Below are positions 1 to 64,000 of a stretch of DNA of 64,000 bases, piece by piece. The position numbers and the translations under genes were made by a program. This DNA is from an uncultured Lachnospiraceae bacterium. Its GTDB lineage: Bacteria > Bacillota > Clostridia > Lachnospirales > Lachnospiraceae. The stretch's first letter is position 1, and every line of letters starts with the position of its first letter. Under the pieces are notes generated by a model, which was given only the letters and a program-made list of their open reading frames with translations, was not told the origin of the DNA and searched no databases. The stretch lies in the NCBI GenBank assembly GCA_902768735.1, contig CACXMK010000009.1:23436-87435 (forward strand), read 5' to 3'.

Positions 1-149
1 CGGACGCCGCGCTTTCCCTTTACGACCACTGCAAACATTTCCTCAAGAAACTCGTCGGCTTCTTCCGGAGTCGATGCCACTTCCTCAGGGAAAAGCTGCA
101 GTTGGTCCTTTAAAAAGCAGTCGAGCACTTTTTTGTCAAATTTAGCCAT
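1..149 (-). CDS. Conserved hypothetical protein, N-terminal part only
   Basis: The gene runs off the left edge of the window, so only about 49 N-terminal codons are visible on the minus strand. The start is supported by a strong AGGAGG ribosome binding site a few bases upstream of the ATG. The visible protein begins MAKFDKKVLDCFLKDQLQLF and continues with an acidic stretch rich in Glu and Asp. It resembles a small acidic protein common in Clostridia, sometimes labelled 'glyoxalase' without good reason. No catalytic motif is visible, so the function is unknown. It is divergent from deoC, with about 128 bases between the two starts. Confidence 0.6.
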   Translation of the reverse strand, partial: MAKFDKKVLDCFLKDQLQLFPEEVASTPEEADEFLEEMFAVVVKGKRGV

Positions 150-277
150 AAAAAACCTCCTAACTGTATAATAGAATCATCTCACAGAACCCGGAAATTG
201 GGAAGGGGCCTGCCGATGCGGCAAAGCGGCGCAGGAGGCGGACCACCTGAAAAAAGGGCGGACGAAAGGAATAAGCT

Positions 278-973
278 ATGATAGATATCAGCAAACTGAC
301 ACAAAAAGACCTGTGCTTCATGTTCGATCACACAAATCTCAAGGCATACGCTTCCACGGCGGACATTATGCAGCTTTGCGACGAGGCAGTACAGTACGGA
401 TTCAGGATGGTCGCGATCAATCCTCTTCACACCGCTCTCTGCAGAGAACTGCTGAGGGGCACGGACGTGCACGTAGGTCCCTGTCTCAGCTTCCCTCTGG
501 GGCAGAATACGATCGAGGAAAAGTGCACAGAGACGCTTCTTGCTATCTCTCAGGGCGCGGATGAAGTCGACTATGTGACGAACATCACCGCAGTCAAGGA
601 CGGCCGCTGGGACTATGTGGAGCGTGAGATGCGGACCATAGCGGACATCTGCAGAGCGGCAGGCGTACTCACGAAGGTCATCTTTGAGAACTGCTACCTC
701 GAGAAATCCGAGATCGAGAAACTGGCCAAAATAGCGCTGCGCGCAAAGCCTGACTTTATCAAGACATCTACCGGCTTCGGAACGGGCGGAGCCACCGTCG
801 AAGATGTGGCACTCATGAAACAGACCGTAGGCGATGAGGTCGAGGTCAAGGCGGCAGGCGGCATTCGCGACTGGAAGACCTGCAAAGCGATGATCGAAGC
901 CGGTGCGTCGCGCATCGGATGCTCGGCGGGCATGCAGATCCTCGAAGGCTTCCGCGCGGAGAAAGGATTATAA
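278..973 (+). CDS. deoC: Deoxyribose-phosphate aldolase
   Basis: This cytoplasmic class I aldolase cleaves 2-deoxy-D-ribose 5-phosphate to glyceraldehyde 3-phosphate and acetaldehyde, the last step of deoxynucleoside salvage. At 231 residues it has the usual length. Family landmarks are visible: DHTNL near the N-terminus (the usual form is DHTLL), the aspartate in DEVDYV (Asp98), the Schiff-base lysine in FIKTSTGF (Lys162) and the second active-site lysine in KAAGGIR (Lys191). A GAAAGGA ribosome binding site precedes the ATG. It stands alone rather than beside deoA or deoB and ends at a hairpin shared with the convergent trxB. The assignment is secure from the catalytic residues. Confidence 0.95.
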   Translation: MIDISKLTQKDLCFMFDHTNLKAYASTADIMQLCDEAVQYGFRMVAINPLHTALCRELLRGTDVHVGPCLSFPLGQNTIEEKCTETLLAISQGADEVDYVTNITAVKDGRWDYVEREMRTIADICRAAGVLTKVIFENCYLEKSEIEKLAKIALRAKPDFIKTSTGFGTGGATVEDVALMKQTVGDEVEVKAAGGIRDWKTCKAMIEAGASRIGCSAGMQILEGFRAEKGL

Positions 974-981
974 CAGGGCAA

Positions 982-1024
982 AAAAAGTGAGTCAAAGGAA
1001 CAGATCCTTTGACTCACTTTTTTG
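982..1024. terminator. Bidirectional rho-independent terminator between deoC and trxB
   Basis: An 18-base perfect inverted repeat (AAAAAGTGAGTCAAAGGA and its complement) surrounds a 5-base loop. It is flanked by A and T runs, so it can terminate transcription from both convergent genes. Confidence 0.9.
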
Positions 1025-1028
1025 ACTT

Positions 1029-1940
1029 TTATAATGTCAGCAGATACTTCTCGGCACTGGTGACAGCATTTGCGCCGTCTGCGACAGCAGTAACGACCTG
1101 ACGCAGCTGTTTGGAGCGAACATCTCCTGCAGCAAAGACGCCGGGCACGCTTGTGGCACCGGTCTCATCCGCGAGGATGTAGCCCTTCTCGTCCATTTCG
1201 ACATGGTTGCGGGCAAATTCACTGCGCGGCATGATACCGACAGCGATAAAGACGCCGGAGACGGGGATGGTCCGCTCGCTCTTGTCAAACTTATTGACAA
1301 CGGTCGCGTTTTCAACTTTCATACCGCCTGTGATGGACTTCAGATTGGAATTCCAGACCATTTCCACGTTGGGAAGGGAGAGGAGATTCTCCTGCAGTAT
1401 CTTGGCAGCGCGAAGCTCGTCCCTGCGGTGGACAACATAGACTTTATTGCAGCCGCGCGCAAGGAAAATGGCATCTTCCGCAGCTACATCGCCGCCACCG
1501 ACAACCAGGACGTCCTTGTCCCGGTAGAAAGCGCCGTCGCAGGTCGCGCAATAAGAGACGCCCATACCGGTGTACTTTTCCTCGCCTTCCGCGCCGAGCT
1601 TCATGTGAGTGGCTCCGGAAGCGATAATGACAGCCTTTGCTTCATATGTGTCCTCGTCCGTCACGACCTTTTTGACAGGCCCTGTCAGGTCAAGGCTCTG
1701 GACAAAGCCGTAGACAGTCGTAACGCCCAGCTTCTCAGCGTGCTCCGCCATTTTCGAAGCGAGTTCCATTCCGGATATGCCGGGCAGCCCGGGATAATTG
1801 TCGATCTCGTAAGTGTCGATGATCTGTCCGCCGTTTACAAAGTTCTGTTCGATGATCACGGCGTTCAGCCTTGCCCTTGCGGCATAAATCCCGGCAGCGA
1901 GGCCTGCCGGGCCTGCGCCGATGATAATGAGGTCGTACAT
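1029..1940 (-). CDS. trxB: Thioredoxin reductase (NADPH)
   Basis: This FAD enzyme passes electrons from NADPH to thioredoxin. The 303-residue protein shows the FAD motif GAGPAG at residues 8-13, the redox-active pair in CATCDG (Cys131 and Cys134), the NADPH-binding GGGDVAAEDA just after it and the C-terminal FAD motif FAAGDVR. The reading frame extends 16 codons further upstream, but the ATG chosen here has an AAGGAG site at normal distance and starts directly with the Rossmann fold, as in the family. It lies 75 bases downstream of trxA on the same strand and is probably co-transcribed with it from the strong promoter upstream of trxA. It ends at the hairpin shared with deoC. Confidence 0.95.
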   Translation of the reverse strand: MYDLIIIGAGPAGLAAGIYAARARLNAVIIEQNFVNGGQIIDTYEIDNYPGLPGISGMELASKMAEHAEKLGVTTVYGFVQSLDLTGPVKKVVTDEDTYEAKAVIIASGATHMKLGAEGEEKYTGMGVSYCATCDGAFYRDKDVLVVGGGDVAAEDAIFLARGCNKVYVVHRRDELRAAKILQENLLSLPNVEMVWNSNLKSITGGMKVENATVVNKFDKSERTIPVSGVFIAVGIMPRSEFARNHVEMDEKGYILADETGATSVPGVFAAGDVRSKQLRQVVTAVADGANAVTSAEKYLLTL

Positions 1941-2015
1941 AGTTTTACTCCTTGTTATAGCGATGCTGCTCAGCTCTCCGCGTCCCAAACGATCCGCATT
2001 CGGGGGCTGAACGAA

Positions 2016-2333
2016 TTACAGGTTCTTCTCAAATTTCGCCTGCATCTGAGGCTTCGGGATGGCGCCTACAACGCGGTCAACGACTTCGCCGTTCTTAAAG
2101 AAGACCATGTTGGGAATGCTCATGATTCCGTATCTGACCGCGAGCTCGCTGTCATCATCGACGTTGACCTTGCCGACCTTGATGCGGCCTGCGTATTCCT
2201 CTGCCAGCTTGTCGATGACGGGGCTCATCATCTTGCAGGGACCGCACCAGTCTGCGTAGAAATCGACAAATACGGGAATGTCGCTCTGAAGGACTTCTGC
2301 TTCGAAATTGCTCACATTAAACTTGTTAACCAT
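2016..2333 (-). CDS. trxA: Thioredoxin
   Basis: This small cytoplasmic disulfide reductase, 105 residues, is the substrate of the TrxB encoded just downstream. The active-site motif WCGPC is at residues 29-33 (Cys30 and Cys33). The cis-proline of the thioredoxin fold is in the conserved SIPN segment, and the C-terminal half carries the usual KNGEVV strand. The ribosome binding site AAAGGAG is a few bases upstream of the ATG. The trxA-trxB pair is a common clostridial redox operon. A near-consensus sigma-A promoter lies about 100 bases upstream. Confidence 0.96.
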   Translation of the reverse strand: MVNKFNVSNFEAEVLQSDIPVFVDFYADWCGPCKMMSPVIDKLAEEYAGRIKVGKVNVDDDSELAVRYGIMSIPNMVFFKNGEVVDRVVGAIPKPQMQAKFEKNL

Positions 2334-2434
2334 TGAGATAACTCCTTTCTTTCATCAGTATCGAAACTGTATTGGTTTTATATTGCATTGCCGGTCATAC
2401 CGGTTGCGACTTACTATTGGTTGTTTACAAATTA

Positions 2435-2463
2435 ATTTTACGCAATCGAATTGGATTTGTCAA
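2435..2463 (-). promoter_or_regulatory. Sigma-A promoter for trxA-trxB
   Basis: Read on the minus strand there is a perfect TTGACA (2458-2463), a 17-base spacer and TAAAAT (2435-2440). This leaves a leader of about 95 bases before trxA. Confidence 0.8.
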
Positions 2464-2607
2464 CAAGGAATAGGATGATTTTACAAGAAGCTTAGTGTAT
2501 AATAGAACTGATCAGTATCCGAAGACATGTCAGTACGGTGGTACGGATCCTGAGCGGTTACTATTTATCATTATACAGTATTTTGGGAGATGGCGGAGGA
2601 GTATAAA

Positions 2608-3951
2608 ATGGGTTATGCAGAGGAATATAAACAGAAACTGGTGACAGCCGATCAGGCTGCGGCAGTTATTCAGGACGGCGACTGGGTGGATTACGGCTGG
2701 ACGGCCACTACCTGCGTTGCGGTTGACAAAGCGCTTGCCAAGAGAATGCCCCAGATGCATGATGTGAATATTTACGGCGGCATTCTGATGCATGTTCCGG
2801 AGATCTTCAAGATTGAGAATCCCCAGGAGCATTTCACATGGAACAGCTGGCATATGAGCGGTATCGAAAGAAAAGCTTCTGCCACGGGTCTTGCTTTCTA
2901 TGCTCCGATCAAATATTCTGAGCTTCCCAGATATTATCTCGACAGGCAGGATCCTCTGGATGTGGCGATCATGCAGGTTGGTCCCATGGACAGACACGGA
3001 TACTTCAACCTTGGTCCCAGCGCCAGCCATACGTACGCTGTGGTGCAGATGGCGAAGAAGGTCATTGTAGAAGTCAATGAGAGCATGCCGATCTGCCTTG
3101 GCGACAGGACCGCGTATGTTCATATCAGCGATGTCGACATGATCGTTGAGGGCGACAACGCACCGATCGATGCGATGCCCCCGTCAAAACCCGGCACGGA
3201 CGTTGACAAGGCTGTGGCGGAACTCGTAGTGGCGAGGATCCCGGACGGAGCATGCCTGCAGCTTGGTATCGGCGGTATGCCCAACACCATCGGCAAGATG
3301 ATCGCGGAGTCCGATCTTAAGGACCTTGGCGTCCACACAGAGATGTACGTTGACGCGTTTGTGGATATCGCGGAGGCAGGCAAGATAACCGGCAGGCACA
3401 AGGGCATCGACAAAGGTCTGCAGGTCTATGCTTTCGGCGCGGGCACAAAGAAGATGTATGATTATCTGGACGGGAACCCGGAATGCAAGAGCGCGTCTGT
3501 CGACTATGTCAACAACGTTAAGCAGATCAGCCAGCAGGATAACTTTATCTCCATCAATAACGCGGTCGACTGTGACCTGTTCGGCCAGATCAACGCGGAG
3601 AGCGCGGGTCCCAAGAACATTTCCGGCGCAGGCGGACAGCTCGACTTCGTCCTCGGCGCATATGCTTCCAAGGGCGGCAAGTCCTTCATCTGCATGTCCT
3701 CCACGTTTAAGGACAAGCAAGGCAACCTCGTCAGCCGCATCCGTCCGACGCTGGCAAACGGCAGTATCGTGACGGATACGCGCGCGAACACCATGTATGT
3801 CGTGACAGAGTACGGCATTGCGATGATGAAGGGACGCAGCGCATGGCAGAGAGCGGAAGATCTGATCAACATCGCGCATCCTCAGTTCAGGGACCAGCTT
3901 ATCGCGGAAGCGGAGAAGATGAATATCTGGAGACGCAGCAACAAGAGATAA
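2608..3951 (+). CDS. Butyryl-CoA:acetate CoA-transferase-type enzyme (acetyl-CoA hydrolase/transferase family)
   Basis: The family moves CoA between acyl-CoA and acetate. In butyrate producers this is the final butyryl-CoA:acetate step, but 4-hydroxybutyrate CoA-transferases look very similar, so the substrate is inferred. The 447-residue protein has the glycine-rich [10 protein letters not shown] motif, the HTEM motif whose glutamate (about residue 245) forms the CoA thioester in this family, and the long conserved block beginning [17 protein letters not shown]. An ATG 18 bases upstream is in frame, but GGAGGAG sits just before the ATG chosen here, and the resulting N-terminus [12 protein letters not shown] matches the family better. 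It is a single gene followed by a terminator, with no thl-crt-bcd cluster nearby. Confidence 0.85.
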
Positions 3952-4044
3952 CACGGCAATAGAACGGAATCATAATACAGACACTGACCATAGATCCATG
4001 ATATAGTAATCATGACATAGGTTTATCGGACGGAATACAGCATA

Positions 4045-4078
4045 AGGGGTGTCGGACAGCGGTTTCGACGCCCCTTTT
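4045..4078 (+). terminator. Rho-independent terminator after the CoA-transferase
   Basis: A 10-base-pair stem (AGGGGTGTCG with CGACGCCCCT, one G-T pair) is followed by TTTTCC. Confidence 0.75.
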
Positions 4079-4108
4079 CCTATGGTGGAATTCGGAAAAT
4101 GGATAGGG

Positions 4109-4114
4109 TATAAT
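4109..4114 (+). promoter_or_regulatory. Probable -10 box for the two-component operon
   Basis: A perfect TATAAT lies about 60 bases before the response regulator start. The hexamer 17 bases upstream (TGGAAT) is a poor -35, so the promoter may be weak or activator-dependent. Confidence 0.5.
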
Positions 4115-4175
4115 GTCTACTGTAGCGGCAACAGGGTTTTGGCATAGGCATTCAGAAGAGTCTTAAGGGGCACCA

Positions 4176-4877
4176 ATGAAGGGTACGGTAATGATCGTGG
4201 AAGACGATCAGGACATCAGAGAAGTTATTACTATTTTACTTCGGAGAGAAGGGTACAGCACGCTGCAGGCGGAGAACGGTCAGAAAGCGCTCGAAAAGGT
4301 GCACAAGAAGCCGGATCTGATCATATTGGACGTCATGCTGCCTGATCTGGACGGCTATGAGGTGTGCCGGAGGATCCGTAAGATTTCCGTAGCGCCGGTT
4401 CTCTTCCTGACAGCGAAAGGCGGGCTTCACGAGAAGACGGAAGGCCTGGAAGCCGGAGGGGATGATTATCTGGTAAAGCCTTTTTTCCAGGAGGAACTTC
4501 TGGCAAGGATCAAGGCGCTTCTGCGGCGGTATGAGGAGTATCGCGGGAAGGAACAGGAGGATCCCGTTGAACAGTATATCGAAGTTGGCTGCTTCCGCGT
4601 CAGCAAGGAGTTCAACGAGGTGACAAAGAACGGAGAAGTGATCGTCATGACGGACATTGAGTACAAGATACTCAAACTCCTCATGCAGTATCACAACAAG
4701 ATCTTCTCCATCCGCAATATTTATGAGAGCGTCTGGGATAAACCGTATTATTACGACGCCAACAATACCGTTATGGTGCACATCCGGAGGCTCCGCATGG
4801 CGATCGAGGACGATCCCAGGCATCCGGTCTACATCCGCACAGAATGGGGAAGGGGTTATCGTTTTGTCAGTGAATAG
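4176..4877 (+). CDS. OmpR-family response regulator
   Basis: This is a DNA-binding transcription factor of 233 residues. The receiver domain (about 1-120) has the acidic pocket EDD at 9-11, phospho-acceptor Asp52 in LDVMLPDLDGYE, Thr79 and Lys101 in LVKPF. The C-terminal winged helix (about 135-231) has the usual recognition segment NNTVMVHIRRLRMAIE and ends with the wing GRGYRF. The layout is VanR/PhoB-like. The histidine kinase follows at once, so the two form a standard sensor-regulator operon. Target genes cannot be told from the sequence. The next gene downstream, a secreted NlpC/P60 peptidase, has its own promoter, so a cell-wall role is only a guess from position. Confidence 0.92.
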   Translation: MKGTVMIVEDDQDIREVITILLRREGYSTLQAENGQKALEKVHKKPDLIILDVMLPDLDGYEVCRRIRKISVAPVLFLTAKGGLHEKTEGLEAGGDDYLVKPFFQEELLARIKALLRRYEEYRGKEQEDPVEQYIEVGCFRVSKEFNEVTKNGEVIVMTDIEYKILKLLMQYHNKIFSIRNIYESVWDKPYYYDANNTVMVHIRRLRMAIEDDPRHPVYIRTEWGRGYRFVSE

Positions 4878-4887
4878 ATGGACGATC

Positions 4888-5850
4888 ATGAAGAAGCTCA
4901 GCGTGATCATGCTGCTTGCGCTTGCGGCAGCGGTGGGCTTCTTTTTTGTTATTTACAATGTGAGTGAATCTCTCGGTCTGTACAGCCGGGCAGTGGCATT
5001 CGGAGCGTCTGCGGGGACCATCCTGTTTTTCGTGATCCTCATAGCCGGGATCAAGAGAGGTACGGACTATATCAGGATCCTCAACGAAGAGATCCACGCA
5101 CTTGAGGGGGGGGACCTGAGCAGGGAGATCACGATCCGGGGGAACGATGAGCTGGCAATGCTGGCAGAGAGCATTGACGAATTCAGAAAGAGCATGAAGG
5201 ATCAGCTGGCTACGATCGAGCAGCTCGAAAAGAATAACCGCCTGATGACCGCGGAGATCGCACACGATCTGCGGACCCCCCTGACATCACTGATCATGTA
5301 TCTGGATTTTGCGCTCGGCGAGTTGGAAGGAAAGGAACCGCAGGCGAGCATGTACATGACCAAAGCGAGGGAGAGATCCGTGCGGCTCAAGGTCCTTATT
5401 GATGAAAACTTTAACTATTCTACGCTGCCGGACTTTTTTGTTATAAAAAAACAGGCTGTGCAGGCATATGCGGTCCTGAGCACCTATCTCAGAGACCTGA
5501 TGAACTATCTTGAGGCGGAAGGATTTCTTGTCCGGGTGGATGTTATTTACGGGCACAGAAGCATACTGATTCAGAGAGATGCGCTCGAGCGGGTTTTTGC
5601 CAACCTGGCGTCCAATGTGACGAAATACGCCACAAAGGACGAAGAAGTGCTGCTCTTCGCAAGGGAGACGGAGTCGCATGTGGAAGTCCGCATCACGAAC
5701 CGGGTGCGCGTTTTTGAAGGAGAGAAGCCGGAGAGTACAGGATTCGGAGAAAGGATCGTAAAACGTCTGATGGAAGAGATGGACGGAGAGTATCATACGG
5801 AGGAATCCGACGGAGAATATACAATGATCCTACGCTTTGCCATCGCATAA
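4888..5850 (+). CDS. Sensor histidine kinase with a degenerate ATP-binding domain
   Basis: This is the membrane sensor partner of the preceding regulator. Two transmembrane segments (about 7-23 and 37-56) flank only a short external loop, followed by a HAMP-like linker, a dimerisation helix with phospho-acceptor His126 in EIAHDLRTPLTSL and a HATPase domain. The N-box is present (NLASNVTKYA) and so is a G2-like GFGERIVKRLMEEM. The usual DxGxG box is replaced by a shortened ITNRV segment, a form seen in some clostridial VanS-like kinases. The start is uncertain: in-frame GTG (4870) and TTG (4864) codons overlap the regulator, and TTG is closer to an AAGGGG sequence. The ATG chosen here gives a natural membrane-targeting N-terminus. 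Signal sensed: unknown. Confidence 0.85.
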   Translation: MKKLSVIMLLALAAAVGFFFVIYNVSESLGLYSRAVAFGASAGTILFFVILIAGIKRGTDYIRILNEEIHALEGGDLSREITIRGNDELAMLAESIDEFRKSMKDQLATIEQLEKNNRLMTAEIAHDLRTPLTSLIMYLDFALGELEGKEPQASMYMTKARERSVRLKVLIDENFNYSTLPDFFVIKKQAVQAYAVLSTYLRDLMNYLEAEGFLVRVDVIYGHRSILIQRDALERVFANLASNVTKYATKDEEVLLFARETESHVEVRITNRVRVFEGEKPESTGFGERIVKRLMEEMDGEYHTEESDGEYTMILRFAIA

Positions 5851-5899
5851 GAGTGGTCAAAAAACAGGCGGAACACCAAGTGGACCGCGCCGCTGCTAC

Positions 5900-5928
5900 T
5901 TGGCAAAGAAAAGAGCAGGTGCTATAAT
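5900..5928 (+). promoter_or_regulatory. Sigma-A promoter for the NlpC/P60 gene
   Basis: TTGGCA (5900-5905), a 17-base spacer and a perfect TATAAT (5923-5928) lie about 100 bases upstream of the GTG start. Confidence 0.75.
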
Positions 5929-6029
5929 TATGAAGTCTGTATGACAAAATATTGTTATAGCGTTACGTTTGTGAACGAATTGTAACCCGGCGCGGGAATC
6001 ATTCTCCGATCCGGGTTTTCGGAGGCACA

Positions 6030-7889
6030 GTGAGAAACAGAACCTTATTTGAAAAGTTAATAAAGAAGTTAGGAATCCTCCTCCTGTCAGCGATGGTAAT
6101 GACAAGCACTGCTGCCGCGCCTTCCCTTATGGCGCTCGCCGATGAAGCCGGCGAAGGGAACGTCGATGACGGCGGAAGCAGTGATGACGGCGGAAGCGGA
6201 GATGACGGAGGAAGCGGAGACGACGGCGGAAGCGGAGACGACGGCGGAAGCGGAGATAATGGCGGAAGCGGAGACAATGGCGGAAGCGGAGACGACGGCG
6301 GAAGCGGAGACAACGGCGGAAGCGGAGATGACGGCGGAAGCGGAGACGACGGCGGAAGCGGAGACGACGGCGGAAGCGGAGACAATGGCGGAAGCGGAGA
6401 CGACGGCGGAAGCGGAGACGACGGCGGAAGCGGAGATGACGGCGGAAGCGGAGACGACGGCGGAAGCGGAGACGACGGCGGAAGCGGTGAGAACGCAGGA
6501 ACCGGCAGCGGCAGCGGCTCTACGCAGGAAGACGGAGGGGAATCCGGCGGATCCGGCACAGGGGGAACCTCTTACGGCAGCACGGAAGAAGGTACGACGA
6601 CCGGTTGGACAGAATACGCGCCGGCGGAGGAAGGAAGTACGGCGGCTATGACCGGAGCCACAAGCGAGACGGCTCCTGAGATCTTGGACCCGAGCCTTTT
6701 GGAAGTGACAGAAGTGACGGAAGAACCGGAAGGCTATCAGGAGGCTGACAATTATGACGGCTCCAACGAGGACCTGATCGCCCAGCAGCATATCGTGACG
6801 GACCTTCCTGTGATCCGCAAGGATTTCCGGTTCACAACCGTCGATAAGGTTTTGGCGTTCAGCAAAGAGGAGATGGATATTCTGGAGGAGAGGTCGGACA
6901 GCGCAGAGGTTGTCGGAACGATCGCAAGGAACGGTGTCCTCTATGAGCTCGAAGAGGAAGACGGCGGATGGCTCTATGTGGAGTCCGGCGAAGTGCGCGG
7001 ATTCGTCCATGCGGAAGATCTTTTCAGGGGCGAAGAAGCGGAGCAGATGTACGCGTATCTGCAAAAGCGCGCGGAGAGGATCTCGGCTATGCTTCCGACA
7101 GGTTTGTCCAAGGAGGCGTATTGCTTCACGGCCCAGCAGACAGTGCCTTATTATGAGAACAGCGCTTATGCGTTCCGGCGCATCACGACGCAGGATACGG
7201 TGATCGAGAAGCAGGCGGCTCTCGCGAAAGCGGAGACCGGGATCTTAGAAGGCACAGGAGAGGACGCACGGGAAGCCGGCAAACTCAGGGAAGGCGATCT
7301 GTTATATGTGATCGCAGATGCGGGCGGCGGCTGGTTGTTTGTGGAATCCGGAGATGTCCGGGGCTTTGTGAAAAAGACAGCGCTTGACCAAGGCGCGGCA
7401 GTGCAAAAGAAGATCGGAGAGTCCGGAGAAGACTCACTTTCTACAGCTTTGGAAGAGATCAAACCGGACGAGAACAAGGCGACGTACTATACGATCACAT
7501 CGATCAAGGAAGGCGCGAAATACAATGAAGTGAGGGAGAAGATCCTTGATCTTGCGCTCTCCTGTGTCGGAAATCCGTATGTGTGGGGCGGGACCAGCCT
7601 TACGCACGGAGCAGACTGTTCGGGCTTTGTGCAGACACTGTATTCCCGTTTCGGATACCGTCTTCCCAGAGTGGCAGCGGCACAGTCCAGAGTGGGGACG
7701 CAGATCCCCGTCAGCGATGCGGCGCCCGGAGACCTGATCTTCTTTGCCAGAAATGGATATGTCTACCACGTGGCGATGTACGCGGGTGATGGAAAGACCG
7801 TCGAAGCGTACAGCAGCGGCTACGGTATCATCACCAAGGAACTGAGTGAGAGAAACGCCGTCTGGGCGACAAGGATCATTGAAGACTGA
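6030..7889 (+). CDS. Secreted NlpC/P60 endopeptidase with SH3 domains and a Gly-Asp-Ser repeat linker
   Basis: This is a predicted cell-wall hydrolase that cuts peptidoglycan stem peptides. The 619-residue protein starts at GTG, with GGAGG 4 bases upstream. It has a signal peptide (about 1-36, ending near ALADEA) and a low-complexity linker of six-residue GSGDDG-type repeats (about 46-153). A Thr/Glu-rich stretch, two SH3-like segments (around 290-330 and 410-450, both with the GGWL(Y/F)VESG motif) and a C-terminal NlpC/P60 domain follow. The catalytic cysteine is Cys530 in GADCSGF and the catalytic histidine His580 in VYHVAMYAG. The third polar residue usual in this family is not obvious. 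The gene has its own promoter and terminator. The flexible acidic linker probably spans the wall. Confidence 0.9.
   Translation: MRNRTLFEKLIKKLGILLLSAMVMTSTAAAPSLMALADEAGEGNVDDGGSSDDGGSGDDGGSGDDGGSGDDGGSGDNGGSGDNGGSGDDGGSGDNGGSGDDGGSGDDGGSGDDGGSGDNGGSGDDGGSGDDGGSGDDGGSGDDGGSGDDGGSGENAGTGSGSGSTQEDGGESGGSGTGGTSYGSTEEGTTTGWTEYAPAEEGSTAAMTGATSETAPEILDPSLLEVTEVTEEPEGYQEADNYDGSNEDLIAQQHIVTDLPVIRKDFRFTTVDKVLAFSKEEMDILEERSDSAEVVGTIARNGVLYELEEEDGGWLYVESGEVRGFVHAEDLFRGEEAEQMYAYLQKRAERISAMLPTGLSKEAYCFTAQQTVPYYENSAYAFRRITTQDTVIEKQAALAKAETGILEGTGEDAREAGKLREGDLLYVIADAGGGWLFVESGDVRGFVKKTALDQGAAVQKKIGESGEDSLSTALEEIKPDENKATYYTITSIKEGAKYNEVREKILDLALSCVGNPYVWGGTSLTHGADCSGFVQTLYSRFGYRLPRVAAAQSRVGTQIPVSDAAPGDLIFFARNGYVYHVAMYAGDGKTVEAYSSGYGIITKELSERNAVWATRIIED
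6167..6490 (+). repeat. Tandem 18-base coding repeat
   Basis: About 18 imperfect copies of GGAAGCGGAGACGACGGC encode the GSGDDG linker. Variation is mostly GAC/GAT and GAC/AAC (Asp/Asn). The array has no stop codon in several other frames, which creates long spurious open frames on both strands. Confidence 0.95.
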
Positions 7890-7923
7890 CAGGGAACGGT
7901 GTTCCGTTCAAGAAATGGCATTA

Positions 7924-7952
7924 AAAAGACCGGCTCTATAGCCGGTCTTTTC
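7924..7952. terminator. Terminator between the convergent NlpC/P60 and YfhO-type genes
   Basis: The stem AAAAAGACCGGC/GCCGGTCTTTT flanks a TCTATA loop. A run of A on one side and T on the other makes it work in both directions. The stem sequence recurs at other terminators in this window. Confidence 0.85.
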
Positions 7953-7988
7953 GTATGGTCTGAATTTTTCAAACGATCCGCAGAGCTT

Positions 7989-10900
7989 TTATACCTCCGT
8001 CATTTTCGGCTTCCCGGCCCGGTGCGCAAGGACGACCCAGAGCAGGAACAGCAGGATGCCGGCAGCCGTCAGGCACCAGCCGTAGAAAAGGCCCGGCGTT
8101 TCGTAACGCAGCTCGATCGTGTGTTGTCCGGACGTCAGCCACAAGCCGGAAAACATGATGTTGACCTTTTCGAGAGTGACCGGCGTTCCGTCCACATAGG
8201 CTTTCCAGCCCTCCGAGTAGGGAATCGTGAGACACAGGAGTTTATTCCCGGAGACGGTGATCTCGCCTGTGACACGCGGGGAGACAAAACTGCTCGCGTT
8301 CTGGGAGATCTCCACCTTTTCGAGGGATTCCGCTGACAGAGCCGCCACCTTGCTCTTATAGGAAGCGAGAGGCTCGCTGATCACGGAGAACTCGTCGAAG
8401 TGATAGATGCCCGCCGCAGGGAATGTGACAACGATGGAAGTCAGCTCCTTTGTGATCGTGTAGGAGTTCAGGAGGAAGTCCTGCCGTCCGGAATAGAACT
8501 GCTCGTCGCCCGGCAGAATGTAGTTGACCCCGTTCTCCGTGACTTTTTTGCCGCTGCTCATAAAGGCAGCTTTGATCTTGATGTTCGTCAGGGGAGAGGA
8601 CTCCAGAACATCCTTGAAGAGCCAGTATTTTTCATAGTTTGACTTTTTGTCCAGCATCTCCTGCGTGTAAAGGTTGTCCGGATCATAGGACAGGTCATCG
8701 GAGTAGAGCTCGAGATCGCCGGTCTCACGGAACTGTATGTTCTTCATAAAGAGATAGCACTCTCCTTCGCCGACGGGGTCAAAAGACAGCTCCGCTTTGG
8801 CACCGCCTTTAGTGACGACAAAAGTGTTGGCGTCGGTCTGTACGATCTCCGCGCTCAGGCAGGAAACCCGGAACGGAACATTCCGGCACTCAAGCTTGCC
8901 GGCGAGCTCCTCTGCGGATCCTGCGGTCGCAAGGACGTTGTTGCTCTCGGTCACCGCATAGGAGAGAAGGAGCTCCTGCCGCTGTGCGGGCGTAAGCTGG
9001 TCGAACTTCTCCCTGCTGACCGTCTTATCATAGGTGTATCCTAGAGAGAGCGGATTCAGGTTAGCGTAAACGGCGTTAGCAGTGTTTTGGTCCAGTGAAG
9101 TTTCGCTGTAGCCCGCAGGGAGTTTCTCGGGATGCAGGCAGTACAGGTAACTCACAGAGGCAAGCTCGTTCAGGATCGCGCGGTTGTCGAGGAACGTGAA
9201 CTGCCAGGCGTTGTTGTTGACGTCGGAAACACCGAGAGCTTCCAGATACTCCAGGATATAGGGGTTGTTGACGCTCCAGAAGGACTGCGTTGTCGAAAGC
9301 CCGTTTAGGATGGAGGTATTCTGGTACCAATAGCCGGGTTCCGTGTTGGAGACACGTACGAATTTCGTTGTGTCGTGTCCGATGGCCGACGCGATCTGGG
9401 AAGTATCGTTGAGCCACATGTTCCGGTCATTGGCGGGAGAAGCGCCCATGCCGGTCCTGAAAGCAGCCAGACTGTCCATGTCCTTGTAGGTCTTGATACG
9501 GTTCTGGAAATCCGGATAGTTCTTGGAGATGCCGTTGATGCAGACACTGACGATCGTGAGGACCAGGACCCATCTCTGGGCGCGCCGGAAGCCGTTTGGT
9601 CTGCGAGCGGCTTTGCGGGCTGCTTTCTTTGCACCGGCCGTTTCCTCCGCGGCTATCTCTGCTGCCGCTTCTTCCGTTTCGGTTGCCCCGGTTCCTGTTA
9701 CTTCCGTTCCGGCTGCCCCGACTGCAGATGCCTTAATTGCAGTTGCCTCCGTTCCCTCTCTCCCGGGAACAGCCGCCTCAAACAGCTCCTTCTGGGAACG
9801 GAGCAGGTGAAGGAGCGTGAGGAATGTGAACGAGGCAGGCCCGAGGAACGTAAAGTCAAGTTCGTACGCGAGGAAGCAGCATACGACAAAATAGACCGTC
9901 AGTCCGGTTGTCATCACGCGCTTCTGATGTTCGTTCAGCGTAAAGAGGCCCGGCCACATCTCGGCGACCAGCATGCCGACCAGCGCGGAATAGGCCCAGC
10001 ACCAGCGGTCGATCGGGTAGGAGAAGCCGTTCGTCACATAGCCAAAAGCCGGGATAAAGAGCAGCGCGGAATACAGAAGGAACTGCAGGCGCAGCTTGAG
10101 GTATCCCTTGGTGCTGAACAGAAGGAAGACGCAAAGGAGAGCAGTGCCCGCGTAGCAGAGAGCACCGTATTCCACTTCGTTGCAGGCAAGAAAATCCACC
10201 GGCAGCATACGGCAAGTACGGATTTCGTAGAACAGATCGATCGCCGGCTTCATGCCTACGCGCTTGTTGGAGAGGACGGTAAGGGCCATCGGAAGAAGGA
10301 TGACGCCGCCCATGGCGACGCCGACAGTACCTGCGGCGAACATGACCCCGATCTCTTTAAAACGCCTGCCGATCTCCCCTTTGGCGATAGGGAAATACCG
10401 GAACAGCGCGTACAGGACTGCCATGAGCACGATGCTCACGATGAAATAGAAGTTGGCCACTGTCGCAAGGCAGACAGAAAAGATAAAGAGCCAGGGCTTT
10501 TGTCCCTCGCGCACCTTCTCGATCCCGAGGAGGACAAGGGGGAAGATGATGAGAGCGTTCAGGAAAATGGGCTGGCCGATACAGGTGATGAGAGCGAAGC
10601 CGCAGAATGTAAAGATCAAAGAACCCGCAAGGCACCCGTCCTCGTGTTCCGCTGACGGCCAGCGGAAGCGGCAGAGCGCGGCAAAAGCGATCCCCGAGAA
10701 GTAATTCTTGACAGGGATCAGGGCACAGTAGAACAGGTAGATATATTTTGCCGGAACAAGGGCGCTGAACAGATAGAAGGGGTCTCCCACGCCATAGTAC
10801 GCGAGCGTTGTCAGGGCGTCGGAACCGTAGCCGAGCGAGAACGAATAGGTGGAAATCGCCTTCCAGTTCCCGGTCAGCAGTGCCTTGAACGACTGGCGGT

Positions 10901-11075
10901 ACCAGCGGGAGATGAAGATCATCGCCTTTATATGCTGCGTGTAGGAATCGTGCTCCCACACAAAACTCTTTTTGAGGACCAGGAACGGGGCGTATATGAC
11001 AAGTGCCGTGACTAAAAAGAGCAACGTAAAGCGGATATAGAAGCGTGTATTTTTATTCGGTGTCTTTGTGTTCAT
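7989..11075 (-). CDS. YfhO-family polytopic membrane protein
   Basis: This very long membrane protein (1028 residues) belongs to the YfhO family, whose members act in glycosylation of wall or lipid-linked polymers in Firmicutes. The activity here is inferred. The N-terminal half contains about ten or more transmembrane helices, including an early EHDSYTQHIKA loop with acidic residues typical of GT-C-like enzymes. An unusual Ala/Glu/Thr-rich insertion (roughly 430-500) ends in a basic KKAARKAARR stretch. The C-terminal half is a large extracytoplasmic domain followed by a last membrane helix with a positive tail. The start ATG has a GGAGAG-type site. It is monocistronic and convergent with the NlpC/P60 gene. 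Confidence 0.85.
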   Translation of the reverse strand: MNTKTPNKNTRFYIRFTLLFLVTALVIYAPFLVLKKSFVWEHDSYTQHIKAMIFISRWYRQSFKALLTGNWKAISTYSFSLGYGSDALTTLAYYGVGDPFYLFSALVPAKYIYLFYCALIPVKNYFSGIAFAALCRFRWPSAEHEDGCLAGSLIFTFCGFALITCIGQPIFLNALIIFPLVLLGIEKVREGQKPWLFIFSVCLATVANFYFIVSIVLMAVLYALFRYFPIAKGEIGRRFKEIGVMFAAGTVGVAMGGVILLPMALTVLSNKRVGMKPAIDLFYEIRTCRMLPVDFLACNEVEYGALCYAGTALLCVFLLFSTKGYLKLRLQFLLYSALLFIPAFGYVTNGFSYPIDRWCWAYSALVGMLVAEMWPGLFTLNEHQKRVMTTGLTVYFVVCCFLAYELDFTFLGPASFTFLTLLHLLRSQKELFEAAVPGREGTEATAIKASAVGAAGTEVTGTGATETEEAAAEIAAEETAGAKKAARKAARRPNGFRRAQRWVLVLTIVSVCINGISKNYPDFQNRIKTYKDMDSLAAFRTGMGASPANDRNMWLNDTSQIASAIGHDTTKFVRVSNTEPGYWYQNTSILNGLSTTQSFWSVNNPYILEYLEALGVSDVNNNAWQFTFLDNRAILNELASVSYLYCLHPEKLPAGYSETSLDQNTANAVYANLNPLSLGYTYDKTVSREKFDQLTPAQRQELLLSYAVTESNNVLATAGSAEELAGKLECRNVPFRVSCLSAEIVQTDANTFVVTKGGAKAELSFDPVGEGECYLFMKNIQFRETGDLELYSDDLSYDPDNLYTQEMLDKKSNYEKYWLFKDVLESSPLTNIKIKAAFMSSGKKVTENGVNYILPGDEQFYSGRQDFLLNSYTITKELTSIVVTFPAAGIYHFDEFSVISEPLASYKSKVAALSAESLEKVEISQNASSFVSPRVTGEITVSGNKLLCLTIPYSEGWKAYVDGTPVTLEKVNIMFSGLWLTSGQHTIELRYETPGLFYGWCLTAAGILLFLLWVVLAHRAGKPKMTEV

Positions 11076-11166
11076 CTTTTCTCCCTCTCCATTCCGGAGC
11101 CCCCGTAAGGCCGGGCATTCCTAGGCGTATCTTACCATAGAACATTCCATAAAAGAACAAGAAATG

Positions 11167-11175
11167 TGATATGAT
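11167..11175 (+). promoter_or_regulatory. Extended -10 promoter for tex
   Basis: TGATATGAT has the TGn extension plus TATGAT. No good -35 lies 17 bases upstream. It is about 30 bases before the start codon. Confidence 0.5.
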
Positions 11176-11204
11176 GGAGGGAGTATCAGAAAGGAGAGGC
11201 ATCA

Positions 11205-13460
11205 ATGCAGATCACAGAGACCATCGCCCGGAAACTGGGCGTAAAGAACTGGCAGGTGGAGGCGGCTGTTAAGCTGATCGACGAGGGAAATACGATCCCC
11301 TTCATTGCCAGATACAGAAAAGAAGCGACAGGAACTCTCACGGATGAACAGCTTCGAGAGCTGGGAGAGTCGCTGGCCTATCTCAGAAATCTGGAGGAGC
11401 GAAAAGCCGTGGTCACGGAGAGCATCCGGGAGCAGGGAAAGCTCACGAAGGAGCTTTTGGGCCGCATCGAGGAGGCGCAGACGCTGGTGGAAGTGGAGGA
11501 TCTGTATCTCCCTTTCCGCCCCAAGAGGAGAACACGCGCCGGAATCGCGAAAGAGAGGGGCCTGCAGGGCCTTGCGGACTACATCCTCGCGCAGAAGCCG
11601 GGAAGCGACGTTAAGAAAGAGGCGGAAAAATATACAGACGCGGCGAAGGAGGTGCCGGATACGGAGACGGCGGTAGCCGGCGCGATGGATATCGTGGCGG
11701 AGCAGATCTCCGATGAAGCGCGCTACCGCGCTTTTATCCGCGGAAAGACCCGGGACCGGGGCAGTATCGTGTCCTCGGAAAAGGTGGCCAAAAAAGCGAA
11801 AACCGACACAGCAGCCGGAAAAGGGGAAGAAGAGAAGGCAGTCCCGAAGACGGCCAAAGAGGAAAAGATACCGGCCAGGAAGGCGGAGCGCAGGGACATC
11901 TATGAGATGTATTTCTCCTATGAAGAAGCGATCCGGAAGATACCGGGGCACAGGGTACTCGCGCTCAACCGCGGCGAGAAGGAGAATTTTCTGACTGTAA
12001 AAATAGTGGCTCCGGAAGAGGATATCCTCACGTATCTGGAGAAACAGGTGACAAAGGGCGCGAAAGTGCCGGAACAGGGGACTTTTCCGTATCTTCAGAC
12101 GGCGATCAGAGACAGCTACAGCCGCCTGATCGCCCCCGCCATCGAGAGGGAGCTCAGGAATGAGCTGACAGAAGAAGCGGAGGACGGCGCGATCAGAGTT
12201 TTTGCATCGAACCTTGAACAGCTCCTGATGCAGCAGCCGATCGCGGGTAAAGTGGTACTTGGATGGGATCCCGCGTTTAGAACAGGCTGCAAGCTGGCAG
12301 TGGCGGATCCCACCGGAAGGATCCTGGATACGAAGGTCATCTATCCCACTGCGCCGCAGAACAAGATCCGGGAGGCCAAGCAGGAGCTCTCGAAGATCGT
12401 GCAAAAGTTCGGCGTATCCGTGATCAGTGTCGGAAACGGGACGGCTTCCCGTGAATCGGAGCAGGTGATCACGGAGTTCATTAAAGAAATGATGAGAAGC
12501 GGGTATAAAAAACCGCTCCAGTATGTGATCGTCAACGAGGCGGGCGCGTCGGTCTACAGCGCCAGTAAACTGGCAACGGAGGAGTTTCCGCAGTTCGACG
12601 TGGGACAGAGGAGCGCGGCGTCCATTGCAAGAAGGCTTCAGGATCCGCTGGCGGAACTGGTCAAGATCGATCCCAAGGCGATCGGCGTCGGGCAGTACCA
12701 GCACGACATGAACCAGAAAAAACTGGATGGCGCCCTGACCGGCGTCGTGGAAAAGTGCGTCAACAGGGTCGGTGTGGACCTGAATACGGCATCGTTCTCT
12801 CTTTTGGCCTATATTTCGGGCATCAGTAAGACGGTGGCAAAAAACATCGTCTCCTACAGGGAAGAGAACGGCGCGTTCACAAACAGAAGGGAACTTCTCA
12901 AAGTGCCGGGGCTCGGCCCCAAAGCGTTCCAGCAGTGCGCGGGCTTTCTCCGGATCCGCGGCGGCACGCAGCCCCTGGATGCAACCTCTGTCCATCCCGA
13001 GAGCTATTCGGCAGTCGGAGAGCTCCTGAAAGGGCTGGGTCTTCCCATGAACCGGTCCGCGTTCCGGGAGGCGGTGAAACTGGTCACTGATCCGGCGAAA
13101 AAAGCGGCGGAACTGGGGGTCGGCGAGCCCACGCTGCGCGATATTTTGGCAGAGCTGGAGAAGCCTGCGAGGGATCCCAGGGAAGATATGCCCGCGCCTG
13201 TTCTCCGCAGCGACGTGCTTTCCATGGAGGACCTTACACCCGGCATGAAGCTGAAGGGAACAGTCCGCAATATCGTCGACTTCGGCGCGTTTGTTGATAT
13301 CGGCGTACATCAGGACGGATTGGTCCACATCTCCAAGATGAGCAAAAAGTTTATTAAACACCCGCTCGAAGCGGTGCGCGTGGGAGATGTCGTGGAAGTC
13401 ACCGTGCTCGGCGTGGACGCCGGCAGGAAGAGGATATCGCTGTCGATGATCGAAGAGTGA
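11205..13460 (+). CDS. tex: Tex-family RNA-binding transcription accessory protein
   Basis: This cytoplasmic nucleic-acid-binding protein has 751 residues, near the family norm. The N-terminus (IPFIARYRKEATGTL) matches the Tex core. The middle holds the YqgF-like RNase-H fold (GWDPAFRTGCKLAV), then helix-hairpin-helix elements (NTASFSLLAYISGISKTVA and VPGLGPKAFQQCAGFLRI) and a C-terminal S1 RNA-binding domain (about 672-748; GTVRNIVDFGAFVDIGV). A Lys/Ala/Glu-rich insertion near residues 190-225 is not part of the standard fold. The ribosome binding site AAAGGAGAGG lies upstream. Tex proteins affect transcription and toxin expression in other bacteria; no specific role can be read here. The GH3 gene follows after 78 bases and may be co-transcribed. 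Confidence 0.93.
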   Translation: MQITETIARKLGVKNWQVEAAVKLIDEGNTIPFIARYRKEATGTLTDEQLRELGESLAYLRNLEERKAVVTESIREQGKLTKELLGRIEEAQTLVEVEDLYLPFRPKRRTRAGIAKERGLQGLADYILAQKPGSDVKKEAEKYTDAAKEVPDTETAVAGAMDIVAEQISDEARYRAFIRGKTRDRGSIVSSEKVAKKAKTDTAAGKGEEEKAVPKTAKEEKIPARKAERRDIYEMYFSYEEAIRKIPGHRVLALNRGEKENFLTVKIVAPEEDILTYLEKQVTKGAKVPEQGTFPYLQTAIRDSYSRLIAPAIERELRNELTEEAEDGAIRVFASNLEQLLMQQPIAGKVVLGWDPAFRTGCKLAVADPTGRILDTKVIYPTAPQNKIREAKQELSKIVQKFGVSVISVGNGTASRESEQVITEFIKEMMRSGYKKPLQYVIVNEAGASVYSASKLATEEFPQFDVGQRSAASIARRLQDPLAELVKIDPKAIGVGQYQHDMNQKKLDGALTGVVEKCVNRVGVDLNTASFSLLAYISGISKTVAKNIVSYREENGAFTNRRELLKVPGLGPKAFQQCAGFLRIRGGTQPLDATSVHPESYSAVGELLKGLGLPMNRSAFREAVKLVTDPAKKAAELGVGEPTLRDILAELEKPARDPREDMPAPVLRSDVLSMEDLTPGMKLKGTVRNIVDFGAFVDIGVHQDGLVHISKMSKKFIKHPLEAVRVGDVVEVTVLGVDAGRKRISLSMIEE

Positions 13461-13538
13461 GTGCAGAAGGACAAAAAAAGGCGACAGAGAGTAACAGACG
13501 GCAGAAAAAAGGACGGTAGAAATAGAAGGACGGTAAAT

Positions 13539-15929
13539 ATGAAGAAATGGATCATCAATAAGGAGCTCTACGCGGAAGTCGCCCGCAAGGCGCAGGCGGA
13601 AGGCGCGGTCCTTCTCGAAAACAGGGACAACGCGCTGCCATTGCCTGCAGGAAGCCGCGTGGCCCTGTTCGGCCGCAGCCAGTTTCATTACTATAAGAGC
13701 GGCACCGGGTCGGGCGGAATGGTCAATACGGACTATGTGACGGGAGTGCGCGAAGCGATCCTGCAGCGGCAGGCATATGTACTCGCCCCGTCTCTCGAAA
13801 AGGCCTACGCGGAGTGGTTGCCGGACCATCCCTATGAAGAAGGGGACGGATGGGCCACGGAGCCGTGGTTCCAGGAGGAGATGACGCCCTCGCAGGAGCT
13901 GGTTGAACGCGCCGCGCAGGAAGCGGACGCCGCGATCGTGCTCATCGGAAGAACGGCAGGAGAAGAACATGACAATGTCCCGGAGAGGGGCAGCTGGTAT
14001 CTGACAGAGCAGGAGGAGACGATGCTGGAGAGAGTCTGCGCGGCTTTCCGGAGGACGATCGTGCTTCTCAATACCGGAAATATCATCGACATGACGTGGG
14101 TGGCAAAATACCGCCCGGCGGCAGTCCTTTTCATCTGGCAGGGCGGACAGGAGGGCGGAAACGGTGTTCTCGATGTCCTGACGGGAGAGGTGTCTCCCAG
14201 CGGTAAGCTCGCGGATACGATCGCACAGAAAGTCAGTGACTATCCCTCCGACGAAAACTTTGGCGATGCGGACAGAAACGTCTACGCGGAGGATATTTAC
14301 GTAGGGTATCGCTATTTTGAAACTTTCGCGAAGGAGAAGGTGCTGTACCCCTTTGGATACGGGCTCTCCTATTCGAACTTTGAGATCCGGGGACAGGGAA
14401 TGGAGAGCGTCGGGGACGACAAGATCGTCTTTCGCGCACGCGTTGTGAACACCGGCGCTGTGAAGGGCAAGGAAGTGGTCCAGATCTATTGCGAGGCACC
14501 GCAGGGAAAACTCGGAAAGCCAGCCCGCATTCTGTGCGCCTTCAGAAAGACGATCCCTCTCGATCCCGGCCAGCCCCAGGACCTGAAATTCAAGGTGCCC
14601 GTAAGGGCGATCGCTTCCTATGACGACAGCGGTGTGACCGGATATAAGTCATCATGGGTGCTCGAAGCCGGAACCTACACTTTCTATATCGGCAACAGCG
14701 TCAGAGCGACGAAGCAGTGCGGAAGCTTCACGCTGAGCGGCACAGCCGTGATCGAACAGGAAGAAGAAGCGCTTGCGCCGATCCGGCCGTTTGAGAGGAT
14801 GAAGCCGTTACTGAAGGCAGAGGCGGAGCTTTCTCCTTATGCCGTAAGCTTTGAGCCTGCGCCGCTTCGCACGGCGGAACCTCTCAAAAAAAGAGCGCGG
14901 AGAATGCCCGCGGAGACGCCCTATACAGGAGACCGGGGGTACCGCCTTGTGGATGTCGGAAGCGGCAGAGTGAATATGGAGGACTTCCTCGCGCAGCTTA
15001 CGGACGAGGACCTGATCTGCATGACCCGCGGAGAGGGCATGTGGTCGCCCAAAGTGACGCCCGGAACGGCTGCGGCCTTCGGAGGCGTGACAGACCGGCT
15101 GCTGCATTTCGGGATTCCGATCGCATGCTGTTCGGATGGTCCCAGCGGGATCCGCATGGATGACGGCACGAAGGCATTTTCCATTCCGTCGGGGACCTGC
15201 CTCGCCTGCACCTGGAACATCGTTCTGGTCAAGGAACTGTTTGACTGGCTCGGCACGGAGCTGAGGAGCAATCAGATCGACTCGCTCCTTGGCCCCGGCA
15301 TGAACATCCACCGGCACCCGCTGAACGGAAGGAACTTTGAGTATTTCTCCGAAGATCCCTTCCTGACAGGGAAAATGGCTGTCGTCGAGCTGCGGGGGCT
15401 TAGAGAGAGCGCTGTCGTGGGAACAGTCAAGCATTTCTGTGCGAACAATCAGGAGTACCGCCGCAGAAATACGGATTCCGTCATCTCCGAGAGGGCGCTT
15501 CGCGAGATCTATCTGCGCGGTTTTGAGCTCGCGGTCCGGGAGGGGGCAGCAACTTCGGTCATGACGACCTATGGCTCCGTGAATGGCGCCTACACGGCGT
15601 CGCAGTATGACCTTCTGACAACGATCCTGCGCGGACAGTTCGGGTTCGGAGGGATCGTGATGACGGACTGGGACGCGTACGGAAGCGAAGAGAACGGGCC
15701 GGGCAGTATGCAGCAGACTTCTGCGATGATCCGCGCGCAGAATGATCTTTACATGGTGACGAAGAGCGCGGAGAAGAACGCAAACGGCGACGATACCGCG
15801 CAGGGCCTCTCAGAGGGAAGGATCACGCGCGGCGAGCTGCAGAGGGCGGCGCGCAATATCCTTCGGTTCCTTCTGGATTCGCCGGCGTACCTGCGGATGT
15901 ACGGACTGGACGGGGAGGAAGAGGAATAA
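13539..15929 (+). CDS. GH3-family beta-glucosidase with inverted domain order
   Basis: This glycoside hydrolase of 796 residues has no signal peptide, so it is likely a cytoplasmic enzyme for imported beta-glucosides. The domains are in the reverse of the common GH3 order. The alpha/beta sandwich comes first (AVLLENRDNALPLP near the N-terminus, GRTAGEEHDNVPERG further on), then a fibronectin-III-like part (around 290-400). The TIM-barrel domain is C-terminal (SDGPSGIRMDDG, KHFCANNQEYRR and the nucleophile aspartate in VMTDWDAYG). This permuted layout is known for rumen bacterial enzymes such as those of Ruminococcus albus and Butyrivibrio. The open frame begins 26 codons earlier, but this ATG has an AGAAGGA site and fits the fold. 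Substrate preference is not deducible. Confidence 0.9.
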   Translation: MKKWIINKELYAEVARKAQAEGAVLLENRDNALPLPAGSRVALFGRSQFHYYKSGTGSGGMVNTDYVTGVREAILQRQAYVLAPSLEKAYAEWLPDHPYEEGDGWATEPWFQEEMTPSQELVERAAQEADAAIVLIGRTAGEEHDNVPERGSWYLTEQEETMLERVCAAFRRTIVLLNTGNIIDMTWVAKYRPAAVLFIWQGGQEGGNGVLDVLTGEVSPSGKLADTIAQKVSDYPSDENFGDADRNVYAEDIYVGYRYFETFAKEKVLYPFGYGLSYSNFEIRGQGMESVGDDKIVFRARVVNTGAVKGKEVVQIYCEAPQGKLGKPARILCAFRKTIPLDPGQPQDLKFKVPVRAIASYDDSGVTGYKSSWVLEAGTYTFYIGNSVRATKQCGSFTLSGTAVIEQEEEALAPIRPFERMKPLLKAEAELSPYAVSFEPAPLRTAEPLKKRARRMPAETPYTGDRGYRLVDVGSGRVNMEDFLAQLTDEDLICMTRGEGMWSPKVTPGTAAAFGGVTDRLLHFGIPIACCSDGPSGIRMDDGTKAFSIPSGTCLACTWNIVLVKELFDWLGTELRSNQIDSLLGPGMNIHRHPLNGRNFEYFSEDPFLTGKMAVVELRGLRESAVVGTVKHFCANNQEYRRRNTDSVISERALREIYLRGFELAVREGAATSVMTTYGSVNGAYTASQYDLLTTILRGQFGFGGIVMTDWDAYGSEENGPGSMQQTSAMIRAQNDLYMVTKSAEKNANGDDTAQGLSEGRITRGELQRAARNILRFLLDSPAYLRMYGLDGEEEE

Positions 15930-15939
15930 AGAACATAAC

Positions 15940-15967
15940 AAAGACCGGCATTACTACCGGTCTTTTT
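15940..15967. terminator. Terminator between the GH3 gene and the AI-2E family gene
   Basis: The stem AAAGACCGG/CCGGTCTTT around CATTACTA is followed by T residues and can serve both convergent genes. The stem matches other terminators in this window. Confidence 0.85.
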
Positions 15968-15980
15968 ATAGCCTTATTGT

Positions 15981-17162
15981 TTACAACATTGACTTTCCAC
16001 CGCTTTTTGCCTGGTTGATACTCCGCTGTAATTCATTGCTCTCGCGTCTTTTCTCAAGCTTCTTGACGATCCAGGAGCGGTACATGTAGGTAAGGATCGC
16101 AGCGAGCGGGATCGAAACGACTACGCCGAGGATACCGAAGATCCTTCCGAAGAAGATAATGGCGATCAGGACCCAGACTGCGGGCACGCCGAGGGAGTCG
16201 CCGAACAGACGGGGTTTTAATATATATCCGTCGATCGTCTGAATGACCATTGTAAAGAGAAGGAACCAGAGGGCGAACCATGGATTGACGAGGACCAGGA
16301 TGAACGCGCCGACCGCGCCGCCCACAAAGGGACCGAAAGTGGGAACGAGGTTGGCAACGCCGACTACTACGGAAAGCAGTACTGCGTATGGCAGTCCCGT
16401 GACCTTCATAAAGATCCAGTTGGAAATGGCGATGATCACAGCGTCCACAAGAGAGTAGACGATATAGCGGAGCAGGATGACATGGCACTTTCTCAGAAAA
16501 TCGATGACCGTCGGATAGACATTGACGGACAGGATCGCCTGCAGCAGGAACTTAAATCCCGCCTTGATACTATCCTTCGAAGTGAGGAAATAGATAGCCA
16601 GAATGAAGGCGATCACGGATTCGAAAAAGCCCATGGTCAGGTTGATGGAGGTGTTGACGATGCTGTTGACGTTCTTCGGGAGCCAGGCGCGGATCGTGTT
16701 GAGGAGATCGCCGCCCGAGTTGATCAGGGCGGAAATATCGATGTTCATGTTGGCGGCCGCCGTGTTGAGGCGGTTGAGGAGCCTTTGCATTGACCGCGCG
16801 TAGATCTCAAAGTTTCCGGCGAAGGTCATAAGACCGCCGATGACTTGCGGGATCAGGGCAACTAACAGGACAGTGACGATCAGGAAGAAGGAGATGAGAG
16901 CGACAGCTGTCGACACGTCATGGCGGATCCTCTGTGGCCGGATCTTATAAAAGATATACTTTTCAAACACGCCCACCAGCGGGTTCAGGATATACGCGAT
17001 GATCGCCGCCAGCACGATCGGAGAGACAAAGGTGCCCAGACCGCGCAGACCGCGGCCGATCACGCCAAGATGCGTGAGGAACACATAGAGGATCACCGCA
17101 GAGCAGGTAGCGATCGTATAAGCGACCCAAGGGGTATTGAGCAGATTCTTATTGAATTTCAT
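15981..17162 (-). CDS. AI-2E family transporter (PerM/YtvI-like permease)
   Basis: This polytopic inner-membrane protein has 393 residues and about eight membrane helices. The family is named for a proposed autoinducer-2 exporter, but several members are sodium/proton antiporters, so the substrate is open. Typical features are the N-terminal helix pair, the Pro/Leu-rich ILNPLVGVFEKYIF, the long amphipathic central region with ARSMQRLLNRL and the conserved C-terminal segment GVANLVPTFGPFVGG followed by QTIDGYILKPRLFGDSLGV. The tail is strongly basic and cytoplasmic. A good sigma-A promoter lies about 75 bases upstream and overlaps the end of the neighbouring pseudogene. Confidence 0.9.
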   Translation of the reverse strand: MKFNKNLLNTPWVAYTIATCSAVILYVFLTHLGVIGRGLRGLGTFVSPIVLAAIIAYILNPLVGVFEKYIFYKIRPQRIRHDVSTAVALISFFLIVTVLLVALIPQVIGGLMTFAGNFEIYARSMQRLLNRLNTAAANMNIDISALINSGGDLLNTIRAWLPKNVNSIVNTSINLTMGFFESVIAFILAIYFLTSKDSIKAGFKFLLQAILSVNVYPTVIDFLRKCHVILLRYIVYSLVDAVIIAISNWIFMKVTGLPYAVLLSVVVGVANLVPTFGPFVGGAVGAFILVLVNPWFALWFLLFTMVIQTIDGYILKPRLFGDSLGVPAVWVLIAIIFFGRIFGILGVVVSIPLAAILTYMYRSWIVKKLEKRRESNELQRSINQAKSGGKSML

Positions 17163-17236
17163 GGCGCGATTGACTGACCTTTCGACTAACCTTTCCCGGA
17201 TAAGGCGACAGCTTGCACGGGACTCTTCATAAACTG

Positions 17237-17265
17237 ATTATACGTGCAGATCAACGGATTCTCAA
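17237..17265 (-). promoter_or_regulatory. Sigma-A promoter for the AI-2E family gene
   Basis: On the minus strand TTGAGA (17260-17265), a 17-base spacer and a perfect TATAAT (17237-17242). The -35 overlaps the last codons of the pseudogene. Confidence 0.7.
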
Positions 17266-17817
17266 TCCCTAGTCTGATACTCCCATACGACGCGGTATTT
17301 TTCTCCGCGCAGAGGGAAGTAGAAAGGCCGCATTGTGTTCCTGAAAAAGACGATCAGGATCATGAAGAACAGCGCTGTAAGGAACCCCTCCATCGCCTTC
17401 GGTTTCACCAAAAGACATAGAAGAGGCATGCGAGAACAGCCAGGATCACATTACTGTAGTAGATATAGTTGTGGGAGGTGATCCCTGTCACGAAAGACAG
17501 CGCGGAATAGGGCAGGTATGTGAAATATTGTAAGGCCCGTACGCAAGGTGTGCCGGCGCATCCTCGTTGAAGCAATACATCCCCTTCGGATAGAACTCAT
17601 GCCGCAGAAGGCTGATCACGCGGTCGTACCCGACTTCGTCGTTCCAGGCCGTATTCCATGCGTCAAGCCTTAGGGCGGATGTCCCGGTCAGAAGCTGCAG
17701 GAGCGCCGCGCTGATGAGAGGCGTGAGAAGGATAAGGAGCCGGAACAGCACATCGGCAATCTGTACACGGCTTGCAAAACAGCGGGAGCCGTAATTGCTG
17801 GATGAATGAAAAGACAT
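17262..17817 (-). pseudogene. Remnant of a polytopic membrane protein (glycosyltransferase-like)
   Basis: The start is intact: GGAGG, then ATG, giving MSFHSSSNYGSRCFASRVQI, a first membrane helix, and a loop with WNDEVGYDR that resembles the first extracytoplasmic loop of GT-C-like clostridial membrane proteins. The frame then shifts near 17530. The continuation (YFTYLPYSALSFVTGITSHN, then a helix ending ACLFYVFW) is in another frame and ends at TGA near 17406. A third frame gives GFLTALFFMILIVFFRNTMR and a natural-looking basic C-terminus, ending at TGA 17262-17264. Only about 185 codons remain, so besides two frameshifts a large internal deletion is likely. A promoter with TATAAT is still present upstream. 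Confidence 0.75.
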
Positions 17818-17877
17818 TATGGCGATACCTCCGTACGGAGTATCAGATTCAAAAAAAAGATATTGATAACTGCTTTT

Positions 17878-17905
17878 ATTATACATCAGCAGCGGCAGGG
17901 GGCAA
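17878..17905 (-). promoter_or_regulatory. Promoter upstream of the membrane-protein pseudogene
   Basis: On the minus strand TTGCCC (17900-17905), a 16-base spacer and TATAAT (17878-17883), about 60 bases before the pseudogene start. Confidence 0.5.
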
Positions 17906-18000
17906 CCGGAAGTAAGCGGCGGGAACAAAGACGGAAGCGCAATTTTCGGGACAAAACAAAGAAATTCTGCTGACCCTCTAACGGAAACAGAAAAAAAGCG

Positions 18001-18006
18001 TATAAT
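18001..18006 (+). promoter_or_regulatory. Probable -10 box for the 404-residue membrane protein gene
   Basis: A perfect TATAAT lies 73 bases before the start. No convincing -35 is at 16-18 bases. Confidence 0.4.
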
Positions 18007-18078
18007 GATACCAGAAGCGTCGGTTTCCCAAAGCAGTATCAAAGGGGCGGCGCACGAAAAAGCAGAGGGAGAGAGTAT

Positions 18079-19293
18079 ATGAGCGATACCTTAAATGAAA
18101 TGAAAAACCGACGGATCAGCGGCACCGGCTGGATAGCGATCGCCGCATCCGTGGCAATACTATTTACCTGCGGTTTTCTTACCGCGCTCGTCGGCATTGA
18201 CTATCAGCCGCACGAGCAAACTGCGATGAGCCTTACGCCGGCAGATCCGATCGGTCTGTTTAAGGCGCATCCGGAGCCGCTTTGGCATCTTCTGACGTAC
18301 TTTGTGGCCAATGTTTTCCGCTGCAGGGTGGAGATCGCGGCAGGCATTGTATCCGGCTTATTGATTGTAGCCACCTATCTTATCGCCTTTTTTGCCATCC
18401 GCAAGACAGTGCCGGGAATCGAGTCCCACGAAGCCGCGGGCCTTGATCTGGTGCTCCATCTGACGTGCGCGATCTTCGTGCCGTTCTTTAACAAGACACC
18501 GTATCTGGGGCAGGGCTCTCCGAATATCTGGCACAACCCCACGACGATCACGGTACGGCCGATCGCGCTCCTGGTCTTTCTTCTGGTCTCTTCCATAGTC
18601 ATGAAAGCGCGGGAAGAGGAGTTTGAGAACGGGATCCCTGTCGGCAGGGCGATCCTGACAGGGTTTCTGCTGGTTCTCTCGTGCTTTGCAAAGCCCAGTT
18701 TCGTACAGGTCTTCTATCCGGCGATCTTCACGCTGATGGTGATCTGGCTGATCCTGTTCAAGGGGAAGAACCTGAAGCTGGGACTGCAGCTTCTTGCGGT
18801 CTGCGTACCTTCTCTGATCGTCATGATCCTGCAGTTCATGATCGCTTTTTACAGCGGGAACAAGGGTTCCGGCGGCGTTACGATTGCGCCTTTTGTCGTA
18901 GCCGGTGCGAGGACGCGTTCGATCCCGATCTCTCTGCTGCTTCTTTTGGCATTCCCTCTTCTGATGCTGATCCTTGCGGCGATCAGAAAGAGCGTGAGCT
19001 GGAGCGATGTTTTTGTGTGGATCATGCTGCTCTGGGGGTTGGTCTTCAGGCTTCTTCTCGTAGAGAAAGGTGAGCGGACGTATCACGGGAATTTCTCCTG
19101 GGGATTCATGCTCGCAGCCTATCTTGTGTGGTTCACAGCAGTCAGGAGCTATTTAAAACTCTATTTCAGCGAACAGATGACAGGGAACAAGAGGGGCGTT
19201 GGATTTGTTCTTGCGACGCTGGTCCTGGCCCTTCATCTGCTCTCGGGACTTTACTATCTGTTCTATCTCGTCGTATTGGGGAACGGAATGTGA
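18079..19293 (+). CDS. Polytopic membrane protein of unknown function
   Basis: This 404-residue protein has roughly ten predicted membrane helices. I do not recognise the family with confidence. Visible features are a first helix (about 20-40), a loop with YQPHEQTAMSLTPADPIGLF, a paired-aromatic loop NTPYLGQGSPNIWHNPTT that looks like an extracytoplasmic ligand-binding loop, and a C-terminal helix with no charged tail. The overall look (first loop with acidic and histidine residues, then alternating helices) recalls GT-C-fold sugar-polymer enzymes, as does the divergent pseudogene next to it. The two may have formed a divergent surface-polysaccharide pair. The GAGGGAGAGAG ribosome binding site is strong. 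dapA follows after 51 bases and might be co-transcribed. Confidence 0.75.
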   Translation: MSDTLNEMKNRRISGTGWIAIAASVAILFTCGFLTALVGIDYQPHEQTAMSLTPADPIGLFKAHPEPLWHLLTYFVANVFRCRVEIAAGIVSGLLIVATYLIAFFAIRKTVPGIESHEAAGLDLVLHLTCAIFVPFFNKTPYLGQGSPNIWHNPTTITVRPIALLVFLLVSSIVMKAREEEFENGIPVGRAILTGFLLVLSCFAKPSFVQVFYPAIFTLMVIWLILFKGKNLKLGLQLLAVCVPSLIVMILQFMIAFYSGNKGSGGVTIAPFVVAGARTRSIPISLLLLLAFPLLMLILAAIRKSVSWSDVFVWIMLLWGLVFRLLLVEKGERTYHGNFSWGFMLAAYLVWFTAVRSYLKLYFSEQMTGNKRGVGFVLATLVLALHLLSGLYYLFYLVVLGNGM

Positions 19294-19344
19294 TATGTAC
19301 CAAAACAGCGACAGGCATAATGTGACATAAATCAGGAGGAAAAA

Positions 19345-20229
19345 ATGGCAATCTTCAAAGGAGCGGGCGTCGCGATGGTCACGCCCATGAAGGAAAACGG
19401 TGAGATCAATTACAAGGTGCTGGGCGACCTGATCGAGGATCAGATCAAGGGACACACGGACGCGATCATCATCTGCGGGACGACAGGAGAAGCGCCCACG
19501 CTGGAAGACGACGAGCATCTGGAGGCGATCCGCTATACAGTGGACAAGACTGCGGGCAGGATCCCTGTCATCGCGGGAACGGGCTCCAACAACACGGCGC
19601 ATGCGATCATGATGTCCAAGGAGGCGCAGAAGATAGGCGCGGACGGCGTCCTTTTAGTTGCGCCGTATTATAACAAGGCAACGCAGAACGGACTGTTCAA
19701 GCACTTTTCGGCGATCGCCGGCGCGATCGATATCCCCTGTATCCTCTACAACGTCCCCTCAAGGACAGGCTCCAACATCCTTCCCGAGACCGCGGTCCGT
19801 CTTGGGAAAGAGGTGGAGAACATCGTAGCGATCAAAGAAGCTTCCGGCAATATCAGCCAGGTGGGCAAACTCGCCGCGCTCGCAGAGGGCGCGATCGATA
19901 TCTATTCGGGGAACGATGACCAGATCGTCCCGATCTGCTCGCTCGGCGGCATTGGTGTGATCTCCGTGCTCTCCAATGTGGCGCCGCTGGACACCCACAA
20001 TATCGTACAGTATTGCCTCATGAACCGCTATGACAAGGCGAGACAGCTGCAGCATAAAGCGCTCGACCTCGTGAACGCGCTGTTCTGTGAAGTGAACCCG
20101 ATTCCCGTAAAGGCGGCGCTGCAGATGCAGGGATTTGCGGTGGGCAATCCCAGGCTTCCGCTCACAGAGATGGAACCGGAACACAAAGCCGTCCTCAGAA
20201 AAGCAATGGTCGAGTTCGGATGTCTGTGA
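19345..20229 (+). CDS. dapA: 4-hydroxy-tetrahydrodipicolinate synthase
   Basis: This enzyme condenses pyruvate with aspartate semialdehyde in the first committed step of lysine and diaminopimelate synthesis, needed for peptidoglycan. At 294 residues it has typical length. The GTTGE motif (45-49), catalytic Tyr135 in YNVPSRTG and Schiff-base Lys164 in AIKEASGN are all present. An AGGAGG site lies just before the ATG. No other dap gene is nearby. The family includes N-acetylneuraminate lyase and related aldolases, but the YNVPSRTG and GTTGE signature favours DapA. A terminator follows. Confidence 0.95.
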   Translation: MAIFKGAGVAMVTPMKENGEINYKVLGDLIEDQIKGHTDAIIICGTTGEAPTLEDDEHLEAIRYTVDKTAGRIPVIAGTGSNNTAHAIMMSKEAQKIGADGVLLVAPYYNKATQNGLFKHFSAIAGAIDIPCILYNVPSRTGSNILPETAVRLGKEVENIVAIKEASGNISQVGKLAALAEGAIDIYSGNDDQIVPICSLGGIGVISVLSNVAPLDTHNIVQYCLMNRYDKARQLQHKALDLVNALFCEVNPIPVKAALQMQGFAVGNPRLPLTEMEPEHKAVLRKAMVEFGCL

Positions 20230-20255
20230 TTTTCCCGTAATTTCATAAGATAATA

Positions 20256-20284
20256 AAAAGGCCGGCTGCAAAGCCGGTCTTTTA
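20256..20284 (+). terminator. Terminator after dapA
   Basis: The stem AAAGGCCGGC/GCCGGTCTTT (one G-T pair) flanks TGCAAA and is followed by T residues. It is similar to the hairpins near 7924 and 15940. Confidence 0.85.
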
Positions 20285-20330
20285 CTGGGATTTAGTTTTA
20301 AAACGTGTTGTCAGGGGAGAAAGCAGTAGC

Positions 20331-21005
20331 TCATTTCCTTCTCTTTCCCGTGATCGCGAGGATACGGACGAACAGGTTGACAACATCCAGGTAGATGTCC
20401 GCCGCGCTGTCGATCGCGTTGTCAAGCGTCTTGGGATACTGCTGCGCCCTGCTCCAGTCCAGCCCGATATAGCCGCAGAAGAGGAGCGCCACGGCGTAAT
20501 CGATGATGGTCATCGGAAGCCCGAATATGAACGCGCCGGCGACCTCGATGATGATGCAGGCCAGAAGGGATATAATGAGCGTTCTTCCAAGGTTCATGAA
20601 AAATCCGGGATACAGCATGGATAAAAGTACCATGATGACGGTCACCAGCGCGGTCGCAATGAACGCGTAGGCAACGGAATGCCCGGTAAATGCTGTAACG
20701 TAGAAGGTCAGCAGAAGTCCCATGGAGACCGCCATCCCAGTAAATCCCGCGAAGCTCACAGCCGGGTTGTCGGATTTGTGGATGAGGATCGAGCAGCCGA
20801 TCGTGCCCACGAAATAGAGTACCAGGATCAGAACGTAGTTGATGCGCAGGATCTGGTATGTGAAAAAGGCAGCCATCACAGCGTTGATCATGACGCCCCA
20901 CAGAAGGGTCAGGCCGATGGTCATATTGTAGCCGCGCTCCGTCACCTGTGTGCCAGCGTAGCTGTGCATGCGTTCCAGTTTATATTCTTTGCTGAATTCA
21001 TCCAT
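20331..21005 (-). CDS. Bax inhibitor-1/YccA family membrane protein
   Basis: This is an integral membrane protein of 224 residues with seven predicted helices, starting after a hydrophilic N-terminus (MDEFSKEYKLERMHSYAGTQ). The family (BI-1, YetJ in Bacillus) includes pH-sensitive calcium leak channels. The C-terminal helix region, with the conserved aspartates in LFCGYIGLDWSRAQQYPKT and DSAADIYLDVVNLFVRIL, is where the family's di-aspartyl sensor lies. The start ATG is preceded by AAAGGAG. It is a single gene transcribed toward dapA. Physiological function in anaerobes is not established. Confidence 0.9.
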   Translation of the reverse strand: MDEFSKEYKLERMHSYAGTQVTERGYNMTIGLTLLWGVMINAVMAAFFTYQILRINYVLILVLYFVGTIGCSILIHKSDNPAVSFAGFTGMAVSMGLLLTFYVTAFTGHSVAYAFIATALVTVIMVLLSMLYPGFFMNLGRTLIISLLACIIIEVAGAFIFGLPMTIIDYAVALLFCGYIGLDWSRAQQYPKTLDNAIDSAADIYLDVVNLFVRILAITGKRRK

Positions 21006-21072
21006 AATGAATATCTCCTTTCTTTTATGGTGAATCCATTATAACGCAGAATTTCCGGAAGAAAAGTGAAAT

Positions 21073-21102
21073 TTGAATGAACAGTGCCGTGCGTGGTATA
21101 GT
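21073..21102 (+). promoter_or_regulatory. Sigma-A promoter for the ArsA-like pair
   Basis: TTGAAT (21073-21078), an 18-base spacer and TATAGT (21097-21102). The predicted transcription start is near 21109, which places the in-frame ATG at 21107 outside the transcript and supports the downstream TTG start. Confidence 0.6.
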
Positions 21103-21148
21103 TTAAATGGTAAACAGGCGGCAGCGCAGGGCACAGAAGGAGCGGGTT

Positions 21149-22438
21149 TTGGAAGAAACAAGGGTCGGAAAAGCGGCTGAAGAAGCAGCCTTTACAATAG
21201 ATGAAACAGGAAAGGAATCCGGAAATGAAACGGGGAGCGGCACCAGGATCACGGTCTTTACGGGAAAGGGCGGTGTCGGCAAGACGAGCGCCATAGCTGC
21301 GCATGCGGTTCTCTGCGCCCGGAAAGGTGAAAAGACGATCCTTGTGAGCGCGGACATGGCGCATAACCTCGGAGATATCTTTGAGATCCGGACGGGAGGG
21401 GCTGTCGTGGAAGCGCAGAAAGACCTGTTCCTGCTCGAGCCGGACCCGGTGAAGATCATGCAGGAGGAGTTTCCGCAGGTCAACAAGGCGATCCTCGGGA
21501 TGCTCTCAGGAAAGAAGACCGTACCGGAAGAAGCGGGCCGGTTCATGGTCCCCGGGTTTGAGAATCTGTTCACCCTGCTCAAGATCAAGAAGCTGTACGA
21601 GAGCGGGGAGTACCGCCGTATCTTTGTGGACTGCGCGCCGTCCGGCGAGACGCTGTCCCTTTTAAAGCTCCCGGAGCTTCTCTCATGGTATATAGAGAAG
21701 TTCTTCCCTGTGGGGAAACTCATCACAAGAGTCCTGCGGCCCGTCTCGGGAGGCCTCTTTAAAGTACAGCTGCCGGACAGCGGTTCGATGGACGAGTTCC
21801 TGCGCCTGCACGGGGAACTGGTCGAACTGCAGGATCTCCTGAAAGACCCCTCGATCACAGATGTCCGTCTGGTAGCCCTTCCGGAGAAGATGGTCGTCGA
21901 AGAGACAAAGCGCACATACATGTACCTGAATCTCTACGGCTATCACGTCGACAGGCTCTTTATCAACAGGGTTCTCGGAGAACAAAGTGAGAACGCCTTT
22001 ACCCGGTACTGGAGAGAGATCCAGCAGGGCTATATGGAAGAACTGGAGCGCGTTTTCTGGCAGATCCCGGTCACAAAGATCCGGTGGTACGAGACGGAGA
22101 TCCGCGGGATCGATTCGCTTGAACGTCTCAGGCAGGACCTGCCGCCCTATGAGGAGCTGTTTGCCCCGGTCCCCGCGACCAGCGGTGAAAACTATGAGCC
22201 GGAAGGAGAAGGCTGGCGCCTCCATCTGTTTCTTCCCGGTACGGCGGACGCTAAAGTCAGCCGCTACGGGCTGGACCTTGATGTTGCCGCGGGCAACTGT
22301 CTGCGAAGGATCCCCCTGCCTCAGACGCTGTCCGCAATGGAGGTCCGGGAGGTCAGCCGTAAGGAGGACGGATTGGAAGTACTCTTTCTTCCTAAAGGCG
22401 CGGAGACAGGAGAGACGGAGGGAGGCGGCCGGGAATGA
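21149..22438 (+). CDS. ArsA/Get3-family ATPase with C-terminal Hsp20-like domain (first of two)
   Basis: This is a SIMIBI-class P-loop ATPase of 429 residues. The deviant Walker A GKGGVGKTS lies about 30 residues from the start, switch-like SADMAHNLGD follows, and then the VDCAPSGETLSLL block, all typical of ArsA/Get3. The last 80 or so residues (GWRLHLFLPGTADAKVSRYG onward) look like the small heat-shock/alpha-crystallin-type domain found in bacterial ArsA-like proteins. An ATG at 21107 is in frame but coincides with the predicted transcription start. The TTG chosen here has AAGGAG 6 bases upstream. No arsenite pump or ArsR is nearby, and the metal-binding cysteines of true ArsA are not evident. 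It overlaps the next gene by four bases (ATGA). Confidence 0.85.
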   Translation: MEETRVGKAAEEAAFTIDETGKESGNETGSGTRITVFTGKGGVGKTSAIAAHAVLCARKGEKTILVSADMAHNLGDIFEIRTGGAVVEAQKDLFLLEPDPVKIMQEEFPQVNKAILGMLSGKKTVPEEAGRFMVPGFENLFTLLKIKKLYESGEYRRIFVDCAPSGETLSLLKLPELLSWYIEKFFPVGKLITRVLRPVSGGLFKVQLPDSGSMDEFLRLHGELVELQDLLKDPSITDVRLVALPEKMVVEETKRTYMYLNLYGYHVDRLFINRVLGEQSENAFTRYWREIQQGYMEELERVFWQIPVTKIRWYETEIRGIDSLERLRQDLPPYEELFAPVPATSGENYEPEGEGWRLHLFLPGTADAKVSRYGLDLDVAAGNCLRRIPLPQTLSAMEVREVSRKEDGLEVLFLPKGAETGETEGGGRE

Positions 22439-23619
22439 GGATCATACTCTATACAGGAAAAGGCGGCGTCGGAAAGACCTGCATCGCGGCCGCGACGGCT
22501 GTCCGTGCAGCGGCTTTAGGGTACCGCACGCTGGTCATGAGCACGGACCAGGCGCATTCACTCGCGGACTGTTTCGAGAGACCGCTCAACGGGGAGATCA
22601 CGGCTGTTGCGCCGGGCCTCGACGCACTTGAAGTGGACATGGCCAGAGAAAGCCTAAGGCACTACGGAAAACTTAAGGAGTACCTTCGCCAGATCATCTC
22701 TGAAAAAGCACAGGGAGGGATCGCGGCGGAGGAAGCGCTGCTCTTTCCGGGACTTGAGGAGCTGTCTTCGCTCCTGAGGATCCTCGAGCTCTGCGAGGAG
22801 GACAACTATGATGTTCTGGTCGTAGACTGTGCGCCGACAGGGGAGACTCTGTCACTTCTGCGGTACCCGGAGCAGCTCGCTGTTTTGACAGACAAAGTCC
22901 TTCCGATGCTGCGAAGCATCACAAGCGCGTTCGGAAACCTGATCAGCAGGGCGACAACGGTGCCAAAACCCAGAGACGCTGTCTTCACGGAACTGGACCT
23001 GCTGGTCAAAAGATTGTGCGTTCTCAGGACGATCCTGTGCGACAGGAAGAAAACGAGCCTTCGGATCGTTATGACGCCGGAGCGGATCGTGATCGACGAG
23101 GCGGCGCGCAGCTATATGTGGCTCTGCGCGTTTGACTTTGGCGTGGACGCGGTCTTTGTCAACCGCATCTGGCCTGACGAGGCGCTGACAGGCAGTTTCG
23201 CGCCGTGGAGGGAAGTTCAGGAGGAGCGTCTTCTTGACATCGAGGGGAAATTTCCGCACCAGAAAAAGTTCTTCCTGCACCTGCAGAGCGAGGAGATCAG
23301 AGGCCTTATGATGCTGGAGAGGATCGCGGGCGCACTTTACGGGGAGGACCCCGCAGCCGGCGAAGATCCCGCCGCTATCTTCTGCGAGGAGGAAGCGTAT
23401 ACCATGGAGAGGGATCTCGGCGACGGCACCTGGTATCTTCTGATCCGCCTGCCCGGGGCGGACAGCAGCGAGATCGGCGTCCGCAAGGAGGAGGGGGACC
23501 TGATTCTGACTGTCAGGAACGAGACCAGGCGGATGCACCTGCCGGACAAGGTAGCAAACCGTACCCTGGCGGGGTGGGAAACAGACGGAAATGTGCTGCG
23601 GATCGGATTTACCTACTAG
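22435..23619 (+). CDS. ArsA/Get3-family ATPase with C-terminal Hsp20-like domain (second of two)
   Basis: This paralogue of 394 residues starts within the stop codon of its partner, so the two are translationally coupled. Walker A GKGGVGKTC begins at residue 8, the switch region is STDQAHSLAD, and VVDCAPTGETLSLLRYPEQL matches the partner. A C-terminal Hsp20-like domain (from about residue 315; WYLLIRLPGADSSEIGV) is present again. ArsA proteins use two nucleotide sites and Get3 forms homodimers, so a heterodimer of these two products is a reasonable inference. A client or substrate cannot be deduced. Candidates are tail-anchored or other hydrophobic proteins, given the chaperone-like tail. A terminator follows about 60 bases downstream. 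Confidence 0.87.
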   Translation: MRIILYTGKGGVGKTCIAAATAVRAAALGYRTLVMSTDQAHSLADCFERPLNGEITAVAPGLDALEVDMARESLRHYGKLKEYLRQIISEKAQGGIAAEEALLFPGLEELSSLLRILELCEEDNYDVLVVDCAPTGETLSLLRYPEQLAVLTDKVLPMLRSITSAFGNLISRATTVPKPRDAVFTELDLLVKRLCVLRTILCDRKKTSLRIVMTPERIVIDEAARSYMWLCAFDFGVDAVFVNRIWPDEALTGSFAPWREVQEERLLDIEGKFPHQKKFFLHLQSEEIRGLMMLERIAGALYGEDPAAGEDPAAIFCEEEAYTMERDLGDGTWYLLIRLPGADSSEIGVRKEEGDLILTVRNETRRMHLPDKVANRTLAGWETDGNVLRIGFTY

Positions 23620-23676
23620 ATCCGGACAGTATTTACAGACAGTATTTATTAGTACTAAAGTTGGTTAAAATGACAC

Positions 23677-23721
23677 AAAAAGACAGGCGCTCTGCCCCAA
23701 AAAGAGCCCCTGTCTTTTTTT
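23677..23721 (+). terminator. Terminator after the ArsA-like pair
   Basis: AAAAAGACAGG and CCTGTCTTTTT pair around an inner CTCT/AGAG stem, followed by a T run. Confidence 0.85.
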
Positions 23722-23839
23722 GGCATAAATAGACAAAAAAATAACTATCTTCACGATAAAAAATAGCGGATTCATTAAATAAAAATCAAAAAAAGGACAA
23801 GATTGTGCAGAAATTAGTACAATGTCGAGGTAGAACCAG

Positions 23840-23868
23840 TTGTTTTTATGTATAAAACGCACTAGAAT
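23840..23868 (+). promoter_or_regulatory. Probable promoter for the lactate-utilisation operon
   Basis: TTGTTT (23840-23845), a 17-base spacer and TAGAAT (23863-23868), within an AT-rich stretch and about 45 bases before the first gene. Confidence 0.6.
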
Positions 23869-23914
23869 AATTATGTAACATTAACGGCAGTCCGTAGAAT
23901 GAAAGGAGTGCATA

Positions 23915-24463
23915 ATGGGAGCTGCAGATGTTATGTATGAGCGGTTCGATAAGAATCTGCAGGCGGTCAACGGGAACAGTTGGCTTGCTACAGTACCGGA
24001 AGCCGCAGACATAATCGTAAATGCTTTCAAGGAGAACGGAATCCCGGACACATGTCTGTGCGAAACGCCGCTCCTTAAGGAAATGGGGTTGAAGAAAGCA
24101 CTGGAGGATGCAGGAATCACTGTCTATACAGACCATATCCGCCTGCATTCCGAGACCGCTAAGGGCGGAATCTGTGAGACCCAGTGCGGAATTGCCGACC
24201 TCGGCAGTGTTCTTCAGCTGGGTGACGATGTGGACGCACGTCTGGTCGCCGGAATGTCCGAGTACTATATTGGCATCGTGAGGCTGTCAACGATCGTAGA
24301 TGACTACGACGCAATGTTTGACCAGCTTTGCGCTATGGAAGAACTGCCTACGTTTGTCGGATTTATCACGGGACCGAGCCGCACTGCGGACATTGAGTGC
24401 GTAAGCACGGTGGGCGTGCACGGACCACTCAAACTCTCGATCCTTGTGGTCGCAGATGTCTGA
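23915..24463 (+). CDS. lutC: LUD-domain protein, LutC-like
   Basis: This is a 182-residue single-domain member of the LUD family, best matched to LutC/YkgG of the lactate-utilisation iron-sulfur complex. Typical features are the ETPLLKEMGL segment, ETQCGIADLGSVL and the C-terminal FITGPSRTADIE followed by GVHGP, which is the LUD signature. The AAAGGAG ribosome binding site is well placed. It is the first gene of a run that continues with the LutB-LutA fusion 25 bases on. LutABC in Bacillus oxidises L-lactate to pyruvate; the exact role of LutC is not established. The neighbouring lactate permease supports a lactate role here. Confidence 0.88.
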   Translation: MGAADVMYERFDKNLQAVNGNSWLATVPEAADIIVNAFKENGIPDTCLCETPLLKEMGLKKALEDAGITVYTDHIRLHSETAKGGICETQCGIADLGSVLQLGDDVDARLVAGMSEYYIGIVRLSTIVDDYDAMFDQLCAMEELPTFVGFITGPSRTADIECVSTVGVHGPLKLSILVVADV

Positions 24464-24488
24464 TGAGAGCAGAAGGGAGGCGGAAGTA

Positions 24489-26648
24489 ATGGCGAATGAA
24501 GCTTTAAAGCAGGAAATCCAGTCTGCTCTGCGCAATACGACACTCAGCAGGACGCTTGGAAAATTCTGCGAAACCTATCCCGAGAAACGCCTTAAATCCT
24601 ATGCAGGCGTTAATTTTGAGGAAACAAGAGACAGCATCCGGGAAGTTAAGGGATATGCCGCAGAGCATATCGACGAGATGATCGAAAAGTTTACGAAGAA
24701 CTGCACCGCGCGCGGCGGTCACGTTTTCCATGCCACCAGCACGGAAGAGGCAATGGAATATGTTCGTAATCTGGTCAGGGAAAAGGGCGTAAAGACGATC
24801 GTCAAGTCCAAGTCGATGGCGTCGGAAGAGCTGCACATGAACAAGGTCCTCGGGGACGACGGCGTCCTCGTGCAGGAGACGGACCTCGGCGAGTTTATCA
24901 TCGCGCTCGAGGGAAATACGCCCGTGCACATGGTCATGCCCGCGCTGCATCTGAACAAGGAGCAGGTCGCGGATCTGTTCACGGATTATACCAAAGAAAA
25001 GAATGAACCCATCATTGCGGAAGAGGTCAAGACCGCCCGTAAAGTGATGAGAGAGAAATTCACCCATGCCGATATGGGCGTATCAGGCGCCAACGTTGCA
25101 GTCGCGGAGACAGGTACAGTCTTTACGATGACCAACGAGGGCAACGGCCGCATGGTCGGTACGCTGCCGAAGATCCATCTGTATGTGTTCGGTATCGAGA
25201 AATTCGTCAACAGCCTGTCTGACGCACGCTATATCTTTAAAGCCCTTCCGAGAAACGGCACGGGCCAGAGACTGACGACGTATCTCTCCCTGTACACAGG
25301 CGCCACCGAAGTGTGTCTTGACAAAGATACAGACGAGAAGGGACCGAAGGAGTTCTACTGCGTGATCCTCGATGATCCCGGAAGGCGCGAGATCCTCGCG
25401 GACGAAGATTTCCGCGAAGTCTACGACTGCATCCGCTGCGGCGCGTGCCTTGACGTATGTCCCGCGTTTGCGCTCCTTGGCGGCCATGTCTACGGAAGTA
25501 AAGTATATACAGGCGGTATCGGAACCATCCTGTCCCATTTCCTCGTATCCGAGGAGCGCGCGGAGCAGATCCAGAATATCTGCCTGCAGTGCGGCCGATG
25601 CAAGGAAGTCTGCGGCGGCGGTCTCCATATTCCGGAGATGATCATGAAGCTGCGTGAGAGGAGCACAGAGAAGCATCAGAATCCTACCTACAAGTTTGCC
25701 CTCGATGCTGTAAGTGACAGGAAACTGTTCCACTCCATGCTCAGGATCGCGTCCATCGCACAGCCCGCGTTCATGAAGCCGGGCCAGCCGATGATGCGCC
25801 ATTTGCCGATGTTCCTGTCAGGTCTTTCTGAAGGAAGAAGCCTTCCCAAGATCGCACAGGTGCCGTTCAGGGATATTTTCCCGACGATCCCGCAGAACGT
25901 AGAGAATCCGAAGGGTAAGATCGCGATCTTTACAGGATGCCTGTTAGACTTCGTCTATGTGGATACGGCGACGGCGATCATCAAGGATCTCAACTCCATC
26001 GGCTATGTGGTGGATATGCCCATGGGCCAGTCCTGCTGCGGCGCGCCTGCTACCTATATGGGCGACAGGAAGAACGCGACTGTTACTGCGAAGCTGAACG
26101 TGGATGCCATGTCGGCAGAGAACTACGATTACATTGTTTCCGCATGCCCGACCTGCACTCATCAGCTGCGCGAGTACCAGGAGTTCCTTAAGGATGATCC
26201 TGAGTACTACGAGAAGGCGAAGGCTCTGGGAGAGAAGGCATACGATTTCTGCAAACTCTTCCATATGCTCGGCGGACTTTCCGATGAGGGCGACGGCAAG
26301 GAGATGAACATCACCTATCACGATTCCTGCCACCTCAAGAGGAGTATGGGCGTGTATGAGGAGCAGAGAGAACTCCTTACACATACAAAGGGAGTCCACC
26401 TGACCGAGATGAAGGAAAGCGATGTCTGCTGCGGCTTCGGCGGCACATACAGCATCAAATTCCCGGAGGTAGCAACTCCGATCCTTGCCAAGAAGATCGA
26501 GCACATCAAAGAGACCGGCGCCGATACGGTGGCGGTTGACTGCCCCGGCTGCATGATGCAGATCAGCGGCGGACTTGATGCAAGAGGCCTTGACGTGGAC
26601 GTGAAACACACCGCAGTGATCATTGCGGAAAAGAGAGGACTGATGTGA
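24489..26648 (+). CDS. LutB-LutA fusion: iron-sulfur lactate oxidation protein
   Basis: This 719-residue protein joins two proteins that are usually separate. The N-terminal part is LutB-like: a LUD region (about 60-300, with GANVAVAETGT) and a bis-[4Fe-4S] ferredoxin segment with CIRCGACLDVCP from Cys314 and CLQCGRCKEVC from Cys365. The C-terminal part is LutA/GlpC-like, with two CCG domains: GCLLDFVYVDT, then SCCGAP and ACPTCTHQ, followed by HDSCHLKRSMG, CCGFGG and DCPGCMMQ. Such CCG cysteine clusters bind non-cubane or cubane iron-sulfur centres in heterodisulfide-reductase-like enzymes. The start has GGGAGG upstream. Together with the LutC-like gene it gives a full Lut set, predicted to oxidise lactate in the cytoplasm and hand on electrons. 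Confidence 0.9.
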   Translation: MANEALKQEIQSALRNTTLSRTLGKFCETYPEKRLKSYAGVNFEETRDSIREVKGYAAEHIDEMIEKFTKNCTARGGHVFHATSTEEAMEYVRNLVREKGVKTIVKSKSMASEELHMNKVLGDDGVLVQETDLGEFIIALEGNTPVHMVMPALHLNKEQVADLFTDYTKEKNEPIIAEEVKTARKVMREKFTHADMGVSGANVAVAETGTVFTMTNEGNGRMVGTLPKIHLYVFGIEKFVNSLSDARYIFKALPRNGTGQRLTTYLSLYTGATEVCLDKDTDEKGPKEFYCVILDDPGRREILADEDFREVYDCIRCGACLDVCPAFALLGGHVYGSKVYTGGIGTILSHFLVSEERAEQIQNICLQCGRCKEVCGGGLHIPEMIMKLRERSTEKHQNPTYKFALDAVSDRKLFHSMLRIASIAQPAFMKPGQPMMRHLPMFLSGLSEGRSLPKIAQVPFRDIFPTIPQNVENPKGKIAIFTGCLLDFVYVDTATAIIKDLNSIGYVVDMPMGQSCCGAPATYMGDRKNATVTAKLNVDAMSAENYDYIVSACPTCTHQLREYQEFLKDDPEYYEKAKALGEKAYDFCKLFHMLGGLSDEGDGKEMNITYHDSCHLKRSMGVYEEQRELLTHTKGVHLTEMKESDVCCGFGGTYSIKFPEVATPILAKKIEHIKETGADTVAVDCPGCMMQISGGLDARGLDVDVKHTAVIIAEKRGLM

Positions 26649-26651
26649 GCC

Positions 26652-27617
26652 GTGAGTACTGTTTCCGGCATGTATGAGGAGACACCTTTACAAAAACGCG
26701 ACGGAAAACTTACTGTCCGCATGGCCGTAGGCCTTGCGGCGCCGCATACGTTTGCGGCATCCGTCTGCCCGGCCCTGTTCGGGATCCTGTACTGTGTTTA
26801 CAGACACTTTCCCATAAGGATCTATGAGGCGGTCATGCTTTTTGCGGCTTGTGTCCTTATGCAGGCATCAGTCAATACGATCAATGATTACATGGACTTT
26901 ATAAGCGGGGCGGATTCCGCGGAGGACAATGTGGAGAAGTCGGATTCCATTCTGGTCTTTTCCGACCTTGCACCGTGGAGGGCACTTGCTCTGGGCTGCT
27001 CCTTTTTAGCGATCGCGCTTCTGATCGGAAGCTATTTCGTGATCCGGCGCGGCCCGGCACCGCTTGTCATAGGCGTCATCGGAGCCACGGTAGTGGTCCT
27101 GTATTCCGCGGGACCCCTGCCTGTTTCCCACCTGCCGGTAGGAGAACTGGTATCGGGCTTTACGATGGGAGGTCTTATCCCGCTCGGGATCACCGCAGCG
27201 GTAACGGGCGAGATCCATCCGGAGGTCCTTATATACAGCATTCCGTTTATGGTGGGGATCGGCCTGATCATGATGACGAATAACACCTGTGATATCGAGA
27301 AGGACCTTCGGGCAGGCCGCATGACGCTTCCGGACACGATCGGAAGACCGCACTCGGTACGCCTTTACAGAAGCCTCGTTCTCGTATGGATTGTGTCGAT
27401 CTTCCTGTACGCGTTGTCCCTTCACCCGCTCGCCGGTGCTTTCGGGGCACTCATGCTGATACCGGGATACCTGTTCGCGTTCCGGTACCTCATGCAGTCG
27501 CCTTTGATCCCTCAGACACGTATTGCGCAGATGAAAGGGATCCTGAAAGCGAACCTTACCGGCTCCGCGATCTGCCTGGTGATCCTGGCAGCCGTGGCGG
27601 TGACCGGGAGGCTGTAA
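26652..27617 (+). CDS. menA: MenA-like UbiA-family prenyltransferase
   Basis: This integral membrane prenyltransferase has 321 residues and about nine helices. In the MenA group the enzyme attaches a polyprenyl chain to 1,4-dihydroxy-2-naphthoate. The first aspartate-rich motif is NTINDYMDFISGAD (about 74-88) and the second NNTCDIEKDLRAGR (about 208-222); both are expected for magnesium-diphosphate binding. The start is a GTG 3 bases after the LutBA stop; an ATG 18 bases downstream is possible, but neither has a strong ribosome binding site. It sits between Lut and MenG genes, which supports a quinone product. The other men genes are not in this window, so the aromatic substrate might be taken up rather than made. 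Confidence 0.85.
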   Translation: MSTVSGMYEETPLQKRDGKLTVRMAVGLAAPHTFAASVCPALFGILYCVYRHFPIRIYEAVMLFAACVLMQASVNTINDYMDFISGADSAEDNVEKSDSILVFSDLAPWRALALGCSFLAIALLIGSYFVIRRGPAPLVIGVIGATVVVLYSAGPLPVSHLPVGELVSGFTMGGLIPLGITAAVTGEIHPEVLIYSIPFMVGIGLIMMTNNTCDIEKDLRAGRMTLPDTIGRPHSVRLYRSLVLVWIVSIFLYALSLHPLAGAFGALMLIPGYLFAFRYLMQSPLIPQTRIAQMKGILKANLTGSAICLVILAAVAVTGRL

Positions 27618-27661
27618 GCGGACAAGACAGGAATTCCTTTAAAAAGACAAAGGTATCGCGT

Positions 27662-28390
27662 ATGGAAGAACGCGCAGGCTACGGCAAGCAGGAAAAAGTT
27701 TATCGCATTTTCGAGCAGATCGCCGGAAGGTACGACAGTGCTAACGTGCGGATCAGTCTCGGGATGCAGCGGTTGTGGAAGAAAATGCTGGCGGACCGGC
27801 TTGTGAAGGACGTAGGTTCTATGTCCGCGAAAGCCCCCCTGATCCTGGACCTGTGCACCGGCACGGGAGACATAGCGATCGCTGCCGCGCGCAGAAGACC
27901 GGAGTGGAAAGTCATCGGACTGGATTTTTCACCGGCCATGCTCGAAAGAGCCATGGAGAAAGGGGCAAAATACCGATGCCGCAATATCCGTTGGGAACAG
28001 GGGGACGCGATGGCGATCCCGCATCCGGACGGGGCTTTTGAGGCGGTAACGATCTCATTCGGGCTCAGGAATTGTGCCGATACCGGCACGGTGCTCCGGG
28101 AGATCGCCAGGGTATTGAAACCGGAGGGGGTGCTTTTGTGCATGGATTCCTTCGTTCCGTCAAATAAAGCCGTAAGGCCCTTCTACAGAATATATTTCCG
28201 GTTTCTGATGCCGCTTCTCGGCGGCGGAGGAACACACAGGAAAGAGTACGTCTGGCTCTCAGAATCCACAGAAGGGTTCTGTACGCCGGAGGAACTCGCA
28301 CAGATCATGCAGGAATGCGGACTTGCAAAACCTGTCATTTCCCGGCGGATGCTGGGGGCCTGTGTGCTGCTGGAAACCCAAAAGGCCTGA
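27662..28390 (+). CDS. menG: MenG/UbiE-type quinone C-methyltransferase
   Basis: This SAM-dependent methyltransferase of 242 residues methylates demethylmenaquinone in the last step of menaquinone synthesis. Features include the N-terminal IFEQIAGRYDSANVRISLGM, which matches the UbiE/MenG signature, SAM motif I LDLCTGTGDIAIAAA (about 61-75), GLDFSPAML, and the family block FGLRNCADTGTVLREIARVL followed by KPEGVLLCMD. The open frame starts far upstream inside menA, but this ATG has AAAGG 8 bases before it. It is 44 bases after menA and 41 bases before the FixC-like gene, all on one strand. Confidence 0.88.
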   Translation: MEERAGYGKQEKVYRIFEQIAGRYDSANVRISLGMQRLWKKMLADRLVKDVGSMSAKAPLILDLCTGTGDIAIAAARRRPEWKVIGLDFSPAMLERAMEKGAKYRCRNIRWEQGDAMAIPHPDGAFEAVTISFGLRNCADTGTVLREIARVLKPEGVLLCMDSFVPSNKAVRPFYRIYFRFLMPLLGGGGTHRKEYVWLSESTEGFCTPEELAQIMQECGLAKPVISRRMLGACVLLETQKA

Positions 28391-28431
28391 ACTAAAGCTG
28401 CGAACCACGTTATAGGAGGTTTGGAAATATT

Positions 28432-29694
28432 ATGAGTGAAGAAAAATTTGATGCCATAGTCGACCTGCTCGCGCAGGCAGAGATGGAAGTCCTTCTGATC
28501 GAGAGAGGTGATTTCTGCGGCGCCAAGAATGTGACCGGCGGCAGGCTGTACGCGCATACGCTGGAAAAGGTCATTCCCGGATTTGCGGAGGAAGCACCTG
28601 TAGAGCGTAAGGTAACAAAAGAGAGAATCGCGCTGATGACGGAAAAGGGTGCGGTCAATATCGAGTATGCGTCCGGCAGGGAAGATGATGCGAAGTCAGC
28701 TTCCTACACGGTGCTCCGCGGAAAATTCGATAAATGGTTCGGCGACAAAGCGGAAGAAGCCGGCGTCATGATGGTTCCCGGGATCCGTGTGGATTCCTGT
28801 ATCGTTGAGGACGGTAAGGTCGTCGGGATCGACGCGGGCGGCGAAGCGATGTACGCCGATGTGGTCGTGCTGGCGGACGGCGTCAACTCGCTCCTTGCTC
28901 AGCAGCTCGGCCTGAAGAAGGAACTGGATCCTTCCCAGGTGGCTGTAGGATGTAAGGAAGTCATCCAGCTCGGTGAAGACGTGATCAACCAGCGCTTTAA
29001 TTTAAAGAGCGGTGAAGGCGTGGCAATGCTGGTCGCCGGAGATCCCACTGTCGGCAATATCGGCGGCGGCCTGATCTACACCAACAAAGACTCTGTCTCG
29101 GTCGGTATCGTCACGACCTGCAGCGATATCGGAAGAGTGGACGTTTCCGTTCCCGATATGCTGGAGAGATTTAAGAACCACCCTGCGGTGGAACCTCTGA
29201 TCGAGGGCGGCATCCCGCTGGAGTATTCGGCACATCTGGTTCCCGAAGGCGGATTTGACATGATCCCGCAGCTGTATACGGACAATGTCCTCGTTGTCGG
29301 CGATGCGGCGGCATTCGTCGTCAACCTCGGCTATACAGTGCGCGGCATGGATTACGCGATTGAGTCCGGTCGTCTTGCGGCTGAGACCATCATCCGCGCA
29401 AGGGATCTGGGCGGCGATTATTCGGCGGCCAATATGTCCTACTATCAGACGCTTTTGGAAGACAGCTGCATTTTCAGGGATATGAAGCAGTACAGGAACT
29501 TCCCGAAGCTCTTAGAGCGTCATGAGATCTTCAACGACGTGCCTCAGATCGCCGATGTTCTCTTTGATAAGCTGTTCCGCGTGGACGGAGAAAAGCCTGT
29601 GTCACTTCCTATGTTCGCGATCGACGAGATCGCGAAGAGGACCTCTGCGCAGAAGCTTCTTGAACTTGTAATGGTGGCGCTGGACGCTCTGTAA
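28432..29694 (+). CDS. FixC-like flavoprotein lacking the N-terminal FAD-binding motif
   Basis: This 420-residue protein is similar along its length to FixC/ETF-quinone oxidoreductases. After IERGDFCGAKNVTGGRLYAH come VLRGKFDKWF, VLADGVNS, a DNVLVVGDAAAFVVNLGYTV segment and RGMDYAIESG. The expected N-terminus FDAIIVGAGPAG...LLA is missing. The protein reads FDAIVDLLAQAEMEVLLIERG-like sequence, about 11 residues short, removing the GxGxxG that holds the FAD diphosphate. The usual glycine of the following helix is Glu (AEMEV). No stop or frameshift occurs and an AGGAGG site precedes the ATG, so the gene is expressed but may not bind FAD normally. It pairs with fixX downstream. No fixA/fixB is present, so the electron donor is probably the Lut complex, by inference. 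Confidence 0.85.
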   Translation: MSEEKFDAIVDLLAQAEMEVLLIERGDFCGAKNVTGGRLYAHTLEKVIPGFAEEAPVERKVTKERIALMTEKGAVNIEYASGREDDAKSASYTVLRGKFDKWFGDKAEEAGVMMVPGIRVDSCIVEDGKVVGIDAGGEAMYADVVVLADGVNSLLAQQLGLKKELDPSQVAVGCKEVIQLGEDVINQRFNLKSGEGVAMLVAGDPTVGNIGGGLIYTNKDSVSVGIVTTCSDIGRVDVSVPDMLERFKNHPAVEPLIEGGIPLEYSAHLVPEGGFDMIPQLYTDNVLVVGDAAAFVVNLGYTVRGMDYAIESGRLAAETIIRARDLGGDYSAANMSYYQTLLEDSCIFRDMKQYRNFPKLLERHEIFNDVPQIADVLFDKLFRVDGEKPVSLPMFAIDEIAKRTSAQKLLELVMVALDAL

Positions 29695-29756
29695 AGAGCG
29701 GCAGGTACCCGCAGTTGAAGGTAGTAAGCACAAGTGCTTCGACATGGAGGTAAAAA

Positions 29757-30044
29757 ATGGCTAAGAAAGTACCAGTAGATGATAAGCTCGGTTACAACAG
29801 GTTTAATACCGACGAGAGCTATGCCCACATCGAGATCAACGAAGATTTCAAGGATGAAGCGGAGATCAGAAAAGTAGTTCTCGCCTGCCCGGCGGAACTG
29901 TATAAGTATGAAAACGGAGAACTCACATTTAACCATGAGGGATGCCTGGAATGCGGCACCTGCCGCGTCGTTTCCGGCGGCAAAGTTGTCAAAACATGGA
30001 ATCACCCTTATGGCGGCGCCGGCGTGACCTATATGCAGGGCTAA
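29757..30044 (+). CDS. fixX: FixX ferredoxin-like protein
   Basis: This small iron-sulfur protein has 95 residues and closely matches the layout of enterobacterial FixX. The N-terminus is VPVDDKLGYNRFNTDESYAH, and four cysteines lie in ACPAELYKY and GCLECGTCR, enough for one [4Fe-4S] cluster. The C-terminus is WNHPYGGAGVTYMQG, equivalent to the family's W-YP-GG-GV ending. FixX normally works with FixC to pass electrons toward quinone. It follows the FixC-like gene by 62 bases with its own GGAGG site. The pair without FixAB is unusual. A terminator follows about 80 bases later. Confidence 0.9.
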   Translation: MAKKVPVDDKLGYNRFNTDESYAHIEINEDFKDEAEIRKVVLACPAELYKYENGELTFNHEGCLECGTCRVVSGGKVVKTWNHPYGGAGVTYMQG

Positions 30045-30122
30045 GCCGCGCTGCAGAAAAGATCTTTTATCGGGACGAAATGCTGCAGCAGATCCGGGTA
30101 AACAGATCTCTTCATACGGAAC

Positions 30123-30162
30123 TTCCGGAGCGGGAGGGGGGCCTGCTCCGGAAATGTTTTTC
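30123..30162 (+). terminator. Terminator after fixX
   Basis: TTCCGGAGC pairs with GCTCCGGAA around a G-rich loop, followed by ATGTTTTTC. The lactate permease gene lies beyond it and may have its own promoter or be reached by read-through. Confidence 0.7.
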
Positions 30163-30220
30163 GACTCTGCCCCGAAAGGGTTGAGATAGTTACAATTTAT
30201 TTTATAGGGAGGTAAATGTA

Positions 30221-31933
30221 ATGTATGCACTGATAGCTTTTGTACCCATTATTCTCACCATCGTTCTGATGGTCGGCTTCAACTGGCCGGCAAAGAGAGC
30301 ACTGCCGCTGGCATGGATCGTAGCCGTTGTGATCGGTGTTGCGCTTTGGAGTATGCCCATCATCAGTACGGATGGCAAGAGCGCGGTAGGACAGACGATC
30401 CTCGGCTTCTTAAGCGCCTTTGAGACCCTGGTCATCATCTTCGGCGCGATCCTGATCATGAACACGCTGTCCCAGTCGGGCGCTATGGCGGCGATCAACG
30501 GCATGTTCAAAGGTATCACTCCTGACGCGAGACTGCAGGCCATCATCATCGGCTTCATCTTCGGCGCGTTCATCGAAGGCGCGGCAGGATTCGGAACACC
30601 GGCGGCGCTGGCTGCACCGCTCCTGATCTCTGTCGGTTTCCCGCCTCTTTGCGCGGCAATGGTGGCTCTGATCTACAACTCCGTGCCTGTTTGCTTCGGC
30701 GCAGTTGGAACACCTACCAACATGGCTTTCACGACAGTGAAAGACGCAGTTGGTGCTCTTGGCGGCGACCTTGACGCGTGGAAGATGGCGCTGACATTCT
30801 GGTCCGCTCTTCCTCTGGCGATCGGCTGCGCAGTCATTCTGTTCATTGGCGTCGGCTTCGTCTGCAAATTCTACGGCAAGGACAAGAAGTTCAGCGATGT
30901 GTTCCCTGTAATTCCGTACATCCTGTTCGTTACGATCACATTCGATATCTTCTATCTCCTGATCGCTGCATTCATCGGTCCCGAGCTGGTGTCCCTGCTC
31001 GCCGCGATCATCACCCTGCTGATCACTCTGGTTACCACAAAGAATGGTTTCCTTGTTCCTAAGGAAGTGTGGACATTCGACAAGAAGGACAACTGGGACA
31101 AGACCTGGCTTGCAACAACAAAAGTTCCGGAACCCAAGATCAGTGACATGGCACTCGTTAAGGCGTGGACGCCTTATTTCATCATCGCAGGCCTCCTGGT
31201 TCTGACCCGTGTGGCACAGAAATTCGGTGTTGGTATTTTTGACAAGATGAAGAGCTTCACGATCGGTACCGGCTCCAGCGGAATCATCCTGGGCGGCAAC
31301 TGGAACTGGGCAATCCTCTGGAACCCCGGCATTGTGTTCATCATTGTCGCTCTGATCACGATCCCTCTTCACGGCATGAGCAATGAGAACGTTAAGACCG
31401 CTTGGAAGGGCGCTCTGAACCAGGTCAAAGGCGCGGCGATCGCGCTGCTGTTCGGTGTTGCGATGGTCAATATCTTCCGTTTCACCTCCATGCCGGCAGA
31501 CAGGATTCCCGCAGGCGTGGCGGAAGGCGTATCCTACTCCATGCTTTACTCCATGGCGAAGGGCCTGGCTGATGTCGCCGGCGGCGCATACCTTGTGATC
31601 GCTCCGTTCATCGGCGTGCTCGGTGCTTACATGTCCGGATCCAACACGGTTTCGAACACACTGTTTGCTTCCCTGCAGTTCACGACCGCAGGTCTGGTCG
31701 GACTTCCTTACGTCCTTGTTGTTGCCCTGCAGAATAACGGCGGCGCGATCGGCAACATGATCTGCGTCAACAACGTCGTCTCCGCCTGCGCTACGACAGG
31801 TACCAACGGCAACGAAGGTAAGATCATCAAGACCAACGTCATTCCTTGCGCATGCTTCTGCATCATCGTTATGCTGGTCATGGCGATCGCGATCATGATG
31901 GGCGCGAACCCTCAGGCGCTGCCCTATACCTAA
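30221..31933 (+). CDS. L-lactate permease family transporter
   Basis: This large secondary transporter has 570 residues and about 14 membrane helices, of the LctP/GlcA family that takes up lactate (or glycolate) with protons. The conserved block [19 protein letters not shown] is present, as are [15 protein letters not shown] in the middle and [20 protein letters not shown] near the C-terminus. The GGGAGGTAA site precedes the ATG. Its position right after lutC-lutBA-menA-menG-fixC-fixX makes lactate the likely substrate and gives the main support for calling the block a lactate-oxidation locus. Confidence 0.93.
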
Positions 31934-31999
31934 ATGACGGTATGTCCGGAAGCAGCATGACCGCGGTACTTTAATCTGCGGTACAAACTGACTTGACAA

Positions 32000-32069
32000 A
32001 GTCCCATCAGGCACTGCTTGGAGGCGTGCAATAACGCGCAGGCATGCAGATGTCTGGTGGGACTCTTTG
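32000..32069 (+). terminator. Long hairpin after the lactate permease, probable terminator
   Basis: AGTCCCATCAGGCA (32000-32013) pairs with TGTCTGGTGGGACT (32051-32064), with two G-T pairs, over a 37-base structured loop and followed by CTTTG. The weak T run makes it an imperfect terminator. Confidence 0.5.
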
Positions 32070-32076
32070 CGTGAAG

Positions 32077-32129
32077 CAATGAGCCATGCTTCGACAAGCC
32101 GGCAGTGAAATTGTCAGCATGGCTCATTG
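32077..32129 (+). other. Perfect 14-base inverted repeat upstream of the polyprenyl synthase gene
   Basis: CAATGAGCCATGCT (32077-32090) and AGCATGGCTCATTG (32116-32129) can form a stem over a 25-base loop; a further GTGA/TCAC pair extends it. There is no T run, so it is more likely a leader structure or operator than a terminator. Confidence 0.55.
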
Positions 32130-32182
32130 TCTCACAAAAAAAGAACTCACAGAAAAGCCATGCATTTATAAAGGATGGTGCG

Positions 32183-33163
32183 ATGCACAGATTTGACATC
32201 GGATTAGCGGAAGAACTGAAGATCGTGGAGAAATATCTGCAGGAGTTTCTGGGCGCGGAAGGGAGCGTCTCCCAGATCCGCGATATCCTGCAGGATATAG
32301 CGCTCTCCGGCGGAAAGAGGCTTCGTCCGCAGCTCCTTCTTCTTGCGGCGCAGTTCGGGCCGCAGTATGAAGAAAAAAAAGAGAGGCTGTGCTGCCTTGC
32401 TGCGCTTGTTGAGATGGTTCACGCGGCTTCCCTGGTCCATGACGATATCGTGGACGACTCCCCGACGCGCAGAGGCAGGAGCTCTATTCAGTCCAAGTAC
32501 GGAAAAGACAGGGCTGTCTATGCCGGAGATCTTCTTCTGAGCCGCATCGTAAAGCAGCTTTTCAAAGAGCGTTTTTACCGGGTGGGAGAACTGTTTGGAC
32601 GGGCTGTGGAGGAGATGTGTCTCGGAGAGCTCGGGCAGATGGAATGTCTTTTTGATGCGGATGTGGAGGTCGAACGCTACCTGCGGAATGTGGACGGCAA
32701 AACAGCGGCGCTGTGCAGGCTCGCCTGCAGCGCGGGCGCGCTTGAAAGCGGCGCGTCACAGGAGACGGCAGCGCACCTGGTCGCTTTCGGAGAGAATTTC
32801 GGCAGACTGTTCCAGATCCACGACGATCTGCTTGACTATGTATCGGATGCCTGTTCAGAAGGAAAACCGGTCATGATGGATTTTAAGAGCGGCATCCTGA
32901 CGCTGCCCGTTCTTTACGCGCTAAAGACAGAGGCGGCAGGGGAGGGGATCCGGTCCCTGCTTGAAAAGGCCAGGCAAGGGATTTTTACGGAGGATGACAG
33001 CGGGGAGTTGGGAAGGCTCGTCCGCGATTCCGGCGGCATCGCAGAGGCGCGGCGAGATTTAGAACGGTATGCGGAGGCGGCGTTCGAAGCCCTGGATCAG
33101 CTTCCGCCCTGCCGTGCGCGGGAAATCCTCGCGGCACTGGCCGCGCGGCTCTCGCGAGACTGA
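32183..33163 (+). CDS. Polyprenyl diphosphate synthase
   Basis: This trans-prenyltransferase of 326 residues builds the isoprenoid chain for a quinone or similar lipid. GGKRLRPQL lies near the N-terminus, the first aspartate-rich motif HDDIVDDSPTRRG starts near Asp87 and the second, IHDDLLDY, near Asp214. This matches long-chain (hepta- to octaprenyl) synthases such as HepT, although chain length cannot be read reliably. The open frame starts 26 codons earlier; the ATG chosen has AAAGGA at 7 bases and starts at the usual place. Being next to the lactate/quinone genes suggests that it supplies the chain for MenA. Confidence 0.88.
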   Translation: MHRFDIGLAEELKIVEKYLQEFLGAEGSVSQIRDILQDIALSGGKRLRPQLLLLAAQFGPQYEEKKERLCCLAALVEMVHAASLVHDDIVDDSPTRRGRSSIQSKYGKDRAVYAGDLLLSRIVKQLFKERFYRVGELFGRAVEEMCLGELGQMECLFDADVEVERYLRNVDGKTAALCRLACSAGALESGASQETAAHLVAFGENFGRLFQIHDDLLDYVSDACSEGKPVMMDFKSGILTLPVLYALKTEAAGEGIRSLLEKARQGIFTEDDSGELGRLVRDSGGIAEARRDLERYAEAAFEALDQLPPCRAREILAALAARLSRD

Positions 33164-33191
33164 TCCGGAGAGAGACAGGTAATGATAGAAG

Positions 33192-33262
33192 AGACCGGCT
33201 GTATACCCGGCGGAGAGCACCAGAGTATAGGGAGCTCCCGCCGGGCATATAGCCGGTCTTAA
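33192..33262 (+). terminator. Long two-part hairpin after the polyprenyl synthase gene
   Basis: An outer stem AGACCGGCT/AGCCGGTCT, then TAT/ATA, then an inner stem CCCGGCGG/CCGCCGGG with a 24-base loop. It resembles the recurring GACCGGC terminator with a second hairpin inserted in its loop. The T run is short. Confidence 0.65.
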
Positions 33263-33295
33263 ACTATGCCAATAAGTCAGTCTGCCGGTTCGCTC

Positions 33296-33324
33296 TTGTG
33301 CGGGGCGGTATTTCGTTGTAGAAT
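33296..33324 (+). promoter_or_regulatory. Promoter for serA
   Basis: TTGTGC (33296-33301), a 17-base spacer and TAGAAT (33319-33324), about 80 bases before the start. Confidence 0.55.
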
Positions 33325-33402
33325 ATTTCGATGTCAGCACGATACGTGCGATAAAAAAATATACGACGCAAACAGTAGATGCGATTCAAAATGGAGGATA
33401 CG

Positions 33403-34566
33403 ATGTTTAAATACGCATGCCTTAACAATATATCCGAAAAAGGCCTGGAGAATTTTACGCCCGCTTATGAAAAGACTGATGACATTGCGGAAGCACAGGG
33501 AGTCCTGGTGCGCAGTGCTGCCATGCACGACATGACCTTTTCCCCTTCGCTCCTTGCGATCGCAAGAGCCGGCGCCGGTGTCAACAATATTCCGGTTGAC
33601 CGCTGCGCGAGAGAAGGGATCGTCGTCTTTAATACGCCCGGCGCGAACGCGAACGGCGTAAAGGAAATGGTCCTGGCGGGGATGCTCCTTGCCTCCAGAG
33701 ATATCGTTGAAGGCGTTGACTGGGTCCGCTCCAACTGGAACAACAAGGACATCGCCAAGACAGCGGAGAAAGAGAAGAAGAAATTCGCGGGCACGGAGCT
33801 CGCCGGAAAGCGTCTTGGCATCATCGGCCTTGGCGCGATCGGCGTTCGCGTAGCGAATATGGCGGTTGAACTGGGCATGGACGTTTTTGGCTACGACCCG
33901 TATGTGTCCGTGGACGCGGCATGGCACCTGAACAGGAAGATCACGCATGTTTTCGACCTTAACGAGATCTACGACCGCTGCGATTTCATCACGATCCATG
34001 TGCCTGCGCTGCCCTCCACAAAGGGTATGATCAGCAGGGAAGCGGTCAAGAAGATGAAAAAGGGCGTGATCCTTATCAACATGGCGAGGGACGTGCTTGT
34101 CGACGAGGAAGCGGTCATCGAAGCGATCGAAGCCGGCAAGGTCCGCCGATATGTGTCTGATTTCCCCAATCCCACCGTAGCAGGAAGACGGGGCTGCATC
34201 ACGACGCCGCATCTTGGCGCCTCAACAGAGGAGTCGGAGGATAACTGCGCGGTGATGGCGGTTGAGGAGCTGATGGATTATCTTGAGAACGGAAATATCA
34301 GGAACAGCGTCAATTATCCCGCCTGCAGCATGGGCGTCTGCAAGACCACGAGCCGCATTGCCATCTTCCACGAGAACAAAGTCAACATGATCAACCAGCT
34401 GACGACGCTCATCGGAGGAAGTGGGATGAACATCTCGGAGATGGCCAGTAAATCTAAAGGTGACGTGGAATACACGATGTTTGACCTCGATACGGAAGCT
34501 ACGAAGGAGCTCGCGGATAAGATCGCAGGGGTGCCCGGCGTTTACAGAGTGCGCATTATCAAATAA
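33403..34566 (+). CDS. serA: D-3-phosphoglycerate dehydrogenase
   Basis: This NAD-dependent enzyme opens the serine pathway by oxidising 3-phosphoglycerate. The 387-residue protein has a substrate-binding part with ARAGAGVNNIPVDRC, the Rossmann motif LGIIGLGAIGVRVANMA, catalytic histidine in TTPHLGASTEESEDN and a C-terminal ACT domain (about 315-387) for serine feedback. It lacks the extra domain of the longest SerA type. The frame begins eight codons earlier, but GGAGG lies 5 bases before this ATG. serC and serB are not nearby. A 2-hydroxyacid dehydrogenase of other specificity is possible but less likely, because of the ACT domain. Confidence 0.9.
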   Translation: MFKYACLNNISEKGLENFTPAYEKTDDIAEAQGVLVRSAAMHDMTFSPSLLAIARAGAGVNNIPVDRCAREGIVVFNTPGANANGVKEMVLAGMLLASRDIVEGVDWVRSNWNNKDIAKTAEKEKKKFAGTELAGKRLGIIGLGAIGVRVANMAVELGMDVFGYDPYVSVDAAWHLNRKITHVFDLNEIYDRCDFITIHVPALPSTKGMISREAVKKMKKGVILINMARDVLVDEEAVIEAIEAGKVRRYVSDFPNPTVAGRRGCITTPHLGASTEESEDNCAVMAVEELMDYLENGNIRNSVNYPACSMGVCKTTSRIAIFHENKVNMINQLTTLIGGSGMNISEMASKSKGDVEYTMFDLDTEATKELADKIAGVPGVYRVRIIK

Positions 34567-34644
34567 CAGACACCGGCGCCCGGAAGACGAAATGACAGAA
34601 AGAATGACCTGATGCGGAGGGACGTGACCGGAAAGGAAAGCGCT

Positions 34645-35928
34645 ATGCCTGCGAACAATACAATGTATGAATACCTGAGCTGGAGAGGAGACCTCACATT
34701 TGCGGCGGATCCCTTTAACGAGGTGGACAACCTCATCCTCGCACAGTTGTCATATGTGGATTTTGACGGGATCGTCCCCGAGGACGGCGAGAACAAAATA
34801 GAGATCGGCGAGGCATGCCGGCTCTACTGGCTGATGCACACGGAGGAGGAGATAAGGAGCAGGGAGAGTTTTGTCAAGCTGGCGCCCTTCCTCCTGGAGC
34901 CTGTTGCGGAGAGCAGAAGATTCCGCGGCACCAAGCTTTCCGGCTACGTCAACAACATCAATAAGGACGCGCAGGCACAGATGTCAGCGATCCGGTTCGA
35001 GCTGGAAGACGGCACGATCTATGTGGCGTTTCGCGGAACGGACGAGACGCTGATCGGCTGGAAGGAAGACTTTAACCTGAGCTTCATGTCCAGGACAGAA
35101 GGGCATCGGCTCGCTGTGGAATATTTGAGGAATCATTTCCTGAACACGGACCTCCGTCTCAGGGTGGGAGGACACTCCAAGGGCGGCAATTTTGCCGTTT
35201 ATGCATCCGCCTTTGCGGGGCCGGAAGTCGAGCGGCAGATCTTTGAGGTGTATACCAACGATGGGCCGGGATTCCAGGAAGAGATTACCAAGACGGAAGA
35301 ATACCACAGGATCCTCTCGAAAGTGATCAGCATCATCCCCGGAGAATCGGTGATCGGGTGTCTTTTGGACTCCAATTTTACACCCTGTGTCGTAAAGAGC
35401 TCTGCTTTCGGCATCATGCAGCACGACGCGATGACCTGGCAGGTCATGGGAAACCGGTTTGTAAGGACAGAGCGCTCGGAAAACAGCATCTTCTTCGAAA
35501 AGGTCATAACGGAATGGCTCGACAAAGTGAATGACGAAAGGGCGATCGTAGATCAGATCTTCGGCATACTGTTTGCGACGGGAGCAGATACCATCAAAGA
35601 AGTGAAGTCCTCGGACCTGCGGGGATTTTTGGAGATGTTCCAATCCGCGAAGAACCTGCCCAAAGAGGACAAAAAAGAGATAACACAGGCCTTTAGCGAG
35701 CTTTTCAGGACCGGCGAGAGGACTTTCTACGAGCAGCTCGAGAACATTGACAGGAACATACCCGATTTTATCAGAAGGTGGGCGGCAAAGAAAGGCGACG
35801 CGATCGATAAGAAAGAGGACTCACTGGAGCAGAAAGCCATTGAACAGAGCATCGAAGAGAAGAGCACCACTGGGCAGAGCGAACAGGAACCGATCGCGGA
35901 AGAGGAATCCGGAGCAGAGGAGGCATGA
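34645..35928 (+). CDS. DUF2974 alpha/beta-hydrolase-like protein
   Basis: This 427-residue protein belongs to a Mbeg1-like/DUF2974 family common in Firmicutes. The lipase-type nucleophile elbow GHSKGGN is present, following the YVAFRGTDETLIGWKEDFN segment that resembles the oxyanion region of class 3 lipases. No signal peptide or membrane helix is visible, so it acts in the cytoplasm. The last 40 residues are a Glu/Lys/Gln-rich tail (about 390-427) of low complexity. The start has AAAGGA upstream; the open frame extends 11 codons further. It overlaps the NUDIX gene by four bases. The substrate is unknown. Confidence 0.8.
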   Translation: MPANNTMYEYLSWRGDLTFAADPFNEVDNLILAQLSYVDFDGIVPEDGENKIEIGEACRLYWLMHTEEEIRSRESFVKLAPFLLEPVAESRRFRGTKLSGYVNNINKDAQAQMSAIRFELEDGTIYVAFRGTDETLIGWKEDFNLSFMSRTEGHRLAVEYLRNHFLNTDLRLRVGGHSKGGNFAVYASAFAGPEVERQIFEVYTNDGPGFQEEITKTEEYHRILSKVISIIPGESVIGCLLDSNFTPCVVKSSAFGIMQHDAMTWQVMGNRFVRTERSENSIFFEKVITEWLDKVNDERAIVDQIFGILFATGADTIKEVKSSDLRGFLEMFQSAKNLPKEDKKEITQAFSELFRTGERTFYEQLENIDRNIPDFIRRWAAKKGDAIDKKEDSLEQKAIEQSIEEKSTTGQSEQEPIAEEESGAEEA

Positions 35929-36545
35929 CGAAATTAGAGAAAATACGCGAGACAGCAGCCGGGAGAAGATTTGAGGAGATCCGACCGGTCACACGCAGCA
36001 ACGCGGTGCTGATCCCCCTTATAGAGGAGGGAGGAGAACCGGCTATCCTCTTCGAAGTCCGGCAGACCGGGATCAGGCAAGGCGGGGAGATCTGCTTTCC
36101 TGGAGGAATGATCGAGGAAGGGGAAAACGCACTGGAAGCCGCGGCGAGAGAGACTGCGGAAGAACTGCTGCTCCCGCAGGAAAACATCGAAGTGATCGCG
36201 CCGATGCACAGTATGTCAGGTCCGGGCGGAGCGAGGATCAGCTCCTGCCTTGGTATTCTGAACGGGTATCAGGGTACTTTTTCGAAGGAAGAGGTGGATC
36301 ATGTCTTCACGGTTCCCCTCAGCTGGTTTGCCGCGCATCCGCCGAGGATGAGTTCCGGCGAAATGGCGGTCCGGACCGCGGAAGATTTTCCGTACGAGCT
36401 TCTGCCCGGCGGACGGAACTACCCGTGGCGCAGTATCCCGCGCCGCTTTTATTTCTATGAGAGCGAAGGCGGCGTGATCTGGGGCATCACGGCGGAACTT
36501 CTTTATCACGCGCTGAAAGTGCTGTTGGGGGAGGACCGGCAATGA
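35925..36545 (+). CDS. NUDIX hydrolase, CoA-pyrophosphatase-like
   Basis: This 206-residue hydrolase has a full NUDIX box, GGMIEEGENALEAAARETAEEL, preceded by QGGEICFPGG, the extra motif of CoA pyrophosphatases such as NudL/YeaB. It would cleave CoA or its derivatives to 3',5'-ADP and phosphopantetheine. The start overlaps the previous stop (ATGA) and its own end overlaps the RluA-like gene in the same way, so the three are coupled. The assignment to CoA as substrate follows from the motif rather than direct proof. Confidence 0.88.
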   Translation: MTKLEKIRETAAGRRFEEIRPVTRSNAVLIPLIEEGGEPAILFEVRQTGIRQGGEICFPGGMIEEGENALEAAARETAEELLLPQENIEVIAPMHSMSGPGGARISSCLGILNGYQGTFSKEEVDHVFTVPLSWFAAHPPRMSSGEMAVRTAEDFPYELLPGGRNYPWRSIPRRFYFYESEGGVIWGITAELLYHALKVLLGEDRQ

Positions 36546-37561
36546 GCCGCAGACTGTGTTTTGACATCTCGAAGGAGATGACGGGAATGACGATCCGCCA
36601 GTTCCTGCAGGAGGAGCTGGCCTTTTCAGCGCACCAGATCAGCCGCCTGAAGTTTCAGGAGGAGGGGATCCGGGTGGACGGGGAGAAAGCGTATGTCAGC
36701 CATGTCCTTAAAGAGGGAGAAGTGCTGACGGTCGGTCTCACCGAACAGGTGCTCCGCAGAGAGACGGAGGGCGGAAAGCCGGCCAGGATCTGGGAAGCGC
36801 CGGCGCCGGAACTTGCCGCATTTCCCCTAAAAGTTCTCTATGAGGACGAGGATCTCCTGATCGTGGACAAACCGGCCGGAATGGTCTGCCACCCCTCTCC
36901 GGGGCATTACAGCGACACTCTGGCCAATCAGGCGGCGGCTTATCTGGGAGGCACGGGAACGGAGATGGACATGCGCGTGACCGGACGACTGGACCGGGAG
37001 ACATCAGGGATCGTGACGTTTGCCAAAAATACCGAAGCGGCGGCAATGATCCAAAGACAGCGTGCGGCCGGGCGCCTTCGCAAGATCTACCTTGCGCTTG
37101 CAGAAGGGTTTTTCGAAGCGGACGAGGGTGTCGTGGACGTCCCGCTCAGACGGCGGGCGCCCGGATCTCATCACATGGTATGCGCGCAGGACGGAAAGCC
37201 TGCAAAGACATTCTACCGCGTGCTGGCCCGCACACAGGGACCTGACGGAAATCCACGTACAATACTGGCCTGCCGGATCGAACACGGAAGAACGCACCAG
37301 ATCCGGGTCCACATGGCACATATCGGCCATCCGCTGGCGGGAGATCCTCTGTACGGTATCTCCGGAGCGGAGAGGGATAGCGCGGATACAGACATACATA
37401 ATACTTCAGCCAGAGATCCGCACAGGGAACCGATGGGGCTCCATGCCTACAGGCTCTCTTTTTTTCACCCATTCAGAGAAGCCAAAATAGAGATCCGCGC
37501 AGAGATTCCCGGCTGGATCGGTACAGTTCACAAAAATTACATAGAAACCATCGAGATTTAA
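36542..37561 (+). CDS. RluA-family pseudouridine synthase
   Basis: This RNA modification enzyme has 339 residues. An N-terminal S4-like RNA-binding segment (about 15-70, with TIRQFLQEELAFSAHQISRL) is followed by the catalytic domain with PAGMVCHPSPGH and the catalytic aspartate in GRLDRETSGI. The usual RluA motif is HRLDxxTSG; here His is Gly. The KIYLALAEG and RTHQIRVHMAHIGHPLAGDPLYG blocks are conserved. A target site in rRNA or tRNA cannot be assigned. It is translationally coupled to the NUDIX gene. Confidence 0.9.
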   Translation: MSRRLCFDISKEMTGMTIRQFLQEELAFSAHQISRLKFQEEGIRVDGEKAYVSHVLKEGEVLTVGLTEQVLRRETEGGKPARIWEAPAPELAAFPLKVLYEDEDLLIVDKPAGMVCHPSPGHYSDTLANQAAAYLGGTGTEMDMRVTGRLDRETSGIVTFAKNTEAAAMIQRQRAAGRLRKIYLALAEGFFEADEGVVDVPLRRRAPGSHHMVCAQDGKPAKTFYRVLARTQGPDGNPRTILACRIEHGRTHQIRVHMAHIGHPLAGDPLYGISGAERDSADTDIHNTSARDPHREPMGLHAYRLSFFHPFREAKIEIRAEIPGWIGTVHKNYIETIEI

Positions 37562-37570
37562 GAAACAGAT

Positions 37571-37600
37571 TTGTGCATAATGCGTTATGATTAGTATAAT
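37571..37600 (+). promoter_or_regulatory. Promoter for the HAD gene
   Basis: TTGTGC (37571-37576), an 18-base spacer and a perfect TATAAT (37595-37600), about 25 bases before the start codon. Confidence 0.6.
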
Positions 37601-37625
37601 GGTTTAAAGAAGGAGCTGGCGGAGA

Positions 37626-38456
37626 ATGTCGGAGAACTTGAGAGAACGGTATAGGGTCAATCAGGACCCGGAGGGGATCCTTCGGGGGATCCGGAATTTC
37701 TGCCTGGATATGGATGGAACGGTCTACCTGGATTCTGTCTGGATCGACGGGGCAGCGGACTTTCTTGCGAAGCTCACCGCGTCCGGCAGAAAATACTGCT
37801 TCATGACCAATAATTCCTCGAAGAGCGCCGGGATCTATGTGGAAAAGCTGATGAACATGGGACTTACGATCGACCCTGAGAAGCAGCTGATCACGTCCGG
37901 ACACGCGACAGTGAGATATCTTCAGCGGGTGTTTCCCGGAAAGAGGGTGTATCTGTTCGGAAACCCAATGGTCAAGATGGAATTTGAGAAAAGGGGGATC
38001 CTCATCGACGAGGAGAATCCGGAAGTGGTGGTGACAAGCTTCTGCACAAGTTTTCATTACCGGGACCTCTGCAGGCTCTGCGATCTCGTGAGGGAGGGGC
38101 TGCCCTATGTGGCGACGCACCCCGATTTCAACTGTCCTACGAAGACCGGTTTTATCCCGGATATCGGATCCCTTTCCGCTTATGTGGAAGCTTCCACGGG
38201 CAGAAGGCCTGATCAGGTGGTCGGAAAGCCGGAAGCAGAGATCATTGAGTACGCGCTGGAAATGCTGGGAGCGCGAAAGGAAGAGACCTGCGTTATCGGG
38301 GACCGCCTTTACACGGACGTCAAGTCCGGTGTGAACAACGGCCTGACAGGAATCCTTGTACTGAGCGGAGAGGCGAATCTGAAAGACATCCCATTCTCGG
38401 ATGTGAGACCGCATCTGGTTTTTGATTCCGTGAAAGAGATGATCCCGTTTCTCTGA
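37626..38456 (+). CDS. HAD-superfamily subfamily IIA phosphatase (NagD-like)
   Basis: This cytoplasmic phosphatase of 276 residues has HAD motif I CLDMDGTVY with nucleophile and acid aspartates, motif II in MTNNSSK, the conserved lysine in VVGKPEAE and motif IV GDRLYTDV. The IIA cap lies between motifs II and III, as in NagD and p-nitrophenyl phosphatases. The true substrate is probably a sugar or nucleotide phosphate. It has its own promoter and precedes larB by 36 bases, so it may be co-transcribed with larB-larC. Confidence 0.88.
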   Translation: MSENLRERYRVNQDPEGILRGIRNFCLDMDGTVYLDSVWIDGAADFLAKLTASGRKYCFMTNNSSKSAGIYVEKLMNMGLTIDPEKQLITSGHATVRYLQRVFPGKRVYLFGNPMVKMEFEKRGILIDEENPEVVVTSFCTSFHYRDLCRLCDLVREGLPYVATHPDFNCPTKTGFIPDIGSLSAYVEASTGRRPDQVVGKPEAEIIEYALEMLGARKEETCVIGDRLYTDVKSGVNNGLTGILVLSGEANLKDIPFSDVRPHLVFDSVKEMIPFL

Positions 38457-38492
38457 AACGGAAAGGCTATTATATAGCTGAAAGGTTTATAG

Positions 38493-39251
38493 ATGGAAAC
38501 AAGAGAGATACTCGAACTCGTAAAGAGCGGAGCTATGAGCGTGGAAGAGGCGGAAGGCCGCTTCCGCAGGCAGCCCTTCGAGGATTTGGGGTTTGCCAAA
38601 CTGGACAGACACAGGGAGATCCGGTCCGGATTTCCGGAAGTGATCTTCTGCAGCGGGAAGCCGGACGCGTTCCTGCTCTCTATTTATCAGAGAATGGTGG
38701 AGGAGGAGGGACAGGCCTTTGGCACAAGAGCCAGCGAGCAGCAGTATAAACTGATCCGGGAAGTGCTCCCTGAAGTACAGTACGACCCGGTCTCAAGGAT
38801 CCTGAAACTGGAAAAAGAAGATAAAGAGAGGGTTGGCCTGATCGCGGTGGTCACCGGGGGAACAGCGGATATCCCTGTAGCGGAGGAAGCCGCGCAGACG
38901 GCTGAGTATTTTGGCGCGAGAGTAGAGCGCATTTACGATGTCGGCGTCAGTGGGATCCATCGCCTGCTCGCGCAGACACAGAAACTGCAGGAGGCGAACT
39001 GCGTTGTCGCAATAGCGGGAATGGAAGGGGCGCTCGCCAGTGTGGTGGGCGGTCTTGTGAGTAATCCGGTCATCGCCGTGCCCACGTCAGTGGGCTACGG
39101 AGCCAATTTCGGAGGGCTGTCAGCCCTGATGACGATGATCAATTCCTGCGCGAACGGAGTCGCAGTCGTCAATATTGATAACGGGTACGGCGCCGGCTAC
39201 ATGGCGACACAGATCAACCGCCTTGCCTGTGGAAGGAACCGGGAGCTATGA
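38493..39251 (+). CDS. larB: Nickel-pincer cofactor biosynthesis protein LarB
   Basis: LarB carboxylates the pyridinium ring of nicotinic acid adenine dinucleotide, the first step toward the nickel-pincer nucleotide of lactate racemase. The 252-residue protein has the PurE/AIRC-like domain with VVTGGTADIPVAEEAAQTAE, GMEGALASVVGGL and PTSVGYGANFGGLSALMTMINSCA. A short helical N-terminal part precedes it. The gene overlaps larC by four bases. larA and larE are not in the window, so the cofactor-using enzyme must be encoded elsewhere. Lactate genes a few kilobases upstream give it a sensible context. Confidence 0.93.
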   Translation: METREILELVKSGAMSVEEAEGRFRRQPFEDLGFAKLDRHREIRSGFPEVIFCSGKPDAFLLSIYQRMVEEEGQAFGTRASEQQYKLIREVLPEVQYDPVSRILKLEKEDKERVGLIAVVTGGTADIPVAEEAAQTAEYFGARVERIYDVGVSGIHRLLAQTQKLQEANCVVAIAGMEGALASVVGGLVSNPVIAVPTSVGYGANFGGLSALMTMINSCANGVAVVNIDNGYGAGYMATQINRLACGRNREL

Positions 39252-40642
39252 ACGGAGAAAAAATACTGTATTTTGAATGCGGGACGGGAATCAGCGGAGA
39301 TATGACCGTCGCCGCGCTGCTGGACCTTGGCGCGGACCGGGAGAAACTCCTGCGCGTCCTGGAGGGGATCCCCGGAAACGGATTCCGGATAAAGATCAGC
39401 AGGGTGAAGAAATCCGGCATCGACTGCTGCGATTTTGACGTGATCCTGGACGAGGAGCACGACGGGCACGACCACGACATGGAGTACCTGTACGGGCATC
39501 TGCACGGTGAGCAGGATCATCATCACGATCATGACCACCATCATGAGCATGACCACGATCACCATCATGACCATGATCACGACCACGATCACGAGCATGA
39601 TCACCACCATGACCATGACCACCATCATGAGCATGACCTTGATCATCACCACGACCATCATCACCATCATCATACCGGGATGGCAGAGATCACTCAGATC
39701 ATCGGCGGCCTTGATATGACGGACGGAGCGAGGGAACTGGCACTGAAGATCTTCCGGATCCTTGCGGAAGCGGAATCCGAGGCGCACGGCGTGCCTGTAA
39801 GCGAGGTTCATTTCCACGAAGTCGGAGCGCTGGATTCCATTGTGGATATCGTAGCGGCGGCGGTGTGTCTGGATGATCTTGGAATCAGGCGTGTTGCGGT
39901 TCCTTACGTAACAGAGGGAAGCGGAACAGTACGCTGCCAGCACGGGATCCTGCAGGTTCCTGTGCCTGCGGTGACTTCCATTGCGAAGAAGCACAGTCTT
40001 CCGCTGCAGTTCACCTCCAGAAAGGGAGAACTTGTCACGCCCACCGGCGCGGCGATCGTAGCAGCCGTGATGACGGAGGACAGGCTTCCGGAGACGTTTG
40101 TGATCGAGCGGAGCGGCCTGGGTGCGGGCAAGCGGGAATATGAGATCCCCAGTGTCCTGCGCGCGATGATCCTGGAGGAGCGTACGCAGGAACATCAGAC
40201 AGCCACGCAGAGAGATACTGTTTGGAGACTCGAGTGTGATATTGACGACAGCACCGGAGAACAGCTGGGATACGCCCTGGAGAGGCTCTTTGCGGAGGGT
40301 GCCAGGGAGGCGCACTATTCGCCGGTCTTTATGAAGAAGAACCGGCCGGGCTGGGAATTGACCGTGATCTGCGATGAAGCACACCTTGCGAAGATGGAGC
40401 AGGTGATCTTTGCGGAGACGACAACGATCGGTATCCGTAAGCAGAAGATGGAGCGCAGTGTTTTGACAAGGGAGAGCGTTCCTGTTCATACAAGATACGG
40501 TGAGATCCTTGTCAAGGTCAGCGGGGAAGGAAGTCACAGACGCGTCCATCCTGAGTATGACAAGGTGGCGGAAGCGGCGTTGGCGCACGGGGTTCCGTTC
40601 GGAACAGTTTATGACGAAGCGCTGCTTGCGTATAAAAATTGA
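39248..40642 (+). CDS. larC: Nickel insertion protein LarC, fused form with a His-rich region
   Basis: LarC inserts nickel into the pincer nucleotide using CTP. The 464-residue protein is a single uninterrupted frame, unlike the two-part larC1/larC2 of Lactobacillus plantarum that needs a ribosomal frameshift. The N-terminal LarC core (ECGTGISGDMTVAALLDLGA) comes first, then a striking His/Asp/Glu stretch (about 70-142) that should bind many nickel ions. After it come VSEVHFHEVGALDSIVDIVAAAV and the C-terminal domain with ECDIDDSTGEQLGYALERLF. Start and stop overlap with larB (ATGA). The His-rich part is long and may act as a nickel store. Confidence 0.93.
   Translation: MNGEKILYFECGTGISGDMTVAALLDLGADREKLLRVLEGIPGNGFRIKISRVKKSGIDCCDFDVILDEEHDGHDHDMEYLYGHLHGEQDHHHDHDHHHEHDHDHHHDHDHDHDHEHDHHHDHDHHHEHDLDHHHDHHHHHHTGMAEITQIIGGLDMTDGARELALKIFRILAEAESEAHGVPVSEVHFHEVGALDSIVDIVAAAVCLDDLGIRRVAVPYVTEGSGTVRCQHGILQVPVPAVTSIAKKHSLPLQFTSRKGELVTPTGAAIVAAVMTEDRLPETFVIERSGLGAGKREYEIPSVLRAMILEERTQEHQTATQRDTVWRLECDIDDSTGEQLGYALERLFAEGAREAHYSPVFMKKNRPGWELTVICDEAHLAKMEQVIFAETTTIGIRKQKMERSVLTRESVPVHTRYGEILVKVSGEGSHRRVHPEYDKVAEAALAHGVPFGTVYDEALLAYKN
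39512..39675 (+). repeat. His-rich low-complexity coding region of larC
   Basis: Irregular CAT/CAC, GAC/GAT and GAG codons encode runs such as HHHDHDHHHEHDHD. On the opposite strand it gives a long Met/Val-rich open frame that is not a gene. Confidence 0.85.
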
Positions 40643-40713
40643 GAAATGACGATGTTTCTTACAGAATTCCTTTACTGATGGGCGGCATTACAGAAAGGTG
40701 GCGGAGAACGGAT

Positions 40714-41253
40714 ATGGAACTTGAGACGGTAAAAAGAGAAAAGCCTGATTTTGCGGAAGTATACGAGCAGGAGTATTCCTATGTATATAACTACGTTTAC
40801 ATGCAGGTAATGCACAGGGAGAACACGGAAGATCTTGTGAGCGACGTCTTTATAAGGGCAATGGCGCATTACAGCGGATTCGATCCCGCAAAAGCGTCGG
40901 TGCGGACATGGCTCTGCACTATCGCGAGAAACTGCCTGATCGACTATTACCGCAAGAACGGACGGAGAAAGACCGAGAATCTGGACGATGCGCCGGAGCC
41001 TTCCGCGACAGACGAGTACGATATCTTAAAGAACCCTGTCAATAAAGAGGTTTACAGGCTTCTGCAGTTTCTATCCGAAGACGAGAGGGAGCTCCTCAAC
41101 ATGATCTATGTGCAGGAGCTGAAGAATCCGCAGATCGGGGAGATCCTGGGGATCAATGCGAAAGCGGTCAGTGAGAGGCACAGACGTCTTCTGGCGAAGC
41201 TGCGCGCGATGGAAGCAGGAAAGGAAAGCGGAGATTTTCTTGACTTTACATGA
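40714..41253 (+). CDS. Sigma-70 family (ECF-like) RNA polymerase sigma factor
   Basis: This small sigma factor has 179 residues. Region 2 shows YEQEYSYVYNYVYMQVMHRE with DLVSDVFIRAMAHYSGFDP and RTWLCTIARNCLIDYYRKN. Region 4 shows LSEDERELLNMIYVQELKN then IGEILGINAKAVSERHRRLLAKLR. A TTG-led frame extends 25 codons upstream, but the ATG chosen has GGCGGAG before it. No adjacent membrane anti-sigma gene is seen. A convergent RsbW-like ATP-binding protein gene lies 71 bases beyond, which raises the possibility of a partner-switch control, though this is only positional. Confidence 0.88.
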   Translation: MELETVKREKPDFAEVYEQEYSYVYNYVYMQVMHRENTEDLVSDVFIRAMAHYSGFDPAKASVRTWLCTIARNCLIDYYRKNGRRKTENLDDAPEPSATDEYDILKNPVNKEVYRLLQFLSEDERELLNMIYVQELKNPQIGEILGINAKAVSERHRRLLAKLRAMEAGKESGDFLDFT

Positions 41254-41277
41254 TCGGGCGTATACTTTAGGCCATAG

Positions 41278-41314
41278 AAAAACCTGTCGTCCTGTGAAGG
41301 CCCGGCAGGTTTTT
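41278..41314. terminator. Terminator between the sigma factor and RsbW-like genes
   Basis: AAAAACCTGTCG and CGGCAGGTTTTT form a 12-base stem with one T-G pair, flanked by A and T runs. It serves the two convergent genes. Confidence 0.85.
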
Positions 41315-41324
41315 ATATTCTTAT

Positions 41325-41777
41325 TCAGTCCAGAATCTTACGGATGGTAAGACGGTTTTCACCATTGAGGTATTTATAGCTCATAAAATCCGAGTATTTC
41401 CGCACAAGGAATATGCCGAGGCCGCCGATGGAGCGTTCCTCAGCGGGTGCGGAAAGATCAGGAGACGATTTCTTGAGGGGGTCGTACGGCTTGCCGGTAT
41501 CGCGGAAAGTCAGTTCGACGGTATTATTCTCCTCATCCACAGACAGATCGATCAGGACGAGCCCTGTTTTCTTTTCATAGGCATATTTGGCGATATTGAT
41601 AAAGATCTCTTCTACGATCATATCCAGTTCCAGCAGCGTTTTCATGCTGCAGGGGAATGTGCTGAGATATTTGCGGATCTGTTCCTGCGCGGCGGAGAAT
41701 TTCGCCGGGATCGCATCCAAAGTGATCGTAACCGGGAATGCCGCTCTATTATTACCAGTCAGCTTGCGGTCAACCAT
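41325..41777 (-). CDS. RsbW/SpoIIAB-like ATP-binding protein
   Basis: This 150-residue protein carries a GHKL ATPase fold like the anti-sigma serine kinases RsbW and SpoIIAB. The N-box is EEIFINIAKYAY, the G1 box FRDTGKPYDP and the G2 segment GGLGIFLVRKYSDF. Family members bind a sigma factor or phosphorylate an anti-anti-sigma protein. No STAS partner is visible next to it, so the target is unknown. It has its own promoter and converges with the sigma gene. Confidence 0.85.
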   Translation of the reverse strand: MVDRKLTGNNRAAFPVTITLDAIPAKFSAAQEQIRKYLSTFPCSMKTLLELDMIVEEIFINIAKYAYEKKTGLVLIDLSVDEENNTVELTFRDTGKPYDPLKKSSPDLSAPAEERSIGGLGIFLVRKYSDFMSYKYLNGENRLTIRKILD

Positions 41778-41886
41778 GACGCGGTTCCTTTCTTGTGACG
41801 GTTGCGCTTACAGAGGAGCTGAGTCGCTCTCCGGGGAGGCCTTCCTGTGTAAAGCAGGTGTTTTCCTGTTGATCAGGCATATTAGT

Positions 41887-41916
41887 ATTATAGTACAGAT
41901 ATGGGCAAATTGTAAA
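41887..41916 (-). promoter_or_regulatory. Promoter for the RsbW-like gene
   Basis: On the minus strand TTTACA (41911-41916), an 18-base spacer and a perfect TATAAT (41887-41892). Confidence 0.6.
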
Positions 41917-41971
41917 ATTCAGCCCCAAAAACAGATCAAAAAATAGTCAGGAATTCATTGAATTTCCTCAT

Positions 41972-41988
41972 GGATGCCGCGGGCATCC
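41972..41988 (+). promoter_or_regulatory. Perfect inverted repeat upstream of a small gene
   Basis: GGATGCC-GCG-GGCATCC, followed six bases later by TATAGT (41995-42000), a possible -10. The repeat lies where a -35 would be, so it may be an operator. Confidence 0.4.
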
Positions 41989-42034
41989 TGCGTATATAGT
42001 GATAAATACAAGCAAAGGGGGTGTGAACAGCACC

Positions 42035-42250
42035 ATGGGAAAAAACATTACCGATATGATCCTACAGTCTGATTTCAGCGCGGAAACAGATTTTAAGAAT
42101 ATCCTGAGAAAGAGACTCTTTGAAAACAAGACCGAAGTGCTCCGGTTCCATCGCTTAGGCGACGCGGATCTGGACCTGGTGTCCGCGGCCGGTGAGCCGG
42201 ATCTCCTCAGACAGAAGGATCCAAAGAAAACAAACCCGGCAACTTTATGA
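42035..42250 (+). CDS. Small hypothetical protein
   Basis: The 71-residue product begins MGKNITDMILQSDFSAETDF and is rich in charged residues, with no membrane helix or known motif. I do not recognise it. The frame is open 12 codons further upstream, where AAAGGGGG stands just before a GTG (42020), so the start is uncertain. It lies between the RsbW-like gene (divergent) and galK (convergent), has a possible -10 and inverted repeat upstream and a clear terminator downstream, which supports a real transcript. The stop codon overlaps a 15-base palindrome. Confidence 0.5.
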   Translation: MGKNITDMILQSDFSAETDFKNILRKRLFENKTEVLRFHRLGDADLDLVSAAGEPDLLRQKDPKKTNPATL

Positions 42251-42293
42251 TCGGTTACCGATCAGGAGACAATGGAATGATCGAACACAAAGA

Positions 42294-42335
42294 AAAACAG
42301 GGATGACGCCAAAAGGCGCAGCCCTGTTTCTCTTT
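42294..42335. terminator. Terminator between the small gene and galK
   Basis: AAACAGGG pairs with CCCTGTTT, with an inner CGCC/GGCG stem. A run of A lies on one side and TTTCTCTTT on the other, so it works for both convergent genes. Confidence 0.8.
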
Positions 42336-42368
42336 GTGCATTAGTTATGAGCCGTGCCCGGGATCGCG

Positions 42369-43658
42369 TTACACGACCGCACCGCCGATGGGGCGGATTG
42401 ACAGAACGTGGCAGCAGCCGGGTGCGATCGCGCCTTCGACGGTCGCCTTAAAGGAATCCAGCATATCCAGCGGCACGAAAGCCTGCACGGTGCCGGCAAA
42501 GCCGCCGCCGTGGACGCGGAATGCGCCGCGGCCGTCCAAAAGGACATCGCAGAGGGAGAGCGCTACACCGACCGCCTGATTGGCGACAGCGCCTTCCACG
42601 GAAATGTTCTGCAGATACATATAGGAAGATTCGCCGGAAGCTTTCACAAGTCCGAGGAAGGTGTCAAAATCGCCCGCTTTGAGCACGGCCGCCTCTTTCT
42701 GGGCGCGCTCGTTGTCCAGAACGAAGTGCATGGCGCGCAGGAACGCGCGGTCACCGCAGGCTTTACGGATCGCCGCTGTGTTCGCGATCAGCTGTTCTTT
42801 TGTGATGCCGCGAAGATGTGTCTTGCCAAAAGTGGCGGCGACAGCCTTCATTTCTTTCGGAATACCCGCATAGGCGTCCGTCAGATCAGCATGGCTGCTC
42901 TTGGAATCGATGATGCAGAGCGCATACCCCTCGCCTGTCAGATCAAGGTTGATCTTTTCAACGAGCGGATTCTCGGGATCGCCGAAGTCGATGGCGACAA
43001 CGCCGCCGACAGAGGAAGCGGACTGGTCCATCAGGCCGCTCGGCTTGCCAAAATACTGATTCTCCGTGATCTGTCCCATCTTGGCGATCTCCACCGCGTC
43101 AAAGACATTTCCGCAGAACAGGTCGTTCAGGATCACGCCCATGAGCGTCTCAAACGCCGCGGAGGAGGAGAGGCCCGAACCGCCAAGGACGTTGCTCGTG
43201 CAGTAGACGTCAATACCCTTTACCGCATATCCTTTCTGTACGGCAAGAGCTGCCATGCCGCGGATCAGGGCGAGGGTGGATTCTTTCTCTTCTTCTACGG
43301 GCGTGAGCACGGAGAGATCCGCCTCGATCATACCATAGCCCTCGGAATAGAAACGGATCTTGTCCGTTCCGTTGGGAGCGGCGGCTGCGATAGCGTCAAG
43401 ATTGACGCTGGCTGCAAGTACACAGCCGTACTGGTGATCGGTGTGGTTGCCGCCGATCTCGGTGCGGCCGGGCGCCGAGTAGAGTCCGATCTCAGCCTCC
43501 GCGTTTGCCGGGAAAGTGGAAATAAAGCCGCGGATGACTTTGGCAAAACGATCCGCATAGTCCTGCGCCTTCTTTTCGTCGCATCCGTAGATCTCAATCA
43601 TGCGGGCGTTAAGCGCACCGCCCTGCAGTTCCTCAAGATAAGCAGTTGTTTTTTTCAT
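42369..43658 (-). CDS. galK: Galactokinase
   Basis: This GHMP kinase of 429 residues phosphorylates galactose to galactose 1-phosphate, the entry to the Leloir pathway. The galactokinase signature GRTEIGGNHTDHQYG is near the N-terminus, the GHMP ATP motif VLGGSGLSSSAAFE in the middle and the C-terminal GRGAFRVHGGGFAGTVQAF near the end. The frame extends ten codons upstream, but AGGAGG precedes the chosen ATG. galT and galE are not nearby. The leader carries a 12-base tandem repeat and the divergent side holds an AraC regulator gene on the same strand further upstream. Confidence 0.94.
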   Translation of the reverse strand: MKKTTAYLEELQGGALNARMIEIYGCDEKKAQDYADRFAKVIRGFISTFPANAEAEIGLYSAPGRTEIGGNHTDHQYGCVLAASVNLDAIAAAAPNGTDKIRFYSEGYGMIEADLSVLTPVEEEKESTLALIRGMAALAVQKGYAVKGIDVYCTSNVLGGSGLSSSAAFETLMGVILNDLFCGNVFDAVEIAKMGQITENQYFGKPSGLMDQSASSVGGVVAIDFGDPENPLVEKINLDLTGEGYALCIIDSKSSHADLTDAYAGIPKEMKAVAATFGKTHLRGITKEQLIANTAAIRKACGDRAFLRAMHFVLDNERAQKEAAVLKAGDFDTFLGLVKASGESSYMYLQNISVEGAVANQAVGVALSLCDVLLDGRGAFRVHGGGFAGTVQAFVPLDMLDSFKATVEGAIAPGCCHVLSIRPIGGAVV

Positions 43659-43722
43659 GAATATACAGCCTCCTGTCAGCGTTCTCATGGTGGGTCGTGG
43701 ATATTACCGGTTCATGTCGATC

Positions 43723-43794
43723 TCTGATTGCTATTCTGGTTACTATTCTGATTGCTATTCTGATTACTATTCTGATTACTATTCTGATTACTAT
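43723..43794 (-). repeat. Six tandem 12-base repeats in the galK leader
   Basis: Six copies of TCTGATTACTAT (plus strand; variants carry G at one or two positions) are in exact head-to-tail order. They begin about five bases downstream of a predicted -10 for galK, so most of the array would be transcribed as part of the galK leader. Confidence 0.9.
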
Positions 43795-43798
43795 TCTT

Positions 43799-43827
43799 AG
43801 TATACCTTTTTTTGCGGTCTTTTAAAA
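43799..43827 (-). promoter_or_regulatory. Possible promoter for galK
   Basis: On the minus strand TTTTAA (43822-43827), a 17-base spacer and TATACT (43799-43804). The -35 is weak, so an activator may be needed. Confidence 0.45.
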
Positions 43828-43882
43828 CAGCGAAATGTGGTTTGTGGGAAGTGTCCCATGTAAGTATGTATACAAAGTTCGA

Positions 43883-44764
43883 TCAGTCCTGCTTCCGTTG
43901 CCGGTAAACTTTCGGAGAAACGCCGTATTTGCTCTTAAAGCAGCGCGTAAAGTAGGAAGCGCTCTCGAAGCCGCACTTTGCAGCGATCTCACTGACGGTA
44001 TCCGTGTCTTCTTTTAAGAGATAGGAGGCATAGCGAAGGCGGTAATCCGTCAGATATTCGACAAACGTCACACCGAGCTCCTTTTTAAAGATGCGCATGA
44101 AGTGGGCGTCGCTGTAATCGATGCGCTTGGCCACATTGCGGACGGTGAGCGGCTCTGCAAAATGGGTCTTCACATAGATGAGTACCTGTTTGATGGCGTC
44201 TTCGTAAGGAGAGGGCGAAAGATTTTCCCTGTTGTTCCTGTGAGTGTAGAGAGAGTAAAGAAGCAGGTACAGGTTGCTGCGGACGATCAGGGAGTAACCG
44301 TCCTGCTTTTTGTCGCAGGCTTTGTCCGCGGCGTCAAGCGCGGCGGAGACCTCGTCATGGAATATGGTGCCCGTATGGATTGGGCGAGGGAAGCGCAGAG
44401 TCCCCTTCCGAAGGGGGGTGAGCACATAGCGCTCTGCCCAGTCATTATCGACCTGGTTGTCCAGAAGCTTCAGAGAGAAGATAATGTTCTCGTATTCCAT
44501 ACGAACATTGGGGGTGCCGTCGATAGCATGGAGTTCTCCGGGCAGGATCGGCATGATCGAACCGGCCTGGACGGGATACTTCCTGGAGCCGGCGGTCACT
44601 ACGCCGCTCCCTTTTTTGACATAGATGATCTCCATCTGATCGTGCCAATGCGGGTCAACCCTGTCAAAATCCTGCGGGATCGTACACAGGTAGGTGTTGT
44701 AGGCGAAGCCCGGCTGCTCGTGCAGCAGGGTCTCTTTGTATTGGGAATATTTTTCTAAATCCAT
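43883..44764 (-). CDS. AraC-family transcriptional regulator
   Basis: This 293-residue regulator has an N-terminal cupin-like sensor domain (HWHDQMEIIYVKKGSG, GSIMPILPGELHAI), suited to a small ligand such as a sugar. The C-terminal AraC DNA-binding domain (about 190-290) has two helix-turn-helix motifs, including LTVRNVAKRIDYSDAHFMRIFKKELGVTFVEYL and the consensus end IAAKCGFESASYFTRCFKSKYGVSP. The frame extends 43 codons upstream, but AAAGGAA lies before the chosen ATG. It is encoded upstream of galK on the same strand; control of galK or of the divergent glycogen phosphorylase gene is plausible but unproven. Confidence 0.9.
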   Translation of the reverse strand: MDLEKYSQYKETLLHEQPGFAYNTYLCTIPQDFDRVDPHWHDQMEIIYVKKGSGVVTAGSRKYPVQAGSIMPILPGELHAIDGTPNVRMEYENIIFSLKLLDNQVDNDWAERYVLTPLRKGTLRFPRPIHTGTIFHDEVSAALDAADKACDKKQDGYSLIVRSNLYLLLYSLYTHRNNRENLSPSPYEDAIKQVLIYVKTHFAEPLTVRNVAKRIDYSDAHFMRIFKKELGVTFVEYLTDYRLRYASYLLKEDTDTVSEIAAKCGFESASYFTRCFKSKYGVSPKVYRQRKQD

Positions 44765-44903
44765 AAGTAATTCCTTTCGGAGAGCGTTGCAACTTGGCTC
44801 AAACGAGCGCGAAAAGGAACAGAATTCGCTATAGTTTTCTCGATATATCAGTATTGTATCATTTTTTGCTGTAATTTTGAATGAAAAATGCAATTAAAAT
44901 CAT

Positions 44904-44909
44904 TATAAT
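44904..44909 (+). promoter_or_regulatory. Probable -10 box for the glycogen phosphorylase gene
   Basis: A perfect TATAAT lies about 90 bases before the ATG. The -35 region is weak. It shows that the in-frame ATG at 44912 is too close to the transcription start to be used. Confidence 0.45.
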
Positions 44910-44998
44910 ACATGTTGTTGAGAATGATAGAAGACAACACAGCGCAAAGCGCCCTAAAATGCATGATTTTAAGTGCAGGACATTACATGGAGGACATT

Positions 44999-47266
44999 AT
45001 GTATAACAGAAAACTCAGGGAGTTCACCGGAAAAGAACTCGCAGAATGTACGATTTTGGAACTTTACAACGCGGCGCTTGCCCTGACGCAGGACGCATGT
45101 AAAGACAGGGGCTACAACAGCGGCAGGAAAAAACTTTACTACATCTCTGCGGAATTCCTGATCGGAAAGCTCCTGAGCAACAACCTTATCAACCTCGGCC
45201 TGTATGATGAGGTGAGGGCGGAACTGGCGGCAGCCGGCAGGGACATCACGGAACTCGAAGAGTTCGAGTACGAGCCCTCCTTAGGAAACGGCGGACTCGG
45301 AAGGCTTGCCGCCTGTTTCATTGACAGTCTCGCAACACTGGGCCTTCCTGCTGACGGCGTGGGCCTCGCCTATCACTGCGGTCTGTTCAAACAGTCTTTT
45401 GAAGACAACAAACAGCACGCGCGCCCCGATTACTGGCGCAAATGGGGTACGACCAGCTGGATGCGCAGGACTGACAAGCACTACAAAGTGCAGTGCGGCG
45501 ATCTCGAGCTCACCTCTACGATGTACGAGATCGACGTGACCGGATACGGTAGCAAATGCGGACGCCTGCGCCTGTTCGACCTCGACAGCGTAGACGAAAG
45601 GCTGATCGGCTCCGGTATCGCTTTTGACAAAAAAGAGATCGCGAAGAACCTCACCCTCTTCCTGTACCCTGATGACAGCGACGATGCCGGCAGAATGCTC
45701 CGCGTTTATCAGGAATACTTTATGGTGAGCTGCGCAGCGCAGCTGATCCTGGAAGAGTGCACAGCCCGCGGCAGCAATCTCCACGACCTCGCAGACTACG
45801 CGGCGATCCAGATCAACGACACGCATCCCTCTCTGGTCATTCCGGAGCTTGTGCGTCTTCTGACCGAAAAGGGAATCGAGGAAAAAGAGGCGTATCAGAT
45901 CGTGACCGACGTTTGCGCCTACACAAATCATACCATCATGGCCGAAGCGCTTGAGAAGTGGCCTAAGCACTTCTTTAAGGCCGCCGTTCCGCACCTGATG
46001 CCGATCATTAAGAGAATGAGCGATGCCATCGGGGCAAAATACAGTGACCCGTCCTTACAGATCATTGATGGATACGGCACCGTGCACATGGCGCGCCTTG
46101 ATATCCACTACAGCCATTCTGTAAACGGCGTCGCGTGGCTCCATACGGAGATCCTCAAGAAGAAGGAGCTGAATAAGTTCTACCAGATATATCCGGACAA
46201 GTTTAACAACAAGACCAACGGCATTACGTTCCGCAGATGGGTCGTTGAGTGCAATCCGGAGCTCACGGAACTGATCAGCGAAAAGATAGGCGAAGAGTGG
46301 AAGACCGATGCGGTACAGCTGGAAAAGCTTCTTCCCTGGGCGGAAGATCCGGCTTTCCTTCAGTGCATCCTGAACAGAAAGAATACGGAAAAACGCAAGT
46401 TTGCCGAGTGGCTCGAGCACTACCAGGGAGCCCGCGTGGATCCCGAGTCCGTATACGACGTTCAGATCAAGCGGCTCCACGAGTACAAGAGACAGCAGCT
46501 CAACCTTCTGTGGGCGATCGATCAGTATCTGCTGATCAAGGGCGGTTACAGGCCCCGCAGGCCGATTACAGTATTCTTTGGCGCAAAGGCGGCTCCCGCA
46601 TATGTGACTGCAAAGAATATCATTCACGCGATCCTTTCGTTCGGCCAGATCGTGAACAACGATCCTGACGTTTGTCCGTTCCTCAAGGTCGTCATGCTCC
46701 GCAACTACAATGTCACTATGGCGGAGAAGCTGATCCCCGCATCAGACATCTCTGAGCAGATATCTCTTGCGTCCAAAGAGGCGAGCGGTACAGGAAACAT
46801 GAAGTTCATGCTCAACGGCGCGGTGACTCTCGGCACGATGGACGGCGCCAACGTGGAGATCGCGCAGCTTGTTGGTGAGGACAGTATTTTCACTTTCGGG
46901 CAGTCCTCCAGGGAGGTCATCGGACATTACGAGAAGATGGACTATGTGGCCAGAGAGTACTTCAACAAAGATGAGAAGCTCCGCGCGGCGGTCAACTTCC
47001 TCGTCAGCGACAAAATGTGCGAAGCCGGCGACAAGAAGCTTTTAGGACAGCTGTATGACGAGCTTGTGGGCAAGGACTGGTTCATGACATTCCTTGATTT
47101 CAGAAGCTATTGCAAAGAAAAAGACAGGATCCTGGAAGCGTATGAAGACAGGATGAGCTGGGCAAAGAAGATGGCAGTGAACATCGCAAAGGCCGGATAT
47201 TTCTCCTCCGACAGGACCATCGCGCAGTACAACGATGAGATCTGGCATCTTGAGAAGGATTGCTGA
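44999..47266 (+). CDS. glgP: Glycogen/maltodextrin phosphorylase
   Basis: This PLP enzyme of 755 residues releases glucose 1-phosphate from alpha-1,4-glucans. The N-terminal half shows EFEYEPSLGNGGLGRLAACF and GLAYHCGLFKQSF. The C-terminal half has KRLHEYKRQQLN and the PLP lysine (Lys602) in EASGTGNMKFMLNGAVTLG followed by TMDGANVEI. It lacks the long N-terminal regulatory segment of animal enzymes. The start was chosen because GGAGG lies 5 bases before this ATG; ATGs at 44987 and 44912 are also in frame. It stands alone, without other glg genes, and ends at a good terminator. Confidence 0.93.
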   Translation: MYNRKLREFTGKELAECTILELYNAALALTQDACKDRGYNSGRKKLYYISAEFLIGKLLSNNLINLGLYDEVRAELAAAGRDITELEEFEYEPSLGNGGLGRLAACFIDSLATLGLPADGVGLAYHCGLFKQSFEDNKQHARPDYWRKWGTTSWMRRTDKHYKVQCGDLELTSTMYEIDVTGYGSKCGRLRLFDLDSVDERLIGSGIAFDKKEIAKNLTLFLYPDDSDDAGRMLRVYQEYFMVSCAAQLILEECTARGSNLHDLADYAAIQINDTHPSLVIPELVRLLTEKGIEEKEAYQIVTDVCAYTNHTIMAEALEKWPKHFFKAAVPHLMPIIKRMSDAIGAKYSDPSLQIIDGYGTVHMARLDIHYSHSVNGVAWLHTEILKKKELNKFYQIYPDKFNNKTNGITFRRWVVECNPELTELISEKIGEEWKTDAVQLEKLLPWAEDPAFLQCILNRKNTEKRKFAEWLEHYQGARVDPESVYDVQIKRLHEYKRQQLNLLWAIDQYLLIKGGYRPRRPITVFFGAKAAPAYVTAKNIIHAILSFGQIVNNDPDVCPFLKVVMLRNYNVTMAEKLIPASDISEQISLASKEASGTGNMKFMLNGAVTLGTMDGANVEIAQLVGEDSIFTFGQSSREVIGHYEKMDYVAREYFNKDEKLRAAVNFLVSDKMCEAGDKKLLGQLYDELVGKDWFMTFLDFRSYCKEKDRILEAYEDRMSWAKKMAVNIAKAGYFSSDRTIAQYNDEIWHLEKDC

Positions 47267-47281
47267 AAGACGGAAAATGCG

Positions 47282-47313
47282 AAATGCGCTCTTTATACAA
47301 GAGCGCATTTTTT
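47282..47313 (+). terminator. Terminator after glgP
   Basis: AAATGCGCTCTT and AAGAGCGCATTT form a 12-base perfect stem with a 5-base loop, followed by a T run. Confidence 0.92.
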
Positions 47314-47362
47314 CTGCTCTGTTCCCCAAATGGCCCAAGCCGGCTGTTTGCGGCAACTTTTC

Positions 47363-47392
47363 TTGGATACTGATCTGACAGAGTATTATAAT
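47363..47392 (+). promoter_or_regulatory. Promoter for the interrupted MBL gene
   Basis: TTGGAT (47363-47368), an 18-base spacer and a perfect TATAAT (47387-47392). The predicted transcript starts near 47399 and so excludes the earlier start at 47330. Confidence 0.6.
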
Positions 47393-47434
47393 CGGGTTTG
47401 TCTGAAATATGCAAAGACAACAGGGGGTAATACT

Positions 47435-49396
47435 TTGAAAAAGCTGTATTTTGACGAAAAGAAGAGCTACAGAGAGGAAACGGGTAAAGAACTTCTCGCT
47501 TTGACCATGGCCATGCTCTTGGCAGCAGTCACGTTTTTGGCGGCAGTCCCTCTTCCCGCGGAGGCGGCGACAGACTCCATGAAGATCGTCGCGATCGACC
47601 TTCTCGGCGCCAATACCGGAGAAGCGACGATGATCTCCGACGGGTCCGGAAAATCGCTGCTCGTGGACAGCGGGGATAACCATAATGACAGTATCTTTGA
47701 CTGGTTGAACGCAAACGGATATAAGAACAAGAAATTCGATACCCTTGTCACGCACTGGCATGATGATCATGCAGGCAACACGGCAGAGATCATCCGTAAA
47801 TACAGAGTCGGAACGGTCTACATTCCCGGGTCGAGCTATCTGGACCAATCTGAAAACAGGGGCTATTACGCATACGAGAAGACTTACGCGAAGGATGTGC
47901 TGAAGGCGGCCAAAGAGCGCGGCACAAAAATTGTCTATCTCAAAAAGGGACAGACCATCAGCGTCGGTACCGTAAAAGGCAAGGTGGTGTACTGCTGCGG
48001 CAGTCCGTATAAGGAGAACTGGTATCCCGTGCAGTTTATCAACAACCAGTCAGCTGTCATTATGTTCAGCGGCGGCGGATCGAAGCTCCTCATGGCCGGA
48101 GATATCCAGGCGCAGGCGGAAAAGAGGATCCTGAACGAAGGTACCGATATCAAGGCAGATATCTTTAAGCTCAGCCATCATGGCTACGACAGATCAAATA
48201 CCTAGAGCTTTCTCCGGGCAGTGGATCCGACGTATTCGTGGTTTACCTGCTATCAGGCTTCGCCGGGCAAGAATTCGGTGTCCGATGTCAATGACAGCGT
48301 ATCCAGGATGGGGGAGATCGCGAACGTATTTGACACGAGATACAATGGCACGATCCGGTATACGTGTAAGGGCGGAGAGATCAAAGTCACGGCGGAGCGG
48401 AATACGGTCAAGATGTACCAGCGGCTGATCAACAAGACGAGCGGGAGTACAAGAAAGGCCGCGTATACCTTTAATAAGGCCTGCGACGTCCACATTACAG
48501 CCAAAGTCCTGAACCCGGACAAGTATTATAACCGGCAGCTCAATGCGAATGGCTCGGCTTTCACCGGATCGTGGGAGAAGAGGGGAGACCACTATTACCT
48601 CAAAAAAGGGAAGATCTATGCCATCAATACCTTTGCCGTCAAAAATGGAGAAGTATACTATTTTGACTGCTACGGCAGAAGACAGAGGGCGTTCACCGCA
48701 GCATACGGGAGGACGTATTACTTCGCGCCCCACAGGGTGAGGGGCTGGAAGACGATTGGCGGCAAACTATACTATTTTGGGACAAACGGTAAGATGAAGA
48801 CCGGTTTCTTTGAAGTCGGCGGTAAGACTTACTATGCGTATGAAGATGGTTCGCTTGCAACCGGCAAAGTGGTGATCGACGGCGTTGAGTACATTTTTGA
48901 CACGCTCGAGAACGGCTGCGCACTCCTGTCTTTCGGGAATGTGCCGGAAGAGAACTCAGCGGCGGTAGAGACCGAAGCGGCGCAGGAGGATGAGAATGCC
49001 GGAATGGGAACCGACATCCCAACCGCGAATGAGGGCGGAGAAGATCCGGACAGCGGCAGTACGTTGGACGACGGCAGCACTGCAGACGACGGCAGCACTG
49101 CAGAAGAAGGCGCGCCTTTAGAAGAACCTGGGACGGGCGGAAGCACAGAAGAGCCTGGCGGACTTTTGGAAGGCGGAGGCGGCGAAGGCGGCAGCACAGA
49201 GGGAAACACAGAGGAAGAGAACTTGCCCGGGGAAGGCACTGCAACAAGCGGCAGCACGGAAGAAGGCAATGAGCCTGCCGATGGGACTGCCGGTGATGCG
49301 GACGGCACAGGTTCTGCAGAGAATAGTACGGTCGATAAGGGATTCCCCGCGGAAAACTATCCGGAAAGCGATAATACAGGGAATGAGATACTATAG
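47435..49396 (+). pseudogene. Secreted metallo-beta-lactamase-fold protein with wall-binding repeats, interrupted by an in-frame amber codon
   Basis: A TTG start with AGGGGG 7 bases upstream gives a signal peptide (LLALTMAMLLAAVTFLAAVP then PAEA). A ComEC-type MBL domain follows with THWHDDHAGN, LMAGDIQ and SHHGYDRSNT. At codon 257 a TAG (48203-48205) follows directly. The same frame then continues without a gap (SFLRAVDPTYSWFTCYQASP), completing the MBL domain, and goes on to cell-wall-binding-type repeats (GWKTIGGKLYYFGTNGKMKT, FFEVGGKTYYAYEDG) and an acidic Gly/Ser/Thr/Glu-rich tail. A single GAG-to-TAG change would explain it. The product is a 256-residue truncated protein unless the stop is read through. 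The full reading would be about 653 residues. Confidence 0.85.
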
Positions 49397-49401
49397 AGAA
49401 T

Positions 49402-49442
49402 AAAACAGCCCCTGCGGAGAATGCCTTCGCAGGGGCTGTTTG
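49402..49442. terminator. Terminator between the MBL gene and the MgtC-like genes
   Basis: AACAGCCCCTGCG and CGCAGGGGCTGTT form a 13-base perfect stem, with A and T runs on the two sides. It serves convergent transcripts. Confidence 0.9.
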
Positions 49443-49486
49443 ACAGATATTATACGGATCACTTTATGTGGATCACTTTATTTAAA

Positions 49487-50173
49487 TCACTGGATGAATG
49501 CGTTGATCACGCCGTCGAAGGCCTCGATCTTTCGAATGAACTCTGCGTGGTCGACTTCGCCGTAAGGCCTGAGAGAGACAAATGCGGAGTATACTTTGGC
49601 GCCGGTATCATCCCGCTCGCCCTCGATCTGGAGCCCTCTGATCATGATATTCCGGTCTTTGCAGTACCGGAGGATTTGATCCAGGGTTTCTTTTTTGAGG
49701 TAGTTGATGATGCATTTAAACGTCTTGTAGCGCCTGATCCGGACCTTGCTCATAACCGACTCGCAGAACAGGATCGCAAGCGTACCGGCGATGGCTCCCT
49801 CGTAGAAGCCGGCACCGATGGACAGTCCGACAATGCCGGTCGCCCAAAGACCTGCCGCGGTGGTCAGTCCCTTGACGGTTGTGTGGCCTGTCTTGATGAT
49901 CGTTCCGGCACCGATGAAGCCCAGCCCGGTGATAACCTGGGCGCCGAGGCGGCTCATATCCGTCGGCAGGGACATTACGAGGTAGATGTAGTGTCCCAGG
50001 AGCGATGCGGTCGTTGCGCCGACTATGATCAGGATGTGGGTGCGGAAACCGGCGGGACGGTTCTTCATGGAACGCTCCATGCCGATCAGGCCGCCGCACA
50101 CGACGGCGAGGACCATGCGGAATAGGATGGTCAGAGTGTTGATATTTCTAAGGCCGTTGAAAACAGAGAGCAC
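49487..50173 (-). CDS. MgtC/SapB family membrane protein (second of a tandem pair)
   Basis: This 228-residue membrane protein has an N-terminal MgtC/SapB domain (about 15-145) with LGGLIGMERS-like CGGLIGMERSMKNRPAGFRT, GLGFIGAGTI and GLTTAAGLWATGIVGLSIGAG, and a C-terminal ACT-like soluble domain. The start is GTG with AAGGAGG upstream. It lies 30 bases downstream of its paralogue on the same strand. MgtC proteins in Salmonella modulate ATP synthase and magnesium adaptation; the role in anaerobes is not settled. Confidence 0.87.
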   Translation of the reverse strand: MLSVFNGLRNINTLTILFRMVLAVVCGGLIGMERSMKNRPAGFRTHILIIVGATTASLLGHYIYLVMSLPTDMSRLGAQVITGLGFIGAGTIIKTGHTTVKGLTTAAGLWATGIVGLSIGAGFYEGAIAGTLAILFCESVMSKVRIRRYKTFKCIINYLKKETLDQILRYCKDRNIMIRGLQIEGERDDTGAKVYSAFVSLRPYGEVDHAEFIRKIEAFDGVINAFIQ

Positions 50174-50203
50174 GGGGAACCTCCTTATTATTACGCAATA
50201 GTA

Positions 50204-50938
50204 TTACGCGATCAGTTCATGGATGGTATGCACGCAGGACATCTCCGCTATGGTCGAGAGCATACCGGAGTGCGACGCATTGCCCTTTCCCATCTTAATG
50301 ACGATCACGGCGGCGGGATACTTATTACCTTCCCGCTTCGTCCGCTCCACATCGATGTCATAGACTGTCGCGCGCTCCTCTTTGATCTTATCCGTGATAT
50401 CGTCGAGATTTTCGATCGAAGCAAACTCCACATAGAGCGTCATATTGCGGAGCCTCCGCTTAAACGCGTTTTCGAGCGGATACATGACGTCGAGAACAAC
50501 GATCAGGATAACGAGGACGATGATCACGCAGGAGTAAAGGCCCGCACCTGCGGCCATGCCCATGCAGACCGAGGTGAACAGGCCGGCAGCAGTGGTGAGA
50601 CCGGAAACCTGCTGATGGCCGGCCGACAGGATCGTCCCTGCGGCGAGGAAACCGATGCCGCTGATGACCTGCGCCGCGTAGCGGGAGGCATCGAATTTCA
50701 TTCCGACGATCTCCACGAAAGGCGCCCACTGTCCGGTCATCATCTCGTACTCATAACAGGTGAGAAGGACCGCCAGCGATGCCCCCAAAGCAGTCAGCAT
50801 ATAGGTGCGCAGCCCGGCGTTTTGCTTTTTACGGGAGCGGCCAAGACCCACGACGCCGCCGCAGGCGGCAGCCAGAGCGAGGCGGAGGAAGATCGAGACG
50901 ATAGTAAATTGTCCCAGGTATTCAGACATAGCGGCCAT
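50204..50938 (-). CDS. MgtC/SapB family membrane protein (first of a tandem pair)
   Basis: This 244-residue paralogue of the next gene carries the same domains: an N-terminal membrane part with CGGVVGLGRSRKKQNAGLRT, GIGFLAAGTI and GLTTAAGLFTSVCMGMAAGAG, and a C-terminal soluble domain. The arginine-rich loop after the first helix is shared. The frame begins 26 codons earlier, but the ATG chosen has AAAGGA upstream and gives the usual short N-terminus. The two products are similar but not identical, so they may form a hetero-oligomer or act under different conditions. Confidence 0.87.
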   Translation of the reverse strand: MAAMSEYLGQFTIVSIFLRLALAAACGGVVGLGRSRKKQNAGLRTYMLTALGASLAVLLTCYEYEMMTGQWAPFVEIVGMKFDASRYAAQVISGIGFLAAGTILSAGHQQVSGLTTAAGLFTSVCMGMAAGAGLYSCVIIVLVILIVVLDVMYPLENAFKRRLRNMTLYVEFASIENLDDITDKIKEERATVYDIDVERTKREGNKYPAAVIVIKMGKGNASHSGMLSTIAEMSCVHTIHELIA

Positions 50939-51123
50939 AATACGTCCTTTCTGAATGAAAAAGTATTGGGATTGTAAAGAATAGGATAAGAATAGGTCAA
51001 AACAGTGAAAAACCACTTTAAAAACATTATAATAAACACATAGGTTACACGCAACGAGAGGTTTGCGTTATTTGTGCAGGATCCGTGCACAGGCGTATGC
51101 TTGCCGGAGGGAAGGCGGACAGG

Positions 51124-51984
51124 ATGGACGACAGAGATGATAGAAGGCTCGAAGACCTGCCGGATGGGCTGCCGGACGGGCAGCAGAAGGAAAAGCCGGA
51201 AGAACTGCCGGAAGTCCCGGTCATGACCGGGAGCGGAGAGCAGGCGGATACAACAAAAAAAGACGGAACTGACGAAAAGGAGGAGACAGAAAAAGAGCGG
51301 GCTCGCGCCGCGAGGAGACGACGCCGCAGGAGCAGGGCGAGAAGGGAACGGGAACGGCAGATCCGGCTTCAGAGGACGCTGCTGATCATCGGAGCGCTCT
51401 TTATGGTCCTTTTGATCGGGTCGTGGATCGCAAAGCGAAAAGAGGCGGCTGAAAAAGCGGCAGAGAAGCGGGCTGAGGAGAAACTTAAGGAGGAAGAAGA
51501 AGAACTCCTGTCGGACAGTGTCCTTCAGTACCGGGATTTAGTGGAATACTATGCCGAGGAAGAGGGTATCGAGGAATATGTGCCCGTGCTTCTTGCGATC
51601 ATGGAAGCGGAAACGAAGGGAGAGCGGGACGACGTCATGCAGTCGAGCGAATCGGCGGGCCTTGAACCGAATACGTTGGGACCGGAGGATTCGATCGCGC
51701 AGGCCTGCGATTATTTCAGGGGGCTGGTAGATCGGGCCGAGGACCTTGGATGCGACAAAAAGACCATCATTCAGGCCTATAACTATGGGCCCGGCTATAT
51801 GTACTATGTGGCAGAACGCGGAGGAAAGCATTCTTTTGACCTGGCAGTGGAGTACGCGGAGAAGATGTCTGATGGAAGGACTGCCAGATACACGCATTAC
51901 ATCGCGGACGACAACGGCAACTGGATGTATCTGTACGGGAATATGTACTATGTAAAACTCGTCGAACAGTATCTGCCGGAATGA
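51124..51984 (+). CDS. Membrane-anchored lysozyme-like (CwlT-type) protein
   Basis: This 286-residue protein has a charged cytoplasmic N-terminus (Asp/Glu/Lys then a basic RRRRRRSRARRER run), one transmembrane helix (about 83-104), a Lys/Glu/Ala coiled-coil linker and a C-terminal lysozyme-like domain (about 145-285). That domain has VLLAIMEAETKGERDDVMQSSES, where the glutamate after AMEA is the likely acid catalyst, then SIAQACDYF and IIQAYNYGPGYMYYVAERG. The fold is like the muramidase part of CwlT. It should cut glycan strands near the membrane. A GGAGGGAAGG stretch precedes the ATG; an upstream GTG at 51085 is in frame. Confidence 0.85.
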   Translation: MDDRDDRRLEDLPDGLPDGQQKEKPEELPEVPVMTGSGEQADTTKKDGTDEKEETEKERARAARRRRRRSRARRERERQIRLQRTLLIIGALFMVLLIGSWIAKRKEAAEKAAEKRAEEKLKEEEEELLSDSVLQYRDLVEYYAEEEGIEEYVPVLLAIMEAETKGERDDVMQSSESAGLEPNTLGPEDSIAQACDYFRGLVDRAEDLGCDKKTIIQAYNYGPGYMYYVAERGGKHSFDLAVEYAEKMSDGRTARYTHYIADDNGNWMYLYGNMYYVKLVEQYLPE

Positions 51985-52078
51985 TCCGCGGGGACAGTTC
52001 ATTTGTGTATTATTAGCAGGAATCAGCTGCGTTGTTCTATTGTTTTGTGCTATTAATACAGCAAAATGGTAACAGCAC

Positions 52079-52107
52079 TTGACATGGATTTTTTTGTCTG
52101 TGATAAT
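52079..52107 (+). promoter_or_regulatory. Strong promoter for the exported flavoprotein gene
   Basis: A perfect TTGACA (52079-52084), a 17-base spacer and GATAAT (52102-52107), giving a leader of about 140 bases. Confidence 0.8.
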
Positions 52108-52251
52108 TATTTTGTATTGTTGCGCAAATAACCCCGCATCGCATCTGGAGCTTGTTTTTGAACGACATATGCAATATTTGACGCATCATACAGAGAGCTT
52201 TTCTGAGCTGTGTTCAACATCAGGGAATGATTACAAAAAGGGAGGAAATCT

Positions 52252-54369
52252 ATGGGAACTATTAAAAAATGGCTGAATTCCAGTGGGATGGCAGCCATCG
52301 TTTTTATGGCTGTTGTCGGCTTCGTGCTGTCGATGGTCCTTTCCGTTTTCTTTACAAGCGGAGCGTCTTCGCCTGTAAGCGAGGATGTGGAAGGTGCGTT
52401 TAAGACCGGTTCGTATTCAGCGTCAGCGGACGGATTCGGTGGACCGGTGGATGTAACTGTCGAGATCGGAAGCAACGGTGGAATTACCGACCTCAAGATC
52501 ACGGGCGACAGTGAGACTCCCGATATTGGCGGAGCAGCAATCCCTGTACTGAAAAATGCAATCCTGACGAGCCAGAGCGCAGATGTGGACGGCGTATCCG
52601 GCGCGACTTTCACGAGTAGTGCTGTAAAGACGGCAGTTGCCAAGGCTCTTGCTGAGGCGGGCGGAGAAGAAGTTACATCCGGCCCCAGTGCTGCAGACGG
52701 AAATCTTTTCATTCCGGGCACCTATACAGAGACGGCCACCGGATTCGGCGGCGAGGTCTCGGTGACAGCAACTGTTTCTGAAAACAAGATCGAAGATGTG
52801 CAGATCGTTGGCGACCACGAGACAGAGAATATCGGTACTTTCGCAGTGGATATGCTCGGCGAAAGGATCCTTGCCGCACAGAGCCCTAACGTGGATGCTC
52901 TCACCGGCGCGACTGTTACCAGCAATGCTATTCTCGGTGCACTGAAGAAAGCGCTCGCTGCTGCAGGTGCGGATTCGAGCAAGTTCCCCGCAGCAGAGGA
53001 TAAATCCAACAATCTTAAGTCATATGAAGAGCTGGAAACCGATATCGTGATCATCGGTGCCGGCGGTGCCGGTATGACGGCGGCGATCAATGCAACACAG
53101 GCAGGTAAAGACGTCATTCTTCTGGAGAGGATGCCCTATGCAGGCGGTAATACGACAAAGGCCACTGGCGGTATGAATGCTGCAGAGACCCATTACCAGG
53201 CTGAGCAGGGAATCGCGGACAGTGTTGACCAGTTTGTGGAAGACACCATGAAAGGCGGACACGATATCAACGATAAAGATCTTGTCACCATTATGGCGAA
53301 GAACTCGGCGGCCGGTATCGACTGGCTGGATTCCATCGGCGCTCCTCTTCCGAAGATCTCCTTCTCCGGCGGTGCGACCAACCAGAGAATCCATGCTCCT
53401 GAGGATGGATCCGGCGTCGGCGCGTTCCTTGTGACGGCAATGATCAAGAAAATGAATGAACTCGGTATCAAAGTCATGTACAACACCAAAGCTACAGACA
53501 TTATGTCTCTGGAAGGCGTTGTAGACGGCGTTATGGCTGAAGGCGAAGATGCATATTACACGATCAAGGCTAAGGCAGTGATCCTTGCCACCGGCGGTTT
53601 CGGAAACAACCAGGAAATGATCGTAAGATACCGTGAAGACCTCAAGGGTACGGTAACGACCAGTGCTCCCGGAATCATGGGCGATGGCATCACGATGGCG
53701 CAGGCAGTCGGTGCAGGGCTTGTTGATATCGAGCAGATCCAGCTTCATCCGACCGTTGAGCAGAAGACCAGCATGCTGATCACAGAGAGTGTCCGTGGCG
53801 ACGGCGCGATCCTGGTCAATCAGGAAGGAAAACGGTTCACGAACGAGCTCCTCACACGTGACGTTGTTTCTGCAGCGGAACTGGAACAGACCGGCAGTTA
53901 CGCGTACATTATCTTCGACCAGAAACTTCGCGAAGGCCTGAAAGCTACCGAGAAGTATGTTTCTACCGGCATTACGGTTCAGGGCGATACGATCGAGGAT
54001 CTCGCTTCAAAGATCGACGTAGATCCTGCGACCCTCGCAGAGACGCTGAGTACCTGGAACAAGTATGTCGCGGATCAGAATGACGCTGATTTCGGACGTA
54101 CGACCGGTATGAACAATGATCTGAGCACTGCTCCTTACTACGCGATCAAGATCGCTCCCGGAATCCATCACACTATGGGCGGTGTCCATATTAACACGTC
54201 GGCAGAAGTCATCGACACCAACGGCAACGCGATCCCCGGCCTCTTTGCAGCCGGCGAAGTTTGTGGCGGCGTCCACGGCGGCAACCGCCTCGGCGGCAAC
54301 GCAGTTGCTGATATCGTAGTCTTTGGCCGTATCGCCAGCGCCAGTGCTGTCGAATACTGCGACAAGTAA
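52252..54369 (+). CDS. Exported fumarate-reductase-like flavoprotein with two FMN-binding domains
   Basis: The 705-residue protein has a signal anchor (about 11-35), two FMN_bind domains with flavinylation motifs SGAT (Thr119) and TGAT (Thr221), and a FAD-binding reductase domain starting IIGAGGAGMTAA (about 266). The fumarate reductase active-site set is intact: His499 in LHPTVE, Arg536 in TRDVV, His640 in GIHHTMGG and Arg679 in GGNRLGGNA. It has no haem motif, unlike Shewanella flavocytochrome c. It is therefore likely an extracytoplasmic reductase that uses covalent FMN in place of haem. Substrate may be fumarate or a related enoate (urocanate, cinnamate). ApbE, needed for flavinylation, is not in the window. 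A terminator follows before the NusG-II gene. Confidence 0.9.
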   Translation: MGTIKKWLNSSGMAAIVFMAVVGFVLSMVLSVFFTSGASSPVSEDVEGAFKTGSYSASADGFGGPVDVTVEIGSNGGITDLKITGDSETPDIGGAAIPVLKNAILTSQSADVDGVSGATFTSSAVKTAVAKALAEAGGEEVTSGPSAADGNLFIPGTYTETATGFGGEVSVTATVSENKIEDVQIVGDHETENIGTFAVDMLGERILAAQSPNVDALTGATVTSNAILGALKKALAAAGADSSKFPAAEDKSNNLKSYEELETDIVIIGAGGAGMTAAINATQAGKDVILLERMPYAGGNTTKATGGMNAAETHYQAEQGIADSVDQFVEDTMKGGHDINDKDLVTIMAKNSAAGIDWLDSIGAPLPKISFSGGATNQRIHAPEDGSGVGAFLVTAMIKKMNELGIKVMYNTKATDIMSLEGVVDGVMAEGEDAYYTIKAKAVILATGGFGNNQEMIVRYREDLKGTVTTSAPGIMGDGITMAQAVGAGLVDIEQIQLHPTVEQKTSMLITESVRGDGAILVNQEGKRFTNELLTRDVVSAAELEQTGSYAYIIFDQKLREGLKATEKYVSTGITVQGDTIEDLASKIDVDPATLAETLSTWNKYVADQNDADFGRTTGMNNDLSTAPYYAIKIAPGIHHTMGGVHINTSAEVIDTNGNAIPGLFAAGEVCGGVHGGNRLGGNAVADIVVFGRIASASAVEYCDK

Positions 54370-54404
54370 TCCTAATCCTCGTAAGATGTAGAAAAAGGAA
54401 TCAG

Positions 54405-54436
54405 ATCAGGGGGGAGAGAATCCCCCCTGATTTTTT
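54405..54436 (+). terminator. Terminator after the flavoprotein gene
   Basis: ATCAGGGGGG and CCCCCCTGAT form a 10-base perfect stem with a 7-base loop and are followed by six T residues. Confidence 0.92.
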
Positions 54437-54456
54437 ACCGGAAAGAGACACTATCC

Positions 54457-54852
54457 ATGATCAAATCCTTGCGAAAAGCGGATTTCCTGCTCTTCTTCTT
54501 TTTTCTGGCAGTAGCAGCTTTGATCGCTCTCGTGCCGCTGCTGCGATCCTCCGGCGACGAACAGACGGTGAGGATCATAAGCGGAGGAGAAGTGGTCGGC
54601 ATGTATCCGCTGAATAAAGATATCGAGATTGAGGTCAGCCGCGACGGACACCTCAACATCGTTTCCATAGAGGGCAATAAAGTTGTCATGAAGTATTCTG
54701 ACTGCAGGAACCAGGTCTGCGTCCATACCGGAGAGATCTCACAGGCAGGAGAAATGATCGTCTGCCTGCCGAACTATGTGATCGTTGAGATCATTGGCAA
54801 GAAAGAAGGAGGTGGGGAAGATGACAACACCGTCGACGTCATCGTCAAATGA
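54457..54852 (+). CDS. NusG domain II-containing membrane protein
   Basis: This 131-residue protein has one N-terminal membrane helix (about 9-28) and a small extracytoplasmic NusG-II domain (PF07009). The domain shows GGEVVGMYPLNKDIEIEV, IEGNKVVMKYSDCRNQVCVHTGEI with two cysteines in DCRNQVC, and CLPNYVIVEI. Such genes are commonly found next to PF07456 transporters, Rnf and flavinylated reductases, and may help in extracytoplasmic flavin or redox chemistry. The exact role is unknown. It overlaps the next gene by 32 bases. It lies 21 bases beyond the previous terminator, so it may depend on read-through. Confidence 0.85.
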   Translation: MIKSLRKADFLLFFFFLAVAALIALVPLLRSSGDEQTVRIISGGEVVGMYPLNKDIEIEVSRDGHLNIVSIEGNKVVMKYSDCRNQVCVHTGEISQAGEMIVCLPNYVIVEIIGKKEGGGEDDNTVDVIVK

Positions 54853-55354
54853 ACGTCCTGTCGCGCGCAGAGTAGCTCTGACAGGGCTTCTGGCCGCCCT
54901 CGCCCTGATCTTCTCCTATGTGGAAGTCTTGTTTCCCTTTAATGCGGGAATACCGGGCGTCAAGCTTGGCCTCGCCAATCTTGTTCCTCTGATCATCATG
55001 TACCGATTAGACGCGCGGTATGCGTTCGCAGCGAATATGATCCGAGTGCTGCTTGCGGGGCTTCTTTTCAGCGGCTTGTTTGCAGCTCTCTATTCGCTTG
55101 CGGGCAGCTGCGTCAGTTTTCTTGTCATGGTGATTCTCAAAGAAACAGACAGGTTCTCTATTATCGGAGTGAGTATGGGAGGGGGCGTCTTTCACAATCT
55201 GGGACAGCTTTGCGTTGCCATGGTCGCGATATCCGGTCCGCAGCTCATCCATTATATGCCGGTCCTGATCATCTCCGGAATGATTGCCGGTATTATCGTA
55301 GGGATTGGAGCGTTCGTCCTTCTCGACAGGCTTCCGGCGAAGCTGTTCCTGTGA
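54821..55354 (+). CDS. Gx transporter family protein (PF07456, 'heptaprenyl diphosphate synthase component I')
   Basis: This 177-residue integral membrane protein has about five helices after a hydrophilic N-terminus. The family name in databases suggests heptaprenyl diphosphate synthase component I, but the fold looks like an ECF-type substrate-binding membrane component (LFPFNAGIPGVKLGLANLVPLI), so an isoprenoid or flavin-related transport role is more likely. The family signature GIPGVKLGLAN is clear. A strong AAGGAGG lies 8 bases before the ATG, inside the end of the NusG-II gene, so the two are coupled. The polyprenyl synthase gene in the lactate block is a possible functional partner. 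Confidence 0.85.
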   Translation: MTTPSTSSSNERPVARRVALTGLLAALALIFSYVEVLFPFNAGIPGVKLGLANLVPLIIMYRLDARYAFAANMIRVLLAGLLFSGLFAALYSLAGSCVSFLVMVILKETDRFSIIGVSMGGGVFHNLGQLCVAMVAISGPQLIHYMPVLIISGMIAGIIVGIGAFVLLDRLPAKLFL

Positions 55355-55430
55355 CAGAAATGACAGTGATAGTGTAATGACAATGACAGTAATGACTGTG
55401 GATGATCCGGGATCCGGAAAAGCAAACAAT

Positions 55431-55466
55431 AAAAGATCCGGGGAGCAAAAGCTCCCCGGATCTTTT
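55431..55466. terminator. Terminator between the Gx transporter gene and rnfB
   Basis: AAAAGATCCGGGGAGC-AAAA-GCTCCCCGGATCTTTT is a 16-base perfect stem that works in both directions. Confidence 0.95.
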
Positions 55467-55504
55467 GGCTTGAATGGATACTCACAGCCTGAGCGTAGAT
55501 ACTA

Positions 55505-56446
55505 TCATGCTTTCTCTGCTGCAGCTTTTTCGGCCGCCGCTTTCTTGGCTGCTGCAGCTTCAAGAGCCGCCTGTTTCCTTTTCTCTGCTTCTTTAGCTTC
55601 CATTGCAGCAACACTCTTCTTGATCTTTTCGAGTTGCTCCGGCGTATGGAACATATCCTGGATTGCGCCGGTAGGGCACTTCACTACGCACATGCCGCAG
55701 CTCTTGCACTTTTCGTGATCGATCACACTGACATTGTTCTCAATCGTGATAGCGCCGAACTTGCACGTTCTTGCGCAAATTCCGCAGCCGATGCAGGCGA
55801 CAGCGCAGCTCTTCTTGGCGTCAGCGCCCTTCTGGGTGTTGTGGCAGCGGACAATGATCTTGGATTTTGCCTCGGGAACAAGCTTGATCAGTTTGTTCGG
55901 GCACGCCTTGACGCAGGCGCTGCAGCTGGTGCACTTGCTGCGATCAACTACTGCGACACCTTTGATCACGTGGATCGCGTCAAAATCGCAGGCAGCTTCG
56001 CAGTCGCCCAGACCCAGGCAGCCGTTCGGGCAGGCCTTGGAGCCGCCGAAGACTGTTTTTGCAGCTTTACAGGTCTTGATGTCCGAATATTCAAACAGCT
56101 GTTTTGCATTGTTCGTCGTGCCGTTGCACATGACGAAGGCGACCTCTTTCTCCATGCCATCTGCGCTCTTGCCGAGGATCTCGGCGAGCTTTTCTGCACA
56201 GGAGGGACCACCTACCGCACACTTGGTGCAGGGGACACCGTCCGGATCGTCCGTCAGCGCGTGTGCGTAGTCATCGCAGCCGGCATAGCCGCATCCGCCG
56301 CAGTTCGCACCGGGCAGTTCCGCGCGGAGTTTCAGATAGGTCTCATCTTCCTGAATATAGAAGACCTTAGAGGCATACGCAAGGATGACGGAAGCGATCA
56401 GACCTACGGAAAAAACCAGGACAATCGGTATTAACATCTCACTCAT
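55505..56446 (-). CDS. rnfB: Rnf complex subunit B
   Basis: This iron-sulfur subunit of 313 residues is the entry for ferredoxin electrons into the Rnf complex. It has an N-terminal membrane helix, a four-cysteine motif NCGGCGYAGC, and a C-terminal ferredoxin part with CTSCSACVKACP, CIGCGICARTC and CKSCGMCVVKCP, followed by a long Ala/Lys/Glu coiled tail. Such extra clusters are typical of clostridial RnfB. It is the last gene of the operon, 16 bases after rnfA. Confidence 0.95.
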   Translation of the reverse strand: MSEMLIPIVLVFSVGLIASVILAYASKVFYIQEDETYLKLRAELPGANCGGCGYAGCDDYAHALTDDPDGVPCTKCAVGGPSCAEKLAEILGKSADGMEKEVAFVMCNGTTNNAKQLFEYSDIKTCKAAKTVFGGSKACPNGCLGLGDCEAACDFDAIHVIKGVAVVDRSKCTSCSACVKACPNKLIKLVPEAKSKIIVRCHNTQKGADAKKSCAVACIGCGICARTCKFGAITIENNVSVIDHEKCKSCGMCVVKCPTGAIQDMFHTPEQLEKIKKSVAAMEAKEAEKRKQAALEAAAAKKAAAEKAAAEKA

Positions 56447-56462
56447 CTGTTGACCTCCTTCC

Positions 56463-57041
56463 TTACGAGAACATACCGCCGAATCCCATGAAACTCAAGG
56501 CCATGATCGCTGCGGCAAGCAGGACGATCGGTACGCCTCTGAACGACTCGGGAATGCGGCTCTGGTCTTCAAGTTTGCCGCGTACGCCCGCCATGAGGAG
56601 CATGGCGAAAAGGAAACCGATTCCAGCGCCGAACGCGTTGAACAGGGACTCAGGGTAGTTGAGATCTTTGTCGATGTTGCTGATGCAGACACCGAGGACG
56701 GCACAGTTCGTTGTGATCAGAGGGAGGAAGACACCGAGAGACTTGTAAAGTCCGACCATATTTTTCTTCATGAACATCTCGATCAGCTGCACAAGAGCTG
56801 CGATGACGAGAATGAAGACGACGGTCTGCAGGTATCCGATCCCGAATTTGTTAAGAAGCTGCTGGATCGGCCATGTTACGGCGGTCGCCAGCGTCATAAC
56901 AAACGTAACGGCGATTCCCATGCCGGTCGCGCTGTTCTTGTCCTTGGAAACGCCAAGGAAAGGACAAATGCCCAGGAACTGCGCCAGAGGGTAGTTGTTG
57001 ACAAGGACCATGCTGACGATAATGATCAAATATTTACCCAT
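56463..57041 (-). CDS. rnfA: Rnf complex subunit A
   Basis: This 192-residue membrane subunit of the Rnf ferredoxin:NAD oxidoreductase has six helices. It is homologous to RnfE and related to NqrE. The segments NNYPLAQFLGICPFLGVSKD at the N-terminus and TNCAVLGVCISN in the middle hold the cysteines that bind the [2Fe-2S] cluster shared between RnfA and RnfE inside the membrane. It lies 3 bases after rnfE. Confidence 0.96.
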   Translation of the reverse strand: MGKYLIIIVSMVLVNNYPLAQFLGICPFLGVSKDKNSATGMGIAVTFVMTLATAVTWPIQQLLNKFGIGYLQTVVFILVIAALVQLIEMFMKKNMVGLYKSLGVFLPLITTNCAVLGVCISNIDKDLNYPESLFNAFGAGIGFLFAMLLMAGVRGKLEDQSRIPESFRGVPIVLLAAAIMALSFMGFGGMFS

Positions 57042-57044
57042 GGA

Positions 57045-57734
57045 TTATGCCACCTCCTCTTTTGCGCATCCGCTTCCGTCGACACACGAATCCTGCATCG
57101 CACAGTCGCTGCAGCCGAAGCTCTTCTTGATCTTGCTCTTGTCTTTTGTCATATAGTGGACGAAGGCCATGACGAAAGAGTAAACAGCAAAACCGCCGGG
57201 GACGAGCGTCATGACGCTCATGCCGGGCATAACGTTGGAGAGGATCGGAATACCGCACAGAGTGCCGGCACCGGTGAGCTCGCGGATGCCGCCCATCACG
57301 ACCAGCGTCAGAGTGAATCCAAGTCCCATTCCGATTCCGTCAAGCGCGGAATCGATGGCGGAGTTCTTGTTGGCGAACATTTCCGCGCGGCCCAGGATGA
57401 TGCAGTTAACAACGATCAGGGGCAGATACAGGCCAAGGGACTCGTCCAGAGCCGGAGCAAACGCCTTGACGACCAACTGCACGATCGTGACAAAGCCCGC
57501 GATGACTGTGATATAGCAGGGAATACGGACATTGTCGGGGATGATCTTGCGGAGGAGCGAAATAACGATGTTGGAGCAGATCAGAACTGCCATGGCGGAA
57601 ACGCCCATTCCGAAGCCGTTCGTGACAGAAGTCGTTACGGCGAGGGTCGGGCACGTTCCGAGGACCAGCACCAGCACCGGATTCTCCTTGATAAGACCAT
57701 TGGTCAAAATAGAGAGTTTACTTTTGTTTTCCAT
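57045..57734 (-). CDS. rnfE: Rnf complex subunit E with a Cys-rich C-terminal tail
   Basis: This 229-residue subunit is homologous to RnfA. The core has six membrane helices with NPVLVLVLGTCPTLAVTTSV and VVNCIILGRAEMFA, which supply cluster cysteines. After the last helix comes a tail of about 30 residues with CSDCAMQDSCVDGSGC, giving five cysteines in a pattern not needed for the core fold. It overlaps rnfG by one base and is followed closely by rnfA. Confidence 0.95.
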   Translation of the reverse strand: MENKSKLSILTNGLIKENPVLVLVLGTCPTLAVTTSVTNGFGMGVSAMAVLICSNIVISLLRKIIPDNVRIPCYITVIAGFVTIVQLVVKAFAPALDESLGLYLPLIVVNCIILGRAEMFANKNSAIDSALDGIGMGLGFTLTLVVMGGIRELTGAGTLCGIPILSNVMPGMSVMTLVPGGFAVYSFVMAFVHYMTKDKSKIKKSFGCSDCAMQDSCVDGSGCAKEEVA

Positions 57735-58339
57735 TACTTAGCACCTCCCATCGCTGCAAACTGGCTAAGGGCAGCATCTACGCCGGCATGAATTGCCTGT
57801 CCGGTGACAGACGCGCCGGAGATGCATGCAAAGGTGCCTCCGGACGCGAGTTCCGCGGACTCTTTTTTGACATCAGCCGCGCTCGTCAGTGAGGCGATCC
57901 CGCTGTACTGAGCCAGGTAATCGGGCTCGAAGTTCTTGGTGCCGACGCCGGGGGTGTCCGCGTGTACGGTGACCTTAACGCCGGTGACCGCGCCTTCCGC
58001 ATTTACGCCGACCATCATGGTCAGAGCTCCGCCGAAGGAAGTTGTGTTGACGGTCATTACATAGCCTGCGCCATTGGTCGCCGCGAAGACTTCCTCGACG
58101 ACCGCCTTGCCGTCCGAGCTCTTCGCTCCGGTCTCGGCTGTGATCGCTTCATCCTGTGTGAAGTCGTCCGCCTCGGACAGGACCTCTTTTCTGGCTGCAA
58201 CCGCAACTCTGTTCTGGTTCTCGACAATGATCGGGTTCGCGATCTTATACGTTAATGCCAGCGCAAAAGATACGACCAGGCAGATGCAGCTGAGCACGAT
58301 GACGGGGGCTGCAAATTGATTCTTCGAAGTATTCATCAC
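57734..58339 (-). CDS. rnfG: Rnf complex subunit G
   Basis: This 201-residue subunit has one N-terminal membrane helix (about 12-32) and an extracytoplasmic FMN_bind domain. The flavinylation motif is ISGASVTG near the C-terminus, where Ser takes the place of the more usual Thr in SGAT. It carries covalent FMN in characterised Rnf complexes. The start overlaps the rnfE end by one base and there is a 9-base gap to rnfD. Confidence 0.95.
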   Translation of the reverse strand: MMNTSKNQFAAPVIVLSCICLVVSFALALTYKIANPIIVENQNRVAVAARKEVLSEADDFTQDEAITAETGAKSSDGKAVVEEVFAATNGAGYVMTVNTTSFGGALTMMVGVNAEGAVTGVKVTVHADTPGVGTKNFEPDYLAQYSGIASLTSAADVKKESAELASGGTFACISGASVTGQAIHAGVDAALSQFAAMGGAK

Positions 58340-58348
58340 ATGCCCTCC

Positions 58349-59422
58349 TTATGCTTTTTTCTCTGCTGCCGCCGCGGCTGCTTCCTTTTTGCGTTTGCTG
58401 ATCCCGTAGAATCTGTCCTCTGCAAACGAATCCAGGTGAGGAGTCATGATATTCATGAACAGGATCGCAAAGGAAACGCCTTCGGGATAAGAGCAGAACA
58501 GGCGGATGATCATGGTTACAAGGCCGCAGCCGATTCCAAACAATACTTTGCCCAGATCCATGACCGGTGATGTTACATAGTCTGTCGCGCAGAAGACCGC
58601 GCCGAACATTACGCCGCCCGCAAATACATGGAAGCAAGCCATGTACAGAGGAGACATGCCGTCGGGAGCATTTCCGCTTACTGCGTAATAGATGAGCGAA
58701 AACAGAAATACAGTGCCGACAAACGAAACCGGGATGATCGGGGAGATGATCTTCATGGCGATCAGGAAGATAGCGCCGATCAGGATGGCGAGTGCGCAGG
58801 TCTCACCCATTGCGCCGCCGATGTTGCCAAGAAAGATGTCCCTGAGAGACGGAGCCGTGGCAAGACTGCCTTCCGCGAGTTTCGCGAGGGGAGTAGCTCC
58901 GGTCATGATCTCGATCTCTGCCCTCTGGAACCTTGTCGTAGGCCATGTGGACATATAGGAGGTGAAGGATACCAACAGGGTGATACGTGCGACGATCGCC
59001 GGATTCGCGAAGTTCCTTCCCAGACCGCCGAAGATCTGCTTGACAACGATGATCGCAACAAAGCTGCCGAGGATGCAGATCAGGATCGGCATGAAAGCAG
59101 GGTAATCAATGCCACCAAGATGGGTCAGGTTCGCGGGCAGGTTCAGCGCGAGGATCAGACCTGTCACAAGAGCGCTTCCATCGCGCACAGTGTTGGCCTT
59201 TCCCAGAAGCCTCTCATAGATCCACTCGAAGAATACGCAGGAGATCATGCAGACCAGGATGATTATAAGAGCGGGAATGCCAAAATAGACGATACTCATA
59301 AGCGCGGCAGGGAAAAGTGCAGCCACGACATACAGCATTGTTTTGGTCGTATCCAGGCTCGTCACCAGATGCGGCGAGGAGGATACGGTCAGATTATCAT
59401 AACGTATTTTATTACTTTCCAT
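58349..59422 (-). CDS. rnfD: Rnf complex subunit D
   Basis: This 357-residue subunit has about ten membrane helices. It carries a covalent FMN at the threonine of MTGATPLAKL, as in NqrB/RnfD. Other conserved parts are DGSALVTGLILALNLP and FGGLGRNFANPA. A Lys/Ala-rich cytoplasmic tail ends the protein. The start lies inside the end of rnfC (11-base overlap), so the two are coupled. Confidence 0.96.
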   Translation of the reverse strand: MESNKIRYDNLTVSSSPHLVTSLDTTKTMLYVVAALFPAALMSIVYFGIPALIIILVCMISCVFFEWIYERLLGKANTVRDGSALVTGLILALNLPANLTHLGGIDYPAFMPILICILGSFVAIIVVKQIFGGLGRNFANPAIVARITLLVSFTSYMSTWPTTRFQRAEIEIMTGATPLAKLAEGSLATAPSLRDIFLGNIGGAMGETCALAILIGAIFLIAMKIISPIIPVSFVGTVFLFSLIYYAVSGNAPDGMSPLYMACFHVFAGGVMFGAVFCATDYVTSPVMDLGKVLFGIGCGLVTMIIRLFCSYPEGVSFAILFMNIMTPHLDSFAEDRFYGISKRKKEAAAAAAEKKA

Positions 59423-60734
59423 TGGTGCTCGCCTCCCTTACCATTGCCTTGCCCAGCTTGTTCATAAAGGCCAGCGGACGGTGTGCGGGGCAGACAAACG
59501 AACAGCTGCCGCATTCCATGCACTGCATGACCTTGAGGTCATTGAGCCTTTCCACATTGCCGGCTGCATACGCGTCCGCGAATCCGGTGGGCAGAAGACC
59601 GAACGGACAAGCCTTATGGCATCTGCCGCAATTGATGCAGGCGGTCTCCTCGGGGATCCAGGCCTGTTCCTTGGAAAATGCAAGGATCGCGTTGTTGCCC
59701 TTGACGATCGGCATGCTGTCGGAGAAGATCGCACGTCCCATCATGGGTCCGCCCATAAGGATCTTCGTCGGAGGTGTCTTGTATCCGCCGCAGAAATCGA
59801 TAACATCGTAGACCGGTGTCCCGATAGCTGCGATGATGTTCTTGGGCTCTGATACGGCATCGCCGTCGACCGTCATGCGCTTTTTGATAAGCGGAATGCC
59901 ATCCTTCAGGTACTGTCCCAAAAACGCGATGGAGGTCACGTTGGAGACGATACATCCCAGATCGGCGGGAAGAACGCCCGCGTCACAGGTCTTGCCGGTA
60001 ACTTCGTAGATCAGCACGCGCTCCGCACCCTTGGGATAGCTCGCCTTCAGGGGGAAGGTGTGCATGCTGCTAAGTCCCTGCTCGGCAAACATTTTGTTGA
60101 AGTTTTCGATAGCATCCGGCTTGTTGTCCTCAATACCGATGTAGCACTCATCGAGTTCGAGGTATTTCATGACGGCAAGAGCGCCGTCGATTACGTTCTG
60201 GGCATCCTCCAGCATTGTCCTGTGGTCGGAAGTGATAAAAGGCTCACACTCCGCGCCGTTGATGAGCAGGACCTTGACCCCGTCCATGTTCCTCGGATTA
60301 AACTTCAGCCATGTAGGGAATGTTGCGCCGCCCAGGCCGACGAGACCGCTCGCTTTGACGGCATCCACAAATTCCTTGTGGTTTGTGACCGTCGGAGCCT
60401 TGATCCCCGGATCCATGGTCTGCTGTCCGTCAGACTCGATCACAACCAGCGTATCTGTACCGCCCATCGCATTTCTTATCGACTCAATTCCGGTTACTTT
60501 ACCGGAGACGCTCGAATGGACGGGCACATGCAGAAACGCATCTGTGTCACCGATCTTCTGACCAACGAAGACCGTGTCCCCCTTCTTTACGAGGGGCTGA
60601 CAGGGCGCACCAATGTTCTGCGACATGGAGATCCTGACGGTAGCAGGAACCGGCATGACCTCTGTCGCACATCCGGCCGTGTGCTTATGATGGCCGGCAT
60701 TAATGCTGTTCAAATGCTTTGATTTGAAAAACAT
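59412..60734 (-). CDS. rnfC: Rnf complex subunit C
   Basis: This 440-residue peripheral subunit contains the NADH site. The N-terminal part has GAPCQPLVKKGDTVFVGQKI, the middle GLVGLGGATFPTWLKF and LLINGAECEPFITSDHR, which match the NuoF-like NAD/FMN fold, and the C-terminus two [4Fe-4S] motifs CINCGRCHKACP and CMECGSCSFVCP. It is the first gene of rnfCDGEAB. GGGAGG precedes the ATG, and a promoter with TATAAT lies about 190 bases upstream. Confidence 0.97.
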   Translation of the reverse strand: MFFKSKHLNSINAGHHKHTAGCATEVMPVPATVRISMSQNIGAPCQPLVKKGDTVFVGQKIGDTDAFLHVPVHSSVSGKVTGIESIRNAMGGTDTLVVIESDGQQTMDPGIKAPTVTNHKEFVDAVKASGLVGLGGATFPTWLKFNPRNMDGVKVLLINGAECEPFITSDHRTMLEDAQNVIDGALAVMKYLELDECYIGIEDNKPDAIENFNKMFAEQGLSSMHTFPLKASYPKGAERVLIYEVTGKTCDAGVLPADLGCIVSNVTSIAFLGQYLKDGIPLIKKRMTVDGDAVSEPKNIIAAIGTPVYDVIDFCGGYKTPPTKILMGGPMMGRAIFSDSMPIVKGNNAILAFSKEQAWIPEETACINCGRCHKACPFGLLPTGFADAYAAGNVERLNDLKVMQCMECGSCSFVCPAHRPLAFMNKLGKAMVREASTNGK

Positions 60735-60920
60735 AGATTAGCTTCCTCCCTTTCCTTGGTTGTCAAGTATGAACACTGCCATTAGTACTTACACCCCGCA
60801 GTGAGACCTTAGGCAGAACGTTCCGTACAATCATCCGCAATGATCATCGTGAGGACGCAGAATAACTCATAAGCCGCATCCGGCACACAAAGATGCAAAC
60901 GGACATAGTACAACACAGTT

Positions 60921-60949
60921 ATTATAAACTAAAAATTCGGTTCTGTCTT
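60921..60949 (-). promoter_or_regulatory. Promoter for rnfCDGEAB
   Basis: On the minus strand AAGACA (60944-60949), a 17-base spacer and a perfect TATAAT (60921-60926). Confidence 0.65.
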
Positions 60950-60989
60950 TTAGAAAACGCTCTATCTGACAGGAAATTGTACTTTTTTG

Positions 60990-61026
60990 CACAAAAAGAG
61001 CCAGGGAAAAGATCACCTGACTCTTT
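60990..61026 (-). terminator. Terminator after the sodium:solute symporter gene
   Basis: On the minus strand AAAGAGTCAGG pairs with CCTGGCTCTTT (one mismatch) and is followed by TTTTTG. Confidence 0.75.
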
Positions 61027-61088
61027 GGGTACATTTTCTATGCGGTGTATATGCTTTATCGGGGAAATCTCACAACAAAACGCCTGTT

Positions 61089-62636
61089 TTATTCTTCGTC
61101 GTCGCTGAGCGCTTCGGTCTGTTGCACAAGGACCTTCTTGCTGTAGCTGGAGAATGCGTCTTCCACGAGCGCCGTATCGGGCTTAGGTGTGATCAGCGAT
61201 ACGACGGGAACGATCACAAGACCGGCCAGCATGCAGAATGCGCCTGCGTTGATCGGGGACTGGAGTGCCTTCGGAAGAGAAGAGCGCGCGAACATGTCCA
61301 CCATCATAAAGATCACAGAGAAGAGGAAGCATGCCCAGCAGGAAAAACCGGAGGTCTTCTTCCAGTACAGACCATACAGGAAAGGCGCAAGGAACGCGCC
61401 CGCCATGGCACCCCAGGAGATACCCATCAGCTGTGCAATGAAGGTGACGTTGGACTTGTACTGGATCAGTGCGATGATGACGGAGATCAGGATAAAGACC
61501 ACGATAAGCCAGCGCATGATCAGGAGCTGCTTCTTCTCTTCCAGTTTTTTAAAGACATGTCCCCGGATCAGATCCAGCGTAATGGTCGAGCTGGAAGTAA
61601 GGACCAGAGAGGACAGCGTGGACATAGAGGCGGAGAGCACCAGGATGACCACGACGCCGATCAGGATATCCGGAAGGCCGGAGAGCATGGTGGGAACGAC
61701 GGAGTCAAAGCCGTTCGCGGCGATGTCGATCTGATCGGAGAAAAGGCGCCCGAATCCGCCGAGGAAGTAGCAGCCGCCGGCGACGACCATAGCGAACAGC
61801 GTTGAGATGATCGTGCCTCTCTCAATGGATTTCTCATTTTTGATGGCATAGAATTTTTGGACCATCTGGGGCAGTCCCCAGGTACCCAGAGAGGTCAGGA
61901 TCACAACTCCGAGGAGGTTGAACGGGTCAGGACCAAAGAAGGAAGCGAACACGCCGGGCGTTGTGGAAACTGTCTCGTCACTGACTCTTGCAAGACCGTC
62001 CATAGCTGCCATCAGTCCGCCTTTGCTGCCAAGAACAGCGAGGATGACAGCCGTGATGCCTACCAGCATGATAATGCCCTGGATGAAATCGTTGATCGCA
62101 GTTGCCATGTAACCGCCAACGATGACGTAAACACCTGTGAGCACGGCCATTACGACCACGCAGATAGAGTAGTCGATATTGAAAGCCATCCCGAACAGTC
62201 TGGAAAGACCGTTGTACAGGGAAGCGGTGTAAGGGATCATAAAGATGAAAGTGATGATGGAAGCGGCGATCTTGAGACTCTCGCTTCCAAAGCGCTTACC
62301 AAAGAATTCGGGCATGGTGGCGGAATCAAGGTGCTGCGTCATTATCCTGGTGCGCCTGCCGAGGATCCTCCAGGCAAGGAGGGATCCGATGAGCGCGTTG
62401 CCGATGCCTGCCCAAGTGGCGGCAATTCCGTATTTCCAACCAAACTGACCTGCGTAACCGACGAATACGACTGCGGAAAAATAGGAGGTACCGTAAGCGA
62501 ATGCTGTGAGCCAGGGACCGACAGAGCGGCCGCCGAGAACAAATCCGTTGACATCGGTCGCGGACTGTTTGCAGTAGAAACCGATGCCCACCATGATGGT
62601 GAAGAACAGCAGAAGCATCAATACCTTGATAATCAT
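61089..62636 (-). CDS. Sodium:solute symporter family transporter
   Basis: This 515-residue member of the SSS family has about 13 helices. The family core is visible in GGRSVGPWLTAFAYGTSYFSA near the N-terminus, GGYMATAINDFIQGIIMLVG in the middle and LSASMSTLSSLVLTSSSTITLDLI, which carries sodium-site residues. The family covers proline, pantothenate, sugars and carboxylates, and the sequence does not decide among them. An AGGAGG site precedes the ATG. It is monocistronic, with a hairpin and paired palindromes upstream. Confidence 0.88.
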   Translation of the reverse strand: MIIKVLMLLLFFTIMVGIGFYCKQSATDVNGFVLGGRSVGPWLTAFAYGTSYFSAVVFVGYAGQFGWKYGIAATWAGIGNALIGSLLAWRILGRRTRIMTQHLDSATMPEFFGKRFGSESLKIAASIITFIFMIPYTASLYNGLSRLFGMAFNIDYSICVVVMAVLTGVYVIVGGYMATAINDFIQGIIMLVGITAVILAVLGSKGGLMAAMDGLARVSDETVSTTPGVFASFFGPDPFNLLGVVILTSLGTWGLPQMVQKFYAIKNEKSIERGTIISTLFAMVVAGGCYFLGGFGRLFSDQIDIAANGFDSVVPTMLSGLPDILIGVVVILVLSASMSTLSSLVLTSSSTITLDLIRGHVFKKLEEKKQLLIMRWLIVVFILISVIIALIQYKSNVTFIAQLMGISWGAMAGAFLAPFLYGLYWKKTSGFSCWACFLFSVIFMMVDMFARSSLPKALQSPINAGAFCMLAGLVIVPVVSLITPKPDTALVEDAFSSYSKKVLVQQTEALSDDEE

Positions 62637-62670
62637 TTTCGTTACCTCCTAGAGTTGGTCGTTGTTACTG

Positions 62671-62700
62671 CCCGGGTAAACAGAGTGTTGTTTACCTGGG
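62671..62700 (-). promoter_or_regulatory. Leader hairpin upstream of the symporter gene
   Basis: CCCGGGTAAACA and TGTTTACCTGGG form a 12-base stem (one G-T pair) over GAGTGT, between the paired palindromes and the ribosome binding site. No T run follows. Confidence 0.5.
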
Positions 62701-62709
62701 CGATTTAAC

Positions 62710-62734
62710 ACTTTAAAGTTTAGCACTTTAAAGT
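62710..62734 (-). promoter_or_regulatory. Two ACTTTAAAGT palindromes upstream of the symporter gene
   Basis: Two copies of the perfect 10-base palindrome ACTTTAAAGT lie at 62710-62719 and 62725-62734, with centres 15 bases apart. The second extends to a 14-base palindrome. They look like operator half-sites in the promoter region. Confidence 0.55.
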
Positions 62735-62752
62735 GCGGTTCGTCGATGTCTA

Positions 62753-62791
62753 AAAATTTAACACCGATTGACGGATGTGTCAATCGGTGTT
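62753..62791 (-). terminator. Terminator after the histidine phosphatase gene
   Basis: AACACCGATTGAC and GTCAATCGGTGTT form a 13-base perfect stem. On the minus strand it is followed by AAATTTTTA. Confidence 0.85.
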
Positions 62792-62819
62792 AGTAAAAAA
62801 GTTTAAAAAAATTTTAGAT

Positions 62820-63401
62820 TTACTTCTTCAGGCTGTAGGAGGTCAGGAACGTATGCCTGCCGTCCTGATATTCATAGACCCTGATCTCGCAGTTCTTCAT
62901 GCGCTCCCAGTGCAGGCCGTCCGGAGCATCGTCAAGATAACCGCACAGCGCCCGCATGATGCCGCCATGGCAGGCGATAAGGACGTTGTTATACTCCTTC
63001 GTCTCCAGTTCCTTTAGAAACGAGGCGGCACGCTCCTTCATGGAATCCAGCGACTCGACGGTGTCCGGCACGGGAAAGCGCTTCGGGAACATCCAGTAGA
63101 GTGTCATAGCCGGCCCCATCAGGTAGTATTTGCACCCTTCATATTTTCCGAAATCCGTCTCGATCAGGCGCTCATCGGTGATGATCTGCGACGGATCGAC
63201 ATTTCCGATGATAGAACCCGTTAGCTGTGCGCGCTTTAAGGGACTCGCGTAGACGGCGTCAAAACACACATCGCCGATATTTTTTCGGGATTGTCTGGCC
63301 TGTTCGATCCCCCTTTCATTGAGGGGACAGTCGGTCAGGCCCTGCATGCGCTTATCGTGATTGAGGTCAGTCTGCCCGTGGCGGGCGATCCAGATCTTCA
63401 T
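62820..63401 (-). CDS. Histidine phosphatase family protein
   Basis: This cytoplasmic phosphatase of 193 residues belongs to the phosphoglycerate mutase-like family. The phospho-histidine is in IARHGQTDLN at residues 5-14, the second arginine in YASPLKRAQLT, and the second histidine in IACHGGIMRAL. The size and motifs fit broad-specificity phosphatases such as those of the CobC/GpmB type rather than glycolytic phosphoglycerate mutase. It has its own promoter and terminator and is next to the tRNA-Pro integration site. Confidence 0.88.
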   Translation of the reverse strand: MKIWIARHGQTDLNHDKRMQGLTDCPLNERGIEQARQSRKNIGDVCFDAVYASPLKRAQLTGSIIGNVDPSQIITDERLIETDFGKYEGCKYYLMGPAMTLYWMFPKRFPVPDTVESLDSMKERAASFLKELETKEYNNVLIACHGGIMRALCGYLDDAPDGLHWERMKNCEIRVYEYQDGRHTFLTSYSLKK

Positions 63402-63482
63402 TGGTTTTTCCTCTGTTCGGCCGTTGGTTACTCGGAGCTCTCGGATTATTTCGGATTTTATAGAGGCGCTCTCTCATAGAAC

Positions 63483-63512
63483 AGTATAATCCGTGAAGGG
63501 GTCTTGGGGCAA
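63483..63512 (-). promoter_or_regulatory. Promoter for the histidine phosphatase gene
   Basis: On the minus strand TTGCCC (63507-63512), an 18-base spacer and TATACT (63483-63488). Confidence 0.55.
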
Positions 63513-63531
63513 TTGGCGGATGACATGTAAA

Positions 63532-63574
63532 TAAAAAAGAACCGGAAACATCGATTAAATCAACGTTTCCGGTT
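63532..63574 (-). terminator. Terminator downstream of the tRNA-Pro fragment
   Basis: On the minus strand AACCGGAAAC pairs with GTTTCCGGTT and is followed by CTTTTTTATTT. It is placed as a tRNA gene terminator would be. Confidence 0.8.
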
Positions 63575-63589
63575 GCCCCTGCCAAGTAG

Positions 63590-63632
63590 TCGAGGCGACG
63601 GGATTCGAACCCACGACCTCTGCGTCCCGAAG
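63590..63632 (-). other. 3' fragment of tRNA-Pro(CGG), probable integration (att) site
   Basis: On the minus strand the 43 bases run from the anticodon loop TTCGGGA through the 3' anticodon stem CGCAG, a T arm with loop TTCGAAT and the 3' acceptor strand CGCCTCG plus discriminator A. The sequence upstream of the loop does not form the 5' anticodon stem (CTGCG would be needed) and there is no D arm, so only the 3' half of the tRNA is present. This is the pattern left at one end of an element integrated into a tRNA gene; the intact tRNA should be at the far end. Confidence 0.75.
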
Positions 63633-63766
63633 CTGAATCCGGCCTTGTCGGCCGGTGCCGTATTTTGCCAAAGTGCCTTAAACAGCCATGTTTTCCATAT
63701 TTTGCCATACAGCCTGACACATAATAAACCAATATAAAACAACGTGAGGTTGAACAAAAAGTTGAA

Positions 63767-63808
63767 CGGACTCCCTGTGAACCATGTGTTCCGAGGGAGT
63801 CCGTTTTT
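63767..63808 (+). terminator. Hairpin directly upstream of the last gene
   Basis: CGGACTCCCT and AGGGAGTCCG form a 10-base perfect stem with a 17-base loop, followed by TTTTT and the ATG. The 3' arm includes AGGGAG, the only candidate ribosome binding site for the next gene, so the hairpin could also control translation. Confidence 0.7.
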
Positions 63809-64000
63809 ATGGCAAAAGTGAATCTGACAACAGAGAATGCTATCGTAAACGCCGTGGGAAAAATGGCGATAACCGGGAATGTAATTCCTGAAAGCTGGTA
63901 CAAGACCGTTGTATCTCCTAATGGGAGAGTAAATCTGCTGGCAGTAAATCTTCTTGCAGATATCGTGTATTGGTACCGGCCCATGGAGATCCGTGACGAG
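63809..64000 (+). CDS. Mobile-element protein of unknown function, N-terminal part
   Basis: The frame is open to the right edge (64 codons) and begins MAKVNLTTENAIVNAVGKMA. The sequence, with GNVIPESWYKTVVSPNGRVN and LLADIVYWYRP, resembles hypothetical proteins I know from conjugative or prophage-like elements of gut Clostridia, which are thought to be replication or regulatory proteins. No domain can be proved from this part. It starts directly after a hairpin and lies inside the region that begins at the tRNA-Pro fragment, so it is probably the first gene of an integrated element. Confidence 0.6.
   Translation, partial: MAKVNLTTENAIVNAVGKMAITGNVIPESWYKTVVSPNGRVNLLAVNLLADIVYWYRPMEIRDE

Follow-up and report, generated by a model that had tools for sequence, protein, structure and literature searches.

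A candidate L-lactate:quinone oxidoreductase cassette of LdhGH, FixCX and quinone-synthesis genes in Lachnospiraceae and other bacteria

Gene content of the locus

The window, a 64,000-nucleotide stretch of contig CACXMK010000009.1 from an uncultured Lachnospiraceae bacterium, contains a run of eight genes whose families and order had been proposed in an initial annotation. Profile searches confirmed both, with all eight genes on the + strand between 23915 and 33163. Directly upstream (21107-23619) lie two ArsA/Get3-type ATPase genes that had not been remarked upon, in a neighbourhood shared by many relatives. The features are as follows.

21107..22438, + strand: arsA1, ArsA/Get3-type ATPase, conserved neighbour (PF02374, 228 bits)
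22435..23619, + strand: arsA2, ArsA/Get3-type ATPase with HSP20-like domain, conserved neighbour (PF02374, 236 bits; PF17886, 48 bits; TIGR00345, 205.6 bits, cut-off 135)
23915..24463, + strand: ldhG (LutC/LldG-like), small LUD-domain subunit of an iron-sulfur L-lactate dehydrogenase, putative (PF02589, LUD_dom, 84 bits)
24489..26648, + strand: ldhH (LutB-LutA fusion), putative large subunit (NF045670, 1009.6 bits, cut-off 800); the open frame has an alternative upstream TTG at 24444
26652..27617, + strand: menA-like UbiA prenyltransferase (PF01040, 103 bits)
27662..28390, + strand: ubiE/menG methyltransferase (TIGR01934, 209 bits, cut-off 158); the frame is open from 27386, with the likely start at 27662 and the TIGR01934 match beginning at residue 105 of the long frame
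28432..29694, + strand: fixC, ETF-quinone-oxidoreductase-like flavoprotein (NF007450, 467.7 bits, cut-off 466)
29757..30044, + strand: fixX, ferredoxin-like (PRK15449, 80 bits, below its cut-off of 166; PDB 7koe chain D, E=4.5e-17)
30123..30153, + strand: terminator-like stem-loop after fixX (12-pair stem, T tail; consensus match only)
30221..31933, + strand: lctP, lactate permease (PF02652, 349 bits)
32105..33163, + strand: polyprenyl diphosphate synthase (PF00348, 213 bits)

The stem-loop, also new to this analysis, has the longest stem among the terminator-like sites of the region, and because it sits between fixX and lctP, the permease and prenyl synthase genes may form separate transcripts. 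This reading is weak, since the scan returned 13 terminator-like sites against 11.1 expected. No RNA family at gathering score and no tRNA was found in the window.

By their sequences, the genes first described as a LutC-like protein and a LutB-LutA fusion are identified as LdhG and LdhH. LdhH combines a LUD domain, two CX2CX2CX3C motifs (at 314 and 365) and two CCG domains (PF02754, two stretches), giving the LUD, paired [4Fe-4S] motif and CCG architecture of the large subunit of LdhGH L-lactate dehydrogenases, and the gene for a small LUD subunit adjoins it. The same layout, a small LUD protein and a large LUD-ferredoxin-CCG fusion, is found in DVU3032-33 of D. vulgaris, a member of the LdhGH/LutABC/LldEFG group. 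The D. vulgaris study describes DVU3032-33 as an L-lactate dehydrogenase whose deletion slows growth on L-lactate only, with a partial effect, and places it in an operon with acetate kinase, phosphate acetyltransferase and a D-lactate enzyme (PMC4481167), whereas the window cassette carries FixCX and quinone-synthesis genes. We regard LdhGH as a putative enzyme oxidising L-lactate and donating electrons to quinone; NCBIfam itself names LdhH as quinone-linked.

FixC and FixX are homologous to chains C and D of the EtfABCX structure 7koe (E 7e-83 for FixC of the relative L075, 4.5e-17 for FixX of the window). The cassette differs from FixABCX/EtfABCX in that no FixAB or EtfAB gene is encoded with fixCX, as had been noted at the outset, and LdhGH occupies their place in the gene order. 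FixX adjoins FixC and has four cysteines (C44, C63, C66 and C69) as ligands for one [4Fe-4S] cluster only. By automatic count, at least four cysteines precede the main motif in none of 33 LdhGH-linked FixX proteins against 9 of 32 EtfAB-linked ones; a further protein (L134) was missed by this count and looks like a tenth EtfAB-linked case. EtfAB-linked systems thus often have a one-cluster FixX as well, so the protein gives no clear indication that its partner has changed.

The initial annotation did not record that FixC of the window lacks the FAD-binding GxGxxG of its family: 33 bases, or 11 residues including this motif, are missing in frame. The motif is present in 7/7 other alignment rows, and the closest relative, the 95%-identical L075, retains both it and the 33 bases. 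The gap is either an artefact of assembly or a loss that happened recently, and because the FAD motif is absent, it is doubtful whether electrons pass through FixC in the window's own genome. Were the loss real, the window copy might be decaying, leaving the cassette dead in this strain and its function conserved in relatives only. We consider this highly improbable: the in-frame loss of bases kept by L075 speaks for it, but the remaining genes are open, the rest of FixC is strongly constrained relative to L075 (dN/dS 0.049, with 0.039 for LdhH), and a fault in metagenome assembly would give the same picture.

Conservation and linkage of the cassette

Conservation was evaluated in a genome scan for relatives, of which the best 80 of 323 were kept. 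Thirty-three loci were classed as LdhGH-linked, 32 by FixC identity of at least 58% and one (L155) via LdhH; two of them (L081 and L088) were labelled by FixC identity although their contigs start before the ldhH position, and L131, whose FixC is truncated at the contig start, does not enter the locus counts. The LdhGH-linked set contains LdhH in 31/33, LdhG in 29/33, MenA in 32/33, UbiE in 33/33 and FixX in 32/33, and the misses of ldhH, menA and fixX fall at contig ends. LdhH or LdhG was found in none of the 47 other FixC loci. An Etf match, searched anywhere in the stretch with EtfA and EtfB of the window's genome as queries, occurs in 3/33 LdhGH-linked loci (one of the matches 9.7 kb off) versus 33/47 of the others. 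Wherever the contig extends far enough, LdhGH adjoins the LdhGH-linked FixC. An ArsA match is present in 23 of the 33 loci and a prenyl synthase likewise in 23, in 21 of these between ldhH and menA; it stands at the cassette end, as in the window, in L075 and L079.

The hosts span Lachnospiraceae, Oscillospiraceae, Filifactoraceae, Megasphaera and Fusobacterium. The same core arrangement is seen in F. vincentii, in five named isolates of Bacillota and in many further genomes, which rules out chance adjacency; gene order, conservation of which was one check on the initial annotation, is therefore kept in relatives and beyond the phylum. The Fusobacterium record came up in a plasmid protein search.

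In a FixC tree of the quick kind, rooted on two archaeal rows and with several long-branched EtfAB-linked rows, the 34 rows labelled LdhGH-linked form one group (SH-aLRT 99) among EtfAB-linked FixC; the cut L125 was omitted here and kept among the 47 other loci. Among 25 genus genomes, the 12 with LdhH are also the 12 with LdhGH-linked FixC. This co-occurrence is not a trivial result of LdhH being common in the class, as LdhH exceeds its cut-off in 1/391 class genomes, the window's own, when the two best candidates per genome are scored. Distances of LdhH and FixC correlate (r 0.79, 29 loci), with 0/2000 permutations reaching as high a value, and for each of the nine genes tested in Fusobacterium the closest copy is that of [Eubacterium] yurii.

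Quinone precursor, ETF and quinol exit

We next consider the source of the quinone. Of menaquinone biosynthesis, the MenA and MenG steps are represented, PF01040 and TIGR01934 both being over cut-off, while the NCBIfam menA equivalog cut-offs are not reached. The best NCBIfam match of MenA is PRK13387 (150 bits, cut-off 316); it lies below the cut-off of every menA model among the NCBIfam matches listed, as do the Frisingicoccus and Fusobacterium proteins among the models listed for them. Residues N78, D79, D82, D214 and D218 are invariant in 7 aligned MenA copies. MenD and MenB were each over cut-off in 0/61 genus genomes, compared with 7/14 controls, and MenD was likewise over cut-off in 0/7 cassette carriers. 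The genome of L075 (G464) is apparently G041 of the genus sample, given the same contig, coordinates and E-value of a MenD-like match, so the seven carriers are not all outside the 61. MqnA of the futalosine route was found in 0/7 of these carriers; it exceeds its cut-off of 26 in 2/61 genus genomes (35.5 and 26.3 bits), which lie outside the genomes checked for the cassette, and the single match in the window's genome, at 22.9 bits, falls below. The suspicion that men genes are missing is thus borne out for menD and menB, and the absence of MenD, MenB and MqnA makes an outside naphthoate precursor plausible.

Quinone auxotrophs such as L. plantarum likewise have genes for prenylation but an incomplete menaquinone pathway. 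In those bacteria the quinone is used for growth or for extracellular electron transfer, whereas here the genes lie inside a lactate dehydrogenase operon. Outside DHNA suffices for extracellular electron transfer in L. plantarum, which still occurs in mutants without the two prenylation genes (PMC10746273); prenylation therefore need not be the point. P. melaninogenicus, with menA and ubiE, is thought to use the DHNA of its neighbours (PMC5738691).

The window's genome (G000) encodes a single etfAB pair, which lies on a different contig, close to a gene for an enoyl-CoA hydratase. No acyl-CoA dehydrogenase match lies within 20 kb around this pair, and no GlcD-like oxidase match was found there or in the window. 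In L097, L128 and the F. vincentii locus L155, genes for a GlcD-like FAD-linked oxidase, probably a lactate dehydrogenase, for EtfAB and for an acyl-CoA dehydrogenase adjoin the cassette. Across the genus, 56/61 genomes have an ETF match, G041 being one without. In the 25 genomes compared, match counts are 2, 2, 4, 0, 7 and 4 in carriers G000 and G007-G011 and 2, 6, 2, 2, 0 and 2 in carriers G013, G014, G018 and G022-G024, against 2, 2, 2, 2, 3, 2 and 2 in non-carriers G001-G006 and G012 and 2, 2, 0, 4, 4 and 2 in G015-G017 and G019-G021. ETF counts do not track the cassette, ruling out an extra ETF pair that accompanies it. The proposal of an ETF-free route accordingly stands in part: no fixAB lies beside fixCX, but the genome has etfAB and three relatives carry EtfAB by the cassette. 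As the genomic pair does not adjoin fixCX, the proposal survives this check, with a partnership in trans possible.

Cytochrome bd was found in 0/19 carriers, and NrfD in six, the same six genus genomes that hold a second FixC. With neither of these two families found, 13/19 carriers are without a known quinol exit.

Proposed electron route and its alternatives

These data allow us to propose a mechanism. LdhGH, a flavin-free iron-sulfur enzyme, would convert L-lactate to pyruvate and pass the electrons to FixX with its single [4Fe-4S] cluster, from which they would reach the FAD of membrane-sited FixC and reduce a naphthoquinone. This quinone would be made on site by MenA, UbiE/MenG and the polyprenyl synthase, with 1,4-dihydroxy-2-naphthoate (DHNA) from neighbours as the starting material. 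With its electrons going to FixX and then FixC, LdhGH would stand in the place of FixAB in the FixABCX complex; FixABCX/EtfABCX bifurcates electrons, and the cassette, judged from its genes, shows no sign of bifurcation. In T. maritima EtfABCX, electrons reach EtfC (FixC) via the clusters of EtfX (FixX) (PMC10734219). The reading rests on gene families, conserved linkage, the single FixC group and the lack of MenD and MenB over cut-off and of MqnA in carriers, while the LdhGH-FixX contact, direction of flow, quinone identity and precursor uptake are inferred. Taken whole, the reading of the locus as a conserved L-lactate:quinone oxidoreductase cassette, transferred as one block between bacterial groups, has, in our estimate, close to an even chance of being correct. 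We counted for it the two of 12 genus carriers without an ETF match (G009 and G023, both incomplete genomes), and against it the FixC motif loss, etfAB in G000, the three EtfAB-flanked cassettes, the missing quinol exit, the lack of any sign of a changed partner in FixX and the MenA scores below menA cut-offs.

Given the EtfAB-flanked cassettes, the quinone could instead be a shuttle to ETF. LdhGH would reduce quinone directly and FixCX would run in reverse, from quinol through FixC and FixX to EtfAB, driving enoyl-CoA reduction by an acyl-CoA dehydrogenase; lactate oxidation would then be tied to the formation of butyrate or propionate, and would not be ETF-free. This would provide a quinol exit where none is known, and the acyl-CoA dehydrogenase of L097 has acryloyl-CoA reductase as its closest match (NF042972, 523 bits, below the cut-off of 640). 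According to PMC12630350, F. nucleatum couples D-lactate dehydrogenase with ETF and butyryl-CoA dehydrogenase, and the 56 genus genomes with an ETF match also favour the shuttle. We nonetheless think it unlikely, as Etf lies within the stretch in so few loci, the two incomplete carriers lack a match, ETF counts are independent of the cassette, and the ETF pair of the window's genome has no acyl-CoA dehydrogenase match nearby. A slightly smaller share of our confidence goes to two parallel entries into one quinone pool, in which LdhGH reduces quinone alone and FixCX serves EtfAB encoded elsewhere as an ordinary ETF:quinone oxidoreductase, the two being linked only by a shared need for quinone. 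The NCBIfam naming of LdhH, the match of FixC (L075) and FixX to the EtfABCX chains and the presence of EtfAB in G000 agree with this, but it sits poorly with an LdhGH-linked FixC that is rarely near Etf, adjoins LdhGH wherever the contig reaches and always co-occurs with LdhH in the 25 genus genomes. LctBCD/Ldh-EtfAB, known from the same kind of host and acting on the same substrate, is a flavin enzyme working via EtfAB; its components resemble the GlcD-like oxidase and EtfAB beside three relatives' cassettes, unlike the window and the surroundings of its genome's ETF pair, where no GlcD-like match was seen.

In the open-licence literature we found no published description of the cassette, including LutB together with FixX; neither FixC nor LutB appears in the main texts of a 2025 F. 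nucleatum lactate paper and a 2022 gut lactate survey. To our knowledge, how soluble Lut/Lld/LdhGH enzymes hand electrons over to the membrane is unsolved. The candidate L-lactate:quinone oxidoreductase cassette names a testable partner for this step, shows FixCX outside its usual FixAB complex and suggests a route for lactate electrons without the usual flavoprotein partner. Somewhat more tentatively, it may be a portable lactate-respiration cassette common to Bacillota and Fusobacteriota, in which LdhGH replaces FixAB as donor to FixCX, with its own quinone made from neighbours' precursor and a dedicated pair of ArsA-type ATPases. If so, it would supply the missing link from Lut-type enzymes, which are soluble, to the quinone pool of the membrane. 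The cassette also offers a genetic marker for gut and mouth anaerobes whose use of L-lactate may depend on naphthoate from a neighbour.

The lactate dehydrogenase and FixCX cassette in the window and in relatives

The initial annotation had named eight genes between 23915 and 33163, and all of them lie there on the + strand, in the order and the families that it gave. Its LutC-like protein corresponds to LdhG and its LutB-LutA fusion to LdhH, which together form an iron-sulfur L-lactate dehydrogenase. Window LdhH scores 1009.6 bits against NF045670, the L-lactate dehydrogenase (quinone) large subunit, for which the cut-off is 800; in D. vulgaris, a gene-deletion study reported that DVU3032-33 acts as an L-lactate dehydrogenase (PMC4481167). 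The UbiA-type prenyltransferase is MenA-like but falls below all NCBIfam menA cut-offs, and the Frisingicoccus and Fusobacterium prenyltransferases do likewise. A pair of ArsA/Get3-type ATPase genes at 21107-23619 forms part of the cassette neighbourhood. The window is on contig 9 of a genome that is 85.5% complete.

A FixC profile scan of titled genomes returned 323 relatives, the best 80 of which were kept. We defined an LdhGH-linked set of 33 loci, comprising 32 with FixC identity of at least 58% and a complete start (L075-L105, L128), together with a Fusobacterium vincentii locus (L155) that entered through LdhH rather than FixC. Across this set the core genes recur and the gene order is kept in relatives: UbiE in 33/33, MenA and FixX each in 32/33, LdhH in 31/33 and LdhG in 29/33, with prenyl synthase in 23/33 and Etf in 3/33. 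Every locus without LdhH, LdhG, MenA or FixX is truncated where its contig stops (L081, L087, L088, L091, L128). The remaining FixC loci (n=47) have FixX in 46 and an Etf match in 33, and neither LdhH nor LdhG in any. The commonest order is ldhG-ldhH-prenyl synthase-menA-ubiE-fixC-fixX, often with arsA1-arsA2 before or after it. ArsA matches occur in 23 of the 33 loci, Fusobacterium included; none was found in the sequence examined around the four ldhGH-bearing Megasphaera loci, the L098 stretch ending shortly past fixX. Named carriers are Frisingicoccus caecimuris, Megasphaera paucivorans, M. cerevisiae, M. hutchinsoni, [Eubacterium] yurii and F. vincentii. The F. vincentii record (NZ_CP084075.1) is a 2.1-Mb circle filed as a plasmid, and its size suggests a chromosome.

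Window FixC (28432-29694) lacks 33 bases in frame, equivalent to 11 residues that include the FAD-binding GxGxxG. This stretch is kept in all seven other aligned FixC proteins, including the second FixC that the window genome encodes, and in the 95% identical FixC of locus L075, against which the remainder of the window gene is under strong constraint (dN/dS 0.049). The gap may be a true loss in the strain or, equally, an assembly fault.

Descent and co-occurrence of the cassette

A tree of 81 FixC proteins, built by a quick method, places the 34 LdhGH-linked rows (two of them labelled by rank) in one group amid EtfAB-linked FixC, with an SH-aLRT of 99. Distances for LdhH and FixC correlate across 29 loci (r 0.79), as do those of seven other gene pairs (r 0.54 to 0.87), each with 0/2000 permutations as high, although these correlations include shared host descent. 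For all nine Fusobacterium genes tested, the nearest copies are those of [Eubacterium] yurii. Taken together, the single FixC group, the distance correlations and the Fusobacterium affinities argue that the cassette seems to have been transferred as a unit, at least once across phyla.

Among 25 genomes of the window's genus, cassette-type FixC and LdhH are both present in the same 12 and both absent from the same 13, the 12 carriers being non-independent through kinship within the genus. With the two best candidates per genome scored, LdhH exceeded its cut-off in one of 391 genomes of the class, that of the window itself.

Quinone synthesis and quinol exit

Neither MenD nor MenB was found above cut-off in 61 genus genomes; the same searches each exceeded cut-off in 7 of 14 controls, and gave weaker matches to broader families in nearly all genomes. 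MqnA was above cut-off in two of the 61, both outside those scored for the cassette. In seven carrier genomes, one of them a 2.1-Mb circular record, MenD and MqnA were each found in none. Given these results, carriers seem unable to build the naphthoate ring, but able to add the prenyl and methyl groups. Reliance on DHNA from outside has been described in other bacteria (PMC5738691), with a further example in PMC10746273.

Cytochrome bd was found in none of 19 carriers. NrfD was found in six, which are the six genus genomes with a second FixC, and neither cytochrome bd nor NrfD was found in the other 13. On contig 30 of the window genome (L021), fixC2 and fixX2 are accompanied by another menA and another prenyl synthase, along with tatC, molybdoenzyme genes and NrfD, the molybdoenzyme families being assigned from the homologous locus L034; this second set is a plausible quinol exit in the window genome. 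At L021, L034, L036, L037, L038 and L115, the last from Sarcina sp. DSM 11001, a second fixC-fixX-menA-prenyl synthase set adjoins tatC and a molybdoenzyme that has a Tat signal and is accompanied by NrfD. We regard this linked set, which coincides with NrfD in the six genus genomes, as a second, separate quinone system. By eye, a putative radical SAM enzyme with CxxxC near its start follows the second prenyl synthase at L038 6181-7137; homologues lie at ~13.7-14.2 kb of L110, L111, L115 and L141 and at 5.3 kb of L108.

Electron transfer flavoproteins and the proposed path of lactate electrons

The initial annotation proposed an ETF-free route from lactate to quinone. A single etfAB pair is present in the window genome; it lies on contig 7, away from the cassette. 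Two checks that could have refuted the proposal, on gene order in relatives and on an ETF partner for the window fixCX, did not refute it, although the etfAB pair may partner this fixCX in trans. An enoyl-CoA hydratase gene lies close to the pair, and inspection also points to genes for hydroxyacyl-CoA dehydrogenase and thiolase nearby; the surrounding 20 kb gave no acyl-CoA dehydrogenase or GlcD-like match. ETF match counts do not track the cassette among genus genomes, and two of the 12 genus carriers, both incomplete, have no ETF match. In three relatives, the cassette adjoins genes that encode a GlcD-like FAD-linked oxidase, the ETF subunits EtfB and EtfA, and an acyl-CoA dehydrogenase. 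Family matches identified them in L097 and L155, whereas those of L128 were recognised from their 93 to 94% identity to the L097 copies:

F. vincentii L155, 4199-8583: GlcD-like oxidase, EtfB, EtfA and acyl-CoA dehydrogenase genes
L097, 93-4539: the same four genes
L128, 189-4470: the same four genes

A D-lactate dehydrogenase/ETF/butyryl-CoA dehydrogenase cluster passing electrons from D-lactate to crotonyl-CoA has been reported in F. nucleatum (PMC12630350). We interpret the F. vincentii genes as this same cluster, and at these three loci routes for D- and L-lactate may be neighbours. Because of the etfAB pair in the window genome and these ETF neighbours, "ETF-free" may hold for the cassette and does not hold for the cells. 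The proposed route is supported in part, by its conserved order, by the lack of fixAB beside fixCX and by the MenD and MenB results.

In the path we prefer, lactate electrons would pass from LdhGH to FixX, then FixC, then quinone. Such an order is described for EtfABCX, in which electrons move through the EtfX (FixX) clusters to the FAD of EtfC (FixC) and on to menaquinone (PMC10734219). With reported potentials of -190 mV for lactate (PMC5861303) and -74 mV for menaquinone (PMC10734219), transfer from the first to the second is downhill. Flow could instead run in reverse, from quinol through FixCX and EtfAB to enoyl-CoA, which would account both for the ETF genes adjoining the cassette and for the missing quinol exit; we consider this less likely than the preferred path.
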